NCBI RefSeq assembly: GCF_032854445.1
Contig: NC_088297.1
Location: 11,248,163 to 11,312,162 of the forward strand
Reading direction: 5' to 3'
DNA from: Liolophura sinensis
Taxonomy: Eukaryota; Mollusca; Polyplacophora; Chitonida; Chitonidae
DNA length: 64,000 nt
Below are positions 1 to 64,000 of this stretch, in pieces (positions within the stretch are counted from its first letter, which is position 1; each line of letters starts with the position of its first letter). Both the position numbers and the translations under genes were made by a program. The notes under the pieces were generated by a model. It was not told the DNA's origin. It did not search any database and worked only from the letters and a program-made list of their open reading frames with translations.

Positions 1-157
1 GTGGTCAACTACGTGAACTGTACATTTTAGTTTTCAAAACCTTGTGAATTGTGTTTTCGAGTTTCGTCTAAACCTACTCTTTGCTGGTTGAATCGGTTGA
101 GCATTTAATTTAATTTATTATTTTAGCCCTGTTTTAATTCATCCATTTGGATTTCAG

Positions 158-326
158 AGTTGGATGAACTTTATGAGCAGAAAAGGCATTTGGTGTCAGA
201 GTTCAAGAAGTACGAAAAAGAGTATTACGGGTTGAAAGACGAGGTGCGTAAGAAACAGCGTCAGGAAAGCTTGAAGAAAAGAGAAGAGGAGAAACGTGCC
301 CACGTGGAAGCACAACAGAAAGAGTT
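158..326 (+). CDS. BFR1-like gene, coiled-coil exon
   Basis: The acceptor is ATTTCAG at 151-157 and the donor GTAAGT starts at 327. The exon enters in phase 1 (two bases complete a codon) and leaves in phase 2. It encodes an uninterrupted, very charged helix beginning LDELYEQKRHLVSEFKKYEK and rich in Lys, Arg and Glu, typical of the coiled coil of the BFR1-like family. Confidence 0.8.
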
Positions 327-3300
327 GTAAGTTTTGTTAAAGTGCAAGTTTCTGTCTGGAAAAAGGGAACTATCATATTTTCCTAGACAAAAAATTACTA
401 AAAGAAAAAAAATCATGAAAACGAACCCTTTCATAAACTCTTCCAACAAATGTAAATGAACATATATACCTTAGCAGGTTTTGAATTTAATTTAACTTGA
501 ATTCAAGTTTACTGGCTCTGACACAAAAAGATTTGTGTTGATCTGAATTGGCCTAAGAATTATTACAAATATGTAGTGGTCCGACAGAAAATCCACGGAC
601 CTTGAGAGCAGTGCTAATTTCGAGCCCTGCGGAGTTATTGATGTGGCGAGGCATAATTTTTGGGGATTTTGTGCAGAGATAAAAGATAACATGATTTCAT
701 TTGTATGGAGCATGTACATGGGTATCAGTGGTTACAGTCAGTGTACCTTGTCTTGTGGATACAGTTTTGTGACAAATCCTGACTTGTGCCCATGCAGGGC
801 TTTCATTATTTTTTTAACCCTTGAAAGGTAACCAGCTACCTGACCAATCATTGAATGAAGTAAATTAGGAGCTTCGATTTAAGTGGATGTGGTCATATGC
901 GGAATTGTGTTATAAAAAAAATAGCGGGCTGCTGTTAACTGGTAACCCCCTTCTAATAAACGCCCTGTTCATGGAAGCACAGCAACAGAAGCGCAGAAAA
1001 TGTTAAAGTTTTGTGTATCATTTGTACATGTATTTATAAAAGAAAAGAAAAAGAGAATACCAGGCAGTATTGGTTTCAGGGCTGAGTATGAATCCCAGAA
1101 AGAGCCATTTGAGGATGAGAAGCTGCTGTGTAACACACTGATAACATACCTCCAGAGATTCCTCACCACTGACCTTGACCCTTCTGCTGGGGATGAGGCT
1201 AGCCCCTCAGCACCAGGTATGTGGCTCGCTGAGTGATTTCCAGGTTGTCATAATCCTCCCTAAGGCTATTGCTGTGTCATACATTTTAATGGCAGATAAA
1301 GGTTTTTAAGGTGTCCAAATTTTTATAGATTCCTTAAATTTGGTCTGCACAGAGCTCAAATCAATTTCCAACACCTTCCCTGATCCTTGAAGACATTTTG
1401 CATCAGACGTTCTGATTGGTCTTCATGGAATTTTTGTTAAAATTTTGGCGTGCATATTTTGTAAACTGTATGTTAAAGAATTGACTCGGTTGTACAGCTC
1501 ATAGATAAGTCTTCGCATACATGTATTCAGTGTGGGATGTGAATTCATTAGCAGCTGACATACATGTAGGTGTGAGAACCTCACCGTATTACGCAGTTAC
1601 TTCCCTTTATTATGGGTGCATCTAGAAATTCTTTTCCAGCTTTTTTTTTTTCTGCTTTCTCATGAATTGTGTTTTGCTTGTCCCCTCAGGAGGCCCTGCC
1701 CCTGCTATTTCACACCAAGACGGCATGTACGTCCTCCTCAAGAAACCGGACGAGGAACTCTTTGGAGGAATTTCCAGAAAAGGCAAGAAAGGCAGTAAAA
1801 AGAAGAAGCTGCCAATGGTGAGTGTTGTTGTGCGTTACTTGGTGGCCAGCATAGAGAAAGAAGCTGTGTGGATGGTGGCAACTGTGACAGAATGTGGCAG
1901 AAAAGTCTTTTGTGTCACTTTTTGACAATTTCACCCACACTGTAAGAGTCTAACTAACAGCCTAGTGCTTGTGAATTGAAAGAAATGTTAACACCAGGCT
2001 GAATGTGTATATGAAGCTGGTAAAGTATCCCACATAAAGATTAAATGGCATACCGTTGCCTTATTACTTTTGTGATGTGCTGTGAGTTCAAATCCAGCTC
2101 ATGTTGGCTTCCTCTTGTGGGAAGGTCTGCCAGCAACCTGCAGATGGTCGTGGGTTTCTGACCGGGCTCTTCTCAGTTTCCTCCCACCATAATGCTGGCC
2201 GCCGTAATATAAGAGAAATATTCTTGAAAACGGTGTAAAACACCAATGAAATAAATAAATAAATATTTTTGTGATGTTTCATAACAGAGATATTGCAGTA
2301 TAAATTAAGCAAAATCATTATCAAAAACGCAGCGACGTTAATAATTTTATCCAATCAGGCGCAGGTTAATTCTGTGACAAAGTTAATTCTGATGACTTCA
2401 CATAAACGCTGCTTTGCCTTTCAGCCACATCTGTGTTGAGTATGTGTGGTGCGACATGGTTCTTCAAATTCCTCTGACATGGTGTTTCATATTGTCTTTT
2501 AAAAATGCCAGATTAAAAGTTAAATTTGTAGAATATCATGCAGGTCAGAAAATACCATGTTCGTAGGGATATTTGAGCATTAGAGGAACGCTGTGAAATG
2601 TTAACTCCGATGTTGTTGTTCCAGCACAAGCCTGTGACGCACACTCCTCAGATCTTCTCCCAGTTCTCCAGTCTAGCGCTGAGCGCCCCCTCCAACATCT
2701 CTGAAGTGCCTGCCTGTTTGGAGAAGCTACAGGGCCGCAAGGTGAGTGGCTAATAGTCTGTTTTCAGTCTTCAATGCATCAGGAAGTAGGCAGTTTTAGA
2801 GTTATGTCCTTACAACTAGATGACATCTCTGGGCAGTACGACATGTTTATCTTTTAACATTGCAGTATTTGTGTATACACAAAACTAAACACAAGTTGTC
2901 GTTGTTATTGCAATATTTGACATCCATGCCCACCCAAGAAGATAATTCACAAAATTAATCTGATCTTGTCTTGTGCGTTTTCAAAATTATATGTGTCTCC
3001 CCATGTTAAAATTGACAGGTTTCCACTGCTGTGCTGTAAGGTGACAATCACCTGTCTAAAATGATGTCACTCTAGTTTCCTGGCTGGTCATGCTTGAATA
3101 AATGTATTATACCTAAAATTCAACTTAGTCGAGGCATAGCCAGGGCTTGCCTATCTCTTACACCAGCCAATCAGAATCGATTCTGTATCCCTCTGAAAGG
3201 ATACTTAATACACTGATTGGCTGACAGTGGAGATAGGGTTTTCTGGGTTAAATCTATGCAGCCTTGGTCATGCTTGATTAAATGTAGTATACCTAAAATT

Positions 3301-5587
3301 CAACTTAGTAAAGGCATAGCCAGGGCTTGCCTATCTCTCACACCAGCCAATCAGAATCGACAAGACATAGCTAGGGCTTGCCTATCTCTCACACCAGCCA
3401 ATCAGAATCGACAAGGCATAGCCAGGGCTTGCCTATCTCTCACACCAGCCAATCAGAATCGACAAGGCATAGCCAGGGCTTGCCTATCTCTCACACCAGC
3501 CAATCAGAATCGACAAGGCATAGCCAGGGCTTGCCTATCTCTCAGACCAGCCAATCAGAATCGACAAGGCATAGCCAGGGCTTGCCTATCTCTCAGACCA
3601 GCCAGTCAGAATCGATTCTGTGTTCCATAAGCTGAATTTCAGCAATGACAGGTTTATTCTAGCATGACCAAACTGCAGAGTTTAACCCCAGAGACCCTGT
3701 GTCTGCTGTGTGCATAGATTCTTTATCCCTTTGAAGAATCAGTCAGGTCTCCTTAAAAATACTCTTAGCCAGCTCAGCTTTTTTTTTTTTTTTTTTTTTT
3801 ACATCTTTAAAATATGTCTGATGGGTGTAACCTGACCGAAATCATGCATGCTCCTCACTTTATTTTCATTTGTAGAGACTGTTAAAAGCCACACTGTTTT
3901 ATTCTGTTAACTTGGAAAACATATTTCTGAGCTATTTTGTTCTTACATAAATGTCTTTGATGATATCTGATTCCGAAGTCATGGAACTGCCAAAAGACTT
4001 GTTGATTTAAAGAGATCTGTGCCAGTTTTTTCCCCAACAGACATTTTTAGTTCACCTGTAAAAAGTAAGGAGAGGTATTTTTGAGGGGGATCAGATGCTG
4101 TCGCTGGCAGTGTCCAGTTTGCTTAAAGTTTTTGGCCATCATAGGGTTCCCAACCTCCAGTACTCCACCAAGAGCCAATCGTCTGTAGCGATTTTCATAT
4201 CAAAGACCAAAGAAGTCTTTTAACTCGTAGCTCAACATTTTACTCAGCTATTCACAGGGTTACAGTTGCCTCCCCAAGTGCATAGACTGTGAAATGCAGT
4301 TTGCGATTTGCATGTCAAGGACCTCTGTGGTAAAGTTGTGCGCTAACTCCCCACAGTGCCTTTTACCACCACAATAATTTACAATTCCTTAACATATGAT
4401 GTTACTGCTCTGCAATCCTTGTGCATAAGATAAACAGACACAGTTGTGACAAGATAACAATTTTGGCCTTTCTAGTTGACAAGATCTTAGCACTATCTAA
4501 ATTCAGAATAATATCTGTATGACAAGTGTCAATCAATTTACTTTATTTTAGTTTAGAAGTCAATATTTGAACAAATTACACTATACAGTTTTATGAACTG
4601 CTCAATCAGGAGAGCTGCTCGTATTCTCTGAATGCCTTGTTTAAGGTTGGCCTCTGTTTTTTTTTTTTTTTTCTTTCTTTCTTTTCATTCTGCTTTTAGG
4701 AGTATTATGAAAACTTTGTGGGGCAGTCCTCGTTCCTTGAGGATCAGTCGCTCTCCTCTCTGTCCGTCAGTGTGTCTGACTATGGCGGGGACTCCTTTGC
4801 TGAGAGTCTTCAGAGTGAGAGCGGTGTGTCGACGACATGGAGCCTTCAGAGTAACGACGACTGCGAAGAAGTGGAGTCTGCCTGTGAGAGCTTCGCGTCT
4901 GAGATGAAGCGCCAGACAAGTAAGACGGAGAGCACAGGCAGCACTTCTGAGACGGCAACATGTGACAGTATTGTAGAGGCGCTGGCCACACAGGGGCACG
5001 CCGATCCTGTTGTTGTTGTTGTTGCCCCCTCGCCAAGTGCCGACGACGACAACTCCTCGCCAGAATGTGATATGGGTAAATGTGATAAACAGGGTTTGGC
5101 TGACACCAAAGACAGCTTTAGTACCACAGGGGACCTAATCGGCAGAGTCATGCCAGAACCTGACCCAGAGAATGGACCCCCTACACCAAAGAAGCCACAA
5201 ACCACTGACCTTGAACCAAACACTGGAGATAAGCAGGTGTGGAGCAATGTTGTGAATGAAAGTGAAAGCAAAAGTACAATTTTAGGTGAGGAAGTGAAAA
5301 CAAAGGGGGATAATCCCAAAGTAGTTAACTGTGCTGATGATGTCCAAGAACCTGTTGAGGAACAGGATACCAGCAACTGTGACGGTGATGTCTGTGTTGG
5401 GTGTGGGGGTGACGCAGACTGCAAAAAGCCCGGTTGTCCTCACTGGGGCAACTCTACTGACAACACTGACCACGAGAAAGAGCCTGTAAAAGGGGTACCT
5501 GTTGTTATAATTGACACCTGTAAAGAGATACCTCGTCCCCATCAAGCTAACATGGAACGGGCACCAGATATAGCAGCAATTGAGTAG
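158..5587 (+). CDS. BFR1/PPI1-like coiled-coil protein, 3' five exons (partial gene)
   Basis: Coding exons 158-326, 1080-1216, 1690-1817, 2625-2741 and 4700-5587 join in frame with consensus splice sites. They give 478 residues plus a stop, after a split codon entering from an exon outside the window. In order: a charged helix (LDELYEQKRH...), a conserved block (EPFEDEKLLCNTLITYL), a lysine-rich linker (KGKKGSKKKK), a block around FSQFSSLALSAPSNISEVP, and a long acidic Ser/Thr-rich tail. The same order of blocks is known in fungal Bfr1 and plant proton-pump-interactor proteins, which associate with ribosomes, mRNPs or membranes. That assignment rests on remembered family features, not an alignment. 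The terminal exon supplies more than half of the visible protein and its tail has no counterpart I recognise. Promoter and start codon are not in the window. The gene converges with the large protease gene, with about 11 kb between the two stop codons. Confidence 0.75.
1080..1216 (+). CDS. BFR1-like gene, exon with EPFEDEKLLCNTLITYL block
   Basis: The acceptor is GGTTTCAG ending at 1079 and the donor GTATGT starts at 1217. The first base completes a Leu codon from the previous exon. The exon encodes AEYESQKEPFEDEKLLCNTL followed by ITYLQRFL, the most recognisable conserved block of the family, then an acidic Pro/Ser linker. It ends in phase 1. Confidence 0.8.
1690..1817 (+). CDS. BFR1-like gene, lysine-rich linker exon
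   Basis: The acceptor is CCCCTCAG ending at 1689 and the donor GTGAGT starts at 1818. It encodes a Gly/Pro stretch, then DGMYVLLKKPDEELFGG, then the basic run KGKKGSKKKK. A short hydrophobic strand followed by a polylysine linker is what I recall at this point in the family. It ends in phase 0. Confidence 0.8.
2080..2265 (+). mobile_element. SINE family A copy in an intron of the BFR1-like gene
   Basis: It begins in the tRNA box B region (GTGAGTTCAAATCC) and runs through GGTCTGCCAGCAACCTGCAG and CATAATGCTGGCCGCCG to AAACACCAATGAAATAAATA. The front half of the tRNA head is missing. Confidence 0.85.
2625..2741 (+). CDS. BFR1-like gene, C-terminal conserved block exon
   Basis: The acceptor is TTGTTCCAG ending at 2624 and the donor GTGAGT starts at 2742. 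It is exactly 39 codons in phase 0-0. It encodes THTPQIFSQFSSLALSAPSN followed by ISEVPACLEKLQGRK. The 'F..F..L....P..i..vp..le.L..kK' pattern is the second diagnostic block of the family. Confidence 0.8.
3133..3625 (+). repeat. 51-bp minisatellite in the last BFR1-like intron
   Basis: Six head-to-tail copies of a 51-bp unit start at 3313, 3364, 3415, 3466, 3517 and 3568. The unit contains GGGCTTGCCTATCTCTCACA and CCAGCCAATCAGAATCGA. A lone further copy lies at 3133-3187, and its left flank (TGGTCATGCTTGA...CAACTTAGT) is duplicated at about 3265-3310. The array therefore grew inside a larger segmental duplication. Because 51 is a multiple of three the array stays open in some frames, but it lies in an intron and is not coding. 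Confidence 0.9.
4700..5587 (+). CDS. BFR1-like gene, terminal exon with acidic Cys-containing tail
   Basis: The acceptor is CTGCTTTTAG ending at 4699; reading starts EYYENF, in frame with the previous exon, and ends at TAG 5585-5587. The 295 residues are Ser/Thr/Asp/Glu-rich and probably disordered. Near the end (5377-5448) is a Cys cluster, CDGDVCVGCGGDADC then KKPGCPHW. Its spacing (C-x4-C-x2-C-x5-C-x4-C) suggests metal binding, but I recognise no named domain. An overlapping minus-strand ORF is a composition shadow. Confidence 0.8.
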   Translation, partial: EYYENFVGQSSFLEDQSLSSLSVSVSDYGGDSFAESLQSESGVSTTWSLQSNDDCEEVESACESFASEMKRQTSKTESTGSTSETATCDSIVEALATQGHADPVVVVVAPSPSADDDNSSPECDMGKCDKQGLADTKDSFSTTGDLIGRVMPEPDPENGPPTPKKPQTTDLEPNTGDKQVWSNVVNESESKSTILGEEVKTKGDNPKVVNCADDVQEPVEEQDTSNCDGDVCVGCGGDADCKKPGCPHWGNSTDNTDHEKEPVKGVPVVIIDTCKEIPRPHQANMERAPDIAAIE

Positions 5588-6293
5588 GCTCAGTGTATTC
5601 TTAAATCTATATAGTTGTTAATTATTTATTTTGCTGTAATTAAGCCAAAAATATATATGACACAAATGGTGTGCTTCTACATTTCATTATTTTTTTTTTT
5701 TTTTTTTGGAGGGTTTTTTTTTTTCTAATTTTTCTAAGCCCTCTTGACTAGGTATCTAACCAGGCACAATTAAAAAGGAGAGATCTCATTATTATGCAGT
5801 CATTTCCAAAAGTACACAGATTTGAAGCAATGAACCAACCCTGTTGACAAGTCCATCACCGATACATATTCATGACTAAGCTGCCTCATCCTCAGTGGTT
5901 GAGGAGATCAGGATATGCTTTTACCCAAGTAAAAGTGATTGAACTTTCACCGTGTATTGTAATGCAGACAGAATGATACCTTTCGTATTTTATCATGAAA
6001 TGGTCCACAATACCCTTAACCTGTATGTGCATGTGTACTGTGTTTTAAAAGTTATCTAACAATCTGCCTATTTTAACATACTTTGAGAAAAATTGTGGGA
6101 CTGATGACACAGATAAAATCAATAGTTCGGTAATTTGCTGAAGTTGGATATTAAAGAGAACTTAAGTTTTTGTTTATGTTTAGTGCGAGCTTTGGAAAAG
6201 TTTTTTTCGTCATGACAGTTTTTCAACTGTAATGTCTGTCTGTCTAAACTCTAAACTTAATGTGGGATCATTACTATATTTGACATCAATAAA
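5588..6293 (+). other. Probable 3' UTR of the BFR1-like gene
   Basis: AT-rich noncoding sequence follows the stop codon. An AATAAA hexamer is at 6288-6293, within TCAATAAAATGG. A long poly-T/A-rich stretch lies near 5690-5725. The true polyadenylation site cannot be fixed from sequence alone. Confidence 0.4.
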
Positions 6294-6400
6294 ATGGTGT
6301 CCAGGGTCCTGCTGGTCGGATGTATCATAAGCAAGAACTTTACTCCGCTAACTGACTGAGCATTTCTACAGCCGGCGTATAGGAACTCACTTGACACTGC

Positions 6401-6433
6401 TGCCAACCCCCCCAACCCCCCAACCCCCCCCTG
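6401..6433. repeat. Poly-C tracts (G-rich on minus strand)
   Basis: Three runs of six to eight C separated by AA, in CCCCCCCAACCCCCCAACC. The minus strand has the spacing of a potential G-quadruplex with three or more G-runs. Confidence 0.7.
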
Positions 6434-6784
6434 CGTAAGCCACCCTTTATGCCATTGTGGTACAGCATGTATCGAAGTAAGTCCACAGGTTAACAACATA
6501 AAATGGCTCTTACACGGACTCCGTCAGCTACAAATTTCCCTTCCCTTTCACCATGAACTGTATAGCGATAGATCACAACATGTAACAGTGGCAGCTGTCG
6601 TAGATTCCTAAATACAGTACAGAAGTTTTGTAGGAAAGATGTGTTTTCATAATTTGAAACTTTTTTGACATTATTCCAGAAAAACAGTGAGACTGACAAC
6701 CTAGATAAAAGCTACATGTATATTTCTTTAACAGGATAAAGTTGGAACTCAAGAAAGTTGCATTTTTTGGTTATGTTTACACAT

Positions 6785-7105
6785 CCTTAGAGGAATAATG
6801 TAGAAGATACCATCAGTAGGGGAATAATTTAAGAGATATATACTCCTAGTGGAATAATGTAAGAGATATCCATCGGTAGTGCAATAATGTAAGATATACC
6901 CATCCCTAGAGAAATAATGTAAGATATCTATTCCTGGTGGAATAATGTAAGAGATACCCATCCCTAGTGGAATAATGTAAGAGATACCCATCCCTAGTGG
7001 AATAATGTAAGAGATACCCATCCCTAGTGGAATAATGTAAGAGATACCCATCCCTAGTGGAACAATTTAAGAGATATCCATTCCTAGTGGAATTATGTAA
7101 GATTT
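6785..7105. repeat. 30-bp minisatellite, about ten copies
   Basis: A 30-bp unit, GGAATAATGTAAGAGATACC followed by CATCCCTAGT, repeats about ten times. The copies at 6945-7065 are nearly identical and those at both edges are diverged. The unit length is divisible by three, so the minus strand shows long repetitive ORFs that have no other sign of being genes. Confidence 0.9.
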
Positions 7106-9680
7106 TAGTAAGTTTAATTACTGAACCTTTCAGGTAAATTTGTAAGGCAACCTGAAGCACAGTAATCATGCAGTAATCACAGTTGCTTTCATTTGTGAAC
7201 TTCGGCTTGAGTTGAAGTACACACTTACAAATACATTTGTTGTTTGTTGACTGCTTGTCAGTATGTTTTATGTTCACTGAAAATCCTAATTTTATAAGTG
7301 ACAAATAAGTAAGAGCATGTCTGTACAGATCGTTATGTACAAAATCCTGAAACTCATCCCTCTTTTGTTTTTCTTGTTTTGTTTTTTTTTTATTGTTGTG
7401 ATGAGACAATGGATGAGTGAGGTTGGGATTTTACATGGGGATTAAAGAAGTGAAATTTTACACGGAGAAGCTGAAAAGTTTATCTTTATTTTATTGAAAT
7501 TACCGAGGGGGATTTGGCCCAGCTGCCAACCTTTATTGTGAAGGAGAATTTTTTTTTTTTTTTTAATTCTATGTCCATTGTCCAGGAAAGCATTACATCA
7601 CACTGTAAGATATTATTACCAGCCTATAACCACTGCATGTGTAATGGATACATACATTGGCTATTAACATGAAGTAAAAGTGACTTGTAGAATAAATATT
7701 AACATTTCAAAGCGGGGCAGCCGAAATGTGAAACAGTGTCTGAACAGTTCTTCTGGAAGCCATTTTATTTGATCAGGGTGTCCATATTTTAAAAATTTGT
7801 TCCTACCTATTCCATGTTTAAAGTGCTGAAAACAGGGTTTCCAAATTATAAATATGTTCATGTAGCACTACTTTTCTATTTCGCTTGTCCACTAGAGGGT
7901 TAGCTGACAGACCATGTGCTATAGTAACCAAGTGAACTGAAGTTACAAAAATGAAGGGGCTAAGACACCTTCGTTTAGTCACCAGCATCTGGGACTAAAT
8001 GTAATGGACCTGTAACTGTTACACTAGTCCCAGCCTGCATTTATGTTCCGTATTAAACTTGAATAAGCTGCCTGTAACCAATGGTACATTGTGCCTGTCC
8101 AGTATATATTTTGAAACAGTGTCGAAACTTGTATTTTTAACGTTACGATAATTCCTATATGAAGACGTTGGTTTTTGCAACTCCTCAAAATGCGAACTCG
8201 ATGAATTGACCAACCGTCATGTATGATGGTATGATTATCCTTGATATATATATATATTTACTCGTATTTATTTTTACTTATATATGACTTGTAGCAGGTA
8301 GTTTTGATAATATGTTTTTCATTTTATGTTTGGGGGGGGAAAAAAACAACACAAATCATATATAAATATCTGCTGTTGAAAAAGATAGCGTTATGATAAT
8401 TTTTATCGATCACATGTACAGCTTGAGCGGAATAACGGAAATCCAAAAGCGCCACTCGAAACTTTCTTAGAGCACCAAAAAAAAAAAAAAAAATTTACCT
8501 GACGAACATTAAAACTTAGCAAAATGCATATTCATATACTAGTATATTGCTGTTGCTTTATATAGGCATCTTGTATTGTTTTTTTATCCTTTTCCAAATT
8601 CTGAACGAAGGACTGCCATCAAGTTAGGGCAGTGTCTATATGCAACTTGTGACCAGTTCTGTGACCAGATTGAAAACAGAAAGTAGGCTGTAACTTTCAG
8701 CCTATTTGTGAACTGATCATTGACTACGAAAAACGGGTGTCTAATTTCTCACCCCATTTTAACGCAAATGTGATTAGTTCTGTGCGATTTAGTTATCAAT
8801 ATAGCATTATCAGCACTGACTGTATCGTAGTTATCCTTGATTGTAGGCCTAATGTCCTAATTACTCCCGCTTTAAAGCTGTGTTATATTAATTAGATTCG
8901 TCTGATTATACTGATGCCTTCAACTAAAAAACTGAAAATCAGATTGAACTTTTTCCTGATAAAGACAGAAGAAAAAAAACCCCTACATTACCCAGTCAAG
9001 AAATCTTTTTCAGAGTTGACTGATTGGCAGAATTTTGTGAAAAATTACAACTTCATGTAATTGTTACATAACACAAGGGATCAGTGGTTGAATTGATCTG
9101 AACACTTTGTCTGAACACTCAGACAGGTTAATGTGCTTACTAACAAGCTGAATTGATTATTGTCTATACCGTTTAATCAGATCATTATTCGGAATCCGGA
9201 TATTTTAAGTGCAATTATGTTGGAAATTTAAAAGGATACAGAATCGATATTGATTGTCTTGTTTTAGGATTTCCTGGGTTAAAGTTTTTAGCCATTGTCA
9301 CTGTTAAACGTATCTTACCCTCAAATTCAGTTTCGCATAGGCGAAGTCTGCTTGTTTCTATCCCTCTCACATTGGTCAATCAGTGTAGACACACCCGACT
9401 GGCTGCGAGAGGGGGTAGATCTTCAAGACCAGAAACACAAAACACAACCCTCAAATACACACCATGATGAGGTGTAATGCTTATATTTCAGACAGCAGGC
9501 CATCCATTTTTCACTTAATTCCCTTTTAGCTTCCAAACTTGTCTGCTGGTTGGAATCATGATTCTATACCCAGACTGATAGCTGTTAACATGCTTCTTGT
9601 ATACTTGATGGTTGCTTTCGCTACATATTACAGTGTTCTGTATCTCTTTTAGTTGAGTTATTTTAATGTTTTCTCAACAA
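7106..9680. other. Intergenic, no gene seen
   Basis: AT-rich sequence with short homopolymers (poly-T near 7551, poly-A near 8478) and short TA runs near 8247. No ORF shows a domain, and no splice-linked exons or RNA genes were recognised. Confidence 0.5.
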
Positions 9681-9687
9681 TAAGATT

Positions 9688-9970
9688 GGGCATTTGTTTA
9701 TAGAAGGTTTTCGACATTGGTTTATGGAAGGCTGTAGTCATTTGGCATTTCTTTATGGAAGGTTGTTGTCATTTGGCATTTCTTTACAGACGGATGTTGT
9801 CATTTGGCATTTCTTTATGGAAGGTTTTCTTCATTTGTTTATGGAAGGTTATCTTCATTTGTATTTGGAAGGTTGTCGCCATTTGGAATTTGTTTAGGGA
9901 AGGTGTTCGTCATTTGTTCATGGAAGGTGTTCGTCATTTGTTCATGGAAGGATATCATTATTTGGCATTG
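9688..9970. repeat. Degenerate minisatellite (TTTATGGAAGG motif)
   Basis: About ten imperfect repeats built on TTTATGGAAGGTTNTNNTCATTTG, alternating roughly 24- and 33-bp forms. The plus-strand ORFs here are repeat artefacts. Confidence 0.75.
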
Positions 9971-11585
9971 TGTATAAATAATTCGGTGTTTTGGAATTTG
10001 AGATTCCTACAGTGTGTGTGTAATTCAGATTCAGGGTGATCACCAGCTTTGTCTTTACGTGGTCTTAATGTACATGTATACTGAATTAAACAAGCTTCGT
10101 TTTTACCTTTATATTTTAGCCTTTATGATGTATTTCAGTTTTTTAAGGAGAGGTCATCACGATAAGTCAAGTCGTGTTACAGCGTAAACCTTGTGTATGG
10201 TTAAAGCTTGTGCATTTATTGCATCTTAGGTGAGATTGGTTTTTTCTTTTGTCATCTTTTATGGGTATATATTTCTTAGTGGACCTTATTTCTGAATTTT
10301 TAATAAGTCGTATATGTTCATATTTCATAGTTTTATTAACTATATTTATTAATATAGTTAATATAGCTATAATAAATTATTGTTTATTAAACATATTTGC
10401 ATTGTTTTAATGAAATACTTCAACTATTGCACAGTTAATGGAAACAGCTGTTTTTAATGAGTAAAATCTATGCGGTGACATCCATATTTTTATTATTGTC
10501 ACTGAAAATGTGAATAAATGGTGTAATGACCGTCCTGATGTTATGAATTATGAATTATTAAATTATGAATATAAATGTTGTTTTAATTGATTAAATACGA
10601 CAGATACACATAACTGTATGTTGCATCAAATCAGCGATGAATGTGAATTTTAAGCATATAATTGAGTTTTTTGCAAGACAGTATGCAAATGATGCATACA
10701 GTGTATATGGGTTGGAAGGACTGCTTACTTTCATGCGTGAAACGTCTTTTGTTAGAATCATGAATAGGAAAGCTTGTACAAATAATGAAAAAGAGAAACA
10801 GAATAACGACAGGGGTAACCTAAATAAAGCTGGTCTATTGAATTGTTAAAGACCATCAAGTTTTCATCATTATTGTTAAACGATTATTGGATTGGTCACA
10901 CAAGGTATGAATTAGGAACATATCAGGGTTTTTCTTCAATTTAACATCGCACCTGTATTGCTCGGCATCTGCTATTTCGTAATCAATGAAATCAGTTTGC
11001 AGTATCGTGATTTTTTTTATATTTTAAATCAGATCATTGACAGTTCCGAATTGCGAGGACGCAATACAATCGTAGAAAACGAAGCACTGGCTGGGAGGAA
11101 TATGATATTGAACACGTGATATTACGCGTTGAGTCGAGTAGAGTTGAAACATCTTCAGTATTTTTGTTGTGCGTGGAGAAAATAAAATTGATGTGGATGT
11201 CCTGTAGGTTTGTTTCCGAAAACAAGGGTGATAAAGAAAAGATAATCAGTTGTTTGTGTATGTATTAGAACTTGACTTTGGCGTCAAACTTAACGCAGGG
11301 GTTTTCTCCTGACTATATTAAGACGTGTTCATTGTTGCTATGTTTGCGTTGCCGGTCCATGCAGTAAAATGGCTTCGCATCCGGCCATTACTGGTAAGAG
11401 CCTTATACCTTGGTAGTTGTGTATTTGCCACATTGTTGTGATATGTCACAACTACCTGTAGATCGTATTGTATAAATAAACCCCAGTATGATTCAACTGG
11501 AGCAATCCAAAAAGGCTGGCTGTTTTATTTTTAATATGGTATGTACATGTAAGTAAATATGCATGCTCTTGGTGGCTGTTATGTA
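9971..11585. other. Intergenic, AT-rich, no gene seen
   Basis: Very AT-rich, for example alternating TTTATTAATATAG-type sequence near 10330-10400. A short ATG-led open stretch ending in a GTAAGA donor occurs at about 11370-11396 and is discussed under rejected items. No supported gene. Confidence 0.4.
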
Positions 11586-11589
11586 TGAC

Positions 11590-11900
11590 GACACCGCTTC
11601 TTTGGTCTAACGGTTACGGTGTCCGCCTGGAAGACGAGATTAAAACTCCTTGGTAGATGGTAGTTGTTGCTGCCTCGCCTGAAGCTCAACACTAAGGGGT
11701 TGGAACAGGGGAATGAGACTGGTTGTCCCGGTGCCAGTATAATGTGTCTTCCACATGATACTTGAGTAGTGGCAGCAGTTTGGTGGCATGGACTGGTCCT
11801 ACTGATGACACAGTATATGTACACACAATTAATGACTCCTCGTCGTCATGTGACTGAAAAAATGCGATTTTGTTAAAACCTCAAGCATATAGTCCGCTTC
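11590..11900 (+). mobile_element. tRNA-derived SINE family B, copy
   Basis: A tRNA-like head (CTTCTTTGGTCTAACGGTTA, box A-like) is followed by a body with GCAACACTAAGG-type sequence, TATAATGTG and ACTTGAGTAGTGGCAGCAG. It ends in the tail ATGACTCCTCGTCGTCATGT...TGTTAAAACC. The same body and tail recur near 21530, 23600 and 42560. Confidence 0.7.
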
Positions 11901-12065
11901 GGGACCGGTAGATCCAGGATCAATCCTTGATCGAGTCACACCTAAGACTTTAAAAGAGGAAGTTGTAACTTCCTCGTTTGGCGTTCAGCATGAAGGGGAG
12001 AGTGCAACGACTTGTTGGCCCGTATCAGTATAATGACTCGGGCGGGGCATTATACTGCTGTTGTA
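11893..12065 (+). mobile_element. tRNA-derived element family C, partial copy
   Basis: It contains GCTTCGGGACCGGTAGATCC, then the body AAAGAGGAAGTTGTAACTTC and GCGTTCAGCATGAAGGGGAG. The same body sequence is seen at 14240-14330 and, inverted, at 63540-63640. Confidence 0.6.
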
Positions 12066-12562
12066 TACTGCTGTGTACCCAAGGAAGTGCAGTATCCTTT
12101 ACTCCAAAAATTTGCGTGTGCAATGATGCCGTCACAGATGAGCAATGCACTAGGGTGCTTTCCATTGGCCGATCTGACAAGCACGGGTGGCAAATTTAGT
12201 GGGCACCCAATGTTCCGGAAGTCGCATGAGTTAATATGCTACCACACACGCCACCGACTCCACAGACGTCAGACTGTCATGCAAAGGCCTCCTCTGGTGG
12301 CTAGTGGAACGACATGTCAGTGGTCGTGAGAATCTTGGTAAAGCAGAAAGTCTCATGCTTGCTGGGTTATTTCTAGTACATTGAAATTGGCTGTGTGGAT
12401 ACCTTTTTGCTTAACATGGCATATAGAACAGATGGGGATATATCATGCAGTCACTGGTCAGTTTGCTGTCCAAATACACAGTAATGTGTGTTTATGGGAT
12501 GGGGGGGTAACCTTCGTGTCACTTGCATGAAGTTCACGTTTCTCATAGCTCTGTACATGTGG

Positions 12563-12710
12563 CTCTCCTGTCGTAATCGGGAAGGTTCATCAGCAACCTG
12601 CGGGTGGTCGTGGGTTTTCCCCGGGCTCTTTCTGGTTTCCTCCCACCATAATGCTGGCCGCCGTCGTATAAATGAAACATTCTTCAGTACGGCGTAAAAC
12701 ATCAATCGCA
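12563..12710 (+). mobile_element. SINE family A, 5'-truncated copy
   Basis: Body and tail only: CAGCAACCTGCGGGTGGTCG, then CCACCATAATGCTGGCCGCC, then a mutated GTAAAACATCAATC tail. The tRNA-like head is missing. Confidence 0.8.
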
Positions 12711-13590
12711 TGAATGGATTTAAAAAAAAAGCTTTAAGGTAACAAACGTGAACCGATATCTATGATATGCATACATATCTGCTGTATTCCACTTATCTTT
12801 TTTGACTGATTCAATCGATAGACAAGGCTCGTATAGCCGTTTTCGCGGTCTAAGTAGCTTTCGTTCAAGGCCACTTGTATGGTCACTCATCAGTACTGCG
12901 TACAATATCTGTACGTTACTTTTGAGAAAGTCTGTCCGATTGCCCCAGGTTGGTTGTTTACCTGGGGCACTCCCCTTTCCTCCACTGATTAAAATCACCA
13001 CCATCGTACATGTAGGTACTGTAAGTGAACACTTTTTGATTAAAGCGTCAAACAACTTTGAAATAAGACGTGTTGTCGTACATGTACCTGGCGAGTTGAT
13101 TACCGGGGCTCAACATGGATTCTTCTAACGTTAAACCACGAGGCCAGTTAATAGTATCCTGAATTATTTCTTATATTCACACACAAAAACAAAACAATGT
13201 CATAAAAGTGGACGAGCAGAGGAGGTTTGAACACTTTATCACAAAAATATACATTGAAATAGGCCTATATATGATATTAAAAATAAAACATTTGAATTAA
13301 AGAAACTATGCGATTTTTTAAATCGTTTTAAAATGTATACATATAAAATAACCTTTACGACAGGATCATTGCGTGATTTAGATATATTATCAAATATTAC
13401 ACATTGTACCCCATGACCTTTCGCCCCAACTTGATCTTGGAACACACGTAGCCTACATATAGACATAAAGCGTGCAAGTAGGTTAGCAGGGACCACGAAT
13501 ACACCAAGTGTACACATAACAGAACAAATGTGTACCGGTATATTCAGCAATTCAGAGACAACGTTTTGAAGTACGACGAAAAACCCCAAG

Positions 13591-13680
13591 CATACACACA
13601 TACACACATGCATACACACACACATACATACATACATACATACATACATACATACATACATACATACATACATACATACA
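13591..13680. repeat. (CATA)n/(CA)n microsatellite
   Basis: About 90 bp of CATACACACA grading into at least a dozen perfect CATA units. Minus-strand Met-Tyr-Val-Cys repeat ORFs are artefacts. Confidence 0.95.
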
Positions 13681-14105
13681 ACGTATTAAAGTTTTCACCG
13701 ATATTAACAGCAGTGGCAACAGAAGATTTGAAAAAAAGAAAAACATAAACATCATACAACAGCACTTTTATATATTTTTAAGGGTTTGGGTTAACGGTAC
13801 CCAAAGCGAAGACATTTCATTGTCACGGTCATGTTTCATAAGCACAGGAGGTAAACACCTGCAGATGAAATCCCGAAATTCTACACACGCGGATTAAGAA
13901 TCAGTAGTACAATAGGTAAACACCTAAACCCAAGTATTCCAAAGTTCTACCCACGTACATTAAAATCCGGTAACACAGAGTGAAAAAAAAAACAATGTAA
14001 ACACCTAAGCACGAACATCTCAATAGTCTACACGCACGCACAGAAAAGTAATGTAACATGGATCAAATGGTAAACAGATAAGCACGTCATCCCAACGTTC
14101 AATAC

Positions 14106-14511
14106 GCACGCACCGACCCCGATGGCTCAGCTGGTAGAGCGTCCGCTTCAGAGGCGGTAGACCCAGAGCACATCCTGTGAGTGAGTGCTTGGGGTTTAAC
14201 GTCGTACTTACCAATTTATCAGTCACATGACGACGATCCTTAAAAGAGGGAGTTGTAGCTTCCTCGCTTGGTGTTCAGCAATGAGGGGATAATGTAACAA
14301 CTGGCTGACCTGCATCTCAGAGTAATGGCTCAGGCGGGCGACTTGCCTTCGGTTAGTCGTCTCAAGTGAAGCAGCACGAGACAAAAGAGCGGTGGAAATC
14401 CGTCCTTCAACAACGAGGCACATTACACGTACATGCGCTCTAAGCACTCCTTCGTCGTCATGTGACTGAAAAATTGTTAAGTACAACGTTAAACCCTAAG
14501 CGCTCACTCAC
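14106..14511 (+). mobile_element. tRNA-headed element family C with long terminal inverted repeats
   Basis: A tRNA-like 5' half (GGCTCAGCTGGTAGAGCGTC, box A-like) is at about 14112-14160. It is followed by a segment bounded by inverted repeats of about 58 bp: 14177-14236 (GTGAGTGAGTGCTTGGGGTT...ACATGACGACGA) and 14452-14511 (CGTCGTCATGTGACTG...AGCGCTCACTCACC). The body matches family C copies elsewhere. It looks like a foldback/MITE-like derivative of a tRNA SINE. Confidence 0.7.
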
Positions 14512-16446
14512 CCTATACTCACGCGGGCACGCGGAATCAGCAGAGTCTTCATGAGTGGATAAAAAAATTGATAGGGACAATTAAAAGACTATAGCTTTTT
14601 GAAGTATAAACACGCACGTTTTACACCATGACATGTATAATAAAAATATTGGCATAAATGATATAAGTAACTTTCACTTTAAACAAACTTTAAGTAGGTA
14701 AACTTAAAATCGTTCGTTTGGGAAGCGTTGTGCACACTCCCCCTAAAAACATATAATGGCCATTATACACCTGGGATTTCGCCACGTATGAAAGCACAAC
14801 AGCAATCGACACAAGTCAGATCACTGTTTTCACCCATGGATTACACAATGCACTATGTTAAAATTAATTATAAATGTGAAGAAATACTTTGAAATAACGT
14901 TACTGTAAAACAAATGAAGACACATTTTGTTTAGCGGCACCCTCTAAGAGGAAACCAGGAGACACGAACATGGTCAAATTTTCACGGCTCTAAGAAAAGT
15001 TCACCGTAAAGTGTCAATATCCGTTTGTAACAAATACTCTAAGAAATTTGTTTATATTAACAGAATGTCTGATTACCGTTAGACTTTATTTTGTTATCGC
15101 AGCTGATTATTCTGTTAAATATATAGAACATACATAATAACAATATGCTCTAGCATCACTCAGACAACAGACTTATTTTTTTCGGTAGGCAGGTGAAACC
15201 TGTTCGTTTTGATCATTTGGACATCATATACATACATATACACAGAGCTCCTTTAATCTACCTATTAGATTAAAGGATAAAACATAAAAATGACACAAAA
15301 TAATGTTTGCATTATTTGCATTATTTTTATAATGTTCGTATAATGGAAGTTAACATACTAGTATTTATACATAATATGATGGGATGCCTGTCAAATAAAT
15401 TTAATTGAATGTAATTTTTTTTTGTACAAACACATGCGTTACATCTGACAATTATCACAATATTTATGAATATATGAAACATATAAATATACAATTACCA
15501 CCCTCCTATATCGCATTCGTTAGAAGAAAAAGCACATATTTACACCTATTCATACAAAGGAGTTTGACTTCCCTTATACTAAGAGATGGCCCTAGGTATA
15601 CGCAGAGCAAAAAATATTTCAAATGTTCTTCTCTCGTTTTCTTGGGTATGAAAATATTAGGGTTTCATTAGTTTTTTGGCAAAACCGTGTGTAGTCAAAC
15701 TAAGACAATTTGTCCACGAATAATCACAGAACATCGAAGAGCTTGAATATGTAGGCCTACCAAGTCTGTCATTGCTATGAATGACGGCTGTTTTTCTGTA
15801 TACGCCTAGCTTACATTCAATTGTTAATTATCCTATATTTTATCGTTTTTGACACTCACATTGTTGCGCTGTCAGTGTGCTTTAAAGAAAATACTTGTCA
15901 ACATTGAACAGACCGTTATCTGAAATATCTGGTATATTTGCATTTAATCACGTGGTTTTCTTATAAAGAGTACCAGTAGTACCCATGTTGATAATATCAG
16001 ATGATGTATTTTGTGGCCATCAAATGAACATTAAATAAAAAGAAAAACGAGTGAATATTACCTCTTCACAAAAACAAGATTTTCATAATTATTTAAGTAA
16101 ACATGAGCAAATTCAAGACTTTCTGGCACTTAACGTTGTCTTTAAAAGAATCGCCAATATAAAAAGATGGTGTGTGAAAACGGCTGACCTGCAGAACGAA
16201 TCGGAACGAGTTGCTCATCACAGCTGAGTAGTCCACGTTAAATCTTTTTCCTTGTCCAAAATTTAAAAAACTATACTTAAACTGTCATGTCCGTTAACAA
16301 AAACGGTACATATAGCTTCAGGTATGCTAGTATATGTTGCTTTAGTGGTCTTTCTGGTGATTACCACTCCCAACTTGTCTTTCCCTGTGAAAAGTCTTGT
16401 ATAAGCCGTTAATGTCCGCGGATGCATCCATGACGCTCCCGTCACG
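14512..16446. other. 3' flank / probable 3' UTR side of the protease gene
   Basis: AT-rich with no gene seen on either strand. Minus-strand AATAAA (plus TTTATT) occurs at 15085-15090 and is a candidate but distant polyA signal. Nothing closer to the stop codon is a perfect match in my reading. Confidence 0.35.
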
Positions 16447-16632
16447 TTAACTAATTTCCCGTATCTGTCGGTCTATCCATTCCCTGTATTCCGCCACTCG
16501 GGTGAAGGCGCTGGGTCGGACTAGCCCAGTGCTAGGGTCAGGAGCACACATCTGCGCGCCGAAACTGACCACACCGTCGACGCGCCAGAGTCCATCGGGG
16601 CTCAGGCACATGAGAGGTCCACCACTGTCTCC
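16447..16632 (-). CDS. Protease exon 35: catalytic Ser and stop
   Basis: Acceptor TTTGTCAACAG. It opens [14 protein letters not shown] (Ser1848), then [12 protein letters not shown] and [15 protein letters not shown], and stops at TAA 16449-16447. The 220-226 loop ([15 protein letters not shown]) is longer than usual and has no PGVY. Confidence 0.93.
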   Translation of the reverse strand, partial: GDSGGPLMCLSPDGLWRVDGVVSFGAQMCAPDPSTGLVRPSAFTRVAEYREWIDRQIREIS

Positions 16633-19600
16633 CTGTTGACAAAAAATATGCACAAGTTTGCGTTCTATATGTTGAATTGAAATACCAATGGAAGCTCATG
16701 GTTTCAGACACCTTTTTAAATTTTCCATAAGTGATAATGTTAACCTTTAGTGCTGAAGCTCAGTCATAAACACTATGTGACCCAAAAGCTTGGGTGCATA
16801 CGGCTGTGAGAAGGTAGCCCTAAAAACCTTGACAAAAGTTGACCGTCAAAATCTGAACCTTTCTATTCCAACAGCTGGAAGGGGTGCCTAACAACGCCAA
16901 CCGGACGTCACCCCCAGTTTCATAGCCACATGTCGCCTTTTATTCTCTCGTTCAGAATTTCAAACTTTCATCTTTAAATCTAATACCTTCCAAAGGTTTA
17001 GACAATTTTCATCAGTTTAATAGCTGGCATGTATGCATGTACACAAAAAAAATGGCCGGCTGTCAGCAAAAAAATCTTTATACTCTAAAATACTCAGAAT
17101 TACATTCGTGCTAATATATGTAGCGTACTGATTCATTATGGCGGGTTATATAACGAGATTGAAATCGCAGTAAAAAGACAGTTTTCTGCTGTGACGTTGC
17201 ACTCCTTGTGTAACACGTCACTGTTTTATGAGCACACAGGCACTGAAAAGTGTGACGTACTAGAGGAAAGGCCAAAAGAGTACACAGCCCTTCTGTTCAG
17301 AGCGAAAGCGAATTTTTCGACCCATCCTGGAAAAGAAGTCCTCAATGGCCCTTTACTCTCCAGTGACTAGCGTCTTTCCCATTATTTGTTGATACTTATA
17401 TTCACGCCTTGAATCGATCCCAAAGACTTATATAACTTACCACTCCACTTTGCTATAACCTACCTGCTCAAACATTAGCTACTAATGACTGACTGATTAA
17501 TGCTACCATCAAGGATTTTTTAAACTCCATTTGATAAAAATTACGCTCATCATCTTGCCTATCAGATATTTGACAGTGGCAGGTTTCATGAAGCGTACTT
17601 GGTGTTAAGTTGCGCTTAGCTAAGTGCACTTTATATCTCTACAACATGCGTTGTAATAGTAGTAAAGGTAAACTTAGCTAGGTGAGCTCCATGAAATTGG
17701 CTCCAGGTTTCCATAACACTACTAAAATGTCAAGCAATGCTTGCAGATGTTAGACTTAAGGTATCATGCGAAAAAAAAATGTCAGACCTAAAGGTGACAG
17801 CTGTCCACAGAGACAGTGTCAAGTATCTGATCGCCGTTACAGTAGTATAAACCTCTTGAATATGAGATTTAAATACCAAAGTCAAATAAATAAATAAACA
17901 TCAGACTTGTACGTGACAGTTGTTCACAGAGTCCGGTCAAATGTCTGATCGCCGTCACATAGGAGATTTAAACACCAAAAAATCAAATAAATAAATACGT
18001 AAATGTCAGACTTACGTGACAGCTGCCTACAGAGTTCGTACCAAAGCCAGCACAGATCATACTGTGAGTTGAGTTGAATGCGTCGCTCCATACCTGTCGA
18101 CAGTCGCTGTCATTCACTAGACGTACCCTAGCGTGGTGAAGGTCAAGGGTACGGGAATCTGAAACAAAAGGTCAGGCCAATTGCTAGGTCAGGTGTTTTA
18201 GTATTCCGGAAGCTTAAAAGAAAGGACAACAAATAATCCAACGAGAGTTATTTAGGAACAGTCTGATTGGGTAAATTTGATAACATGGAGGCGCCTTCTA
18301 CTGTCTCAAAATGCACGATTTTGCTCACTTTGAACTGTGATACATCGGTTGTACATTTATGCTCATTTGTAAGAGCTGGAGAGCTTGTTGGTATATGTGT
18401 GTATTCGTACTTCATGCGCGCTTTTTGGCGATCTCATAAGCCATACAATTCAAACGCGTTTAAAAGTACTAAGTACTTATAGTTTAGGTGATATACAGCA
18501 TATACAGAGCATTCATAGTGCTTTAACTTTGTGAGCCATTCTGTCGCTTTCATTGGCTGCGGTCGCCGAAAGAATCGAAGATAGGCTACAACGCCGAGAG
18601 GATTGAAGCTATGTACTGAAACAGCAATAAAATTGAAGGTAAGAGATAAAAACACCGAAAAAAGAGGGTATCCGCCAAAAACGACGAGAGAAAAGGAAAT
18701 ATGGGTTACTACCATAGAATTGAAGAGATCCGTTAGGAACGCTAAAAGAATTGAAGGTATGTAATAAAAATGACGAGAGAATTTGATGTTTGCGCTAATA
18801 TCGCTAAAGAATTGAAGGTAGAGTGTGTAAGCTTAAAAAGGTGAGGAAAATTGAAGGTATATGCACTAAAAACAATGAGAAAATTGGAAGGATGCAAACA
18901 AGAACGCCAAAAGAATGGAGAGTATGCGCTATGAACGCACACAGAATGTCAGGTATGCGCTAAGAACGTCGATAGAATGGCAGGTATACGGTAAAGGCGA
19001 CGAGAGATTTGGGAAATATATGGTAAAACGACCACAGAGATGAAGTGAATGCGTTGAAAACGCTGAAAAAGTTGAAGGTGTGATATCAAAATGACGAGAG
19101 ACTTTCATGTTTTCGCTAGCATCACCGAAAGAATAGAAGGTACGGTGTGTTCGCTGAAAATGACAAGAAAACTTAAAACACTAAAAACGACGAGAAAAAT
19201 TGGAAGAACGCATGATAAGAACGTCGAAAGAATGGGGAATATGCGCTAAGAAGGTCAACAGAAAGTCAGCTTTGAACTAAAAAGGTCGAGAAAATGGCAG
19301 GTATGCGCTAAGAACGCCGACAGAATGTCAGGTATGGGTTAAGAACGCCGACAAAATGTCACCTATGTGCTAACGTCGACAGAATGGTAGGTATGCGTTA
19401 AGGACGACGAGAGAATAGAAGGTTTGCACTAAAGATGACAAGAACATTGGAAGTATACGTCACAAGCGCCACGAGAATTTGAAATGTGCTCTTGGAACGA
19501 CAAGGAAACTGAAGGTATGAGATAAGAACGCCGAGTGAGTGACGGTTTGCGCTAATTCAGTTATAACCCCATTGCTCACTACGCCATTGATGTACTTGCC

Positions 19601-22600
19601 TGGTTGTCCCGGGATTGACATTCCCCATCCGGCCACGAGACACACCGTATTGATCGGAAGGGAACTTCCGTAGTCTGCCAGACAAATCGGCCTGACGTCA
19701 GGGCCCGTGAAGTACAAGGGTTGTAGAAGTTTAATAAGAGCGATATCGTCGTCAGGTAGTTGCCTTCTGTCGAGGTCAACGAAGTACCCTTCGTGGCGGA
19801 TTACCCGCTCCACCCGCCGGATGACTGAGCGGCTGCTGTGAGAGGTGGGACGTGTAGACCCTATGATGACAGTGTAATAACTGGCCACTTTGGGGAACGG
19901 CAATCTGTACGATAAAGACAATGGCTCAGATGATACATTGCCTGTTAATGATTAGTATGCAATGTCTATGTTAGATAAAAGACGATGCACATGTACTATA
20001 TCCAGAAAATAGGGATCAGAATTTTTTTTGAATCAAGTTTTTTTAGAATGTTTTCAACCGACTTTCGGTTGAGTACATTTTATTATACTGTGGACTTTTC
20101 TTACCGTTTGGTTCCCGTTGATGTCACATCATGATTTTGCCACAGCACCTATAGGCTACTAGCCATAATTTTCTGAATACATATAGAACTACTAAATATC
20201 GTTGAAATAAAGTATTTCAAGCAAAAAAACTATATATGTGACGTCAATGATCATCGTCGGCTGGTTCAGACTGTTACAGCGCTTGGTCACTACGACTGTG
20301 AAGTCCTTTACCAAAGCGATCGTGTGTTCGAACCCAGTCATCGCAACTTTGATCGAGGTTTTCAGTCAGGAGGTGTGTCAGGTATACTTTTTTCACTTTT
20401 AGTCGGGTACATTTCTTTTGTGTGCGACCTTAACAGATTTGCTTTCAGAGTAATTCTGGAATATTTTCTATTAATGTAGCGGATTATTCTATCAATTCAA
20501 CAGAATTGTACTGCTACTATAAACAGGATCTCATGCTGAATATGACACGGTATTGTATGTTAACATCATACAGTCTAGCATCACTCAGAATTACTCTTGA
20601 AAGTAACAGAATATTTTTTGAGTGTACGAATTCTGACCTTGTATCTTGGACACAGTGCGCCGCTGTGAGGACATAGTTCCGGTTGATAACAACTGCCCCA
20701 CACAGATGACTGCCTAGGTATCGTATCTCGGCCATCCAGGGCCACTCCCCAGCGTCAGACTTCTCACCGCCGATGATGAGTGGGGCCCCTGGTGGCGGGG
20801 ACGGGCGAACACCACAGGCTAGGACAAACAGGTGCATAAATATAGCACACGTAGTGTCATAATGAGAGTCGCAGTCTAAATTCACTGAGGATGAACTAAA
20901 AGCACGCATCAAGGACTGCTGAAAAAAAATTACCCTTAAGGAGATTCGGAACTCAATCAGTTCATGGAAGAACTTTTTCGCGCCGTCTACCGAGAAGATG
21001 GAGGGCCAAGTGATCACCTTTTCAAGTAAAACAAGGTAGAGCATCATTTTGAAATGTCCGGAACATGCGTTTTTGACTCTATTTTGATTTTGGTCCGATG
21101 AACAGAAATCTTAAAGGATGATATTGAAATTTGGTGTGTATACTTAGGACATAATGGTTTTTCAGCGTGTAAATTTTTAGAAGTTGACGAAAGATGGTGT
21201 CGGAGATACTGAGTGTCAACGTACGGCTCAATTTTTATGCCCACCCGATATATATTATGCAGTGATTGTACGTCAGTCATATGACGACGACCATTCATCA
21301 GCCCCAGGGATCGTGAAGAGATCCTAGACTTTAGTCAAAACTCCAATCATAAAATTTGGTATGTTCATTTTCATTATTTTAGCTGAAATTTGCTCTATAA
21401 AAACTTACCCAGAATTTACTATGTCAAGCAAAACTCTGACGTAAGAAACAATAATTTTAAAGTGATTTGAAATTTTTACTTAAGCCTAAGTTCGCTTTGT
21501 GATCCAGGGGCTAGGTGTGCGTACATATATACTGTGTTTTCTTGTGGCAGAAACCATGCCACTAAAGTGCTGTCTCAAGTGAAGTATTATCCCAAAGACA
21601 CCAGGCATGACACCCCACACTTTCACATTATATTGACACACCAGACCAATCAGTCCTGTTTCCTTGTGCTAAGCCCCCACTGTTGAGCTCCAAGTGAGGC
21701 AGCGACAAGTGCAGTACCATGTTAAAGTCTTTTGTATGACCCGACCCGGGCTTGATCCTGGGTCTTCCGACTTCGAGGCAGTTGGTCTAACCACTAGGCC
21801 ACCGAAGCGGTTTTCTAGCCCTTTTCTCACACTGATATAAAAAGAGCCACTCCATACAACCTGCATTAAACGGGCTATTATTGGGGACGGGCTATTATTG
21901 GGGACTTCATCACAATGAGTAAAGCAGACAAAAAGTATTTGTATAGGGTAGGCAGATTTGAGAGAAGCAATATTGGCCATTTCTCGTGATATGTAATATA
22001 TCTTGGCTTAAAATAAATTCTGTTAACTTTCAACACAAAGTCTTAACTTTCAACACAAATAAAATATTTGTTCTATATTTATCAGAATAATCTGCTGCTA
22101 GATAACAGAATAAATTCTAGCATCACTCTGACAACAAAATTTCCGTTAAATTTAATGGACTGCTTTTTGAGTGTTTCCTTGAAGTTTCTTAAGGATGCTG
22201 GAATATATTGACTTAAAGGCCTTTTTTGTTCACTACAGTACCCATACACAATGATTGGCTCTTTCGAACAATGTATCCTCTAAACAAACCCACTAAAAGG
22301 CCCTTTTCTAAATTAATACTACAATTATCACGTAAAAAAACGAAGCTTACCTGATTTTTGGCAAGTCAAGCGCACCATACTTCTACTTGCACACTCCCCT
22401 CTGTGAAAAGAAACTCTTTTAGACAACATACATGGGTATGCAGCTTCAGATTTGGATAACTGAACTTCAGGTATTCCACCCACAGAATAGGATATTGGTC
22501 GCTATGGAAACTGAACAGAAATGCCTCTTCACAGAACAAATATCCACAGTGTTTAGTAATTACCGCTGGATACCCCTGGAGAAAGGACACTTCACAGAGC

Positions 22601-25600
22601 GAAAATAATCGGCACCCGGCAAATACCGCTAGGTACCCGCTCAAAGAACAGAAATGGACAGAAGGAGGTATTTCCCGCTAGGTAATTAGCAAAAAGATTC
22701 TCTTATTGCAAAAATCAGTCAGAACTCGACAACTGGGGCTGTGGGACCATGTAGTTTACTTACACATCGAGGAATGACGTCAGTGGGCCGCTCTTAGCGA
22801 GGTTACTGGTATACACGAGAAAGTCCTGGGTAAGAGACGTCACAAAAACAGACTCCGCACGAACATAACTCCTAGTGGAAAGAATAGACAGATTGAAAGC
22901 AAAAGACACTTGGCCAATGGATATCGTTTACTCTAAGCGTTTATCGTTTGTGACTCTTATCTATATATGCTAAATGGGCTTTTGCGGTGATTTTACGATG
23001 TTTTGGCTTTTTAAAGAAATTAAACAGCGTCCAGAAATCATTGGGCGTAATCGAATAGCTCCACTCGTGGTGATTCCACACGATAACGAGGTTTCGAATT
23101 CCAAAGTGTAACACAAAATCACTCCAAATTATTGCCGGCAAACACAAACAGAACTATACATACCCACTTAGGAGATAATGACAGAGGCTCTCCATGACAT
23201 GTATATTAGAGACGACATTGTCTGCGCACAGCGGGTAACGGGTTCCACTCTTGTTGAAATACACCAACCCCCGGGTTTCACTTCCTGACAGTAATGCACC
23301 TTGGGAAAGAAAACTGCGATAACGAACATGTACGCTGAGGACAGAAAAACCTCCTGACTGCAAACAGTGTAAGGTGAATACAGTTATACGGTATACGGTA
23401 TACAGTATACGGTTAAAACATATACAGTGTACCGTCAACACACAGATGCCGGTGAACACACAGTGTACGGTTAACACATGTATAAAAGTATACGGTCACA
23501 CATACTACTCTCTACGATGGCTTTATATCACTTTGAACAGGGTTCCTCACTAAAATTGTTTCAGGAATCCTACTGAACATACTTAGGATAAAGAATGCGT
23601 GTATGTATGGTTAGGGTTTAACGTCACACTTAACAATTTTTCAGTCATATGAGCAGCAGGAGTCTGTAAGTGTGTGTGTGTGTTTTTTTTTTGGGGGGGG
23701 GGGGCTCCTTGTGGCAGGGCCAGTCCATGCTGCCAAAATACTTTCGCCTCTGAAATATCATGCTGAAGACACCAGACATGACACCCCACCCAGTGACATT
23801 ATACTGACACCGGGCTAAGGCCCAAGTGAGGCAACAATATGTATCATTTTTAGTCTTTGTATGATCCGACCCCGGTTCGATCCTGGGTCACCCGAGGCTG
23901 ACGATCTAACCATTAGGCGACCGAAGCGGCCCCTTTGGATGAATAGAACACAGTGGTAATAAGTAATAAATAAACATAAACAAAGATTTAGGCATACCTT
24001 TTTTGATATCATTTCGTACTCGTACGTGGGAAGGTCTGCCAGCAGCCTGCAGATGGTCGTGGGCTTCCCCCGGGCTCTGCCCGGTTTCCTCCCACCATAA
24101 TGCTGACCGCCGTCGTATAAGTGAAATATTCTTGAGTACAAAGTAAAACGCCAAAAGAAATGTAAATATAGCGTAGAGAGCGGCATGCTCGTGTCGTTAC
24201 ATGCTATATCGTGATACAATTATGCTAATTAAGGTAAGATTATTCCTTAATCTCTGAATTGCTGATGTGGCGTTAAGCCATAATCATTCATTCATTCATA
24301 GTGACCACATTGCCGATGTGGCGTTAAGTCATAATCATTCATTCATTCATAGTGACCACATTGCCGATGTGGCGTTAAGCCATAATCATTCATTCATTCA
24401 TAGTGACCGCATTGGTGAGACTCTCCTACATGTGTCATTCCCCAGCGTGCTTACCACTTCGGCCAGGTAGCCCCACCTATAGTTAATCGAAATGCAATAT
24501 AACACGTCAGAAGCAGTGGAGGTATATTCTTCTAGCCACAAATGAACAAATAAGGGTATACAAAAACCAGAATGTTCTGCGTCAGAATTCCAAGGTATAG
24601 CGTTGTAGTCTCGCCATGACAGTTGGAAACCGGAACAAAGAAGTCGATACCATGATGTGCTGGGGCATTTGACATACCACAGTGCATTTCATCCGTCTCG
24701 TCTTTACAGTGAAGTCGACCATCGCAGATATCCCTTTCATTCAGACATCTATGGTTGTTACAGGACGCCACCTGGCCAAGTCGGCATTGTACTGTAATAT
24801 GGAGAATCATACAAAACAGTTAAAACTCAAATTTAACTATTTGTTTTCAAATAATATAGGATTGAAACTAAGTCAGTATTTAATACCGTGCATTGTGACA
24901 CAAAGGACCGTTTTCCGGAATCTCGCATGCATGGAAATACTTGTACACCAATGTCTTAGAAACAGCGTGTCTCCTGTACTAGAATCTGTTCTTTACGAAG
25001 CAATTGTGAGCTAAATTTATGTTCAAACTACCATGACATCATGTTTCTTTATCATACATTACTAAGAAAGTTACAGTCAGCTTATTTTACGATTACTTTG
25101 TGGAAGTGGAAGCTGGGTGGAGAGCATGGCGGTATAAAAAGTGACAGTTATGCTCCCACAGGACGTCATGAACCCGGCAATGGGCTCAAAAGTTCTTAAA
25201 AAATCACTGGCGTATTACTACTCCGCTTGGCTGAATTTTTTAAAATTTATTTGTGTTTGGTGTTTTGCGCCGTACTCAAGAATATTTCACTTATACGACG
25301 ACGGCGGCCAGCATTATGATAGGAGGAAACCAGGCAGAGCCCGGAGAAACTCTACGACTAAGATTGAAACTGACAGGCAAGGAGGCTGGCCAGGTACCAT
25401 AACAAAGAATTTGGCGTATCAGTTACGTACGGCGAAATCACGCTTTATAGCGAGATTTGCAGGTTATTGGATAGACTCGTGTTAACGTATCAGTCCTATC
25501 ATCTTGAATATATATCCCAGTAACTTACAGCAATTGGTTTCGTCCGACCCGTCGTCGCAATCCCGGTAACCGTCACATCTAAATTCCAGATGTACGCAAT

Positions 25601-28600
25601 GGCCGCTTCTACATTTCCAGTAGTAGGGAGGACACACTGGGAGCAGTCAAAGATATTTGTTCATTCATTATTTAAATAGCAATGAGATACCGACAGAAAT
25701 CCGAAGTGGGACGTATTACGTCATTTCAGTGACGTTGAACATTCCACTGCTGCATCAACAGTGCGACGTCACAGTGGATAGACCATACACGTCACATATA
25801 AAACAGTAGCACGCAACATTGTTTTGCGTCGCGCTACAGAACGCTTGTGACATGCAAGTCCTATGTTACACTAGCGCCACCTGTTGTGAGAGGAAAATCT
25901 GCAGTTACCCTATTTATTTGACGTTCGTCGCAAAAGACGTCGTTATAAGACTGGTGATAAAGTGATAAAACTTACGGTCGTTATCGCACATTTTCCTTCA
26001 GAACAACTTGGTTTCAAACCCCATAAGAAACCTCATTTTCTCCTCCTACGCTGAAGAGCTTGTGAACTAAATATGTGCTTGAAGAGCAGAAACATAATGT
26101 TCATGAAAAAGTGAAGAACCGATTACACCAAGTTACAGAGAAACAATGACGTATTACAGAGAAGAACAGAAAATAGTACATACATTGGACATACTCACAG
26201 AGAAACACTGACCTATTACAGAGAAGAAAACACAAAATAGTTCCCCAATTGGACAAACTTACAGAGAAACACTGACATATTTCAGAAAAGAACAAAACAT
26301 TGTACACCGATTGGTACAACTTATTTTGGACGATCAGTCTTCCTTATTGTGTGAGTGTAGTGTAAAATCTTATAAAAATGTGTGATATGTAAAGTGAAAT
26401 CTCACCGTCACAGTAGGTTTCGTCACTGTTATCGTGACAGTTGTTGACTCCGTCACACCACTCCTCCTGATAGACACAGGCGCCATTGTTACAGCGAGTC
26501 TGACCAATGGCACAGACTGTGACAAAAAAAAAAAAATGATTTGTTGGCTAAACATTTAAGAAATGTAGTCAAACAAACCGGAAAGAGTATAAAAACCAAA
26601 ATTATGAATATCAATGAGACTGTTGCAAAAACGCCTGTCCATATAATTATCTTAACCAGCATGTCACACTCACGTCCTTGTGGAACTGCGAAGCTATATA
26701 CAGTCGTTTTTAGAGAGTAAGGAAAATAGGTAAATTATTTAGATTTATAACTTTAATAAGAAACAATCACGAATGCACATTGGAATGTCAACTTCCATCA
26801 ACTGTGGACAAAGATTTGCAGATGTAGGCCTACGAGATGTAGGTAGCGTCATTTATACAAGTACATTTAATATCTCCATGGTACATTTTCGGAGGCGTCC
26901 TTGGTCGAATGGGTTAGCACGCCAGCACGGCGCACTGGACCAGGTGTCTCTCACCAATGCAATCGCTGTGAGTTAAGTCCAGCCCATGCTGGCTTCCTCT
27001 CCGGCCGTACGTGTGAAGGCGTTTCAGCAACCTGTTGATGGTCGTGGGTTTCCCCTAGCCCGGACACTGCTCGTCTTTCTCCCACCATAATGCTTCATGG
27101 CCGCCGCCGTATAAGTGAAATATTCTTGAGTACCGCGTAAAACACCAGTTAAAAAAATATAATACATATTTTAGCTCTCTCAGTAGATCCGCCTTACGTC
27201 CAAACAGAAGTTTAACAGAGTGGATAAAAATGTTCTATTTTATGAATGTTGATTCCTCCAATATAGGCATATCGTCACTTCATTTCATGGCCGGATTCAT
27301 GCGACACACGGTCCACCCAGTGAAATGCTCCTGCGGTCAAAGTTTTCACCTTTGTAGGTCCCACTTTTGCGTACGCGTGCACTTATTTCATATCTCTACA
27401 TATGCACTTACCACAATTGGCCTCATCGGATACGTCATCCACCGTACTGGTCAAGCAGTCAAACTGACCATTACATTGTCGATATTTGTTGATACAAACC
27501 CGGCTGGTCTCACACCGGAAACCAATTTTGGAGCAATCTGTAATACACAACAGAAATATTGTTGATTTAGTTACAAATGTGGTTCAGTTAACACATACTT
27601 AACGTCAAGCTGGTTCGCCTGCCGCTTTCAGTCAGAAAGATGGTCAGGCTGCTAGACAAGGGCAGTAGTTTATTCTTGGACAGTCAAATTTCTTTCGTGC
27701 GGACTTAAACCGGACCGCCATCATGTACATAATGTTTTTTCGTTAAACACCAAAGTATTGAGAGAGCAAAACGAAAGTGCGATCCTCGACCACAGCTAAA
27801 TGCAGAAATTCATCCGCTACAAACAACAGGAAAACTCTGCACATCCATCTATCTGTCAGAAATGACGAAACGTTTACAGAATTTCCCGATTCAGATTCAT
27901 TCCAGATCTAAATCGCCGCAAAAAATAAATGTGTTTATGCTTCGTGCTTGGCCAACGACCAAATTGCGGACAAAATGTCATCAAAAGCAGTGCATTAATT
28001 TTCCCGTAAAGTGTATGGCCAACATGAGATTAAAGGGCGGCAAAAAACATAACCTTCTTGACGGAGTTGAAAACACCTATAGATAACTTGCACTCATTGT
28101 GAATGTTTAGCAAAGGAATTTCATTATGCAGTGCGCATAGTAAACGCCTTCTCCAGACTAGACCATTATATTCTTTTGTTAAGGACGTAAGTCACATAGA
28201 ATTAACTGATATACGGGGCTGGCAGGTAGATTTCATGTCATGTAGATCATGTAGATTTACTTGTGCGTGAGATACGGAGATTATAACATCTAGACTTCCA
28301 GACATGAGATAAAGGATACAGGGGTAATAACATCAATTTATCTGAGATACAGAGGTGATAACATCAACTTACCTGAGATACGGAGGTGATAACATCTACA
28401 CTTATCTGAGGTACGGAAGTGATAACACACAGAACACACTGACAGATACGGAGTTGATAACACCTGGCCTCCTCACCTGAGCAGTTGTCTTCGTCACTAT
28501 TGTCACCACAGTCCCTCATCCCATTACACACCTGTGACTTCTTCACGCACAGACCGGTCACTTTACACTTGAACTCCGTGTTCTCGTCACAATTAACTAC

Positions 28601-31600
28601 AAGGAAATATAAATCAGCATCCTCAATACCTGAGTGGAAGCCTTCAAGGTCAAACCAGATTCGACTGTTTCTGGTGGCAAAATGTATGTGGGGAAAGACT
28701 GAATAAGATATTTTCTTCTTAATGGTGTGAAGGAGGTATTCCAGAGGTATGTACCAAGAATGCTCTGTTATCTGTTTTGGAAATGGGTTACTCTTTGCCA
28801 TGAAATGGGGTGTCGAGTACAATTATCTATACTGTCCGATTGCGTTGCATTACTGGTATGCTTCGAAAGCGTCGTTGCAAAGGCTGGTTTGTACAAAAAA
28901 TTACAAGACATTAGCAACTTCCAAATTTACAGCCTTTCCACAAAGAGGAGAAACTCACAGCAATGAAGACCTTCATCTTCTCCATCCGGGCAGTTTTGTA
29001 TCCCATCGCAGACATGCGCAGGTTTGACGCACACTCCAGAATTTGGGCACACGAAATCATGAGCTCGGCAGGCTATGCAGTGAAAAACTATTTAGTCATG
29101 CGAATATTCGTCACCGATAAGGACATAGAACAAAGGTATTTGGAATCTAACTTGTCGCCAATAAGACATGACGTAATAGCTGCGTAATTCACTTTTTGCT
29201 TCTAGTGCGCTGCTTGACAAAACCATCTCCTAGTGATGATCATGACAAACCCCACAGTCTTTTATTTTTGGTTTAAAAGAAAAGTAGGCATCGGGGTAAT
29301 ATACATTTCATATCACCGCACAATGCTCTTTTGAAATATGTAGTATTCAAATACCTTTTCACGATATTTTTCTACGGCAGTGAACATACCTTAGTTCATA
29401 ATGAAAAACTAGCTTTTGCAATAATCCAGGTTTATATGTGTATTAGACTGGAAGTAAATGTAGCCAATGAAATGCTCGTGCAGATATATACTGGGTCGGA
29501 TATGCACGTCTGGAGGGTACTGCATAGCCCAATTGATATCCTTCAGATACGGCTACTTCCAAGCGTACAAAGGGTAACTTCGGTAACATCTTGTCATTAT
29601 TCAAGTGCCTTCTTTTAAAACAAAGAATTACTTTACTGACATTAACACAAATTTAATACGAGCAAAGCTATAGATATTTCAGAAATATATAGTCTTTATT
29701 AGGCCATTTTTGCAAACGTGAAGGTGAAAATGAGTGTAAAATGAGACACAAGAGGATACTTACTGCAGTTGACTTCGTCTGAGGAATCTTTACAATGAAT
29801 AGCGTAATCACACCTATAGAGGATACTAATGCAGTCCCCGCTACCGCATATGAAAGTACTCATATGGTCACAGCACTCTCCCTCTGATATACCTGAAAAG
29901 ACGAAACAGTGTGTCAAAAAGCGAAACACACAGAGCTCCCCTATGTATAATGTGTGGACTACTGGTGCTGGGAATCGAAATGAGGCAGTCTAATTTAATA
30001 AAAGACGGACAGCACAGAGAGTAAGCCAAAGCAGCGACGACAGTGTGGCAACGGGCAAAGGATGACACGTGCACGTGAGCGGTGAAATCCGGCCTCTTGT
30101 CAATTTACTGCATTTTTTCCAAACTGTTTATGTAATGATGACATAGTCGCAAATTACACGCCTATTCGAGACCAATCAAAACTTTTCTGCACATTAAACG
30201 ATTGATTTTCTCGGAAAAATACACAGATTGAGAGGGGACGTCCTATTTCTTAGAACAGAGATCACCATCTTTGTTCTGTATATTTAATTATTTATTTATT
30301 AATTTGATTGATGTCGAGTATGCTCAGCGAGTATACCCAGCGAGAATGCCCTGGTAAGTGTCCGGTTTTGTTAAGGTGTACATTAACGAATTGACAAAGT
30401 CAGTACTATTCACACCTCCGGGCAAAACTATACCAAAATGTGTTTTCTTCTCGGATTTTTTGATGCCCCATAAAAATATTTAAATTAGGATAAAATACGG
30501 TGGACTTTTCGGGCCACATCTAAATCATGTGACGTCAGATCGCTTTCGTCGTAAGAATTTCCTTTATTTGTCTGCGGAACATTTTGAAAAAAAAGGTTAT
30601 TTTCTTTCACATCACCTCTTATGATCTACCTTAGGGTCATTCTAATATGTCTCATTTGATTTTTAGGCGTCTTAAAATAATGTGAAAACATTTTGGACAA
30701 TATGGTCTCAGAAAACCGACATTAGGAAAAATAGATTTTTGTGGAATTTCTCGGGAAGAGAAAACGTAAAAACGATAATCTGAAACATTACTAGGCACAA
30801 TTCGGTGTTGCCTCTCATTTCAAGCACTATGTATTTTTGACTTCATGTACCCTTTAAGAATTAACATGCAAAAAACTGTCAGAAATTTGATTCTGAAAGA
30901 CCTCACTAATCAAGCCTTTATGCTAATCTGATCATGTATAACCTTCCTGGCACCCTAATGCTGGCCTCCGTCGTATAGGTGAAATATTCTTGAGTACGGC
31001 GTAAAACACCAATCAAATAAATAAATAAATGAATAATCTCAACATTTATATTCATGTCTGTCCTTCAATTTCCTCCCCAAATACCATTGCCAGATGTATT
31101 GTTGATAATTGAACATTAGAGACATCATAATCAGGTAATGCACTCTGGACACTTACCTGCACAGCAGTCTTTCTCCTCATCACACCTTAAGGCCTTATTA
31201 ATGTGGCAATATTGCGAAGCGGACTTACAGGACAAATGGCCATCTTTTGTGCACGTGTACGAAATGTTCTCAGGGCAGCCTGAAACATTCAGTACAGAAC
31301 AGAAAATTGAAATCAACAACAGGAGACAAAGAAACAACAGAGAACATGCGATAGAAGGCACAGCAATACACACCACAAAACGGTAGAAAACGCAGTATAG
31401 AACACAATACCAAACATGCAGTACAGATCACTATATAAAACACGTGGTGCAGAACACACTAAAAACCATCAAGTGCAGAATACAATACAAAACACCTAGT
31501 ATGGAACATTATATAAAACACGTAGTATAGAATACAACACAAGAAACGCAGTGCAGAACACAATACAAAACACACAGTACATCACACTTTATAAAACACT

Positions 31601-34600
31601 GAGTACAGAGCACAATACAAAGCACGCAGCGCAGAACACAATTTCAAAATCACAGTGCAGAATACAAACAAAACACACAGTTCAGAAAACAATACAAAAC
31701 ATGCAGTGCAGAATACAACACAATACACGCAGTACAGAACACAATAAGAAACACACAGTGCAGAACACAACAATTTAGAAAACAGCAATATAGAATGCAA
31801 CAGTACAGAACATGGCACACAACAAATTATATACAAATGAAATAGAAATAGAGAAAGACAGAACAACAAAAGGGTGTAATCTCATCCTGTAAAGCACTAT
31901 GAAAACAACGCAATACACTAAAAGTGATAAATGACAAGAAAAGCGGATTAAACGGAAGTCGACAGCAACCTCGGCGTGGAAGTCGACGTAGATTTATAAT
32001 GATCAAAATTTTCACCGAATTTTACTTGACAGCCATTAGCATCCTGTCATGGGCATATGAAGAATCAACGATGAAATGATGAGGTCAACTAAGTTTATTT
32101 ATTTTTTTATTTGTCAATGATCAGAGTTTTAGGCCCTACTCAAGAATATTTTATTAATGCGACCAGCATTATGGCGAGAAAAAAACGACTGGTCGAGAGA
32201 TTCCCCCGGTTTCCTCACACCGCCATCGTATAACTGACATATTCTTGAGTACAGTGAAAAACATCAATCAAACAAATAAATGAATGAAAAAAAAACAGAA
32301 AATAAAAAAAAAACTTATAGTACATGGAATTTTACGGTAACACAACAGTCATGGCTGCGTATATTTGTGAAACTAGGCAGAATTTCCTTTGTTTCGAGGT
32401 GGAAACGTACCACAGTCCAGTTGTTCATCCGATCCATCTGGGCAGTCCTCTTTACCATCGCAGAAGAGTTCTGCATGACGACAAAACCCTCCACACGCCA
32501 CCTGATTCGAGCGACACCCTGAAAAATATAACATATACACGTTACATGTACACACGTATAATGTTAAAGGATATACATGAAAACGAACCCTAATTTAAAA
32601 GAAAATGTTAAAGGATAAACATGAAAAGGAACCCTAATTTAAAAGAAAATGTTAAAGGATATACATGAAAAGGAACCCTAATTTAAAAGAAAATGTTAAA
32701 GGATATACATGAAAAGAACCGTAAAATAAATTTAAGATTATGGTTTAAAGGGAAATAATGAGTTACCAAAAAAATCAATTTGAGGTATATTTTGTGTATC
32801 TTATCAGGCCCTCTATTTCATGCATATTTTCCGTGAATGGTTATAAATAATAATAAAAAAAACGTGGTCGATTCAAAACGGATTAAATTTTTTCCTGTGC
32901 ATTTATAGATTTACACATTTATAGACTTACAGTTGGTTTGTACGTGTATATGCGAAAAGCTGATTTAAATAAGGTGTTCTTTAGTTGCGACGAATAGCTC
33001 TATGGAAGGACAGTGATGTTGACGTTGTAGATGGTGTCCCTCTACTTGGGCTGCAGTTGTGAAATGCGCATGCGTCGCAGCCTGTGACTGAACGTCGGCC
33101 ATGTTTCTTGTTTACTTACGACAATCTTTCTCGTCTGAGTAGTCCCCGCAATAGTTCCTGCCAGAGCACGTCAAATGGCACGGGATCTCCCTACCATTCT
33201 GACACAGGAACGTGTCACCAGGCATACAATATTGTGTTGTGGTCGCTTAATTGACAGAAATTAAGACATGCCGGTTAATCACAGGCCAGTGGAACATTGT
33301 TACAAAGGAGAAAAATAATGCATGTATACCAGTACAAAAGCAAGCTATAACATTTGATCTATCTGACAGGTCTTTAATACGACGGCGGCTATCATTATGG
33401 TGAGAGGATACCAGGCAAAGCCCGGGAGAAACTCATGACCATCCACAGGTTGCTGACTTCAGCATTAAAAACAAAAACACTACATAATACACACAAGTTA
33501 ACTTCGAGCTCTGAAAATAAAAACCAATAGCCATTCAATGTTAGACTGTTATGGTTGTGAACTACCGCTTTTCAAGTACAACTATAGATATACCTGTATA
33601 TAGAAAACAATTCGTGATCAATATATTCCTCTTCGGAAATGGTCTATGGCTTTTTCAATATTAGCCAATCAAGACATGCATTAGTAGATGTATGCAATGC
33701 TTCACGTTATGATTGGCGTGCATATGGCTTAGATCTTTACTAGTATATCTTCATTCAATAAATAACTTTCTTTAAACAAATAAATAATTTTTGCTGCCTC
33801 AGTGGAACCCAACCCTAAAAACACTAGGGAGTAACAGAGGTTAGCACTTTCAAAGTACTAGGCCTGAATTATGTTTGCACCCGGGTCTCTAGCTTAAAAC
33901 AAGCGTACAGTTGCCATGGATTCGACATATCGCAATCACCCGATGGACGTATTTCCTTGTGTTATATTCCTTATAGTAGCGCATGCGCGCGCTGTACGCT
34001 CACTTAAAGGAAAAGATTTTCATACTTTCAGGGTTTTTTTTCTTTAGATTTTTGTGAAGAGAAATATAAGCGTTCAAACATTTGAATTCTAATGTGGGAT
34101 TACCATCGGATTTTAGGAACTCTGACGTCACATTAAGTTTTTTCAAACTCTAATCTGGACACTGAATGTTGGAATAACTATTTTTAACCATGAATAAAAG
34201 ATTACTGATAAAGTATTCACCCAAATCCCTTTCTTCTGATGAACATCGGGAAAAAAGTTAATGTGACGTCACAGTTCCCAGATACCATCAGTATGGCTCA
34301 TAAAGCACACCATAGTATTCAAATATTTGAATGCCTTTCCACAGTCTTGAAAAAATATGAAAAAAAAATACGCTGGAAGGAGTAAGATATGTTGTTTTTC
34401 TTTCACTCTGGCCTGGTGTTAAAAGTGGCCTGTGTCAAGAGATGTTTTGAAAAAAGTAGGACCAACCGACGTACCAACGTACCAACCGACGAGTTTTATG
34501 GTTTGTCTGTGGTCAGCTATTATAACATTGTTATCAAATCTGTCCCCCGCTATTATGCAATTTAGACAGAGAACACTGACAGGGTTTACATTTCCGGTAG

Positions 34601-37600
34601 ACTTACAAGCAGCAGGACATTCTCCGGGGTTAAAAAGAATCTCGTCAACAATCATGTGACCCGCCAGACAGTCGACAATAAGGGACAACGGCCCGGTGCC
34701 CGTGGGTATCTTGACCCGTGTAGTTACCCAGGAGATTGTGGACGGACCCCGCCCCTTCACGTGGTACAAGTGCCCCTCCGGTGACGTCAGGGTGAAGTTT
34801 CCCGAGGACGAGTGAACGATTCTGAGACACCCACCCTTGACCAGTTCCGGAGTGTAGGGGAACAGCAACTCGTTGATGGCCAGGTTCGTTCTGCAGCTTT
34901 GTGGAACGAAGTATAGCATGACACCTAGAACAGAACATAATTACAGACTTACAGCGTAAAGAGTAAAACTTGAGTGTAAAACGACAACAGTGTGATAATT
35001 GCTAAATGGTCACACCTAACCTGTGAAATAGGGCCTCCTGCTAATTTAACTCAGTTATAGTTTTATTCTAACTGTTCATGTAAATGCTTAAGTAGCAGCA
35101 AACTCCACGCCTCCTAGCACCATGGCTTAAGCACAATTAGATAAAAAAAAATTGTTACCAACATCAAATGAACAGCGGACTCAGTTATTTATTTATATAT
35201 CTATTATAATATCTAGTTACTGATTGATTGATTAACTGATTGACTGATTTTCTTTTCTTTATCCAATCGTTGTTTAACGCCTTCCCCAAGAATGTTTTTT
35301 CACCTACACGATGACCGTTAGTTTTATGGTGAAAGAGTTCCCAGGGCAAGTAAACCACCCATCGACCTTACGCAAGGTACTAGCCCACTTTTACAAGTTT
35401 GACGTAAAGATCAGGGCATCGCATTGGTGTAAAAAAGTAGTCTTTGGTGAGACTGTGCTGACTGTCGCATGAGCATCGTCGACAGCTTTTTGTTCCTTAC
35501 AGCATAAACAGTGAAACCAGAGAAATGATTTTTTTTTTTTTTTGATTGGTGTTTTACGCCGTACTCAAGAATATTTCACTTATACGACGGCGGGCAGCAT
35601 TATGGTGGGTGGAAACCGGGCACAGCCCGGGGGGAAACCCACGACCATCCGCAGGTTGCTGGCAGACCTTCCCACTTACGGCCGGAGAGAAAGCCAGCAT
35701 GAGCTGGACTTGAACTCACAGCGACCGCATTGGTGAGAGGCTCCTGGGTCATTACGCTGCGCTAGCGCGCTAACCGACTGAGCCACGGAGGCCCCCCCCC
35801 CCCGAGAAATGATGAAAGTGTGACAGTAGGTATATGATGAGATCTGACATCTTGTTAGTTTACCTAAGTTACAGTTTTATTCCAACAGTTCCTTTAAAAT
35901 GTTTTTTTAAAAGCTGCATCGTACACGCCGCCAAGCACCACTGCTTCAGCAGAAACGGTTATTAACAAATTATTTATCTGATAAGTGTTATACGTCGTAA
36001 TCAGGAATATTTCACTTCTTGAGGGTGGCCAGCATTATGGGCAGAACCCGGGGGCAACTCACGACCATCAGCAGGTTGCTGTACGTCCTTCACACATACG
36101 GCCAGAGAGGGAGTTGAACTCTCAGCGACCACATTATGAGAAGCTCCTGAGTCAATGTGCCGCGCAGAAGAGAATACAGTGGGCATCAGAATCCATTATT
36201 GCACGAAGTACTTTGAACGGAAGTAATTATTAACACAATTACCTGATTGTAATTAACCTTAAGCATGCTTAGATTATAGGGAAGATGCATGCGAAGTTTC
36301 ATGGTAATCGGTTCAGTACTTTTGAAATTTATTTATTTATTTGACCGGTGTTTTACGCGCTACTCAAGAATATTTCACTTATTCAACTGCGGCCAGCATT
36401 ATGATGGGAAACCCACTGCCATGCGGACGTTGCTCGTACACCTTCGCACTTACGGCCGGAGAGGAAGCCAGCACGATATAGACTTGAACTCACAGCGACC
36501 GCATTGGTGAGAGGCTCGTGTGTCATTGGGCCGTGCTGGCGTGCTAACCCCAGTTGCATGGACAAAATCTGAATGCATGCAAAAGCACTATTATGCGAAG
36601 TCCTAAAACAGGGTAGTTATGAAAATATGTAATTATTTAAGCTGATACATGCACAAGTTCAGATGAAAGACAAGAGGTGTGGTAATTTTCATCAAAGTCG
36701 GCGCAGTTTTTTGGTAGATGCATGGACAACATCGTGTCTACAGACAGACGGACAGACAGCGTGATTTCAGTAAACCCCCTCAAACTTCGTTAAGTAGGGT
36801 ATAATAAGAAATTGTGACGGATTCATGGATCACTCTTCATGCTTTTCCTTTAAGGCAGGAAAAAGTGTGTGAGAATATACCCATACTTGAAGCGTTGACT
36901 TACCGCTCGTATTGTACTTGTGGTCACTTCGCGGCACATTGAGCCGGAAACTCTCCTCCCACGTAAAGTCTGTCTGTATCTGTGAGGCGTTACCTCGCTT
37001 CCATGGGGAGAGCCTGCTAACGCCCGCGTACCCACATGAATGATGGTCGTCAAAGGTGCACGAGATGCTAACGTTGCCTAAAAAAGAAGAATTAGCATAT
37101 GTTGTTGACACGTAGGTCAAGCAAGCAGACAGAAAGATAAGTCACGGTAATGTAAGATTATTTTGCATCAGGCAGTTTGATATATAGTTTTCAACGATAC
37201 TGTGCTTATACCAGTGCTGTAAAGTTTATTTATTGACAAAACTCCCACAGTTAAATATACAAGGATCTTAACAAAATCTAAGGCAGAAGCAGATCTGATC
37301 AAAAAACATTTGTCTGGGGGCAATTTTGTCCTAGGGAAGAATACATTTTTGTGTCTCCATTTATTAAAATAATGACTTATTACCAGGAAAACTGTGACTC
37401 TTATTTGCAGATACCATGAAAAAGACATTCAGTGCATTTTGGTTCAATTTAAGAAGAGTAGGAGATTCTTCTAATAAAAGAAAGGCTTTTATCAACAGAT
37501 CTACTTGCTCAAAACGTGCAAAACTTGCGTGAACTAAAATGCCAGGTAAGAGTGCCACGAGATCTGACTTAACCCAAATCGTTTTCGCGAAAAGAATTGG

Positions 37601-40600
37601 GAAGAAAAACCACACCTGAACAGAGGGCGCTCCACTCGTCACTGCCATCAGGACAATCGGCTACACCGTCGCACATCAAAAAAGGGTCAAGGTCAGTGCA
37701 GCCTGCATGCGGATAGGCATTGCAACAAGTTAAAACCTTTACCTGCCTACATTACGCGTGATGTATTGTTATAATTTTTATTAATTTTGGCACGAGCCAA
37801 TTTATAAAGTTCGTCCAAGACGAGGACTAGAGAGCCATACTTCTTTCTCTGAACTGTTAAAGACAACAAGAAAACTCTCAGATCATTTATCCAGGGAACA
37901 TAAGTCCATTGCCGACATAGCTAGCATTTTTTGGGGGGTATATGTGAGTACAGCAAAAACAGTAAAACCAGAGAAGTGCGACAGTGTGAAAGTTAACAAA
38001 TGGTGACAGGTAACTGTTGAAACGCGACTTCTTGCCAATTTACCTCAGTTAGGGTTTTATTATGATTAATCATGTATATTCGTACAGTAGTAGCGTATAC
38101 ATCGCTCAGCACCATGTATTCAGCGGACTTAGGGTATGCAGTGATATTAGCTGCAATTTATTAGACGCCACTGGTCTAGAATTTCTCAAATACTGTGTTG
38201 TCATTACATTTAATATACACTCACATGGAGACCATTATTGAATGGAGCTAATGAAATAAGAAACATATGTTTCAGTGTTGATAAGAAATAGTGAAGACCT
38301 ACCAGGGTTTGACACACAATCTGTTTGTTCTTCAATCCGCTTTATTCTGATGGAAGCCTTGGCTCTCAAATTGAAATATGACAAAAAATGCACCCTCTGC
38401 AAGCCTTTGGAAGGTAATATTACAGATATGGCTTCGGAATTTGCAGAATAGGCTGACAATGAAGTCCACAGTCGTCGCCTTATGCCAGAGGTGTCTTCCC
38501 CAAATATGGCCAGTGGTGTGTGCAAGGGAGACAATCCGTCCATATCAACCTTCAAGCATGTTTGCGAACAGCCACCCGAAGTCTGCAGACAGTCTAATGG
38601 AGGGGAGACCATGTGAGCTATGTCAGTGAAGTCACTCTGCAAGCTGAAAACGCTGGCAATACCCTCGAAAGATTCTGCGTCTGCAACACAAGGAAATGGA
38701 AATACAGGTGTAAAACGAGTTTTGAGCCGGTATATATTAACGATTTGACATCACGAGGAAATACATGACAATTATGTGTCGAAAGGAAATAATCTTACAT
38801 GCCTAGATTTTTTTCTATACATGTACATGTATGGTGCCGGGTACACAGAGCCCGGCTGATTCTAATCAAAATTTAAGTTCCTCGTCACAATGCTCAGTTT
38901 TTCAAGTGGAAGTTAAATTTTTTACAAATAAGATAGCATTTATCAGGTGGTCAAAGCTTCAATTTCTGGCGCCCAAAAAATAAGGTCGGAAATCATACTT
39001 TCAATTGCACAAATTATTTCTTTTCTTGGTGATAAAGTATGGTATAGAGCATTGTTTAACTTTAAACAAATGCGCGTTTGAAATGGCAGCCTGTGGAATC
39101 CTTAAGACCTAGGCCTACATGTTTATTCTCAATGGCACTTGTTTCAGGTTAACGTTTCACTGGATTAAGCGTTACTTTCAGTAACCATTTTACGACATTA
39201 TGCCAGTCTATTTTTTCAGTAAGCCTATCCCAAAGCCTTTTCATAAAGAACAGCATATCCATGTTGACAAGCGAAGTTGAGAATATTTCTTCCAGACCGG
39301 TGAAGTTGCTGTCAGACAGGCAGGTAAAATAAAAGCTGAATAAAAAAACATCCTTGGCAGAACTAGTGATTCTCTAGATCTTGTAATTTCAACATTGTTC
39401 ACAAGATTTTCGGAAAAATAAAATGTAACGATATAATCCCTATAACTGTTTTAGAGGCCCAAGACTTATCGTTATTAAAACAGCTGAAACCCACACAGAA
39501 CATAAAAATGTCATCTAAAGCTTTATAAGGGGTCAGTCAGCTTATCTGTAGTTCAGGTGCCTTACCAGGTTCTTCTCTTTTCCCTTCACAAGTGAGTCCC
39601 AGAACGCTAAATTCACCACAGTTCCCGACATCCCACAGGTTGTCCGAACAGTCAGAGACGTCGGATTCTGACCCAGAGCACTGAAGCTTGTAGATCAAGA
39701 ATCTGCCTGTGCCACGCCCATATAGGAGACAACAGTGAAACTGTACGAAACTGAAAGGAAATACGAAAAACGCAATACCGAAATGTTGCGATGAAATACG
39801 CTTTGACAAGGAATTTTTCTTCCATAAGAAAATTCCGTAAAACGGTCCTGAAACTAGATATCCTTAGTAACAGACGTCGTGTGTAAAAATAAATTGTCCT
39901 CCTAATGTTACAGCATTGGGAAATGACTATTTTTGAATTTTTGTCAGCGTAAGTGGTGTATTCATTTGAATTTTCAGGTTTCCAGATAGTGTGAGTATTT
40001 CTGTAGAGTTTTCTTGAAGTTGTTTTATTTTTATATAACCAGGGCGTACTGCTCACGGACGAAGTGGAAAAACAAGCGTCTTTTATGCTTCAATATAAGA
40101 CTGGTCATGTTTGTTTCGCAGACCATAGGGTGATCACGTGATGTCCAACTTCCGGGACGTCTGACAGAATATGAAATGCAACGTTTCATGAATTATATAT
40201 TACGTTTATTTCGTGTCGTAACATGAACGATTAGAAATAAGATTTTCGGCTTCCTCGTCACGGAAGTTTAGATTATTTAAATATAAGTAGGACTTTTATC
40301 ATATTTCAGCTGTCAGTCCTGCAACATTTGCAAATGATCGTTTAACAGTTACCTCCCCTGAGTCCATAAGGACGTGACCGGGAGGTGTCAGTTGTGACAT
40401 GAACTCACATAATTGCTATATTTGTTTTGGTTTACTGGTTGCTTGGTTTAACTTTGGAGTAATCCGTCACATAGTGCAAGTGTTTTTTTTTTTCAGTTTC
40501 CAGCTCACCAACAAATCTAAAGTGTGAACAGCGAAGGTCAACCGAAATGACAATAACAGGATTGCGCCATTTTAGGCCTACTGGTTGAAGAAAACAAATT

Positions 40601-42856
40601 CGAAACCAGTTGAGACGACAGAAAAAGCACACACATATAAAACACAACTGGCTATATGTCAAGACGATACCGTCGATATGCCAGTCACGACAACCAAGTC
40701 AGAAATACCAAATTTCACTTATACGACGGCGGCCAGCATTATGTTGGGAAGAAACCGGGCAGAGTCGGGGGAAACCCACGACCATCCGCAGGTTGCTGGC
40801 TGACCTTCCCATATAAGTGTATTAGCGTCAGGTTGATGCTTGTGCATTTAAATGGCATGTTATTAGACACGGATAGGATTTCATTTGATTTATTTATCTA
40901 ATTGGTGTTTCACGCCGTACTCAAGAATATTTCACTTATACGACGGTGGCCAGCATTATCGTGGGAGGAAACCGGGCAGAACCCATGGAAATCCACGACC
41001 ATCCGCAGGTTGTTGTCAAACCTCCCCACGTACGACCGGAGAGGAGATACAGATATGACGCAGAGCGCCAACGATAATTCCCAGGAAGTGCATATTTGCA
41101 ATAGATGCGATAACATATTCGAATTTTGTGCGGGACTGTGTTTAGGTACCCTCGCTTAGTGAAATAGCTGGGTTAACAGTTGGACAATAATTGCACCAAC
41201 CGACAATCAAACGACAAAGGTACCTTTATAGCTTTTTGTCGCAGTTTACAGCGCAAAGAAAAAAAATCTTTCAAGAAAAGATTACTAATATATCAATTTT
41301 GCCAAAATATGCATGTAGCTAACCTCTGGTAACCCAAGTTTCGGCAGATAACCGTTGCAGTTGTAGCTGTCATCCCCGTATCACAGATGTTTCCCCATCT
41401 GCCGTTGTGGTACACTTCTACCCGCCCAGACGCTGATTCTTCTGACAACCGAGACCCCACCAGACGCATAAGTGTGGGTTCTGTGCGTGAATAAAAATGA
41501 CAAAACATAAACCCTCAACATTTTCATGAAATCGAGAGATTATCTACTTATAGACCAAGAAAGCAAATCGTGACCTGCCTTCGTCAGGCACATGTACCTG
41601 ACAAACCTTCTAAGTAAAAGCCATAGCTGTGTCAGCAAGAACTGGATTCGAACACGCGACCTCCCTAAAGGGCCGACAAACGCAGTGAGCTTTAATGATC
41701 TATGCCAGCGAGGCCCACTGTTGACTTAATGCTCCCATTATTGGTTTAATGTTCCCATTATTCTCTAATGCTCTCATCATTGGTTTATGTACCAATTATT
41801 GGTTTAATGTACCAATCATTGGTTTAATGTATCCATTATTGGTTTAATGTTCCCAGTATTGGTTTAATGCTCTCATTATTGGTTTATTGTTTATTGTTTC
41901 CATTATGACCTTAATTATTGTATAGACAAATTACATATTACCAAATGCCACATGACATGCATAATCATGTTACATCAATAATATTTACCAATGCAATATC
42001 GACATTTACAGGTGGCTATAACAAAAGGTTGTAGTTAATGTGTAATATACTAGGTTTAAGGAATACTTGAGTCAAACATGACAAGCATAACGAAAGAAAA
42101 GATAACCCAAATAAAGTATTATTAAAACCTTAAAGTATTCCACTGGACAGAAGTGTTGTGTAATCGATCGATAACACATGCTAAAACCATAACTATTAAT
42201 ATCAAAGAAAAATCAAAGGAACTAAAAATTATAGACATTACCTTTCGTTTTTGATATTACCTTTGGCTTTCCATCGTACCCAGAAGCCTTCACTTCCGGT
42301 AGAGTTTCTGTATCCACAGGCGAACCAATCAGAAAAAGCACATTTCGTTGTTCTTGCTAAAACATCAAATTAACTTATTTACATAGGTATTAGCTATGTA
42401 AGAACTGTCATGACGTCAAGCAAAAGTAAAAAGCTTTAATTGAACCAGTCACTTTTTCCAACTTGCCATACATGTATATGACGAGGTGTCATCTACCAAA
42501 CTGTCATCATAGCACAAGTGTTTATTTATTACTTTTTTCTCTTTATATTCTCTTGGTACCGCTTTGGTGGCTTAATGGTTAGAGCTTCTGCCTTGAAGTC
42601 TGGGGGGTCATACCAAATACTTTAAAAATGGTACTTGCTGCTAACTTGTTTGGCCCTCAGCACTGAGGAGACTAGAGCAAGGAAACATGACTGGTTGGTC
42701 TGGTGTCACTATAATGTGACTGGGTGGGGTGTCATGTCTGATGTCATCGGCATGATACTTCAGTAGCGGCAGTAGTTTGACCGTATGGGCTCGCATTGCA
42801 AGTACACACCTAATGACTCCTCGTCATCACATGAAAATTGTTAAGTACGACGCTAA

Positions 42857-42940
<84 letters not shown>

Positions 42941-45900
42941 TGCATTCTCCACACAGATCGTGGCTTCTTAACGCTATGATATTATATGATATACTACGAC
43001 GGCGGCCAGCATTATGGTGTAAGGAAACCTGGCAGAGCCCGCGGGAAACCCATGACAATCCGCGGGTTGCTGGCAGACCTTCTCACGTACGAAAAGTAGC
43101 TTAATGCGACTGTCCAAATAAACACTGGCCTCGTTCTATTAGTCGGTATCTCCACAATCCTTAGTTAGAGTTCGACCTGACCGATGGGTAGAAGTCCAAA
43201 TAATCACTGACAAAGTTATACTTACCACAGTATGAGCTGGCCTCATACGACTGGTCGGTGCCCAAGTAATCACTGACAGACTTACACTTACTATTGTTGG
43301 AACTGGCCTCAACCGATGGACTGGTGTCCAAAGAATCACTGACAAACTAAAACTTACTATTGTTGGAACTGGCCTCAACCGATGGACTGGTGTCCAAAGA
43401 ATCACTGACAGACTAACACTTACCATTGTTAGAACTGGCCTCAACCGATGGATTGGTGTCCAAATAATCACTGACAGAGTTATACTTATCACACTATGAG
43501 TTGGCCTCGTCATACTGATCAGTGTCCACATAACCGTTGACCGTTGAGTTATATGTACACTTACTACAATTAGAGCTGGCCTCATTTGACAGATTGATGT
43601 CTGAGCAATCGTTGACAGAGTTACATTTACCACAGTTAGATTTGGTTTCGTCTGCCAGATCGGTGTCTGTGCAATCGTTAAAAGAGTTACACTTACAACA
43701 ATTAGAGCTGACCACATCTGACAGATCGGCGTCTGAGCAATCGTTGATAGAGTTACAATTACCACAGTTAGAGTTGGCTTAGTCTGCCAGATCGGTGTCT
43801 GTGCAATCGTTGATAGAGTTACACTTAGCATAATTAGAGCTTGCCTCATCTGACAGATCGATGTCTGCAATCGTTGACAGAGTTACACTTACCACAATTA
43901 GAGCTGACCTCATCTGACAGATCGATGTCTGAGCAATCGTTGACAGAGTTACACTAACCACAATTAGAGCTGACCTCATCTGACAGATCAGACAAAGGTC
44001 TGAGCAATCTTTGAAAGAGTTACACTTACTACAGTTAGAGCTGGCTTCATCTGACAGATCGGTGTCTGGGCAATCGTTGAAAGAGTTACGCTTACCACAG
44101 TTAGAGCTGGCTTCATCTTCCAGATCGATGTCTATGCAATCGTTGAAAGAATTACACTTACCACAATTAAAGCTGACCTCATCTGACAGATCGGTGTCTG
44201 AGCAATCGTTGAAAGAGATACACTAACCACAATTAGAGCTGACCTCATCTGACAGATCGATGTCTGAGCAATCGTTGACAGAGTTACACTAGCCACAATT
44301 AGAGCTGACCTCATCTGACAGATCAGACAAAGGTCTGAGCAATCTTTGAAAGAGTTACACTTACTACAGTTAGAGCTGGCTTCATCTGACAGATCGGTGT
44401 CTGGGCAATCGTTGAAAGAGTTACGCTTACCACAGTTAGAGCTGGCTTCATCTGCCAGATCGATGTCTATGCAATCGTTGAAAGAATTACACTTACTACA
44501 GTTAGAGCTGGCTTCACCTGACAGATCGGTGTCTGAGCAATCGTTGACAGAGTTACACTTACCACAATTAGAGCTGACCTCATCTGACAGATCGGTGTCT
44601 GTGCAATCGTTGAAAGAATTACACTTACTACAGTTAGAGCTGGCTTCACCTGACAGATCGGTGTCTGAGCAATCGTTGACAGAGTTACACTAACTACAGT
44701 TAGAGCTGGCTTCATCTGACAGATCGGTGTCTGAGCAATCGTTGACAGAGTTACACTTACCACAGAGTTGGCTTCATCTGACAGATCGGTGTCTGAGCAA
44801 TTGTTGAAAGAGTTACACTTGCCACAGTTAGATCTGACCTCATCTGAGAGATCGGTGTCTGAGCAATCGTTGACAGAGTTACATTTACCACAGTTAGAGC
44901 TGGTTTCATCTGACAGATCGGTGTCCGAGCAATCGTTGAAAGAGTTACACTTACCACAGTTAGAGTTGGCTTCGTCTGACAGATCGGTGTCTGAGCAATC
45001 GTTGATAGAGTTACATGTTTCTTCTTTTGGGATGCAGGTCAGCGTGGACGCGCATTTAAATTCGCCCAGACCGCACTCTGTGGAGAAATAAGTGATCTAT
45101 TTAGAAATATACAGTTGAAATAAGCGAGGACAGTATTCTTTTACGATGTATATATTTATTTGATTGGTGTTTGTATATAGCTGGTTTGAACAATCAGAAG
45201 AAACAAATCACAAATTACTGGCACCACTGCCAGTTTAAATTCTTATAAACCTCTGCTACATAGTAAGGGTGGACTATACTTTCCATACTTTTGGTTGTTT
45301 AGCTTTCGTATTACTAACCGATCTAGTACCGTCAGCAGCTTCCGTTGTCTGGATATCTTATGCTTCTGAGAGCATTTACTTATTCCTGTGTTAACTCTGG
45401 CTGTTTGTGTCCTTTCCTTACTTTCTTCGTGACTTGGTGGACTTAAGGGTATTGTTACTTTCTATGTATAACTTTTGGGGCTTAATACTAGTTTCCTATT
45501 GATTCCTGCGTAGTAAAATATTAGACAAAAAAAGCAAAAATCATTAATTAACAGATGAGCTAAAGGAGAGGGTGCATCAAACCAAGCATCAGATAGAAAT
45601 ATCCTAAACCATGTGCATAAAGTCTTTATATTTCTCAGTAAAATGTCGTTAATACTCCGGAATAACAACTTATTTTATGATGAATAATAATAGTAATCAT
45701 AATAATACTACTAAATACCTATTTCGTCGCAAGCTTGAGGATCAAGAATGATATTGTCAACTCTGATAATGTCGGATTCCTCATCGCCAGCTAATCCTTC
45801 AAAGACAATCGCGTATCCGGACGTTCCGTTATGGTTTACCGGAACACGGACCGATCTCCAGCTCTGGTGAGCAGACGACGTTAGACTCCACAACAGTTCT

Positions 45901-48900
45901 CCCTGAAAGTCTGACTTCTTCTCTGCCATCTCTCCCATGACCTTGTACACAGCCAATCTCCTTCCATGGACTCCGTCAAATTCGTAGTCAAAACTGAGAC
46001 AGCTTGACGTTGGAGTTTGTGGGATGAAAGGACTTGTAATGTAACCATGGCCAAGTGTGACGTCGGAGAACGTCAGATGACGACCTGAAGAGAAACGTTT
46101 TCGAAGCACAAAACATTTTTGGACAAAGAGAGGAGTAAGTTTAAAGGAGTAAAACATCTGTAAATATACGTGTATCAATGGTAAACACTTTGCTGTACAA
46201 TATGACAATCAGAGCGCACTTCTCCTCTACTTCCCAAAGTTCAACGTGGTTGTTTGTCGAGCGTGTGGCAAAAATGTAACAATTAAACCATTCACAACAG
46301 ATCAGGTAGCAAATGAGTTTTTTTTACTTAAAGATGTAGACTCAAGGTGATAAATCTAAAGGAGCATGTCAACACTACACACTACAGTTATCATTCTGTC
46401 TGAACAAACGGGTACATTCATATATAAATTAGTTTACATGGCGATTGAATGATTTGCGCCAAGGACATCAGATGTGTTTCAGGCATTTAGACTGTTTAAA
46501 CAAACGGGGAACAATCCATGTAATATGCAAATGAGTTACCACATACATCAAGCTGCTTTACAAAATGGATAAGTTGACTAACCTTCATTAGTTTCGTTCA
46601 GGTGGCGAGGTTTCCAATTTGATTCCATATAAGGGTCCGTGTATCCACACATTCCAGGTTCACTGAACGTGCAGTTAACTGATGCTAGGAGACAAGACAG
46701 AATTTAGTTATTTATTTGATTGCTGTTTCACGCCGTACTCGAGAATAGTTTTTCCTATAAAACGGCGGCCAGCATTATGGTGGGTGGAAACAGGGCAGAG
46801 CCAGGAGGAAACCCACGACCATTCATAGGTTGCTGGCAGACCTTCCCACGTACGGCCGGAGAGAAAGCCAGCATGAGCTGGACTTAAACTCACAGCGACC
46901 GCATTGGTGAGAGGCCCCTGGGTCATTACGCTGCGCTAGCGCGCTAACCACACTGAGCCACAGAGGTACGTTGCAACACTAAAATATTTAAGGTGTGGTT
47001 TACACATGTAACATAAGAGACCTTTATAATTAAATGGAAAATACCTGTCTATGCGTGTCTTAAACAGAAATACCACGTGTAAGGTAGAAAGACCAATAAT
47101 CGTTTGACATTTATGAGTAAACTAGGGGAAGTAAACAGGTAAGGCAATAGTACCCTGTCTATACCCTCACATCCAGACCCGTACGTTGACTGACGTAGCA
47201 TCTAGAAACTCGGTGCTGAAGGTGCTCCAGACACATATATGTTTACAAGTAAAAAATCACCGTGATATGTGTATTATTGATCACAGAAAAAGATCAACCA
47301 CAAGCACTCCAACAATGCAACAAATACTTCCGTTAGAGACAAAGGGAGAGTACTCTCCAATCGTGACCAATCTAGCAAAGGTGAAGGATGGTTGAAAGAA
47401 AAAATGCTTTACACCACTTCAGAATCAGAACAGCTCCAAAATTATTTGTTTGACAGATGTTTGACCTGTTCACACAATTGTTAAGTAATGTTGTTGACAG
47501 ACAGACTAATTGACCAGTCTACTTAAATACACAAACACACAAATATTTGTTTTCGGATCACTTTCAGACAAAACGATAGAAAATGAAGAATTATATTTTT
47601 TATAACATAGTGTTTTGCTTTTCACCTAATATGCTTCAGTTATACTATAGCGGTAAGATTCCGACCCTTGCTCCATGTAAGCGTGGTCTATTCATGAATA
47701 TTTATGGAACACGTCTATCCGTAACTCTACCGCCTAACACCAACCCTGAAAAAATATTGCCATGCCAGTATTGGCGTGTTTCATTAATATTCATGAGTAC
47801 GCCACGTCTACCTGGAGAAATGGTTGGAATCTTACCACTAGCCATTTATACAAATTCCACGAACTCAATCATTTATTTATTTATCTGATTGGTTTTTTAC
47901 GCCGTACTCAAGAATATTTCACTTATCGACGGCGGCCAGCCATTATAATGGGAGGAAACCGGGCAGAGCCCAGGGGAAACCACGCCCATCCGCAGGTTAG
48001 AACTGAATCACAGATGATAAATTGGCTTATACCTTGACGGCAGATGCCCGGAGTTAAGAAAATGTCGTCGATGGCAAACACCAGGGTTTCTTCAAACATC
48101 TCCACTGTGGATAAATCAACTGTTGCAACCTTCATCTGTAAGTACACACGGTCTGTGCCGGCTGGTATGGTGACAAATACGGGGGAGAAGTGGGTAACGT
48201 TCTTCAATGAGGCCGTTGCGTTGATATACATGTAGTCAGCTGGATGAAGTTGAACTACAGGTCTGCTGCGGCCGTTGAACCTGGCGTGGACCAGTAGGAT
48301 ATGCGTGCGATCACGAGTACTGGAGTGCCAGTAAAATGTGAGACAGCTCATTCCAGGAAATGGCGAGAATTCTGGAGAGGCGAGGTTCGACCAGCTTGGG
48401 TAGTAGGCTTGAACAACCATAACATGCCTGGGATGTGAAACAATTTATTTAAATTTTATTTGTCAGCACGCCATTTATTTATTTATTTATTTATTTGTGT
48501 ATCATTTGTTTATTTATTTAGTTGTTCCTTTTACATCATGCTCAGAATTCTTTCACTTAGTCGAATTCGAATAGCCTAATGAAAATAAAACAAATACGAT
48601 TTGACACAGTTTGTAAATTTCAAATTTCATTTATAAAATAAATGCAACGTATGTATTATAAATGTGATGGATGCTGCCTTCCTCTCCGGCCGTCAGTGGG
48701 AAGGTCTTGCAGCAACTTGCGGATGGTCGTGGGTTTCCCCCTGGCTGTGCCCGGTTTTCCACCCACCATAATGCTGGCCGAGGTCGTATAAGTGAAATAT
48801 TCTTGAGTACAGCGTAAAACACCAATCAAATAAAATAAATAAATAAAATAAATGTGATGGCAATACAGTATTTTGAGTGATTCTAGACCAGTGGCGTATA

Positions 48901-51900
48901 ATAAATCACAGGCAACATCAATGCATTTTTTAAAAGCTAATTCTGCTTACGTCGTGGGCCTAGGGGGATGCATTTTACTACTCTTCAAGCATTTACATGA
49001 ATTACATTCAGTATAAAGCTCTGAGGTAAACTGAAAAAAGAGGCTGTATTTCACCAACTGCCAGTTATCACACACCTCCGCTGTTCTGATTTTAGTCTTT
49101 GTGGTGTGATTTTCATTATATCGAATGCAGACTAGTTTTAACAGCATAGTTACCATGGTTACACATAAGACAAAGTACAAAAAGATTATGATACGCACCT
49201 CCCTCCGCGTTCGTGGTGTGGTCTGCGTTGGGGAGTGCTGTGTCCGAACTATTCCCTTCCGTACCATACCACACCCACTGTGATCCGCCTTCATGGACTG
49301 GACGAACGATGCTGTACCCACAGTCACCGTCCTCAAATGTACAGTTCGGGGATCTCCCTAAAAATTGTGGGATCAATCTTTTATAGTGTACCTTTTTAAA
49401 ACTTAGACGTCATCATCATTGGATTACGTAGAAGTGAAACTGGAAACATCTCAGCCAATCTCAGGGTAATGAAGACAAATACTTTTCCCAGAGGGCTGTT
49501 TTATTTATTTATTTATTTTTTTGTTTGTTTATTTATTTGACTGGTATTTTATGTTGTACTCAAGAATATTTCACTTATACGACGGCCGTCAGTATTATGG
49601 TGGGAGGAAACCGGACAGAGCCCGAGGGAAACCCACGACCACCCGGTGGTTGCTGTCAGACTTTCACACGTATGTCCTGGTGGGTTATAAACAGAGGATG
49701 AAGGGATGTGCTAGCCACCATTGCTATGATCTGAATTGTATCATTTAACGGAATTTTCGCCTCTCTTTCGAAATTTACATTTTTATCATTTTTCAGAATA
49801 TGCCAAAATATAAGTATGGCACATTGCTCAGGTCAATATTTACCATCGACGTCGCCTGAAGATTTGGTTGTTAGAGATGATAATGAACTCATGCTGCTCG
49901 AATCTGGGTTAAAAACATAAATCCAGAAAAATGTTTAATATTTTACACATTCCAATAAAGTTGTCTAGCGATCAACTGGAAAGGTGCAAGTTGAAACACT
50001 TGATTCATATTCATATTAAAAGTTACATGCAAAGTTTCATCAATGTAACAAAAGCATTAAAAGAAAAGAACCTATTTATGCAACCGATACCTTTACTCAC
50101 AGGGGTATGCTTAATGTTAAAGACAGTATCTCAATATTCTGTCGGCAGTGTTTGTTATTTGAGTATTTGATAGTTAAATATCGAAGTCTAAGAAATTCCC
50201 TTTTGGCCTCCATTTTAACAGATTACATACATCATCGTGCTTGGCTTTGCCGAGTAGCCCTTCAGAGCACGGCATTCTAAACACATTTTGGCGGCCTATA
50301 GCTACGCATGTCGGCACGATGTATCCAAGTACACCCCGACCTCTTCCTTTTGAGAGTTGGCTTTTAGAGGCCTTAAAATGCTGAGACTGGAAATGCACGT
50401 TAATCATATGGTAGGAGTAAAACCTTAAATACAGTGACGTCACCATGAATATTCGAGAGGAGGAAAGGAGGCTTTTCATTGGACAAACCCAAAATCTCGC
50501 GGAACTTTTAATGTGCCTCGTATCGGTGGAATTTGTAGAAAATGTTTAAAATCGTTTTGCTCCATTACAAAAATTTTACAAAACCTAAAAAAAAATTTGT
50601 ATAGATCTTTATTTTAAGATATAGGTTGTATACATGTGTTCTTTTCTTTTAAGGAAAACAAAACACAGTGGAACTGTGTAATAAACTAGTGCATCTCAGT
50701 GACGATTTTTGGAAGTTTTAGGGTAAACTTGAAAGGTTTTTAACAAAAACATAATTCGAATAAAAATGCCCTAATTTATTCCGGAAGATAACGCCGTTGT
50801 ATTCTTTCTCATTATCAAGTGTGATATACCTAATTTTACTTGACCAGCATAAGTGTTACAACAACAAAAAAAGACCGCTTCGGAAATATTCATCAAGGAA
50901 GGGGAAAATAAAGAAAAATGGTGTTTATATATAAAAAATGGTGGAACTTCATGTTCCACCGCGCATAAAGTAAGGCGATACAGTTCAGAGAGAAACTGAG
51001 ATGCCTACCAGTAGGTCTGATCGGAGGCCTTGTATTCTTGGTCGTCTCGGGAGTCGGGTGTCCATGGCCTGTTGTAGAGTGAGCCGTGACTGAAGGCGCT
51101 TTTGTGATCTTTCCATTCGGTGGACCTGCTGTGGTAGATGATGGAGAAGGGTTGTGTGTCACGGAAACTGATGGGGGGAAAGAGATGAAAATTAACAGAA
51201 TTATAAAATCAAAAAAAAGCCGTATTGCCGATATTGCAAAAATGGATTTTGGTGAAAGAAACCTTAACAATTTCATGTTTGCATTTGTGCATATCTCTAG
51301 CACCATCGGGGGAAGCAAAATATAGTTAAGAATTTTCCTAACAGTACCGAATCTATGAGTCGAAACTGACATTTGCATAAAAACCGTCAACCACAATGAA
51401 TGTTCTGTGCCAATAATCGCATTCCAATTCTCAAAACGACTTTTATCACAATAGTAAGAGAGTAACACAAAGTTTGATTTATTGATTCATATATTCGATT
51501 GGTGTTATATGCCGTACTCAAGAATATCTTACTGATACCACGGCCGAAAGCATTATGGTGGGGGGAAAATGGGAAAAGCATGGTGGGGGGGGGGAACCCA
51601 TGACTATCCGCAGGCTCCTGGCAGACCTTTCCACGTACGGCCAGAGAGCAAGCCCACATGAGCTGGACTTCAACTCACAGCGACCACACTGGCCACCGCC
51701 AAGTCTGAGAATCGTTGCGTCGCTCGTACTTCACCGTCTAATTGCTAAAAGCCAAAACAGCGTTGGCGTGACGCCAGCGGAAGGCCCTGAGATGTCGGTT
51801 GACAGAAATTTCTGGCGTCTGATTGATTATAATTGATAACATTACGGCACTTTCGATTTTCCCGTGCGTGTTGAAGTGACTTGGAAAAGCAATATTTCGG

Positions 51901-53626
51901 TTATGCCACGTCATGAAGATAAAACCTCGCGATTTTTAAACTTCATGTGGGATACTTTATCGATGAAAATGTATTCATTCGGTTCACTGTTGTGTTTTCT
52001 TTTAAGCTTGACTCAACTTACCAGTAATGGAGACAGAATCTGTGTCGATGTTCAGATTGGCGGTGTTTTTGATAGAGTCTTTGATCACAGCCGTCACTTT
52101 CTGTTTAGCGTCTGCACCTTCCACAGTTACCATAACATCTCCGTTTTCCTCTGTCTTGGCGTCAGAAGGCAGAGTTATTACTATTATGAAATCCACGATA
52201 ATACTCCCGGACCTGTCAGAGGAAAACACGTGACCTAGTTATATCACCAAGTAATCGGTAGGTTACGAGTAGCTGACATGCTCAACAAGTATTTGTTAGC
52301 TACCATGCAAGTACATATACTCGGTACCTCACGAATTTCTCAGCTGCTCAACAAGTATTCGGTAGCTCGCCAAGTACTCGATTAAAAATTATTGAGCTGT
52401 TCACTAGTACCCAGTTACCCATCAAGCACTCTGTAGCGGACGAATTACACTCCTGCTTAGCAATTAAAAGTGATCTGGTCTTTAAATAATTAATAAACCT
52501 CTTCAACCCAAAGATTTGTGAAGAATTTAATTACAAAGTAAAACAACATGATCTTTCACTGGAGAGAATATCTTACCGTAAGTTTATAAAAACAACATGA
52601 TCTTTCACTGGAGAGAATATCTTACCGTAAGTTTATAACTTTCACAGCTTCATATGACAGTGACAGCTTGTCGTTCTTTAATGAAGATTCAAGCTGTAGA
52701 AAAGGAAAAAAATATGACATTTGTCATGCTGACAGTCATTTTGAATCAAATTCAGGGGATGCATGAAATAAGATAGATTCGATACCCATAGATAATTTTA
52801 AGCAGACTTAGAACGTACTCAAGTCCAGCTCATGCTGTGGCTTCCTCTCCGCCCGTAAGTGGGAAGGTCTGCAGCATCCTGCGGATGGTCGTGGGTTTTC
52901 TCTGCCCGGTTTCCACCCACCATAATGCTGGCCGCCGTCGTATAAGTGAAATATTCTCGAGTATGGCATAAAACAACAATCAAATAAATAAATAAATAAA
53001 CTGGAACGAACCTAATAGTTTAGCATGTTTTACTTAAGACAAAGAAAAGAATGAAGTATAAATCAATAAACAAACCAGGACGTTAGTTCCACATGTGTCA
53101 GTATTAATTGTTTTTCAACCGCGTGAAATGATTCTAAAACATTGGATTCTACGGTGAACCGTTGAAGCCAATTGGGTATAAATTACGTCACATCCATACT
53201 TTTTGTTTAAAATAGTTCGCATACATTTATGCATTTTGAATACAGAGGTTTAGAAGAATGTGTGTAGAAAACTGTTAAAACCTGACGTGATGTCACCAGT
53301 CATAAAATGGCCAGAAAAGGCCACCGTAGAATGCCTTGTTTCAAATGCATTTTTAATGTGATTGTGTGTTAAACGTGATGACAATACAACATTTTGAGTA
53401 ATTCTAGAGGAATGGCGTCTCACAAATTGCAACTAACATCATTGCATTTTGTTTTCTTTTTTTTTTTATCTATTTCTGTTTAAACCATTGTGCTACGGGT
53501 TCTGTTCGATGCTACTTATGTACATGAACAGTCGGAATAAAATCCGGACTGACTTAAAGTTGCAAGAGGCCAGATTTCACCGGCAATAAGTGTGACCATT
53601 TGCCAGCTATCAGTATATGTATTATG

Positions 53627-53690
<64 letters not shown>

Positions 53691-56600
53691 CACGTCAGTG
53701 ATTCCTTTTTTGGTCGTTTTATTTAGTGTTCAACGAGCGTCATGATGTTTGTTAAACGCCCCACGAGAGCCATCGACCGGTCGTGTATATGTATATTGAT
53801 GTATTTATTTGTTTATTTATTTGATTGGTGTTTTACGCCTCACTTTACGTACTCAAGAATATTTCACTTATATAACGGCTGCCAGCATTATGATGGGAGT
53901 AAGCCGGGTAGATCCAGCTAGAAACCTACGATCATCAGCTGGTTGCTGGAAGACCTTCCCGTGTACAGCCGGAGAGAAAGCCGGCAGGAGCTGGACTTGA
54001 ACTCACAGAGGGCGCATTGGCGAGAGGCTCCTGGGTCATTACGCAGCGCTAGCGCGCTAACCAACTGAACCACGGAGGCCCGTATATGTATACAGACAAT
54101 ACTTTGCTGTATTTTAAGGAGTCTACATCACAGAGTTTTGGATAAACAAAAAAATCGATGAGCACAAATCCAATCGAAGTTTTGTGATTATTTTCGAATT
54201 TTCCAATTAAGTTGGTATTTTATTTCACAAAATATCAGCTGCCTTTTCTGTGCACGTATTACCCTTCGAAATCGGTAAATAAGCTAACATTTAAAAAGTG
54301 GGTTACATTATAACTTTTTTGAGATATTACATTCTGGGTAGATACATAAAAGTTTCTTCACAGATCTCAAGTATAGCCTACTTTAACGATATTCAAAAGT
54401 GCTGCATATATTTTATAATCACAAAGGAGAGTAGGTCTACAGAAATACTCGGTTGGAGAATTTTCACGTGAAACACCTGACGCGAGAGTAAGTGGTCATC
54501 ATACGTGATTTATTCCTGCGTGTCGCGTATTTTTGACGGATACGAGGATAAACCGCCGACCATTGGCAAGTTACTTATAGACGTCATACTGCATGGTGGA
54601 AGACAAGGCCGGAATTGAACTCACACCTGGTTTCGGGCCTAACCCTCTGAGGCACATCTCGCATCCACAGGCACGTATGGAATTTACAACATATTGTATA
54701 CATGTTGTAAAACAAGTGCATTTTTACTGTTTACCTTACCACCCCCTCAATGGCTTCAATGTAAATGTTGCCAATCTGATATATCTAATATATAAGGCCA
54801 TCTGGAAATATACATAACGGCACGAAACAGACCCCGGTGCGCTTGAATAAATGCGACTGAATCATTGTCTGCTTTAGCAAGGCGTCATTTCCTTTTGACT
54901 GTTTGCTAACATGTGTACCAACAATAGCATGGAGACACAAGAGGAACGCATAACTGAATATATAGTGGGCGTCTAGATTGGAGATGTTCAGTACGCGAAT
55001 TTTGTACATGCATACATTTGTTAAACGTATGAATTTCAATTAGAATTCATAATAGCGACACATACGTGTGCCAAATGCATGCAAATCCCTTTAGCATGTG
55101 TTACCTGCTATTAACATGCATCGGGCCTCATGTATACATGCATATGGCACAGACGTGGTGATATGAAACATAACGTACGTATTTGCTGACAGATGAGAAA
55201 AGACATGTAACGCGTATATGAACTCACGTGTACAGATGTTTCATATGGTGCTAAACTAGAAAACGTTCTACATTGTATTATGTGATCTGCCAATAATATT
55301 AGTTTATTTTGTCAAGATTAGCTTACCAATCAACCTGTCTCACCATCCATCAGAGACACAAATGACACCCCTTTCTTTCAAGAACTTCTTGCGTTCAAAC
55401 ATTCAGGTCTTCCATTTACTCCATCGTTTGTCTTCTCTAAATAACTAAATTTCTTCTCTTGCACGTGAAACTTTGTTCAGATGCGCATTGTTTTAATGTG
55501 ATAACAATACAGCATTTTGAGTAATTCTAAACCCGTGACGTCTACTATATCGCAATTAACATCACTGTATATCTAATTTACCTAATTCTGTTTAAGCCAT
55601 AGTGCTGTAAGGAGCAGGTGATTCGCGTCCATTTAAGCATTTACATGAACAGTTGAAAATAAATCGGATTTTACGGGATACAAGTGCCCATTTGTCAACT
55701 ATAGCACATTGTGTATGGTCGCTGCCTTGGTTTTACTCACTTTGCTGTAGTTTTTTCATCTTGTATTCCTGCATACACTAGAATTCTGCTGATGAACTAA
55801 GCCTGTCCCAAGCCCTTGACCCTTTCAGATGTTATGACGTGATTGTGCATTAATTACAATGGCAATACATCATTTTGAGAATTTCTAGATCTGTGACGTC
55901 TAATAAATTCAATTTAACATTTTTAGCGTGATTTTTAAATTCCTACTTTTTGTGTATATACATTATAATTAAAGACTTACAGCATAGAGAATAAATCCAG
56001 AGCAGCGACGACAGTGTGATAAGCGTACAGCATAGAGAGTAAAACCAGAGCAGCGACGACAGTGTGATAGACGTACAGCATAGAGAATAAAACCAGAGCA
56101 GCGACGACAGGGTGATAGTCGTACAGCATAGATAATAAATCCAGAGCAGCGACGACAGTGAAATAGACAGGTGGCAAATGGTCACACGTAACCGACGAAA
56201 TACGACCTCTTGTCAGTTTACCTCCTTGAGGGTTTTATGCTAACTGTTCATGTATATGCATGAATAGTAACAATTTACACGCCCCCTTAGCACAATGGCT
56301 TAAGCAGAACTGGGCAAAAAAATGCGGTGATGTCAATTGCAATTTAGATGTCAGTGGTTAAGAATCACTCAAAATGATGTGTTGTCATCACATTTATGTC
56401 ATCACATCTATGTCATCACATTTATGTCATCACATTTATGTCATCACATTTAACACACAATCACATTACATGAACAGTTACAAATGAAAACCCTAACTCA
56501 GTTAAACTCACAAGAGGTCGGATTTTACCGTTCACGTGTCGCCATTTACCGACTATAACACTATCGTCGCTGCTCTGATTTTACTCTACATGCACTTTTT

Positions 56601-59345
56601 GAGGCAACTCAGGAACGATGCATACTCCCACATTGCAGATGTTTCGCTACACATAACTTTACCTCTTGTTCTATCCGGGACACTGTCTCTCTGTAATCCG
56701 CTGAGGTAGAATCGTTCAGGGTCGGGGACCAATCTTCTAACAGCACCATCCTCCCGTGCAGTTCCATTAGCATATCGTTTCCTGTTTGAAGTGGAGTTTT
56801 GAAAAAAAAATTGGGGGGGGGGGGGGAGGGGGTAATAATACTAAAGCTTGTAAAGTTACCATAGACTTCAGTGGAGATTCAAAAGACTATACAGTAACGT
56901 AAATCCTGTTTTAACGCTTGAAGAGGGGGTGGAGTGCTATAATTAATTATTTGCCGCTCAAGAGTGTCTGTATAACTGGACATTTCTGTGAACAATTTAG
57001 TCCCATAAAAAGCAACAACATAATACTGTAGACAAAAACAATTATTGTACAGAATATTTCATTCAAATTTTATCGCTAATGTTCACTGTGGCATCATAAT
57101 GTGTGACTGGCTAAAAGAGAAACGATGGGGAAAAGTTCTAGCTATATTCAAACCACAAGAGAGCTAAGTATATAAAGTATAAAACTGATACGGAGTTTTA
57201 CAGTTTTCAACGACGTTGGAAAGACGGAAGAAATGTTTTAGCAATACGTTCACCATACAGGTTGCTGATGATAAAAATATGTATCCCATACAGTTTCGGT
57301 GTGATGTATTGCAACTATTCGTATATGCAACGTTACGATCTAATTTAACACGACGAATAGACTGCCCCTATTCAGAGTGCATTTGTCAGTTGTTCGATAT
57401 TCTTTCGTGCATTCATAACAGGAAAACGTTGTGCAGATTCGTGCCGATGACACCAAGAACATGTTGTTGCGATTATGTGCGATTCCAGGGGCCTACGTAG
57501 CTCAGTTGGTTAGCGCGCTAGCGCAACGTAATCACCCAGAAGTCTCTCACCAATGCGGTCGCTGTGAGTTCAAGTCCAGCTCATGCTGGCTTCCTCTCCG
57601 GCCGTACGTGGGAAGGTCTGCAAGTAACTTGCGGATGGTCGTGGTTTTTTCCCCCCGAGCTTTGCCCGGTTTCCACCCATCATAATGCTGGCCGATGTCG
57701 TAGAAGTGAAATATTCTTGAGTTCGGCGTAAAACACCAATCAAATAAATAAATAAATAAATGTGCGGTTCGCTCAAAGACTTCGACAGTAAACGATTCCA
57801 AGCTAGTTCTGCTAAGAATTTCCACACAAAATAAAGGTAATAATCATTACTGAAGATCATGGAATACTAAAATGTTGTTATTATGAGCATAAATGATATC
57901 TTTCTTCTGTTTAGAACTACTTTTTGATACAAATTTATTTATTTATTGATTTATTTGATTGGTGTTTTACGCCATACTCAAGAATATTGCACTTATACGA
58001 CGGCAGCCAGCATTATTGTGGATTGGAACCGGGCAGAGTCCGGTTGGGGGAACCCACGACCATCCGCAGGTTGCTGACAGACCTTCTTTTACATAGAAAT
58101 CAACTGCTACTACTACTACAGTCTTGCAAGGCACCTCAATTTCCTCCATCCATAAAACTCCATGCACTATTATAGTACATGTATAAGTGAAAAAGTCTTC
58201 AGTATGGTGTTCAAAAGAAGTAAATAAATAAATTCTTACCCAGATAGCTTGATTTGGTGAAAAAAATGGCTGCAAATATGACCACCCCGATGACGACGCC
58301 GACCACAAGGCATATCGGTATTATAAATCTCCAGTTCTTCTTCCATCTGTTTCGGTTCTCCTTGGCAGTGGGATATTCCGGAATTTTTGTTTCGTATGTA
58401 CCAGTCTTGAGGTTCGGTTTGTCATTGCTCATACCGTAGGCCCCCACACTAATGTCTGTCAAGTCGCCTTGTACCAGTGAGGGTGGCTGGGAGAGCTTAC
58501 CTGGTAGGGTAGAGCTTTTACCCCATGGTGGCTCTTGATGGTCATTGTCCAAGCGAGGATAACTTATACCCTAGTGTGTGGGAATAAAAATCAGGTTAGT
58601 AGGACACTTTGTATTTATTTATTTATTTATTTATTTATTTGATTGGTGTTTTACGCCGCACTCAAGAATATTTCACTTATACGACGGCGGCCAGCATTAT
58701 AGTGGGTGGAAACCGGGCACAGCCCGGGGGAAACCCACGACCATCCGCAGGTTGCTGGCAGACCTTCCCACATACGGCCGGAGAGGAAGACAGCATGAGC
58801 AGGACTTGAACTCACAGCGACCGCATTGGTGAGAGCCTCCTGGATCATTACACTGCGCTAGCGCGCCAACCAACTGAGAGTACACTTTGCATATTGCCAT
58901 TTACGTATTAGACTGTTGCTTATCCGCATTATTTAAACCTCAAGTAAAATATACAAAATTAAATAAAAAAAAAATTATAAAATAAATAAATCAATCAGTA
59001 CTTATAGAGCATGGCTGACATTGCATGAAAGGATAAGACCAGTGATTTCTGGCCTCATCGCCCGAAAGTGTATGCTGACATTAATATTATGCTGTTGTTG
59101 CACGGTCTATTTGCACCGCAAGCGTCAATTCCGTTTCAGAAATGACTTCCTTAATAGCTTAGAAAGTATTTATGAGAGTGCGGGTCTCATGTTTATCGAA
59201 AAGTATCTAAAACAACTGAAACCCAGTCAAAAATCGTTGGTCTTGTCCCTTAAGGCTACTCAGTCAGTTATACTCAGTAAATCAGTCTGTCATTTCGCCG
59301 CACTCTTACCTCAGGTTTATAAGTGTAGGTAGGGTTGAACGTCAT
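16447..59345 (-). CDS. Giant type II transmembrane mosaic serine protease (enteropeptidase/TMPRSS-like), 35 coding exons
   Basis: I joined 35 minus-strand exons using splice consensus and phase. They total 5721 nt, giving 1906 residues plus TAA with no frame break. Approximate domains: cytoplasmic 1-93; TM 94-116; SEA 123-249; Thr/Pro stalk 249-301; MAM 302-487; MAM 488-643; LDLa 644-684; MAM first half 685-716; SRCR 717-830; MAM-like second half 831-956; LDLa 957-985; MAM 986-1149; ten LDLa 1150-1542; TMPRSS-type SRCR 1543-1635; protease 1636-1906. The triad is His1690, Asp1749, Ser1848. Enteropeptidase has TM-SEA-LDLa-CUB-MAM-LDLa-CUB-SRCR-trypsin; this protein lacks CUB and is nearly twice as long. 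It is probably a cell-surface protease acting extracellularly. Substrate is unknown: S1 residue 189 is Gly and the activation site lacks a basic P1. Most domain borders are phase-1 introns, as expected from exon shuffling. Confidence 0.9.
17785..18020 (-). repeat. Three-copy tandem repeat across the exon 34 donor
   Basis: GTCAGACTTACGTGACAGCT at 18005 (donor plus exon end) recurs as GTCAGACCTAAAGGTGACAG at 17779-17800 and CAGACTTGTACGTGACAGTT at about 17903. Each is followed by a TGATCGCCGT- and AAATAAATAAA-containing segment. The downstream copies have decayed. Confidence 0.7.
18016..18158 (-). CDS. Protease exon 34: substrate-pocket exon
   Basis: Acceptor TTGTTTCAG, donor GTAAGT, phase 1-0. 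It encodes [18 protein letters not shown], then [15 protein letters not shown]. The residue equivalent to chymotrypsin 189 is Gly (G-S-C-H before GDSGG). The exon end with its donor is repeated in degraded form twice downstream (17785-18020). Confidence 0.88.
18620..19545. repeat. Degenerate 31-36-bp minisatellite in the exon 33/34 intron
   Basis: About 25 imperfect units on the theme GAAGGTATGCGCTAAGAACG followed by CCGAAAGAAT. Unit length varies by a few bases. The array reaches almost to the intron side of exon 33. Confidence 0.85.
19600..19904 (-). CDS. Protease exon 33: catalytic Asp exon, GC donor
   Basis: Acceptor TATCGTACAG. It encodes VIIGSTRPT, then [12 protein letters not shown] (Asp1749), RPICLAD and [14 protein letters not shown]. 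The only phase-compatible donor is CAG|GCAAGT, a consensus GC-AG site; nearby GTs would shift the frame. Confidence 0.88.
20638..20818 (-). CDS. Protease exon 32: propeptide Cys, activation site and catalytic His
   Basis: Acceptor TTTGTCCTAG, donor GTCAGA, phase 1-2. It encodes [20 protein letters not shown], then EWPWMAEI and NYVLTAAHC (His1690). The first Cys should pair with the protease domain's RPIC. The residue before IIGG is Leu, not Arg or Lys, so tryptic activation at the usual place is not possible. Confidence 0.9.
21530..21830 (-). mobile_element. tRNA-derived SINE family B copy
   Basis: On the minus strand: head CCGCTTCGGTGGCCTAGTGG and TTAGACCAACTGCC (box A), AGGATCAAGCC (box B-like), then the shared body with TATAATGTGAAAGTGTGGGG and ACTTCACTTGAGACAGCA. 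A stranded tail fragment (GTCAGTCATATGACGACGAC) is at about 21270-21292. Confidence 0.75.
22351..22400 (-). CDS. Protease exon 31: TMPRSS-type SRCR, C-terminal part
   Basis: Acceptor CTTTTCACAG, donor GTAAGC, only 50 nt. It encodes [16 protein letters not shown]; the C.....v.L.C ending is the normal close of this SRCR type. Its phases fit both neighbours. Confidence 0.75.
22764..22871 (-). CDS. Protease exon 30: TMPRSS-type SRCR, middle part
   Basis: Acceptor TTTCCACTAG, donor GTAAGT, phase 2-2. It encodes [20 protein letters not shown] then [15 protein letters not shown]. It has no cysteine; it is placed by phase and position between the two Cys-bearing SRCR exons. Confidence 0.7.
23164..23284 (-). 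CDS. Protease exon 29: TMPRSS-type SRCR, first part
   Basis: Acceptor TTACTGTCAG, donor GTATGT, phase 1-2. It encodes [20 protein letters not shown] then [17 protein letters not shown]. The 'V..fn...g...pvC.d.......slC..lGy' pattern is that of the group A-like SRCR preceding TMPRSS protease domains. Confidence 0.75.
23595..23935 (-). mobile_element. tRNA-derived SINE family B copy, complete
   Basis: On the minus strand: head CCGCTTCGGTCGCCTAATGG and TTAGATCGTC, box B GGATCGAACC, body with ATAATGTCACTGGGTGGGGT, tail ending TTGTTAAGTGTGACGTTAAA. A poly-G/GT stretch interrupts it at 23667-23704. Confidence 0.8.
24020..24158 (+). mobile_element. SINE family A, headless copy
   Basis: It runs from CGTACGTGGGAAGGTCTGCC to AGTAAAACGCCAAAAG and abuts the inverted family B copy. 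Confidence 0.85.
24264..24416. repeat. 51-bp minisatellite, three copies
   Basis: The unit GATGTGGCGTTAAGCCATAA then TCATTCATTCATTCATAGTG starts at 24264, 24315 and 24366. It contains a small (TTCA)n core. It is unrelated in sequence to the 51-bp array at 3313. Confidence 0.9.
24678..24791 (-). CDS. Protease exon 28: last LDLa repeat
   Basis: Acceptor ATATTACAG, donor GTATGT, phase 1-1. It encodes [20 protein letters not shown] then [16 protein letters not shown]. The calcium loop uses TDE instead of SDE. As in TMPRSS proteins an LDLa directly precedes the SRCR. Confidence 0.85.
25250..25362 (-). mobile_element. SINE family A fragment
   Basis: Reads (plus) GGTGTTTTGCGCCGTACTCA, AGAATATTTCACTTATACGA and CGGCGGCCAGCATTATGATA; the head is missing. 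Confidence 0.85.
25529..25636 (-). CDS. Protease exon 27: LDLa repeat
   Basis: Acceptor CTGCTCCCAG, donor GTAAGT, phase 1-1. It encodes [20 protein letters not shown] then [15 protein letters not shown], a canonical LDLa. Confidence 0.9.
26130..26325. repeat. About 64-bp tandem repeat, three copies
   Basis: The unit ACAGAGAAACACTGACNTAT followed by TACAGAGAAGAA and an ATTGGACA end starts near 26135, 26199 and 26263. It lies in the intron just downstream of exon 26's donor on the minus strand. Confidence 0.8.
26406..26516 (-). CDS. Protease exon 26: LDLa repeat
   Basis: Acceptor TTTTGTCACAG, donor GTGAGA, phase 1-1. It encodes [20 protein letters not shown] then [15 protein letters not shown], a canonical LDLa. 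Confidence 0.9.
26893..27160 (+). mobile_element. SINE family A, near full length
   Basis: A tRNA-like head (GGTCGAATGGGTTAGCACGC) is followed by the CAATCGCTGTGAGTTAAGTC box B region, the body, and the tail AAGTGAAATATTCTTGAGTA...ACACCAGTTAAAAAA. Confidence 0.85.
27412..27537 (-). CDS. Protease exon 25: LDLa repeat with a loop insertion
   Basis: Acceptor GTATTACAG, donor GTAAGT, phase 1-1. It encodes [20 protein letters not shown] then [20 protein letters not shown] and C. Residues LTSTV are inserted between DC and the DDVSDE calcium loop. Confidence 0.85.
28262..28470. repeat. 33-34-bp array next to the exon 24 donor
   Basis: About six units resembling TGAGATACGGAGGTGATAAC followed by ATCTACACTTATC. 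On the minus strand some units contain CTCAG|GTAAGT, as good a donor as that of exon 24 (CTCAG|GTGAGG). Confidence 0.75.
28477..28596 (-). CDS. Protease exon 24: LDLa repeat
   Basis: Acceptor CCTTGTAG, donor GTGAGG, phase 1-1. It encodes [20 protein letters not shown] then [17 protein letters not shown]. Just past its donor is a 33-34-bp repeat array with strong GTAAGT-type decoy donors. Confidence 0.9.
28959..29072 (-). CDS. Protease exon 23: LDLa repeat
   Basis: Acceptor CACTGCATAG, donor GTGAGT, phase 1-1. It encodes [20 protein letters not shown] then [17 protein letters not shown]. Six Cys are present; the usual SDE is EDE. Confidence 0.85.
29764..29892 (-). CDS. Protease exon 22: LDLa repeat
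   Basis: Acceptor CGTCTTTTCAG, donor GTAAGT, phase 1-1. It encodes [20 protein letters not shown] then [17 protein letters not shown], with the DSSDE calcium site. Confidence 0.85.
29995..30115. repeat. Interspersed repeat M, partial copy
   Basis: It contains GCAGCGACGACAGTGTGGCA and GCGGTGAAATCCGGCCTCTT followed by GTCAATTTACTGC. The same segments recur at 34960, 37970, 53560, 56000-56560, 60310 and 62200. Confidence 0.6.
30947..31035 (+). mobile_element. SINE family A tail fragment
   Basis: From CCTGGCACCCTAATGCTGGC through GTATAGGTGAAATATTCTTG to AAACACCAATCAAATAAATA. Confidence 0.85.
31157..31279 (-). CDS. Protease exon 21: degenerate LDLa repeat lacking the calcium motif
   Basis: Acceptor AATGTTTCAG, donor GTAAGT, phase 1-1. 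It encodes [20 protein letters not shown] and [18 protein letters not shown]. The 'RCD...DC' half is present, but the exon ends before an SDE motif, so this repeat probably does not bind calcium in the usual way. Confidence 0.75.
31390..31815. repeat. Degenerate 26-30-bp minisatellite (CAGAACACAATACAAAACAC)
   Basis: About fifteen imperfect units on CAGTACAGAACACAATACAA then AACACG. The ORFs on both strands are repeat artefacts. It lies in the intron between exons 20 and 21. Confidence 0.85.
32092..32285. mobile_element. Two SINE family A fragments in inverted orientation
   Basis: About 32110-32175 is a minus-oriented tail (CCTACTCAAGAATATTTTAT). About 32190-32285 is plus-oriented, ending ACATCAATCAAACAAATAAA. 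Together they make an imperfect foldback. Confidence 0.7.
32411..32518 (-). CDS. Protease exon 20: LDLa repeat
   Basis: Acceptor ATTTTTCAG, donor GTACGT, phase 1-1. It encodes [20 protein letters not shown] then [15 protein letters not shown], a textbook six-Cys LDLa with DCPDGSDE. Confidence 0.9.
32563..32735. repeat. 44-bp tandem repeat, four copies
   Basis: The unit GTTAAAGGATATACATGAAA followed by AGGAACCCTAATTTAAAAGA and AAAT starts at 32563, 32607, 32651 and 32695, with few differences. It lies just upstream of exon 20 in the intron. Confidence 0.93.
33120..33245 (-). CDS. Protease exon 19: LDLa repeat (first of ten)
   Basis: Acceptor GTCAATTAAG, donor GTAAGT, phase 1-1. It encodes [20 protein letters not shown] then [17 protein letters not shown], with six Cys and a C-terminal YSDE calcium motif. 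Confidence 0.8.
33371..33455 (-). mobile_element. SINE family A fragment
   Basis: A short internal piece: TACGACGGCGGCTATCATTA through TGACCATCCACAGGTTGCTG. Confidence 0.75.
34607..34924 (-). CDS. Protease exon 18: MAM domain, C-terminal half
   Basis: Acceptor CTGTTCTAG, donor GTAAGT, phase 1-1. It starts [11 protein letters not shown] and ends [20 protein letters not shown] followed by EC. The IVDEI...C ending sits where the MAM iDDI...C is expected. Confidence 0.85.
34950..35170. repeat. Interspersed repeat M copy
   Basis: It contains AAATGGTCACACCTAACCTG, AGGGCCTCCTGCTAATTTAA, TTATTCTAACTGTTCATGTA and CCTCCTAGCACCATGGCTTA. Parallel copies are at 35810, 37990 and 56170. Confidence 0.7.
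35541..35794 (-). mobile_element. SINE family A, full length
   Basis: On the minus strand it starts in the tRNA-like head (GGCCTCCGTGGCTCAGTCGG, box A), passes the box B region (GTGAGTTCAAGTCC) and ends in the GGCGTAAAACACCAATC tail. It is one of the best copies for defining the family. Confidence 0.9.
35810..35965. repeat. Interspersed repeat M, diverged copy
   Basis: It follows the order GATGAAAGTGTGACAGTAGG, TAGTTTACCTAAGTTACAGT, ACGCCGCCAAGCACCACTGC seen in the copy at 34950. Confidence 0.6.
35965..36175 (-). mobile_element. SINE family A, diverged copy
   Basis: CAGGAATATTTCACTTCTTG, GGTGGCCAGCATTATGGGCA and ATCAGCAGGTTGCTGTACGT, then GTTGAACTCTCAGCGACCAC. Confidence 0.8.
36332..36560 (-). 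mobile_element. SINE family A, near full length
   Basis: ATTTATTTGACCGGTGTTTT, GCGGCCAGCATTATGATGGG, then TTGAACTCACAGCGACCGCA and the degraded head CGTGCTGGCGTGCTAACC. Confidence 0.88.
36904..37077 (-). CDS. Protease exon 17: MAM domain near the LDLa cluster, N-terminal half
   Basis: Acceptor TTTTTTAG, donor GTAAGT, phase 1-1. It encodes [25 protein letters not shown] and [13 protein letters not shown]. The CTFDD...CGY opening identifies MAM. Confidence 0.85.
37616..37702 (-). CDS. Protease exon 16: short LDLa repeat
   Basis: Acceptor GCATGCAG, donor GTGTGG, phase 1-1. It encodes [20 protein letters not shown] followed by DEWSALC. The calcium-binding DCPDGSDE half is intact, but the N-terminal half of the domain is shortened. 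The first cysteine may be supplied by exon 15. Confidence 0.75.
37955..38228. repeat. Interspersed repeat M, long copy
   Basis: CAGTAAAACCAGAGAAGTGC, AAATGGTGACAGGTAACTGT, CGACTTCTTGCCAATTTACC, then TTAGACGCCACTGGTCTAGA and ATACTGTGTTGTCATTACAT. With the copy at 56170 it shows the element extends at least about 270 bp. Confidence 0.7.
38303..38680 (-). CDS. Protease exon 15: divergent MAM second half
   Basis: Acceptor TGTGTTGCAG, donor GTAGGT, phase 1-1. Its 126 residues match the size of exons 8, 10 and 18. They include [29 protein letters not shown] and [12 protein letters not shown], placed like the SP...CL.f.....LW......iDdi...C landmarks of MAM. The similarity is weaker than for the other MAM exons. 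Confidence 0.65.
39566..39750 (-). CDS. Protease exon 14: SRCR domain, second half
   Basis: Acceptor TTCCTTTCAG, donor GTAAGG. It encodes [33 protein letters not shown] and LGLTCEG. It follows the SRCR 'l..v.CsG.E..l..C....w....C......v.C' pattern. Confidence 0.85.
40708..40815 (-). mobile_element. SINE family A fragment
   Basis: From ATTTCACTTATACGACGGCG to CCATCCGCAGGTTGCTGGCT; head absent. Confidence 0.85.
40895..41050 (-). mobile_element. SINE family A, headless copy
   Basis: AATTGGTGTTTCACGCCGTA to CCCCACGTACGACCGGAGAG. It is a separate insertion from the fragment 80 bp away. Confidence 0.87.
41324..41480 (-). CDS. Protease exon 13: SRCR domain, first half
   Basis: Acceptor CACGCACAG, donor GTTAGC, phase 1-2. 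It encodes [20 protein letters not shown] followed by [13 protein letters not shown] and CRNLGYQ. This is the classic 'RLvGg....GRVEv.hnG.WGtvCD..w....a.vvCr.LGy' SRCR opening. Confidence 0.9.
41729..41905. repeat. 22-24-bp minisatellite (ATTATTGGTTTAATGTTCCC)
   Basis: About eight units with small changes (CCCATTATTGG, ACCAATCATTGG, TCTCATTATTGG). Confidence 0.85.
42261..42356 (-). CDS. Protease exon 12: MAM domain first half, upstream of an inserted SRCR
   Basis: Acceptor GATGTTTTAG, donor GTAATA, phase 1-1. It encodes [14 protein letters not shown] and GFWVRWKAK, matching the 'C.F....CGY......W' MAM opening, and it has nearly the same length as exon 9. The next two exons are SRCR rather than the MAM second half, which seems to resume at exon 15. 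Confidence 0.65.
42555..42937 (+). mobile_element. tRNA-derived SINE family B copy ending in a (TA)n tract
   Basis: Head GCTTTGGTGGCTTAATGGTT with AGAGCTTCTGCC, body TATAATGTGACTGGGTGGGG, then CTCCTCGTCATCACATGAAA, and the tail TTGTTAAGTACGACGCTAAA leads into about 38 TA units (42862-42937). Confidence 0.8.
42990..43095 (-). mobile_element. SINE family A fragment
   Basis: TACTACGACGGCGGCCAGCA to GGTTGCTGGCAGACCTTCTC. It lies between the (TA)n tract and the 66-bp array. Confidence 0.85.
43140..45022 (-). repeat. 66-bp minisatellite derived from an LDLa exon end and its splice donor
   Basis: About 28 head-to-tail units of 66 bp (22 codons). On the minus strand each better-preserved unit reads [20 protein letters not shown] followed by KC, and the last four bases of many units are GTAAGT-type donors. 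Units nearest exon 11 are most similar to it; those below about 43500 are diverged. Some units have GTTAGT or GCAAGT at the donor position, and GTTAGT brings an in-frame stop. A 4-bp deletion at about 44765 breaks the frame. The other minus-strand repeat ORFs are in a different frame. Confidence 0.9.
44955..45077 (-). CDS. Protease exon 11: LDLa repeat seeding a 66-bp minisatellite
   Basis: Acceptor TCTCCACAG. It encodes [20 protein letters not shown] followed by [20 protein letters not shown], with six Cys and a DxSDE-type calcium site carrying two extra residues. The donor GTAAGT is in phase 1. Immediately downstream the last 66 bp of exon plus donor are repeated about 28 times (43140-44955). 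Reading through the first donor would stay in frame for about three further units. Confidence 0.85.
45719..46084 (-). CDS. Protease exon 10: second MAM domain, C-terminal half
   Basis: Acceptor TTCTCTTCAG, donor GTATTT, phase 1-1. It encodes [43 protein letters not shown] and [14 protein letters not shown]. All MAM landmarks are present except that the usual DDI is VDNI. Confidence 0.9.
46583..46684 (-). CDS. Protease exon 9: second MAM domain, N-terminal half
   Basis: Acceptor TCTCCTAG, donor GTTAGT, phase 1-1. It encodes [18 protein letters not shown] followed by SNWKPRHL. It is short (34 residues) and the direct length match for exon 12. Confidence 0.8.
46707..46970 (-). mobile_element. 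SINE family A, full length
   Basis: Tail GATTGCTGTTTCACGCCGTA; box B region TTAAACTCACAGCGACCGCA; head GCTGCGCTAGCGCGCTAACC and ACTGAGCCACAGAGG (minus strand reads a tRNA-like GGCTCAGT...GGTTAGCGCG). Confidence 0.9.
47872..48000 (-). mobile_element. SINE family A fragment close to exon 8
   Basis: TTATCTGATTGGTTTTTTAC to CCACGCCCATCCGCAGGTTA. It ends about 30 bp from the exon 8 donor. Confidence 0.85.
48033..48427 (-). CDS. Protease exon 8: first MAM domain, C-terminal half
   Basis: Acceptor ACATCCCAG, donor GTATAA. It encodes AHVMVV at the usual 'GhYM' position, then [11 protein letters not shown] and [15 protein letters not shown]. The FAIDDI...C ending is diagnostic of MAM domains. Confidence 0.9.
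48655..48845 (+). mobile_element. SINE family A, headless copy
   Basis: CTTCCTCTCCGGCCGTCAGT to AAAACACCAATCAAATAAAA, with a repeated ATAAATAAATAAAATAAA tail. Confidence 0.88.
48846..48960. repeat. Interspersed repeat M, partial copy
   Basis: ATGTGATGGCAATACAGTAT, TTTTGAGTGATTCTAGACCA and GTGGCGTATAATAAATCACA. It matches the outer end of the copies at 53345, 55490, 55835 and 62090. It starts directly at the SINE A tail. Confidence 0.65.
49195..49357 (-). CDS. Protease exon 7: first MAM domain, N-terminal half
   Basis: Acceptor TTTTTAG. It encodes [14 protein letters not shown] and later QWVWYG, the conserved 'C.FE.g.CGY.......W' start of MAM. The frame of exon 8 needs a phase-2 exit, so the donor should be GTATCA at 49194-49189. 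The better-looking GTGCGT four bases upstream would shift the frame. Confidence 0.75.
49505..49690 (-). mobile_element. SINE family A, headless copy
   Basis: GACTGGTATTTTATGTTGTA, ATTTCACTTATACGACGGCC and ACCACCCGGTGGTTGCTGTC. Confidence 0.85.
51009..51167 (-). CDS. Protease exon 6: Thr/Pro-rich stalk
   Basis: Acceptor CCCCCATCAG, donor GTAGGC, phase 1-1. It encodes 53 residues dominated by Ser, Thr, Pro and His (for example [26 protein letters not shown]). It is probably an O-glycosylated spacer between SEA and the first MAM. Confidence 0.75.
51478..51690 (-). mobile_element. SINE family A copy
   Basis: GATTGGTGTTATATGCCGTA to ACTTCAACTCACAGCGACCA. It carries G-run expansions (TGGTGGGGGGGGGGAA) in the centre. 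Confidence 0.85.
52022..52212 (-). CDS. Protease exon 5: SEA domain, C-terminal part with autoprocessing-like motif
   Basis: Acceptor TCTGACAG, donor GTAAGT. It completes [16 protein letters not shown]. The G-S-I-I-V pattern matches the SEA self-cleavage site (G|S-[VI]-[VI]-V) at about residues 187-191. It continues through [20 protein letters not shown] to SVSIT. Confidence 0.85.
52541..52636 (-). repeat. 48-bp perfect tandem duplication across the SEA exon donor
   Basis: The sequence AAACAACATGATCTTTCACT, GGAGAGAATATCTTACCGTA and AGTTTATA occurs twice in a row with no visible difference. Each copy holds the last bases of exon 4 and its GTAAGA donor. Confidence 0.95.
52626..52693 (-). CDS. 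Protease exon 4: SEA domain, central part
   Basis: Acceptor TTCTACAG, donor GTAAGA. It encodes [20 protein letters not shown] followed by NL, and the last codon (Arg) is split. The exon end and its donor lie inside a 48-bp tandem duplication (52541-52588 and 52589-52636), so a second copy of the donor lies 48 bp downstream on the minus strand. Confidence 0.8.
52820..53005 (+). mobile_element. SINE family A, partly headless copy
   Basis: CAAGTCCAGCTCATGCTGTG to AAACAACAATCAAATAAATA with an (AAAT)n end. Confidence 0.88.
53345..53605. repeat. Interspersed repeat M copy
   Basis: GTGATTGTGTGTTAAACGTG, CATTTTGAGTAATTCTAGAG, TTAAACCATTGTGCTACGGG, then AGGCCAGATTTCACCGGCAA and GTGACCATTTGCCAGCTATC. 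Confidence 0.7.
53629..53690. repeat. (TA)n microsatellite
   Basis: About 31 uninterrupted TA units adjoining the end of a repeat M copy. Confidence 0.95.
53805..54082 (-). mobile_element. SINE family A, full length with small insertion
   Basis: Tail GATTGGTGTTTTACGCCTCA with an extra CTTTACGTACTC, the body, and head GCAGCGCTAGCGCGCTAACC followed by AACTGAACCACGGAGG. Confidence 0.9.
55487..55735. repeat. Interspersed repeat M copy
   Basis: TTAATGTGATAACAATACAG, CATTTTGAGTAATTCTAAAC, TAAGCCATAGTGCTGTAAGG, ATGAACAGTTGAAAATAAAT and GTGCCCATTTGTCAACTATA. Confidence 0.7.
55835..55935. repeat. Interspersed repeat M, end fragment
   Basis: GACGTGATTGTGCATTAATT, ACAATGGCAATACATCATTT and GTGACGTCTAATAAATTC. 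Confidence 0.65.
55979..56165. repeat. 48-bp tandem repeat nested in repeat M, four copies
   Basis: The unit ACAGCATAGAGAGTAAAACC, AGAGCAGCGACGACAGTGTG then ATAGACGT. It is an amplified piece of the M-element terminus and directly adjoins the M copy at 56165. Minus-strand Leu/Val/Ala-rich ORFs here are repeat artefacts. Confidence 0.92.
56165..56575. repeat. Two interspersed repeat M copies in inverted orientation
   Basis: The left part (AAATGGTCACACGTAACCGA, CGACCTCTTGTCAGTTTACC) and right part (AGAGGTCGGATTTTACCGTT, CGCCATTTACCGACTATAAC) are reverse complements in order. They meet near a (TCATCACATTTATG)n stretch at about 56390-56460. Confidence 0.7.
56663..56781 (-). CDS. Protease exon 3: SEA domain, N-terminal part
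   Basis: Acceptor AAACAG, donor GTAAAG. It encodes [20 protein letters not shown], then [15 protein letters not shown]. The 'W...LnDstS..Y......iE' pattern is the first strand and helix of SEA domains, at the usual place just outside the membrane in TMPRSS-type proteases. Confidence 0.8.
56806..56833. repeat. Poly-G tract
   Basis: A run of 14 or more G followed by AGGGGG, a potential G-quadruplex in the intron before SEA exon 3. Confidence 0.8.
57486..57762 (+). mobile_element. SINE family A, full length
   Basis: Head GGGGCCTACGTAGCTCAGTT and GGTTAGCGCGCTAGCGC (box A); TGCGGTCGCTGTGAGTTCAA (box B); complete body; tail AAACACCAATCAAATAAATA with (AAAT)n. This and the copy at 61177 are the most complete plus-strand copies. 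Confidence 0.92.
57936..58090 (-). mobile_element. SINE family A, headless copy
   Basis: GATTGGTGTTTTACGCCATA to CCATCCGCAGGTTGCTGACA. It lies about 150 bp from exon 2. Confidence 0.87.
58240..58570 (-). CDS. Protease exon 2: cytoplasmic tail and transmembrane segment
   Basis: The 3' splice site is strong: a TACTAAC branch-point match, a pyrimidine tract and CACTAG. The exon encodes a hydrophilic, Pro/Ser-rich tail, a basic stop (RNRWKKNWR) and the membrane span [20 protein letters not shown]. With no signal peptide and basic residues on the N-terminal side, type II topology follows. Donor GTAAGAA, phase 1. Confidence 0.85.
58612..58880 (-). mobile_element. SINE family A, full length
   Basis: (ATTT)n then GATTGGTGTTTTACGCCGCA; body; TTGAACTCACAGCGACCGCA; head TGCGCTAGCGCGCCAACCAA. 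It begins about 40 bp upstream of exon 2's acceptor. Confidence 0.92.
59310..59345 (-). CDS. Protease exon 1: start codon, 12 residues
   Basis: ATG at 59345-59343 opens [12 protein letters not shown], then donor GTAAGAG. It joins in phase 0 to exon 2 (GISYPRLDN...). I chose this ATG because it is the only nearby one in frame with exon 2. A weaker upstream ATG at 59358-59356 opens an overlapping 13-codon ORF in another frame, so initiation may depend on leaky scanning. Confidence 0.65.
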
Positions 59346-59760
59346 AGCTGGTCGTCATAAAGTTTACAAGAGAGACATCAGGCAATGGAGGTCCTCTCCC
59401 GCTGTACACATGATGGGTTGATTCCCACGCGGTGGGTGGTAGGTAATTCCCACGGGGGTGGGTAGGTGATTGCGACGCCGTACACGTATTGGGTAGATAA
59501 TTCCCTCGGTGTACACGTGGTTGGCAGGTGATTCCCACTCCGGACACGCGATAAATGGACGGGTGATTCCGAAGCAGTACACGTAGTAAATGGGTGGATG
59601 ATCCGGTACGATACACGTGTCTCACTGATCCTGGCACAAGGCGTACCTGCTGATCCTGGCAAGACAAACATGTAAAACTGATCTGGACACGATACACGTG
59701 CAAAGTTAATCCTGGCATTACTGACGTCAGCAGCTGATCCCACCAGATCAATTTACCCTC
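59346..59760 (-). promoter_or_regulatory. Candidate promoter/5' leader of the protease gene
   Basis: Directly upstream of the start codon is degenerate repetitive sequence with three CACGTG E-boxes (59514-59519, 59614-59619, 59695-59700), several near matches (TACACGTA), and a perfect palindromic TGACGTCA (CRE-type) at 59722-59729. No clear TATA box was seen. The start site is unknown, and an upstream untranslated exon is possible. Confidence 0.35.
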
Positions 59761-61176
59761 GATGTGATCACTTTAAATCTGATTGTATGTAATCAAACGC
59801 CACTGGTTTTTGGCTTTGAGAAAAAAAAACAAACAAACATGGATTCTGTTTCAAGTGCTTCTGCATTTGTAAACGTTCACAATATCAACAAGACTGTTTT
59901 GCACTGATACCGGAGGGGCCTTTGTGCACATATAGCTTGGCATTAGCCCCTCCTTATGTACCGGCATCCGGGTGGGTTTCTAAACGGACAAGGGTGCATG
60001 TAAGACAAATCTCTCATGTTACTGTGGCACAAGGTTGTAATCTCTATACGGTAAGCAGGTGTGGCTTGCACCAGCTAGCTCATGTTTTCCCTCCCCGATT
60101 CAAGTGTGTTTAAACTCGTTCAACATGTATCGTGCAACTGAAATCTCCGTCGATTATGTACATGTACGTACTCAAAACACTCTCTGAAAAGCAAGCCGGT
60201 TTTACTCTTCCACTGATTTGTATTCACCTAGGTTGTCCGATTAAAGCTTGCTTCTCTACTATTGTTACTCTCTCCACATGCATACTGTATGGCAAACTGA
60301 CAAGAGACCGTATTTCACCGGCTACTTGTGACCAATTATCATACTATCGTCGCTGCTCTGATTTTACTCTCTATGCTTACGGCATTTATACGGTGTGGTC
60401 CATTAGTAATCACTATTGTTTTGGGTTTCTTTATAATCTTAATCAAGAGTATATGCTTACCAGAATGTAACCTTCGTCAGTCAAGTGTGAGCGTGTCAGT
60501 ACATAGCCAACATAAACATGTAGCGAAGACTCACTTCCTTCTTTTAACACAGTGCCTACAGGCACACCTAGGACACGCTCCCAGCTCACTGTTGATGGTA
60601 TACCTTTACCTTTAAATGGTATTCACCTCACTCCAGTAGATAGTCTCCCAGTTTGATCACGTGCATCATGCTTCATTGAACCTCAAAGGGTCACGTGAGA
60701 CAGCCACACAGCAAAATTGCTTGACCCAATTCCTCAGAAGCGATCCCTGTCCCACAACGTCCGGCTAAAGCGGCCCCGCCTGTGTACTTAGCCAAACGAC
60801 CGACATACGGCTAAATTTCGACATACCTTCATACCGACTTTGCCAATGTTTGCTCTGGCGTTGTATTGTGATCTCATTCAAAAGAATATGTGCGAGAAAG
60901 GAAGTAGTCTACTATTTATATACATAGAGTCCTCTTATTGGTTCATAACAGTTCGATTATATTGTGTAAAGGTACATTACATTTTATTCACAAAGTTTCT
61001 TTTTTTTTCAGCTGTAAGTTTTGTTGATTCGTCTCCGTGTTGTGTTCACCTTGTTTCCGGCCCTATGCTTAGTCCATCAGTCTTTTGTTTTCGAATATTT
61101 GCTATTTCTCCCCACGTGGTATGACAGTGGGATTTGCAGCCGTTAAGAAAACAGTACATAAAGCTTTAACTTGATG
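59761..61176. other. Upstream flank, no gene seen
   Basis: Contains part of repeat M at about 60255-60375 (GAGACCGTATTTCACCGGCT, ATACTATCGTCGCTGCTCTG). ORFs on the plus strand lack recognisable domains and splice partners. Confidence 0.45.
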
Positions 61177-61444
61177 GGGTTTCCGTGGCTCAGTTGGTTA
61201 GCGCGCTAGCGCAGCGTAATGACACAGGAGCTTCTCACCAGTGTGGTCGCTGTGAGTTCAAGTCCAGCTCATGCTGGCTGCCTCTCCGGACATAAGTGGA
61301 AAGGTCTGCCAGCAACCTGCGAATGATCGTGGGTTTTCCCCGCGCTCTGACCGGTTTCCTTCCACTATAATGCTGTCCGCCGTCGTATAAGTGAAATATT
61401 CTTGTGTACGGCGTGAAACACCAATCAAATAAATAAACAAATAA
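61177..61444 (+). mobile_element. SINE family A, full length
   Basis: Head GGTTTCCGTGGCTCAGTTGG and TTAGCGCGCTAGCGCAGCG; GTGTGGTCGCTGTGAGTTCA; body; AAACACCAATCAAATAAATA tail. Confidence 0.93.
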
Positions 61445-62079
61445 CTTCATAACTTGATTTATTTGTTTCGTAAAATAGTTTTTAGTTATATAATTTTCGG
61501 TGAATTGATGCGCTCCCGATCAGCCTCCATACCCTTCTTGAGAATATGATTTGGGTCTTTCTTGTCGTCGTCGGGCCTATTTGTTTCTCCCTCACAGGTG
61601 TTTTTTACAAGCTTTATTCAGATGTAAAGCTATTCAGTTATCAAACGACAATCCTCCGAGTTCTGTTTACAGTTATTGGTATTTATCTTGTCAGCGTGTC
61701 GTGCAGAAAAGATAAACATGGTTAATACAGCTGGTCAGTATCTCTTCAGCATTTTGACCTATTTTGTCAAATTTTCATTGGCCTGTACTTGCCTAATTTG
61801 CATACTGACGAAATTCTCTTAAAACCTAATTTTTGCACCTTATCTTGGACTAATCACATCTTAAATTTCAAGATTCTGATCTGGCGTAAGTAACTTGACG
61901 ATGGGTGTTCGGTTGTTTTTTTTTATGAGCAATGTAAGTGGTGTAAACTGGCATGTTCAAATGGCCAGCTGATGATTACAATGGTAGAAAGTAAAGATCT
62001 GTTACAAAGAGAGACCCTTTGGTATGATGGGTACAACTCGGGTTTCTCAGCTGTTACACTCACAAATTTTTCAATATGT

Positions 62080-62260
62080 AATTCTTCACCAGTGGCGTTT
62101 AATAAATTAAAACTAAAATCACTATGTTTTACCTAATTCTGAAAAACACAGTGCTAATAAACAGTTTGAATATAACCCTGGCTGAGATAAAGAGGTCGGA
62201 TTTTACCGATAATACATTTGACCATTGGCAACTATCACACTGTTGTCACTGCTCTGGTTT
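62080..62260. repeat. Interspersed repeat M copy
   Basis: ACCAGTGGCGTTTAATAAAT, CACTATGTTTTACCTAATTC, AAGAGGTCGGATTTTACCGA, TTGACCATTGGCAACTATCA and CTGTTGTCACTGCTCTGGTT. Confidence 0.7.
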
Positions 62261-62579
62261 TGAGGCAAAGGGCGCCCACCAGGGTTTTTCATAACACGTG
62301 AAAATCTGTAACTGGGCTATTTAGTAAGAGGAGGCAAGATGTGTGAGATGAAGGAACCCAGCCTCCACTCACTAGTTTATTCCATTTGTTCACAGTGCTG
62401 TGTTTGGGAATTACAACTTCTAACAGTCAAATTCCTCGGGGATACATTTACAATGTGGATAAGAGGAGTTCAAGGTCTGAAAGCGAACAAAGGACCTCGT
62501 AAGGATACTGTAGTAGTTTCAATCTTACGTATGGTGGCCTGGTACTTTCGTCTATAAGAAGAGCGGTCATGGAAAAATT

Positions 62580-62810
62580 CCAAGAGCCGATGTTCAACAC
62601 CACACGATCCCAGAGAGCTGGTGTTCAACACCTACTAATCTAGGACAGCTGGTGTTTAACGCCACCCAATCCGAGAGGGCCGGTGTTCAACACCTTCCGA
62701 TCTTTAGGAGCGGGTGTTCATCACCTACTGATCGGTAAGAGCCAGTGTTTAACACCACCTATCCGGGAAAGCTGGTGTTCAAGACCGCCTAATAGGGAAA
62801 GCCGCGCATG
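62580..62810. repeat. Minisatellite with a GGTGTTCAACACC palindrome
   Basis: Six or seven units of about 36-38 bp of the form GATCNGAGAGCTGGTGTTCA followed by ACACCACCTA. The core GGTGTTNAACACC is a perfect hyphenated palindrome in most units. Confidence 0.8.
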
Positions 62811-63348
62811 TTCAAAATAATGCCGACTTGGTGCACTTCATAAGCGCCCATATACCTCGTATACACAGGGGTCACAACAGTCACTGACTGAGCTCAAAGA
62901 TGAGCCAGTATAACGGTAACTAAATGCCTCAACTATCTCAGAATTCGTGTAACACACATGGATTGCTAAAAGCTGACCTGCACTCAACCTGCAGAACTGA
63001 AGTGTATGACGAATACATGTATGTGTTCTATTCATTTATTTTTATTCATAACACTCGTAAGGAATTTCTGTTTACTGTGTATTTGCATTAGTATATGATT
63101 ATTGCCGTTTAATTTGTGTCGAAAGTGCGGCTAAGAAAATATGGTTGTTGTTCCATGAGCCCAGACAGTGATCGTGTCAAGGTTACACATGTGCAGTTCG
63201 TGCTACTGGGTCCACGATTTGCCTCCGAAATGAACAGTGAAGGGGCACTGATTGCAGAATACTACCATACAGGCATTTTTGGGGAGTTGATACACTATAA
63301 AATTCTGCACTGTTATTTTGCACCTGGTTAAAATATATCAGATCTCAG

Positions 63349-63697
63349 TGGGTCATTGAGTGAATGCTTGGAGTTTAACGTAGTACTTAACAAGTTTTCA
63401 GTCATATGACGACGAACGAATCCTTAAGAGTTCATGTAATGTGCCTCCTTGTTGGAGGACGGATTTCCACCGCTCTTTTATCTAGTGCTGCTTTACTGAG
63501 ACGCCTTACCGAGGGCAAGTAAGTCGCTCCGTCCGAGCCATCATACTGATACGGGTCAACCAGTCGTTACACTATACCCTTCATGCTGAACGCCACGCGA
63601 GGAAGTTACAACTTTCTCTTTTAAAGTCTAAGTTGTGACTTGACCCAGTATCTACCACTCCCCCAGCGCACGCTCTACGAACCGTGCTATCGGGGCC
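63349..63697 (-). mobile_element. tRNA-derived element family C copy
   Basis: On the minus strand: head GGCCCCGATAGCACGGTTCG with TAGAGCGTGCGCTGG, body GAAAGTTGTAACTTCCTCGC and GCGTTCAGCATGAAGGGTAT, tail TCGTCGTCATATGACTGAAA then ACTTGTTAAGTACTACGTTA. Confidence 0.75.
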
Positions 63698-64000
63698 AGT
63701 AGATGTCAGTGGAGGTTACAAAGGTAACAAAATGCTATGACTTCACTTCCAGCAACCACAGCGGCAAAAATGGTGGTTATGATAAGTTGATTTTTATTAT
63801 ATGTTGGATAGAATAATACGTTGCATGTAAGATACACAGTTAGACATACACGGGTTGATTATAAGTAGATTTATTCCCCCACCTCCGTCCCAGCGCAGCT
63901 AGCAGCGCCTCCTGTTCAGAAGATCGGACGGCCGTGTGCTTTTAGGCTCGCCATCAAGCCCACAAATAACGCCACGCAGATGCACTCTTCATGTATAGGG

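Follow-up and report, generated by a model that had tools for sequence, protein, structure and literature searches.

Behind the LDLa exon of a minus-strand gene in the DNA analysed here, a stretch of 64,000 nucleotides from Liolophura sinensis that we call the window, the final 66 bases of that exon recur in the intron as 27 imperfect copies, each beginning at a donor position. In our view this array is probably a minisatellite that was seeded at the exon–intron junction and has been drifting in the intron, with the exon-nearest donor being the one used, by exon definition. Positions below are those of the window unless a contig is named.

The gene carries MAM, LDLa and SRCR exons in that order, as judged by Pfam matches. 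The exons that matter here are the following.

45714 to 46208, minus strand: open reading frame containing the MAM exon that precedes the LDLa exon (Pfam MAM, 1.4e-14)
44955 to 45077, minus strand: LDLa exon of 123 nt, exon 11 of the preliminary description (Pfam Ldl_recept_a, 8.8e-8)
42261 to 42356, minus strand: following exon, in phase 1, coding for the first part of a MAM domain (acceptor and phase)
39540 to 41514, minus strand: downstream SRCR exons (open reading frames 41514–41296 and 39863–39540)

Read from the sequence, the LDLa exon (45077–44955) is in phase 1 at both its start and its end; it encodes six Cys and an acidic SDE motif, and its match to PF00057 scores 32.7 bits against a cut-off of 24.1. 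The exon at 42261–42356 gave no Pfam match on its own and has a counterpart in both of the paralogs described below, with 47% identity over 30 amino acids. The SRCR exons match at 3.7e-13 and at 4.5e-5, the latter with 24.1 bits, under the cut-off of 26.1. Upstream in the gene there is a weak SEA match (0.014) and, read by eye, a single membrane-spanning stretch; downstream, also by eye, are the trypsin-like segments LTAAHC, DIALIKL and GDSGGPL. From its domain order, this layout may be enteropeptidase-like. Near the weak SEA match, at 52540–52638, there is a perfect 49-bp tandem duplication with CGGTAAGA on the minus strand. The introns flanking the LDLa exon are about 0.65 and 2.6 kb long, and the one that holds the 66-bp array also holds an (AT)38 microsatellite at 42862–42937.

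The array and its parts were delimited as follows.

44955 to 45020, minus strand: exon copy of the unit, the exon's last 66 nt (28-unit alignment)
44949 to 44954, minus strand: first donor, GTAAGT, the exon-proximal 5' splice site (sequence)
43160 (approximately) to 44954, minus strand: minisatellite within the intron, in which exon end and donor are present in 27 copies (Tandem Repeats Finder, unit alignment)
44823 to 44954, minus strand: the only two units that could lengthen the exon with the frame kept and no stop met (bounded by donors 44888 and 44822)
44761 to 44822, minus strand: 62-bp unit with a frame-shifting 4-bp deletion (sequence)
43959 to 44364, minus strand: units 44364–44294 and 44029–43959, each 5 bp longer, both belonging to a duplication of about 335 bp inside the array
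43122 to 43159 (approximate), minus strand: incomplete, degenerate copy of the unit at the array's far end (read by eye)

The 66-bp unit consists of the exon end (about 61 nt) and the first few intron nucleotides, and when intact contains three Cys codons. Tandem Repeats Finder scored 43556–45015 at 2004 (period 66) and 2130 (period 335), and 43194–43488 at 399 (period 66), all far above chance. Over the exon-derived part, the 66-bp units numbered 2 to 22 share 85–95% identity with the exon copy; divergence is greatest in the last five, where identity falls to 59–72%. Length changes were found in units 44822 (−4), 44364 (+5), 44029 (+5), 43892 (−2) and 43564 (+9). An exact GTAAGT stands at 15 of the 27 donor positions; GT is kept at 23, and the others have GC (2), CT (1) or AT (1). 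The preliminary description had spoken of a splice donor amplified about 28 times, which agrees with 27 intronic copies plus the exon's own. Its account of the unit as LDLa exon end plus GTAAGT donor is borne out by the 28-unit alignment and the Pfam match, and the lost donors GTTAGT and GCAAGT and the 4-bp deletion that it reported are present. In the physical sense, the array is indeed the ladder of competing 5' splice sites within one intron that it had described.

A ladder of this kind could in principle add protein. According to this reading, alternative donors add 22-residue Cys-rich blocks and so produce an extracellular region of variable length; the 66-bp unit keeps frame, reading through the exon's donor leaves the frame open for 485 nt past the exon, and the donors at 44888 and 44822 are in frame. 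The frame is nevertheless not kept through the array, which is interrupted by the 4-bp deletion of unit 44822, by the +5 units and by a stop at residue 203. Just three of the 27 donors keep the frame without a stop, the exon's own at 44954 and the two extra ones, neither of which is a GTAAGT (GTAAAT at 44888, GCAAGT at 44822). The proposed in-frame extension by 22 residues is therefore possible at these two donors and fails at all other extra donors.

The pattern of substitution argues in the same direction. Changes among the 27 intronic units were counted by the Fitch method on a tree built with FastTree; such counts are rough, because trees of minisatellite units are distorted by recombination. 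Outside the donor there were 32, 36 and 36 changes at codon positions 1, 2 and 3 across the 27 units, without an excess at third positions, and in the 21 proximal units the corresponding counts were 20, 13 and 14. With no codon-position signal, with just two usable extra units, with paralog units that are out of frame and meet early stops, and with mixed unit lengths at other junctions (see below), we consider a functional in-frame ladder highly unlikely, and rejected it as the main reading. The length-variable Cys-rich region that had been proposed thus finds no support, there being two usable extra donors, no coding signal, and a paralog unit of 43 bp that runs into a stop.

The same counts bear on the donors themselves. 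The extra donors might bind U1 or divert transcripts to frame-shifted RNA that is decayed, in which case the array would serve regulated unproductive splicing or act as a U1 platform, tuning expression or shielding the intron from premature polyadenylation. Use of 24 of the 27 donors would shift the frame or meet a stop, as read-through also does in the paralogs, and the 15 perfect GTAAGT would suit a U1 platform. Against this, the donor hexamer is not extra conserved across the 27 units: it has 11 changes, where six columns average 10.45, and 42 of 66 windows are no higher. In the 21 proximal units the donor columns changed faster than others (10 changes, where six columns average 5.18; 65 of 66 windows no higher), which hints at decay or at weak selection against decoys. 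Raw counts, which ignore relatedness, point the opposite way, with 2.17 mismatches per column at the donor against 3.53 elsewhere; eight of 66 windows were as low as the donor columns. Donor words are, moreover, not consistently enriched in tandem arrays genome-wide (see below). We regard a regulatory role of this kind as improbable. The copies are not evolving like coding sequence, and once relatedness is allowed for the donors are not preferentially kept.

A search of the genome with exon and array picked out two further loci on the same contig, at a distance of about 0.46 Mb. These, L005 and L006 (G000:C3:11750400-11766300), form a recent tandem gene pair about 10 kb apart, whose pieces are about 93% identical. 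Both repeat the order of the window gene, with MAM, LDLa, array and MAM start, and, read from the translation, an SRCR-like stretch beyond the MAM start; the MAM exon is 44% identical to that of the window gene. Their arrays lie after the equivalent exon end in the same intron and are built from a 43-bp unit of exon end plus donor, with 16 units in L005 and 18 in L006, ten GTAAGT in each. Read-through past the first donor is out of frame and meets a stop after 20 nt. A frame-keeping unit of 66 bp is thus not common to the paralogs. Their donor columns carry 0.157 mismatches, against 0.130 elsewhere. When 16 units of each array were paired, mean identity was 97.8%, four pairs having the same number and 12 being shifted by two; because L005 and L006 are near-identical and yet two units apart, array length changes on a short time scale.

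This pairing also bears on whether the array is real. Long arrays are hard to assemble, and an assembly artefact, or a dead exon, could be suspected; the units of the window array differ individually, however, those of L005 find their counterparts in L006, and the exon, its acceptor and its phases are intact, so that we regard either explanation as extremely unlikely.

The arrays could have been present before the gene duplications and been kept by concerted evolution with the exon, rather than being seeded anew in each paralog. They share intron and phase in the window gene and the paralogs, and by eye the 43-bp unit reads as the 66-bp unit with a 23-bp internal deletion, with ACACCGATCTG in common. 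In contrast, when units of standard length were compared, all 22 from the window and 29 of the 31 from the paralogs (with two ties) proved nearer to their own exon. Common ancestry of the arrays is on balance doubtful, if still a serious possibility. Arrays at the equivalent exon in the window gene and its paralogs would nonetheless be unlikely for a random process without either some local predisposition or shared ancestry. In a separate search for exon ends of LDLa type with another donor word behind them, using a pattern whose spacing just excludes a period of 66, five matches were obtained, three in the L005 and L006 arrays and two elsewhere, at C5:13360535 and C13:15664068 (G000).

Seeding at splice junctions, as we propose for the window array, is also suggested by arrays at other genes. 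We assembled a sample of 31 arrays with three close donor words on contig C1, from among the matches listed and grouped by eye: 21 from the first 25.4 Mb (L007–L026 and L035) and ten from further along (L037–L046). Having been chosen by exact donor words, the sample is biased to arrays that keep them. At least six of the 31 pieces (L008, L014, L019, L035, L038, L039) have no usable upstream flank because the array fills that side. In the first set, edge open reading frames were taken from either array edge, some from the far side, L021 being reset in frame and L022 lengthened as far as the donor; in the second, they were taken at the first donor only.

At five of the 31 arrays, a coding exon supported by homology (E of 1e-3 or lower) ends at the first donor and has its end repeated in the unit.

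L011: DUF4457 (1.5e-14), unit length 42
L015: Core-2/I-branching enzyme (Branch; 1.3e-6), unit length 46
L022, G000:C1:14888800-14890200: RNA polymerase III RPC1 (2.7e-7), unit length 44
L023: N-acetylneuraminate (sialate) lyase (9.1e-4), unit length 23
L037: GH31 (6.4e-14), unit length 39

Behind these exons there are 6 to 36 recognisable exon–donor copies. The L022 exon aligns with RPC1 residues 999–1029, up to the last codon before the donor; this donor is GTAAAT, and behind it the exon end can be recognised in 17 copies, of which 11 carry GTAAGT. Read-through meets a stop after 23 nt. L023 is the weakest of the five, with an E-value of 9.1e-4 and just 8–11 exon nucleotides in its unit. Six further candidates came without such homology. 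L040, a weaker case with a unit of 49 or 37, matches deoxyribose-phosphate aldolase at 0.0073 in NCBIfam, and gave no match in PDB or Pfam. Like L040, the others were left uncounted: L013 (chitinase 0.21, unit 34); L016 (polycystin 0.058), where no GTAAGT could be assigned to the end of the exon; L021, with no homology match and no exon-end copy found, whose exon may resemble a monocarboxylate transporter; L042 (unit 38), with no useful homology match and an exon that may be GBF1-like; and L044 (unit 36 or 34), with no homology match.

Unit length was, or included, a multiple of three at four of 11 donor junctions, about the chance expectation, the 11 being the window array (66), the paralog pair taken once (43), and L011, L015, L022, L023, L037, L040, L042, L044 and L013. 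At three of 13 junctions (L006, L022 and L037), GTAAGT is matched less closely by the donor of the exon itself than by the one most frequent in the array. The exon donors are GTATGT in L037 and GTGAGT in both L006 and L040; GTAAGT is the commonest array donor in L037 and L006, and nearly so in L040. The weaker exon donors at L006, L022 and L037 are not what a rule of donor strength would favour.

Acceptors are affected in a similar manner. Among the matches listed, 16 arrays with three close TTTGCAGG words each could be made out, of which 15 were sampled, and three of these 15 end at the acceptor directly before a homology-supported exon.

L069: talin (4.1e-23), acceptor array
L065: DHHC (5e-5, under Pfam's cut-off), acceptor array
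L075: ankyrin (1.1e-12), acceptor array

The L069 exon has no Pfam match and the L065 exon no PDB match; in both, the start of the exon is visibly repeated within the unit. Acceptor arrays at talin, DHHC and ankyrin exons imply that the phenomenon concerns splice junctions and not donors alone.

Genome-wide counts of splice words, which are counts of matches and not of arrays, add little. Donor words in tandem repeats showed no consistent enrichment over reversed or permuted words: three copies of GGTAAGT gave 1943 matches against 2785 for the reversed word, and three copies of AGGTAAGT gave 626 against 468 for the reversed word, 628 for a permuted word and 785 for the reverse of the latter. 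For the acceptor word TTTGCAGG, three copies gave 203 matches against 98, about twofold, with one reversed word as the sole control. Pfam matches were found at four of 21 donor arrays scanned and at none of the control arrays (E up to 0.5; 16 edge open reading frames from 14 of 24 arrays), numbers too small to carry much weight in a comparison whose controls were searched with Pfam only. The case for a putative class of splice-junction minisatellites rests on the direct relation in sequence between exon end and unit.

We suggest that the window array arose when a tandem duplication spanned the junction; the exon would have stayed whole and gained a second donor downstream. Further copies would then have come from slippage or unequal exchange, and presumably neither frame nor donors were under selection while the array expanded and decayed within the intron. 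By analogy with human minigenes, the pre-mRNA would be spliced almost only from the donor at 44954, and the downstream donors would be silent or used rarely, then giving mostly frame-shifted RNA. In these minigenes, expressed in human cells with 365-nt introns, only the upstream one of two identical CAG/guaagu donors was used, while intron definition favours the downstream donor (Shenasa and Hertel, 2022; PMC9225289). The donor at 44954 should be favoured because, with introns of about 0.65 and 2.6 kb, the exon is expected to be recognised by exon definition; the array would be tolerated for the same reason, an exon with long flanking introns being recognised as a unit. That the proximity rule of exon definition holds in this animal is an assumption on our part. 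Silence of the downstream donors is not guaranteed, since downstream units are reportedly used in human IFI6 (PMC4526556).

The donor minisatellite of human IFI6 is the closest precedent. There, two downstream repeat units reportedly serve as donors, with three mRNAs being made (PMC4526556), and the minisatellite of this gene (6-16, G1P3) had earlier been reported as a source of multiple splice donors (Turri et al., 1995, NAR 23:1854). In both cases a minisatellite at the end of an exon supplies donors downstream of the exon's own, and the LDLa unit, judged from its letters, would belong to the same type, since it holds a consensus donor and its array begins at the donor of the exon. Given IFI6, a donor minisatellite as such is not new. 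The LDLa array differs from the IFI6 account in that its unit is 66 bp long and mostly domain-coding, with in-frame use possible at two extra units, and in that the structure recurs at other junctions of one genome; donor use here is putative. The minigenes of PMC9225289 are alike in that identical strong donors compete for one acceptor, but these constructs carry two donors, whereas there are 27 natural ones here and 6 to 36 copies at the five homology-supported genes.

Two further comparisons concern coding sequence. Coding VNTRs of the mucin type are tandem repeats of coding sequence, and so is the LDLa array; unlike them, its copies lie beyond the donor of the exon, are broken in frame and show no coding constraint. 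The exon resembles other LDLa domains in encoding one complete Ldl_recept_a domain, whereas each unit is the second half only (Cys 4–6), so that extra units would add no full domain. In the literature searched, we found no account of junction-seeded minisatellites as a class. What may be new, and we put this as a weak claim, is the combination of a mostly domain-coding unit with recurrence at donors and acceptors across the genes of one genome.

A bolder interpretation is that in this genome a mutational process repeatedly captures donors and acceptors and amplifies them into the introns of many genes, housekeeping ones included, thereby exposing their splice-site choice to rapidly changing and possibly polymorphic ladders of competing sites, some rungs of which, including some in the window gene, are used and affect expression or protein length. 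We consider this unlikely. The array is better seen as a test of splice-site choice than as a new way of building proteins.

Tests of the choice between equal 5' splice sites have used engineered donors, in pairs in the case of PMC9225289. The genes described here carry natural donor copies, some of them nearer to the consensus than the exon's own, and thereby offer a natural test of splice-site choice; one such ladder lies in a gene that matches an RNA polymerase III subunit, and L037, L006 and L040 set donor strength against position. For this genome, our results suggest that exon–intron junctions can act as seeds of minisatellites.
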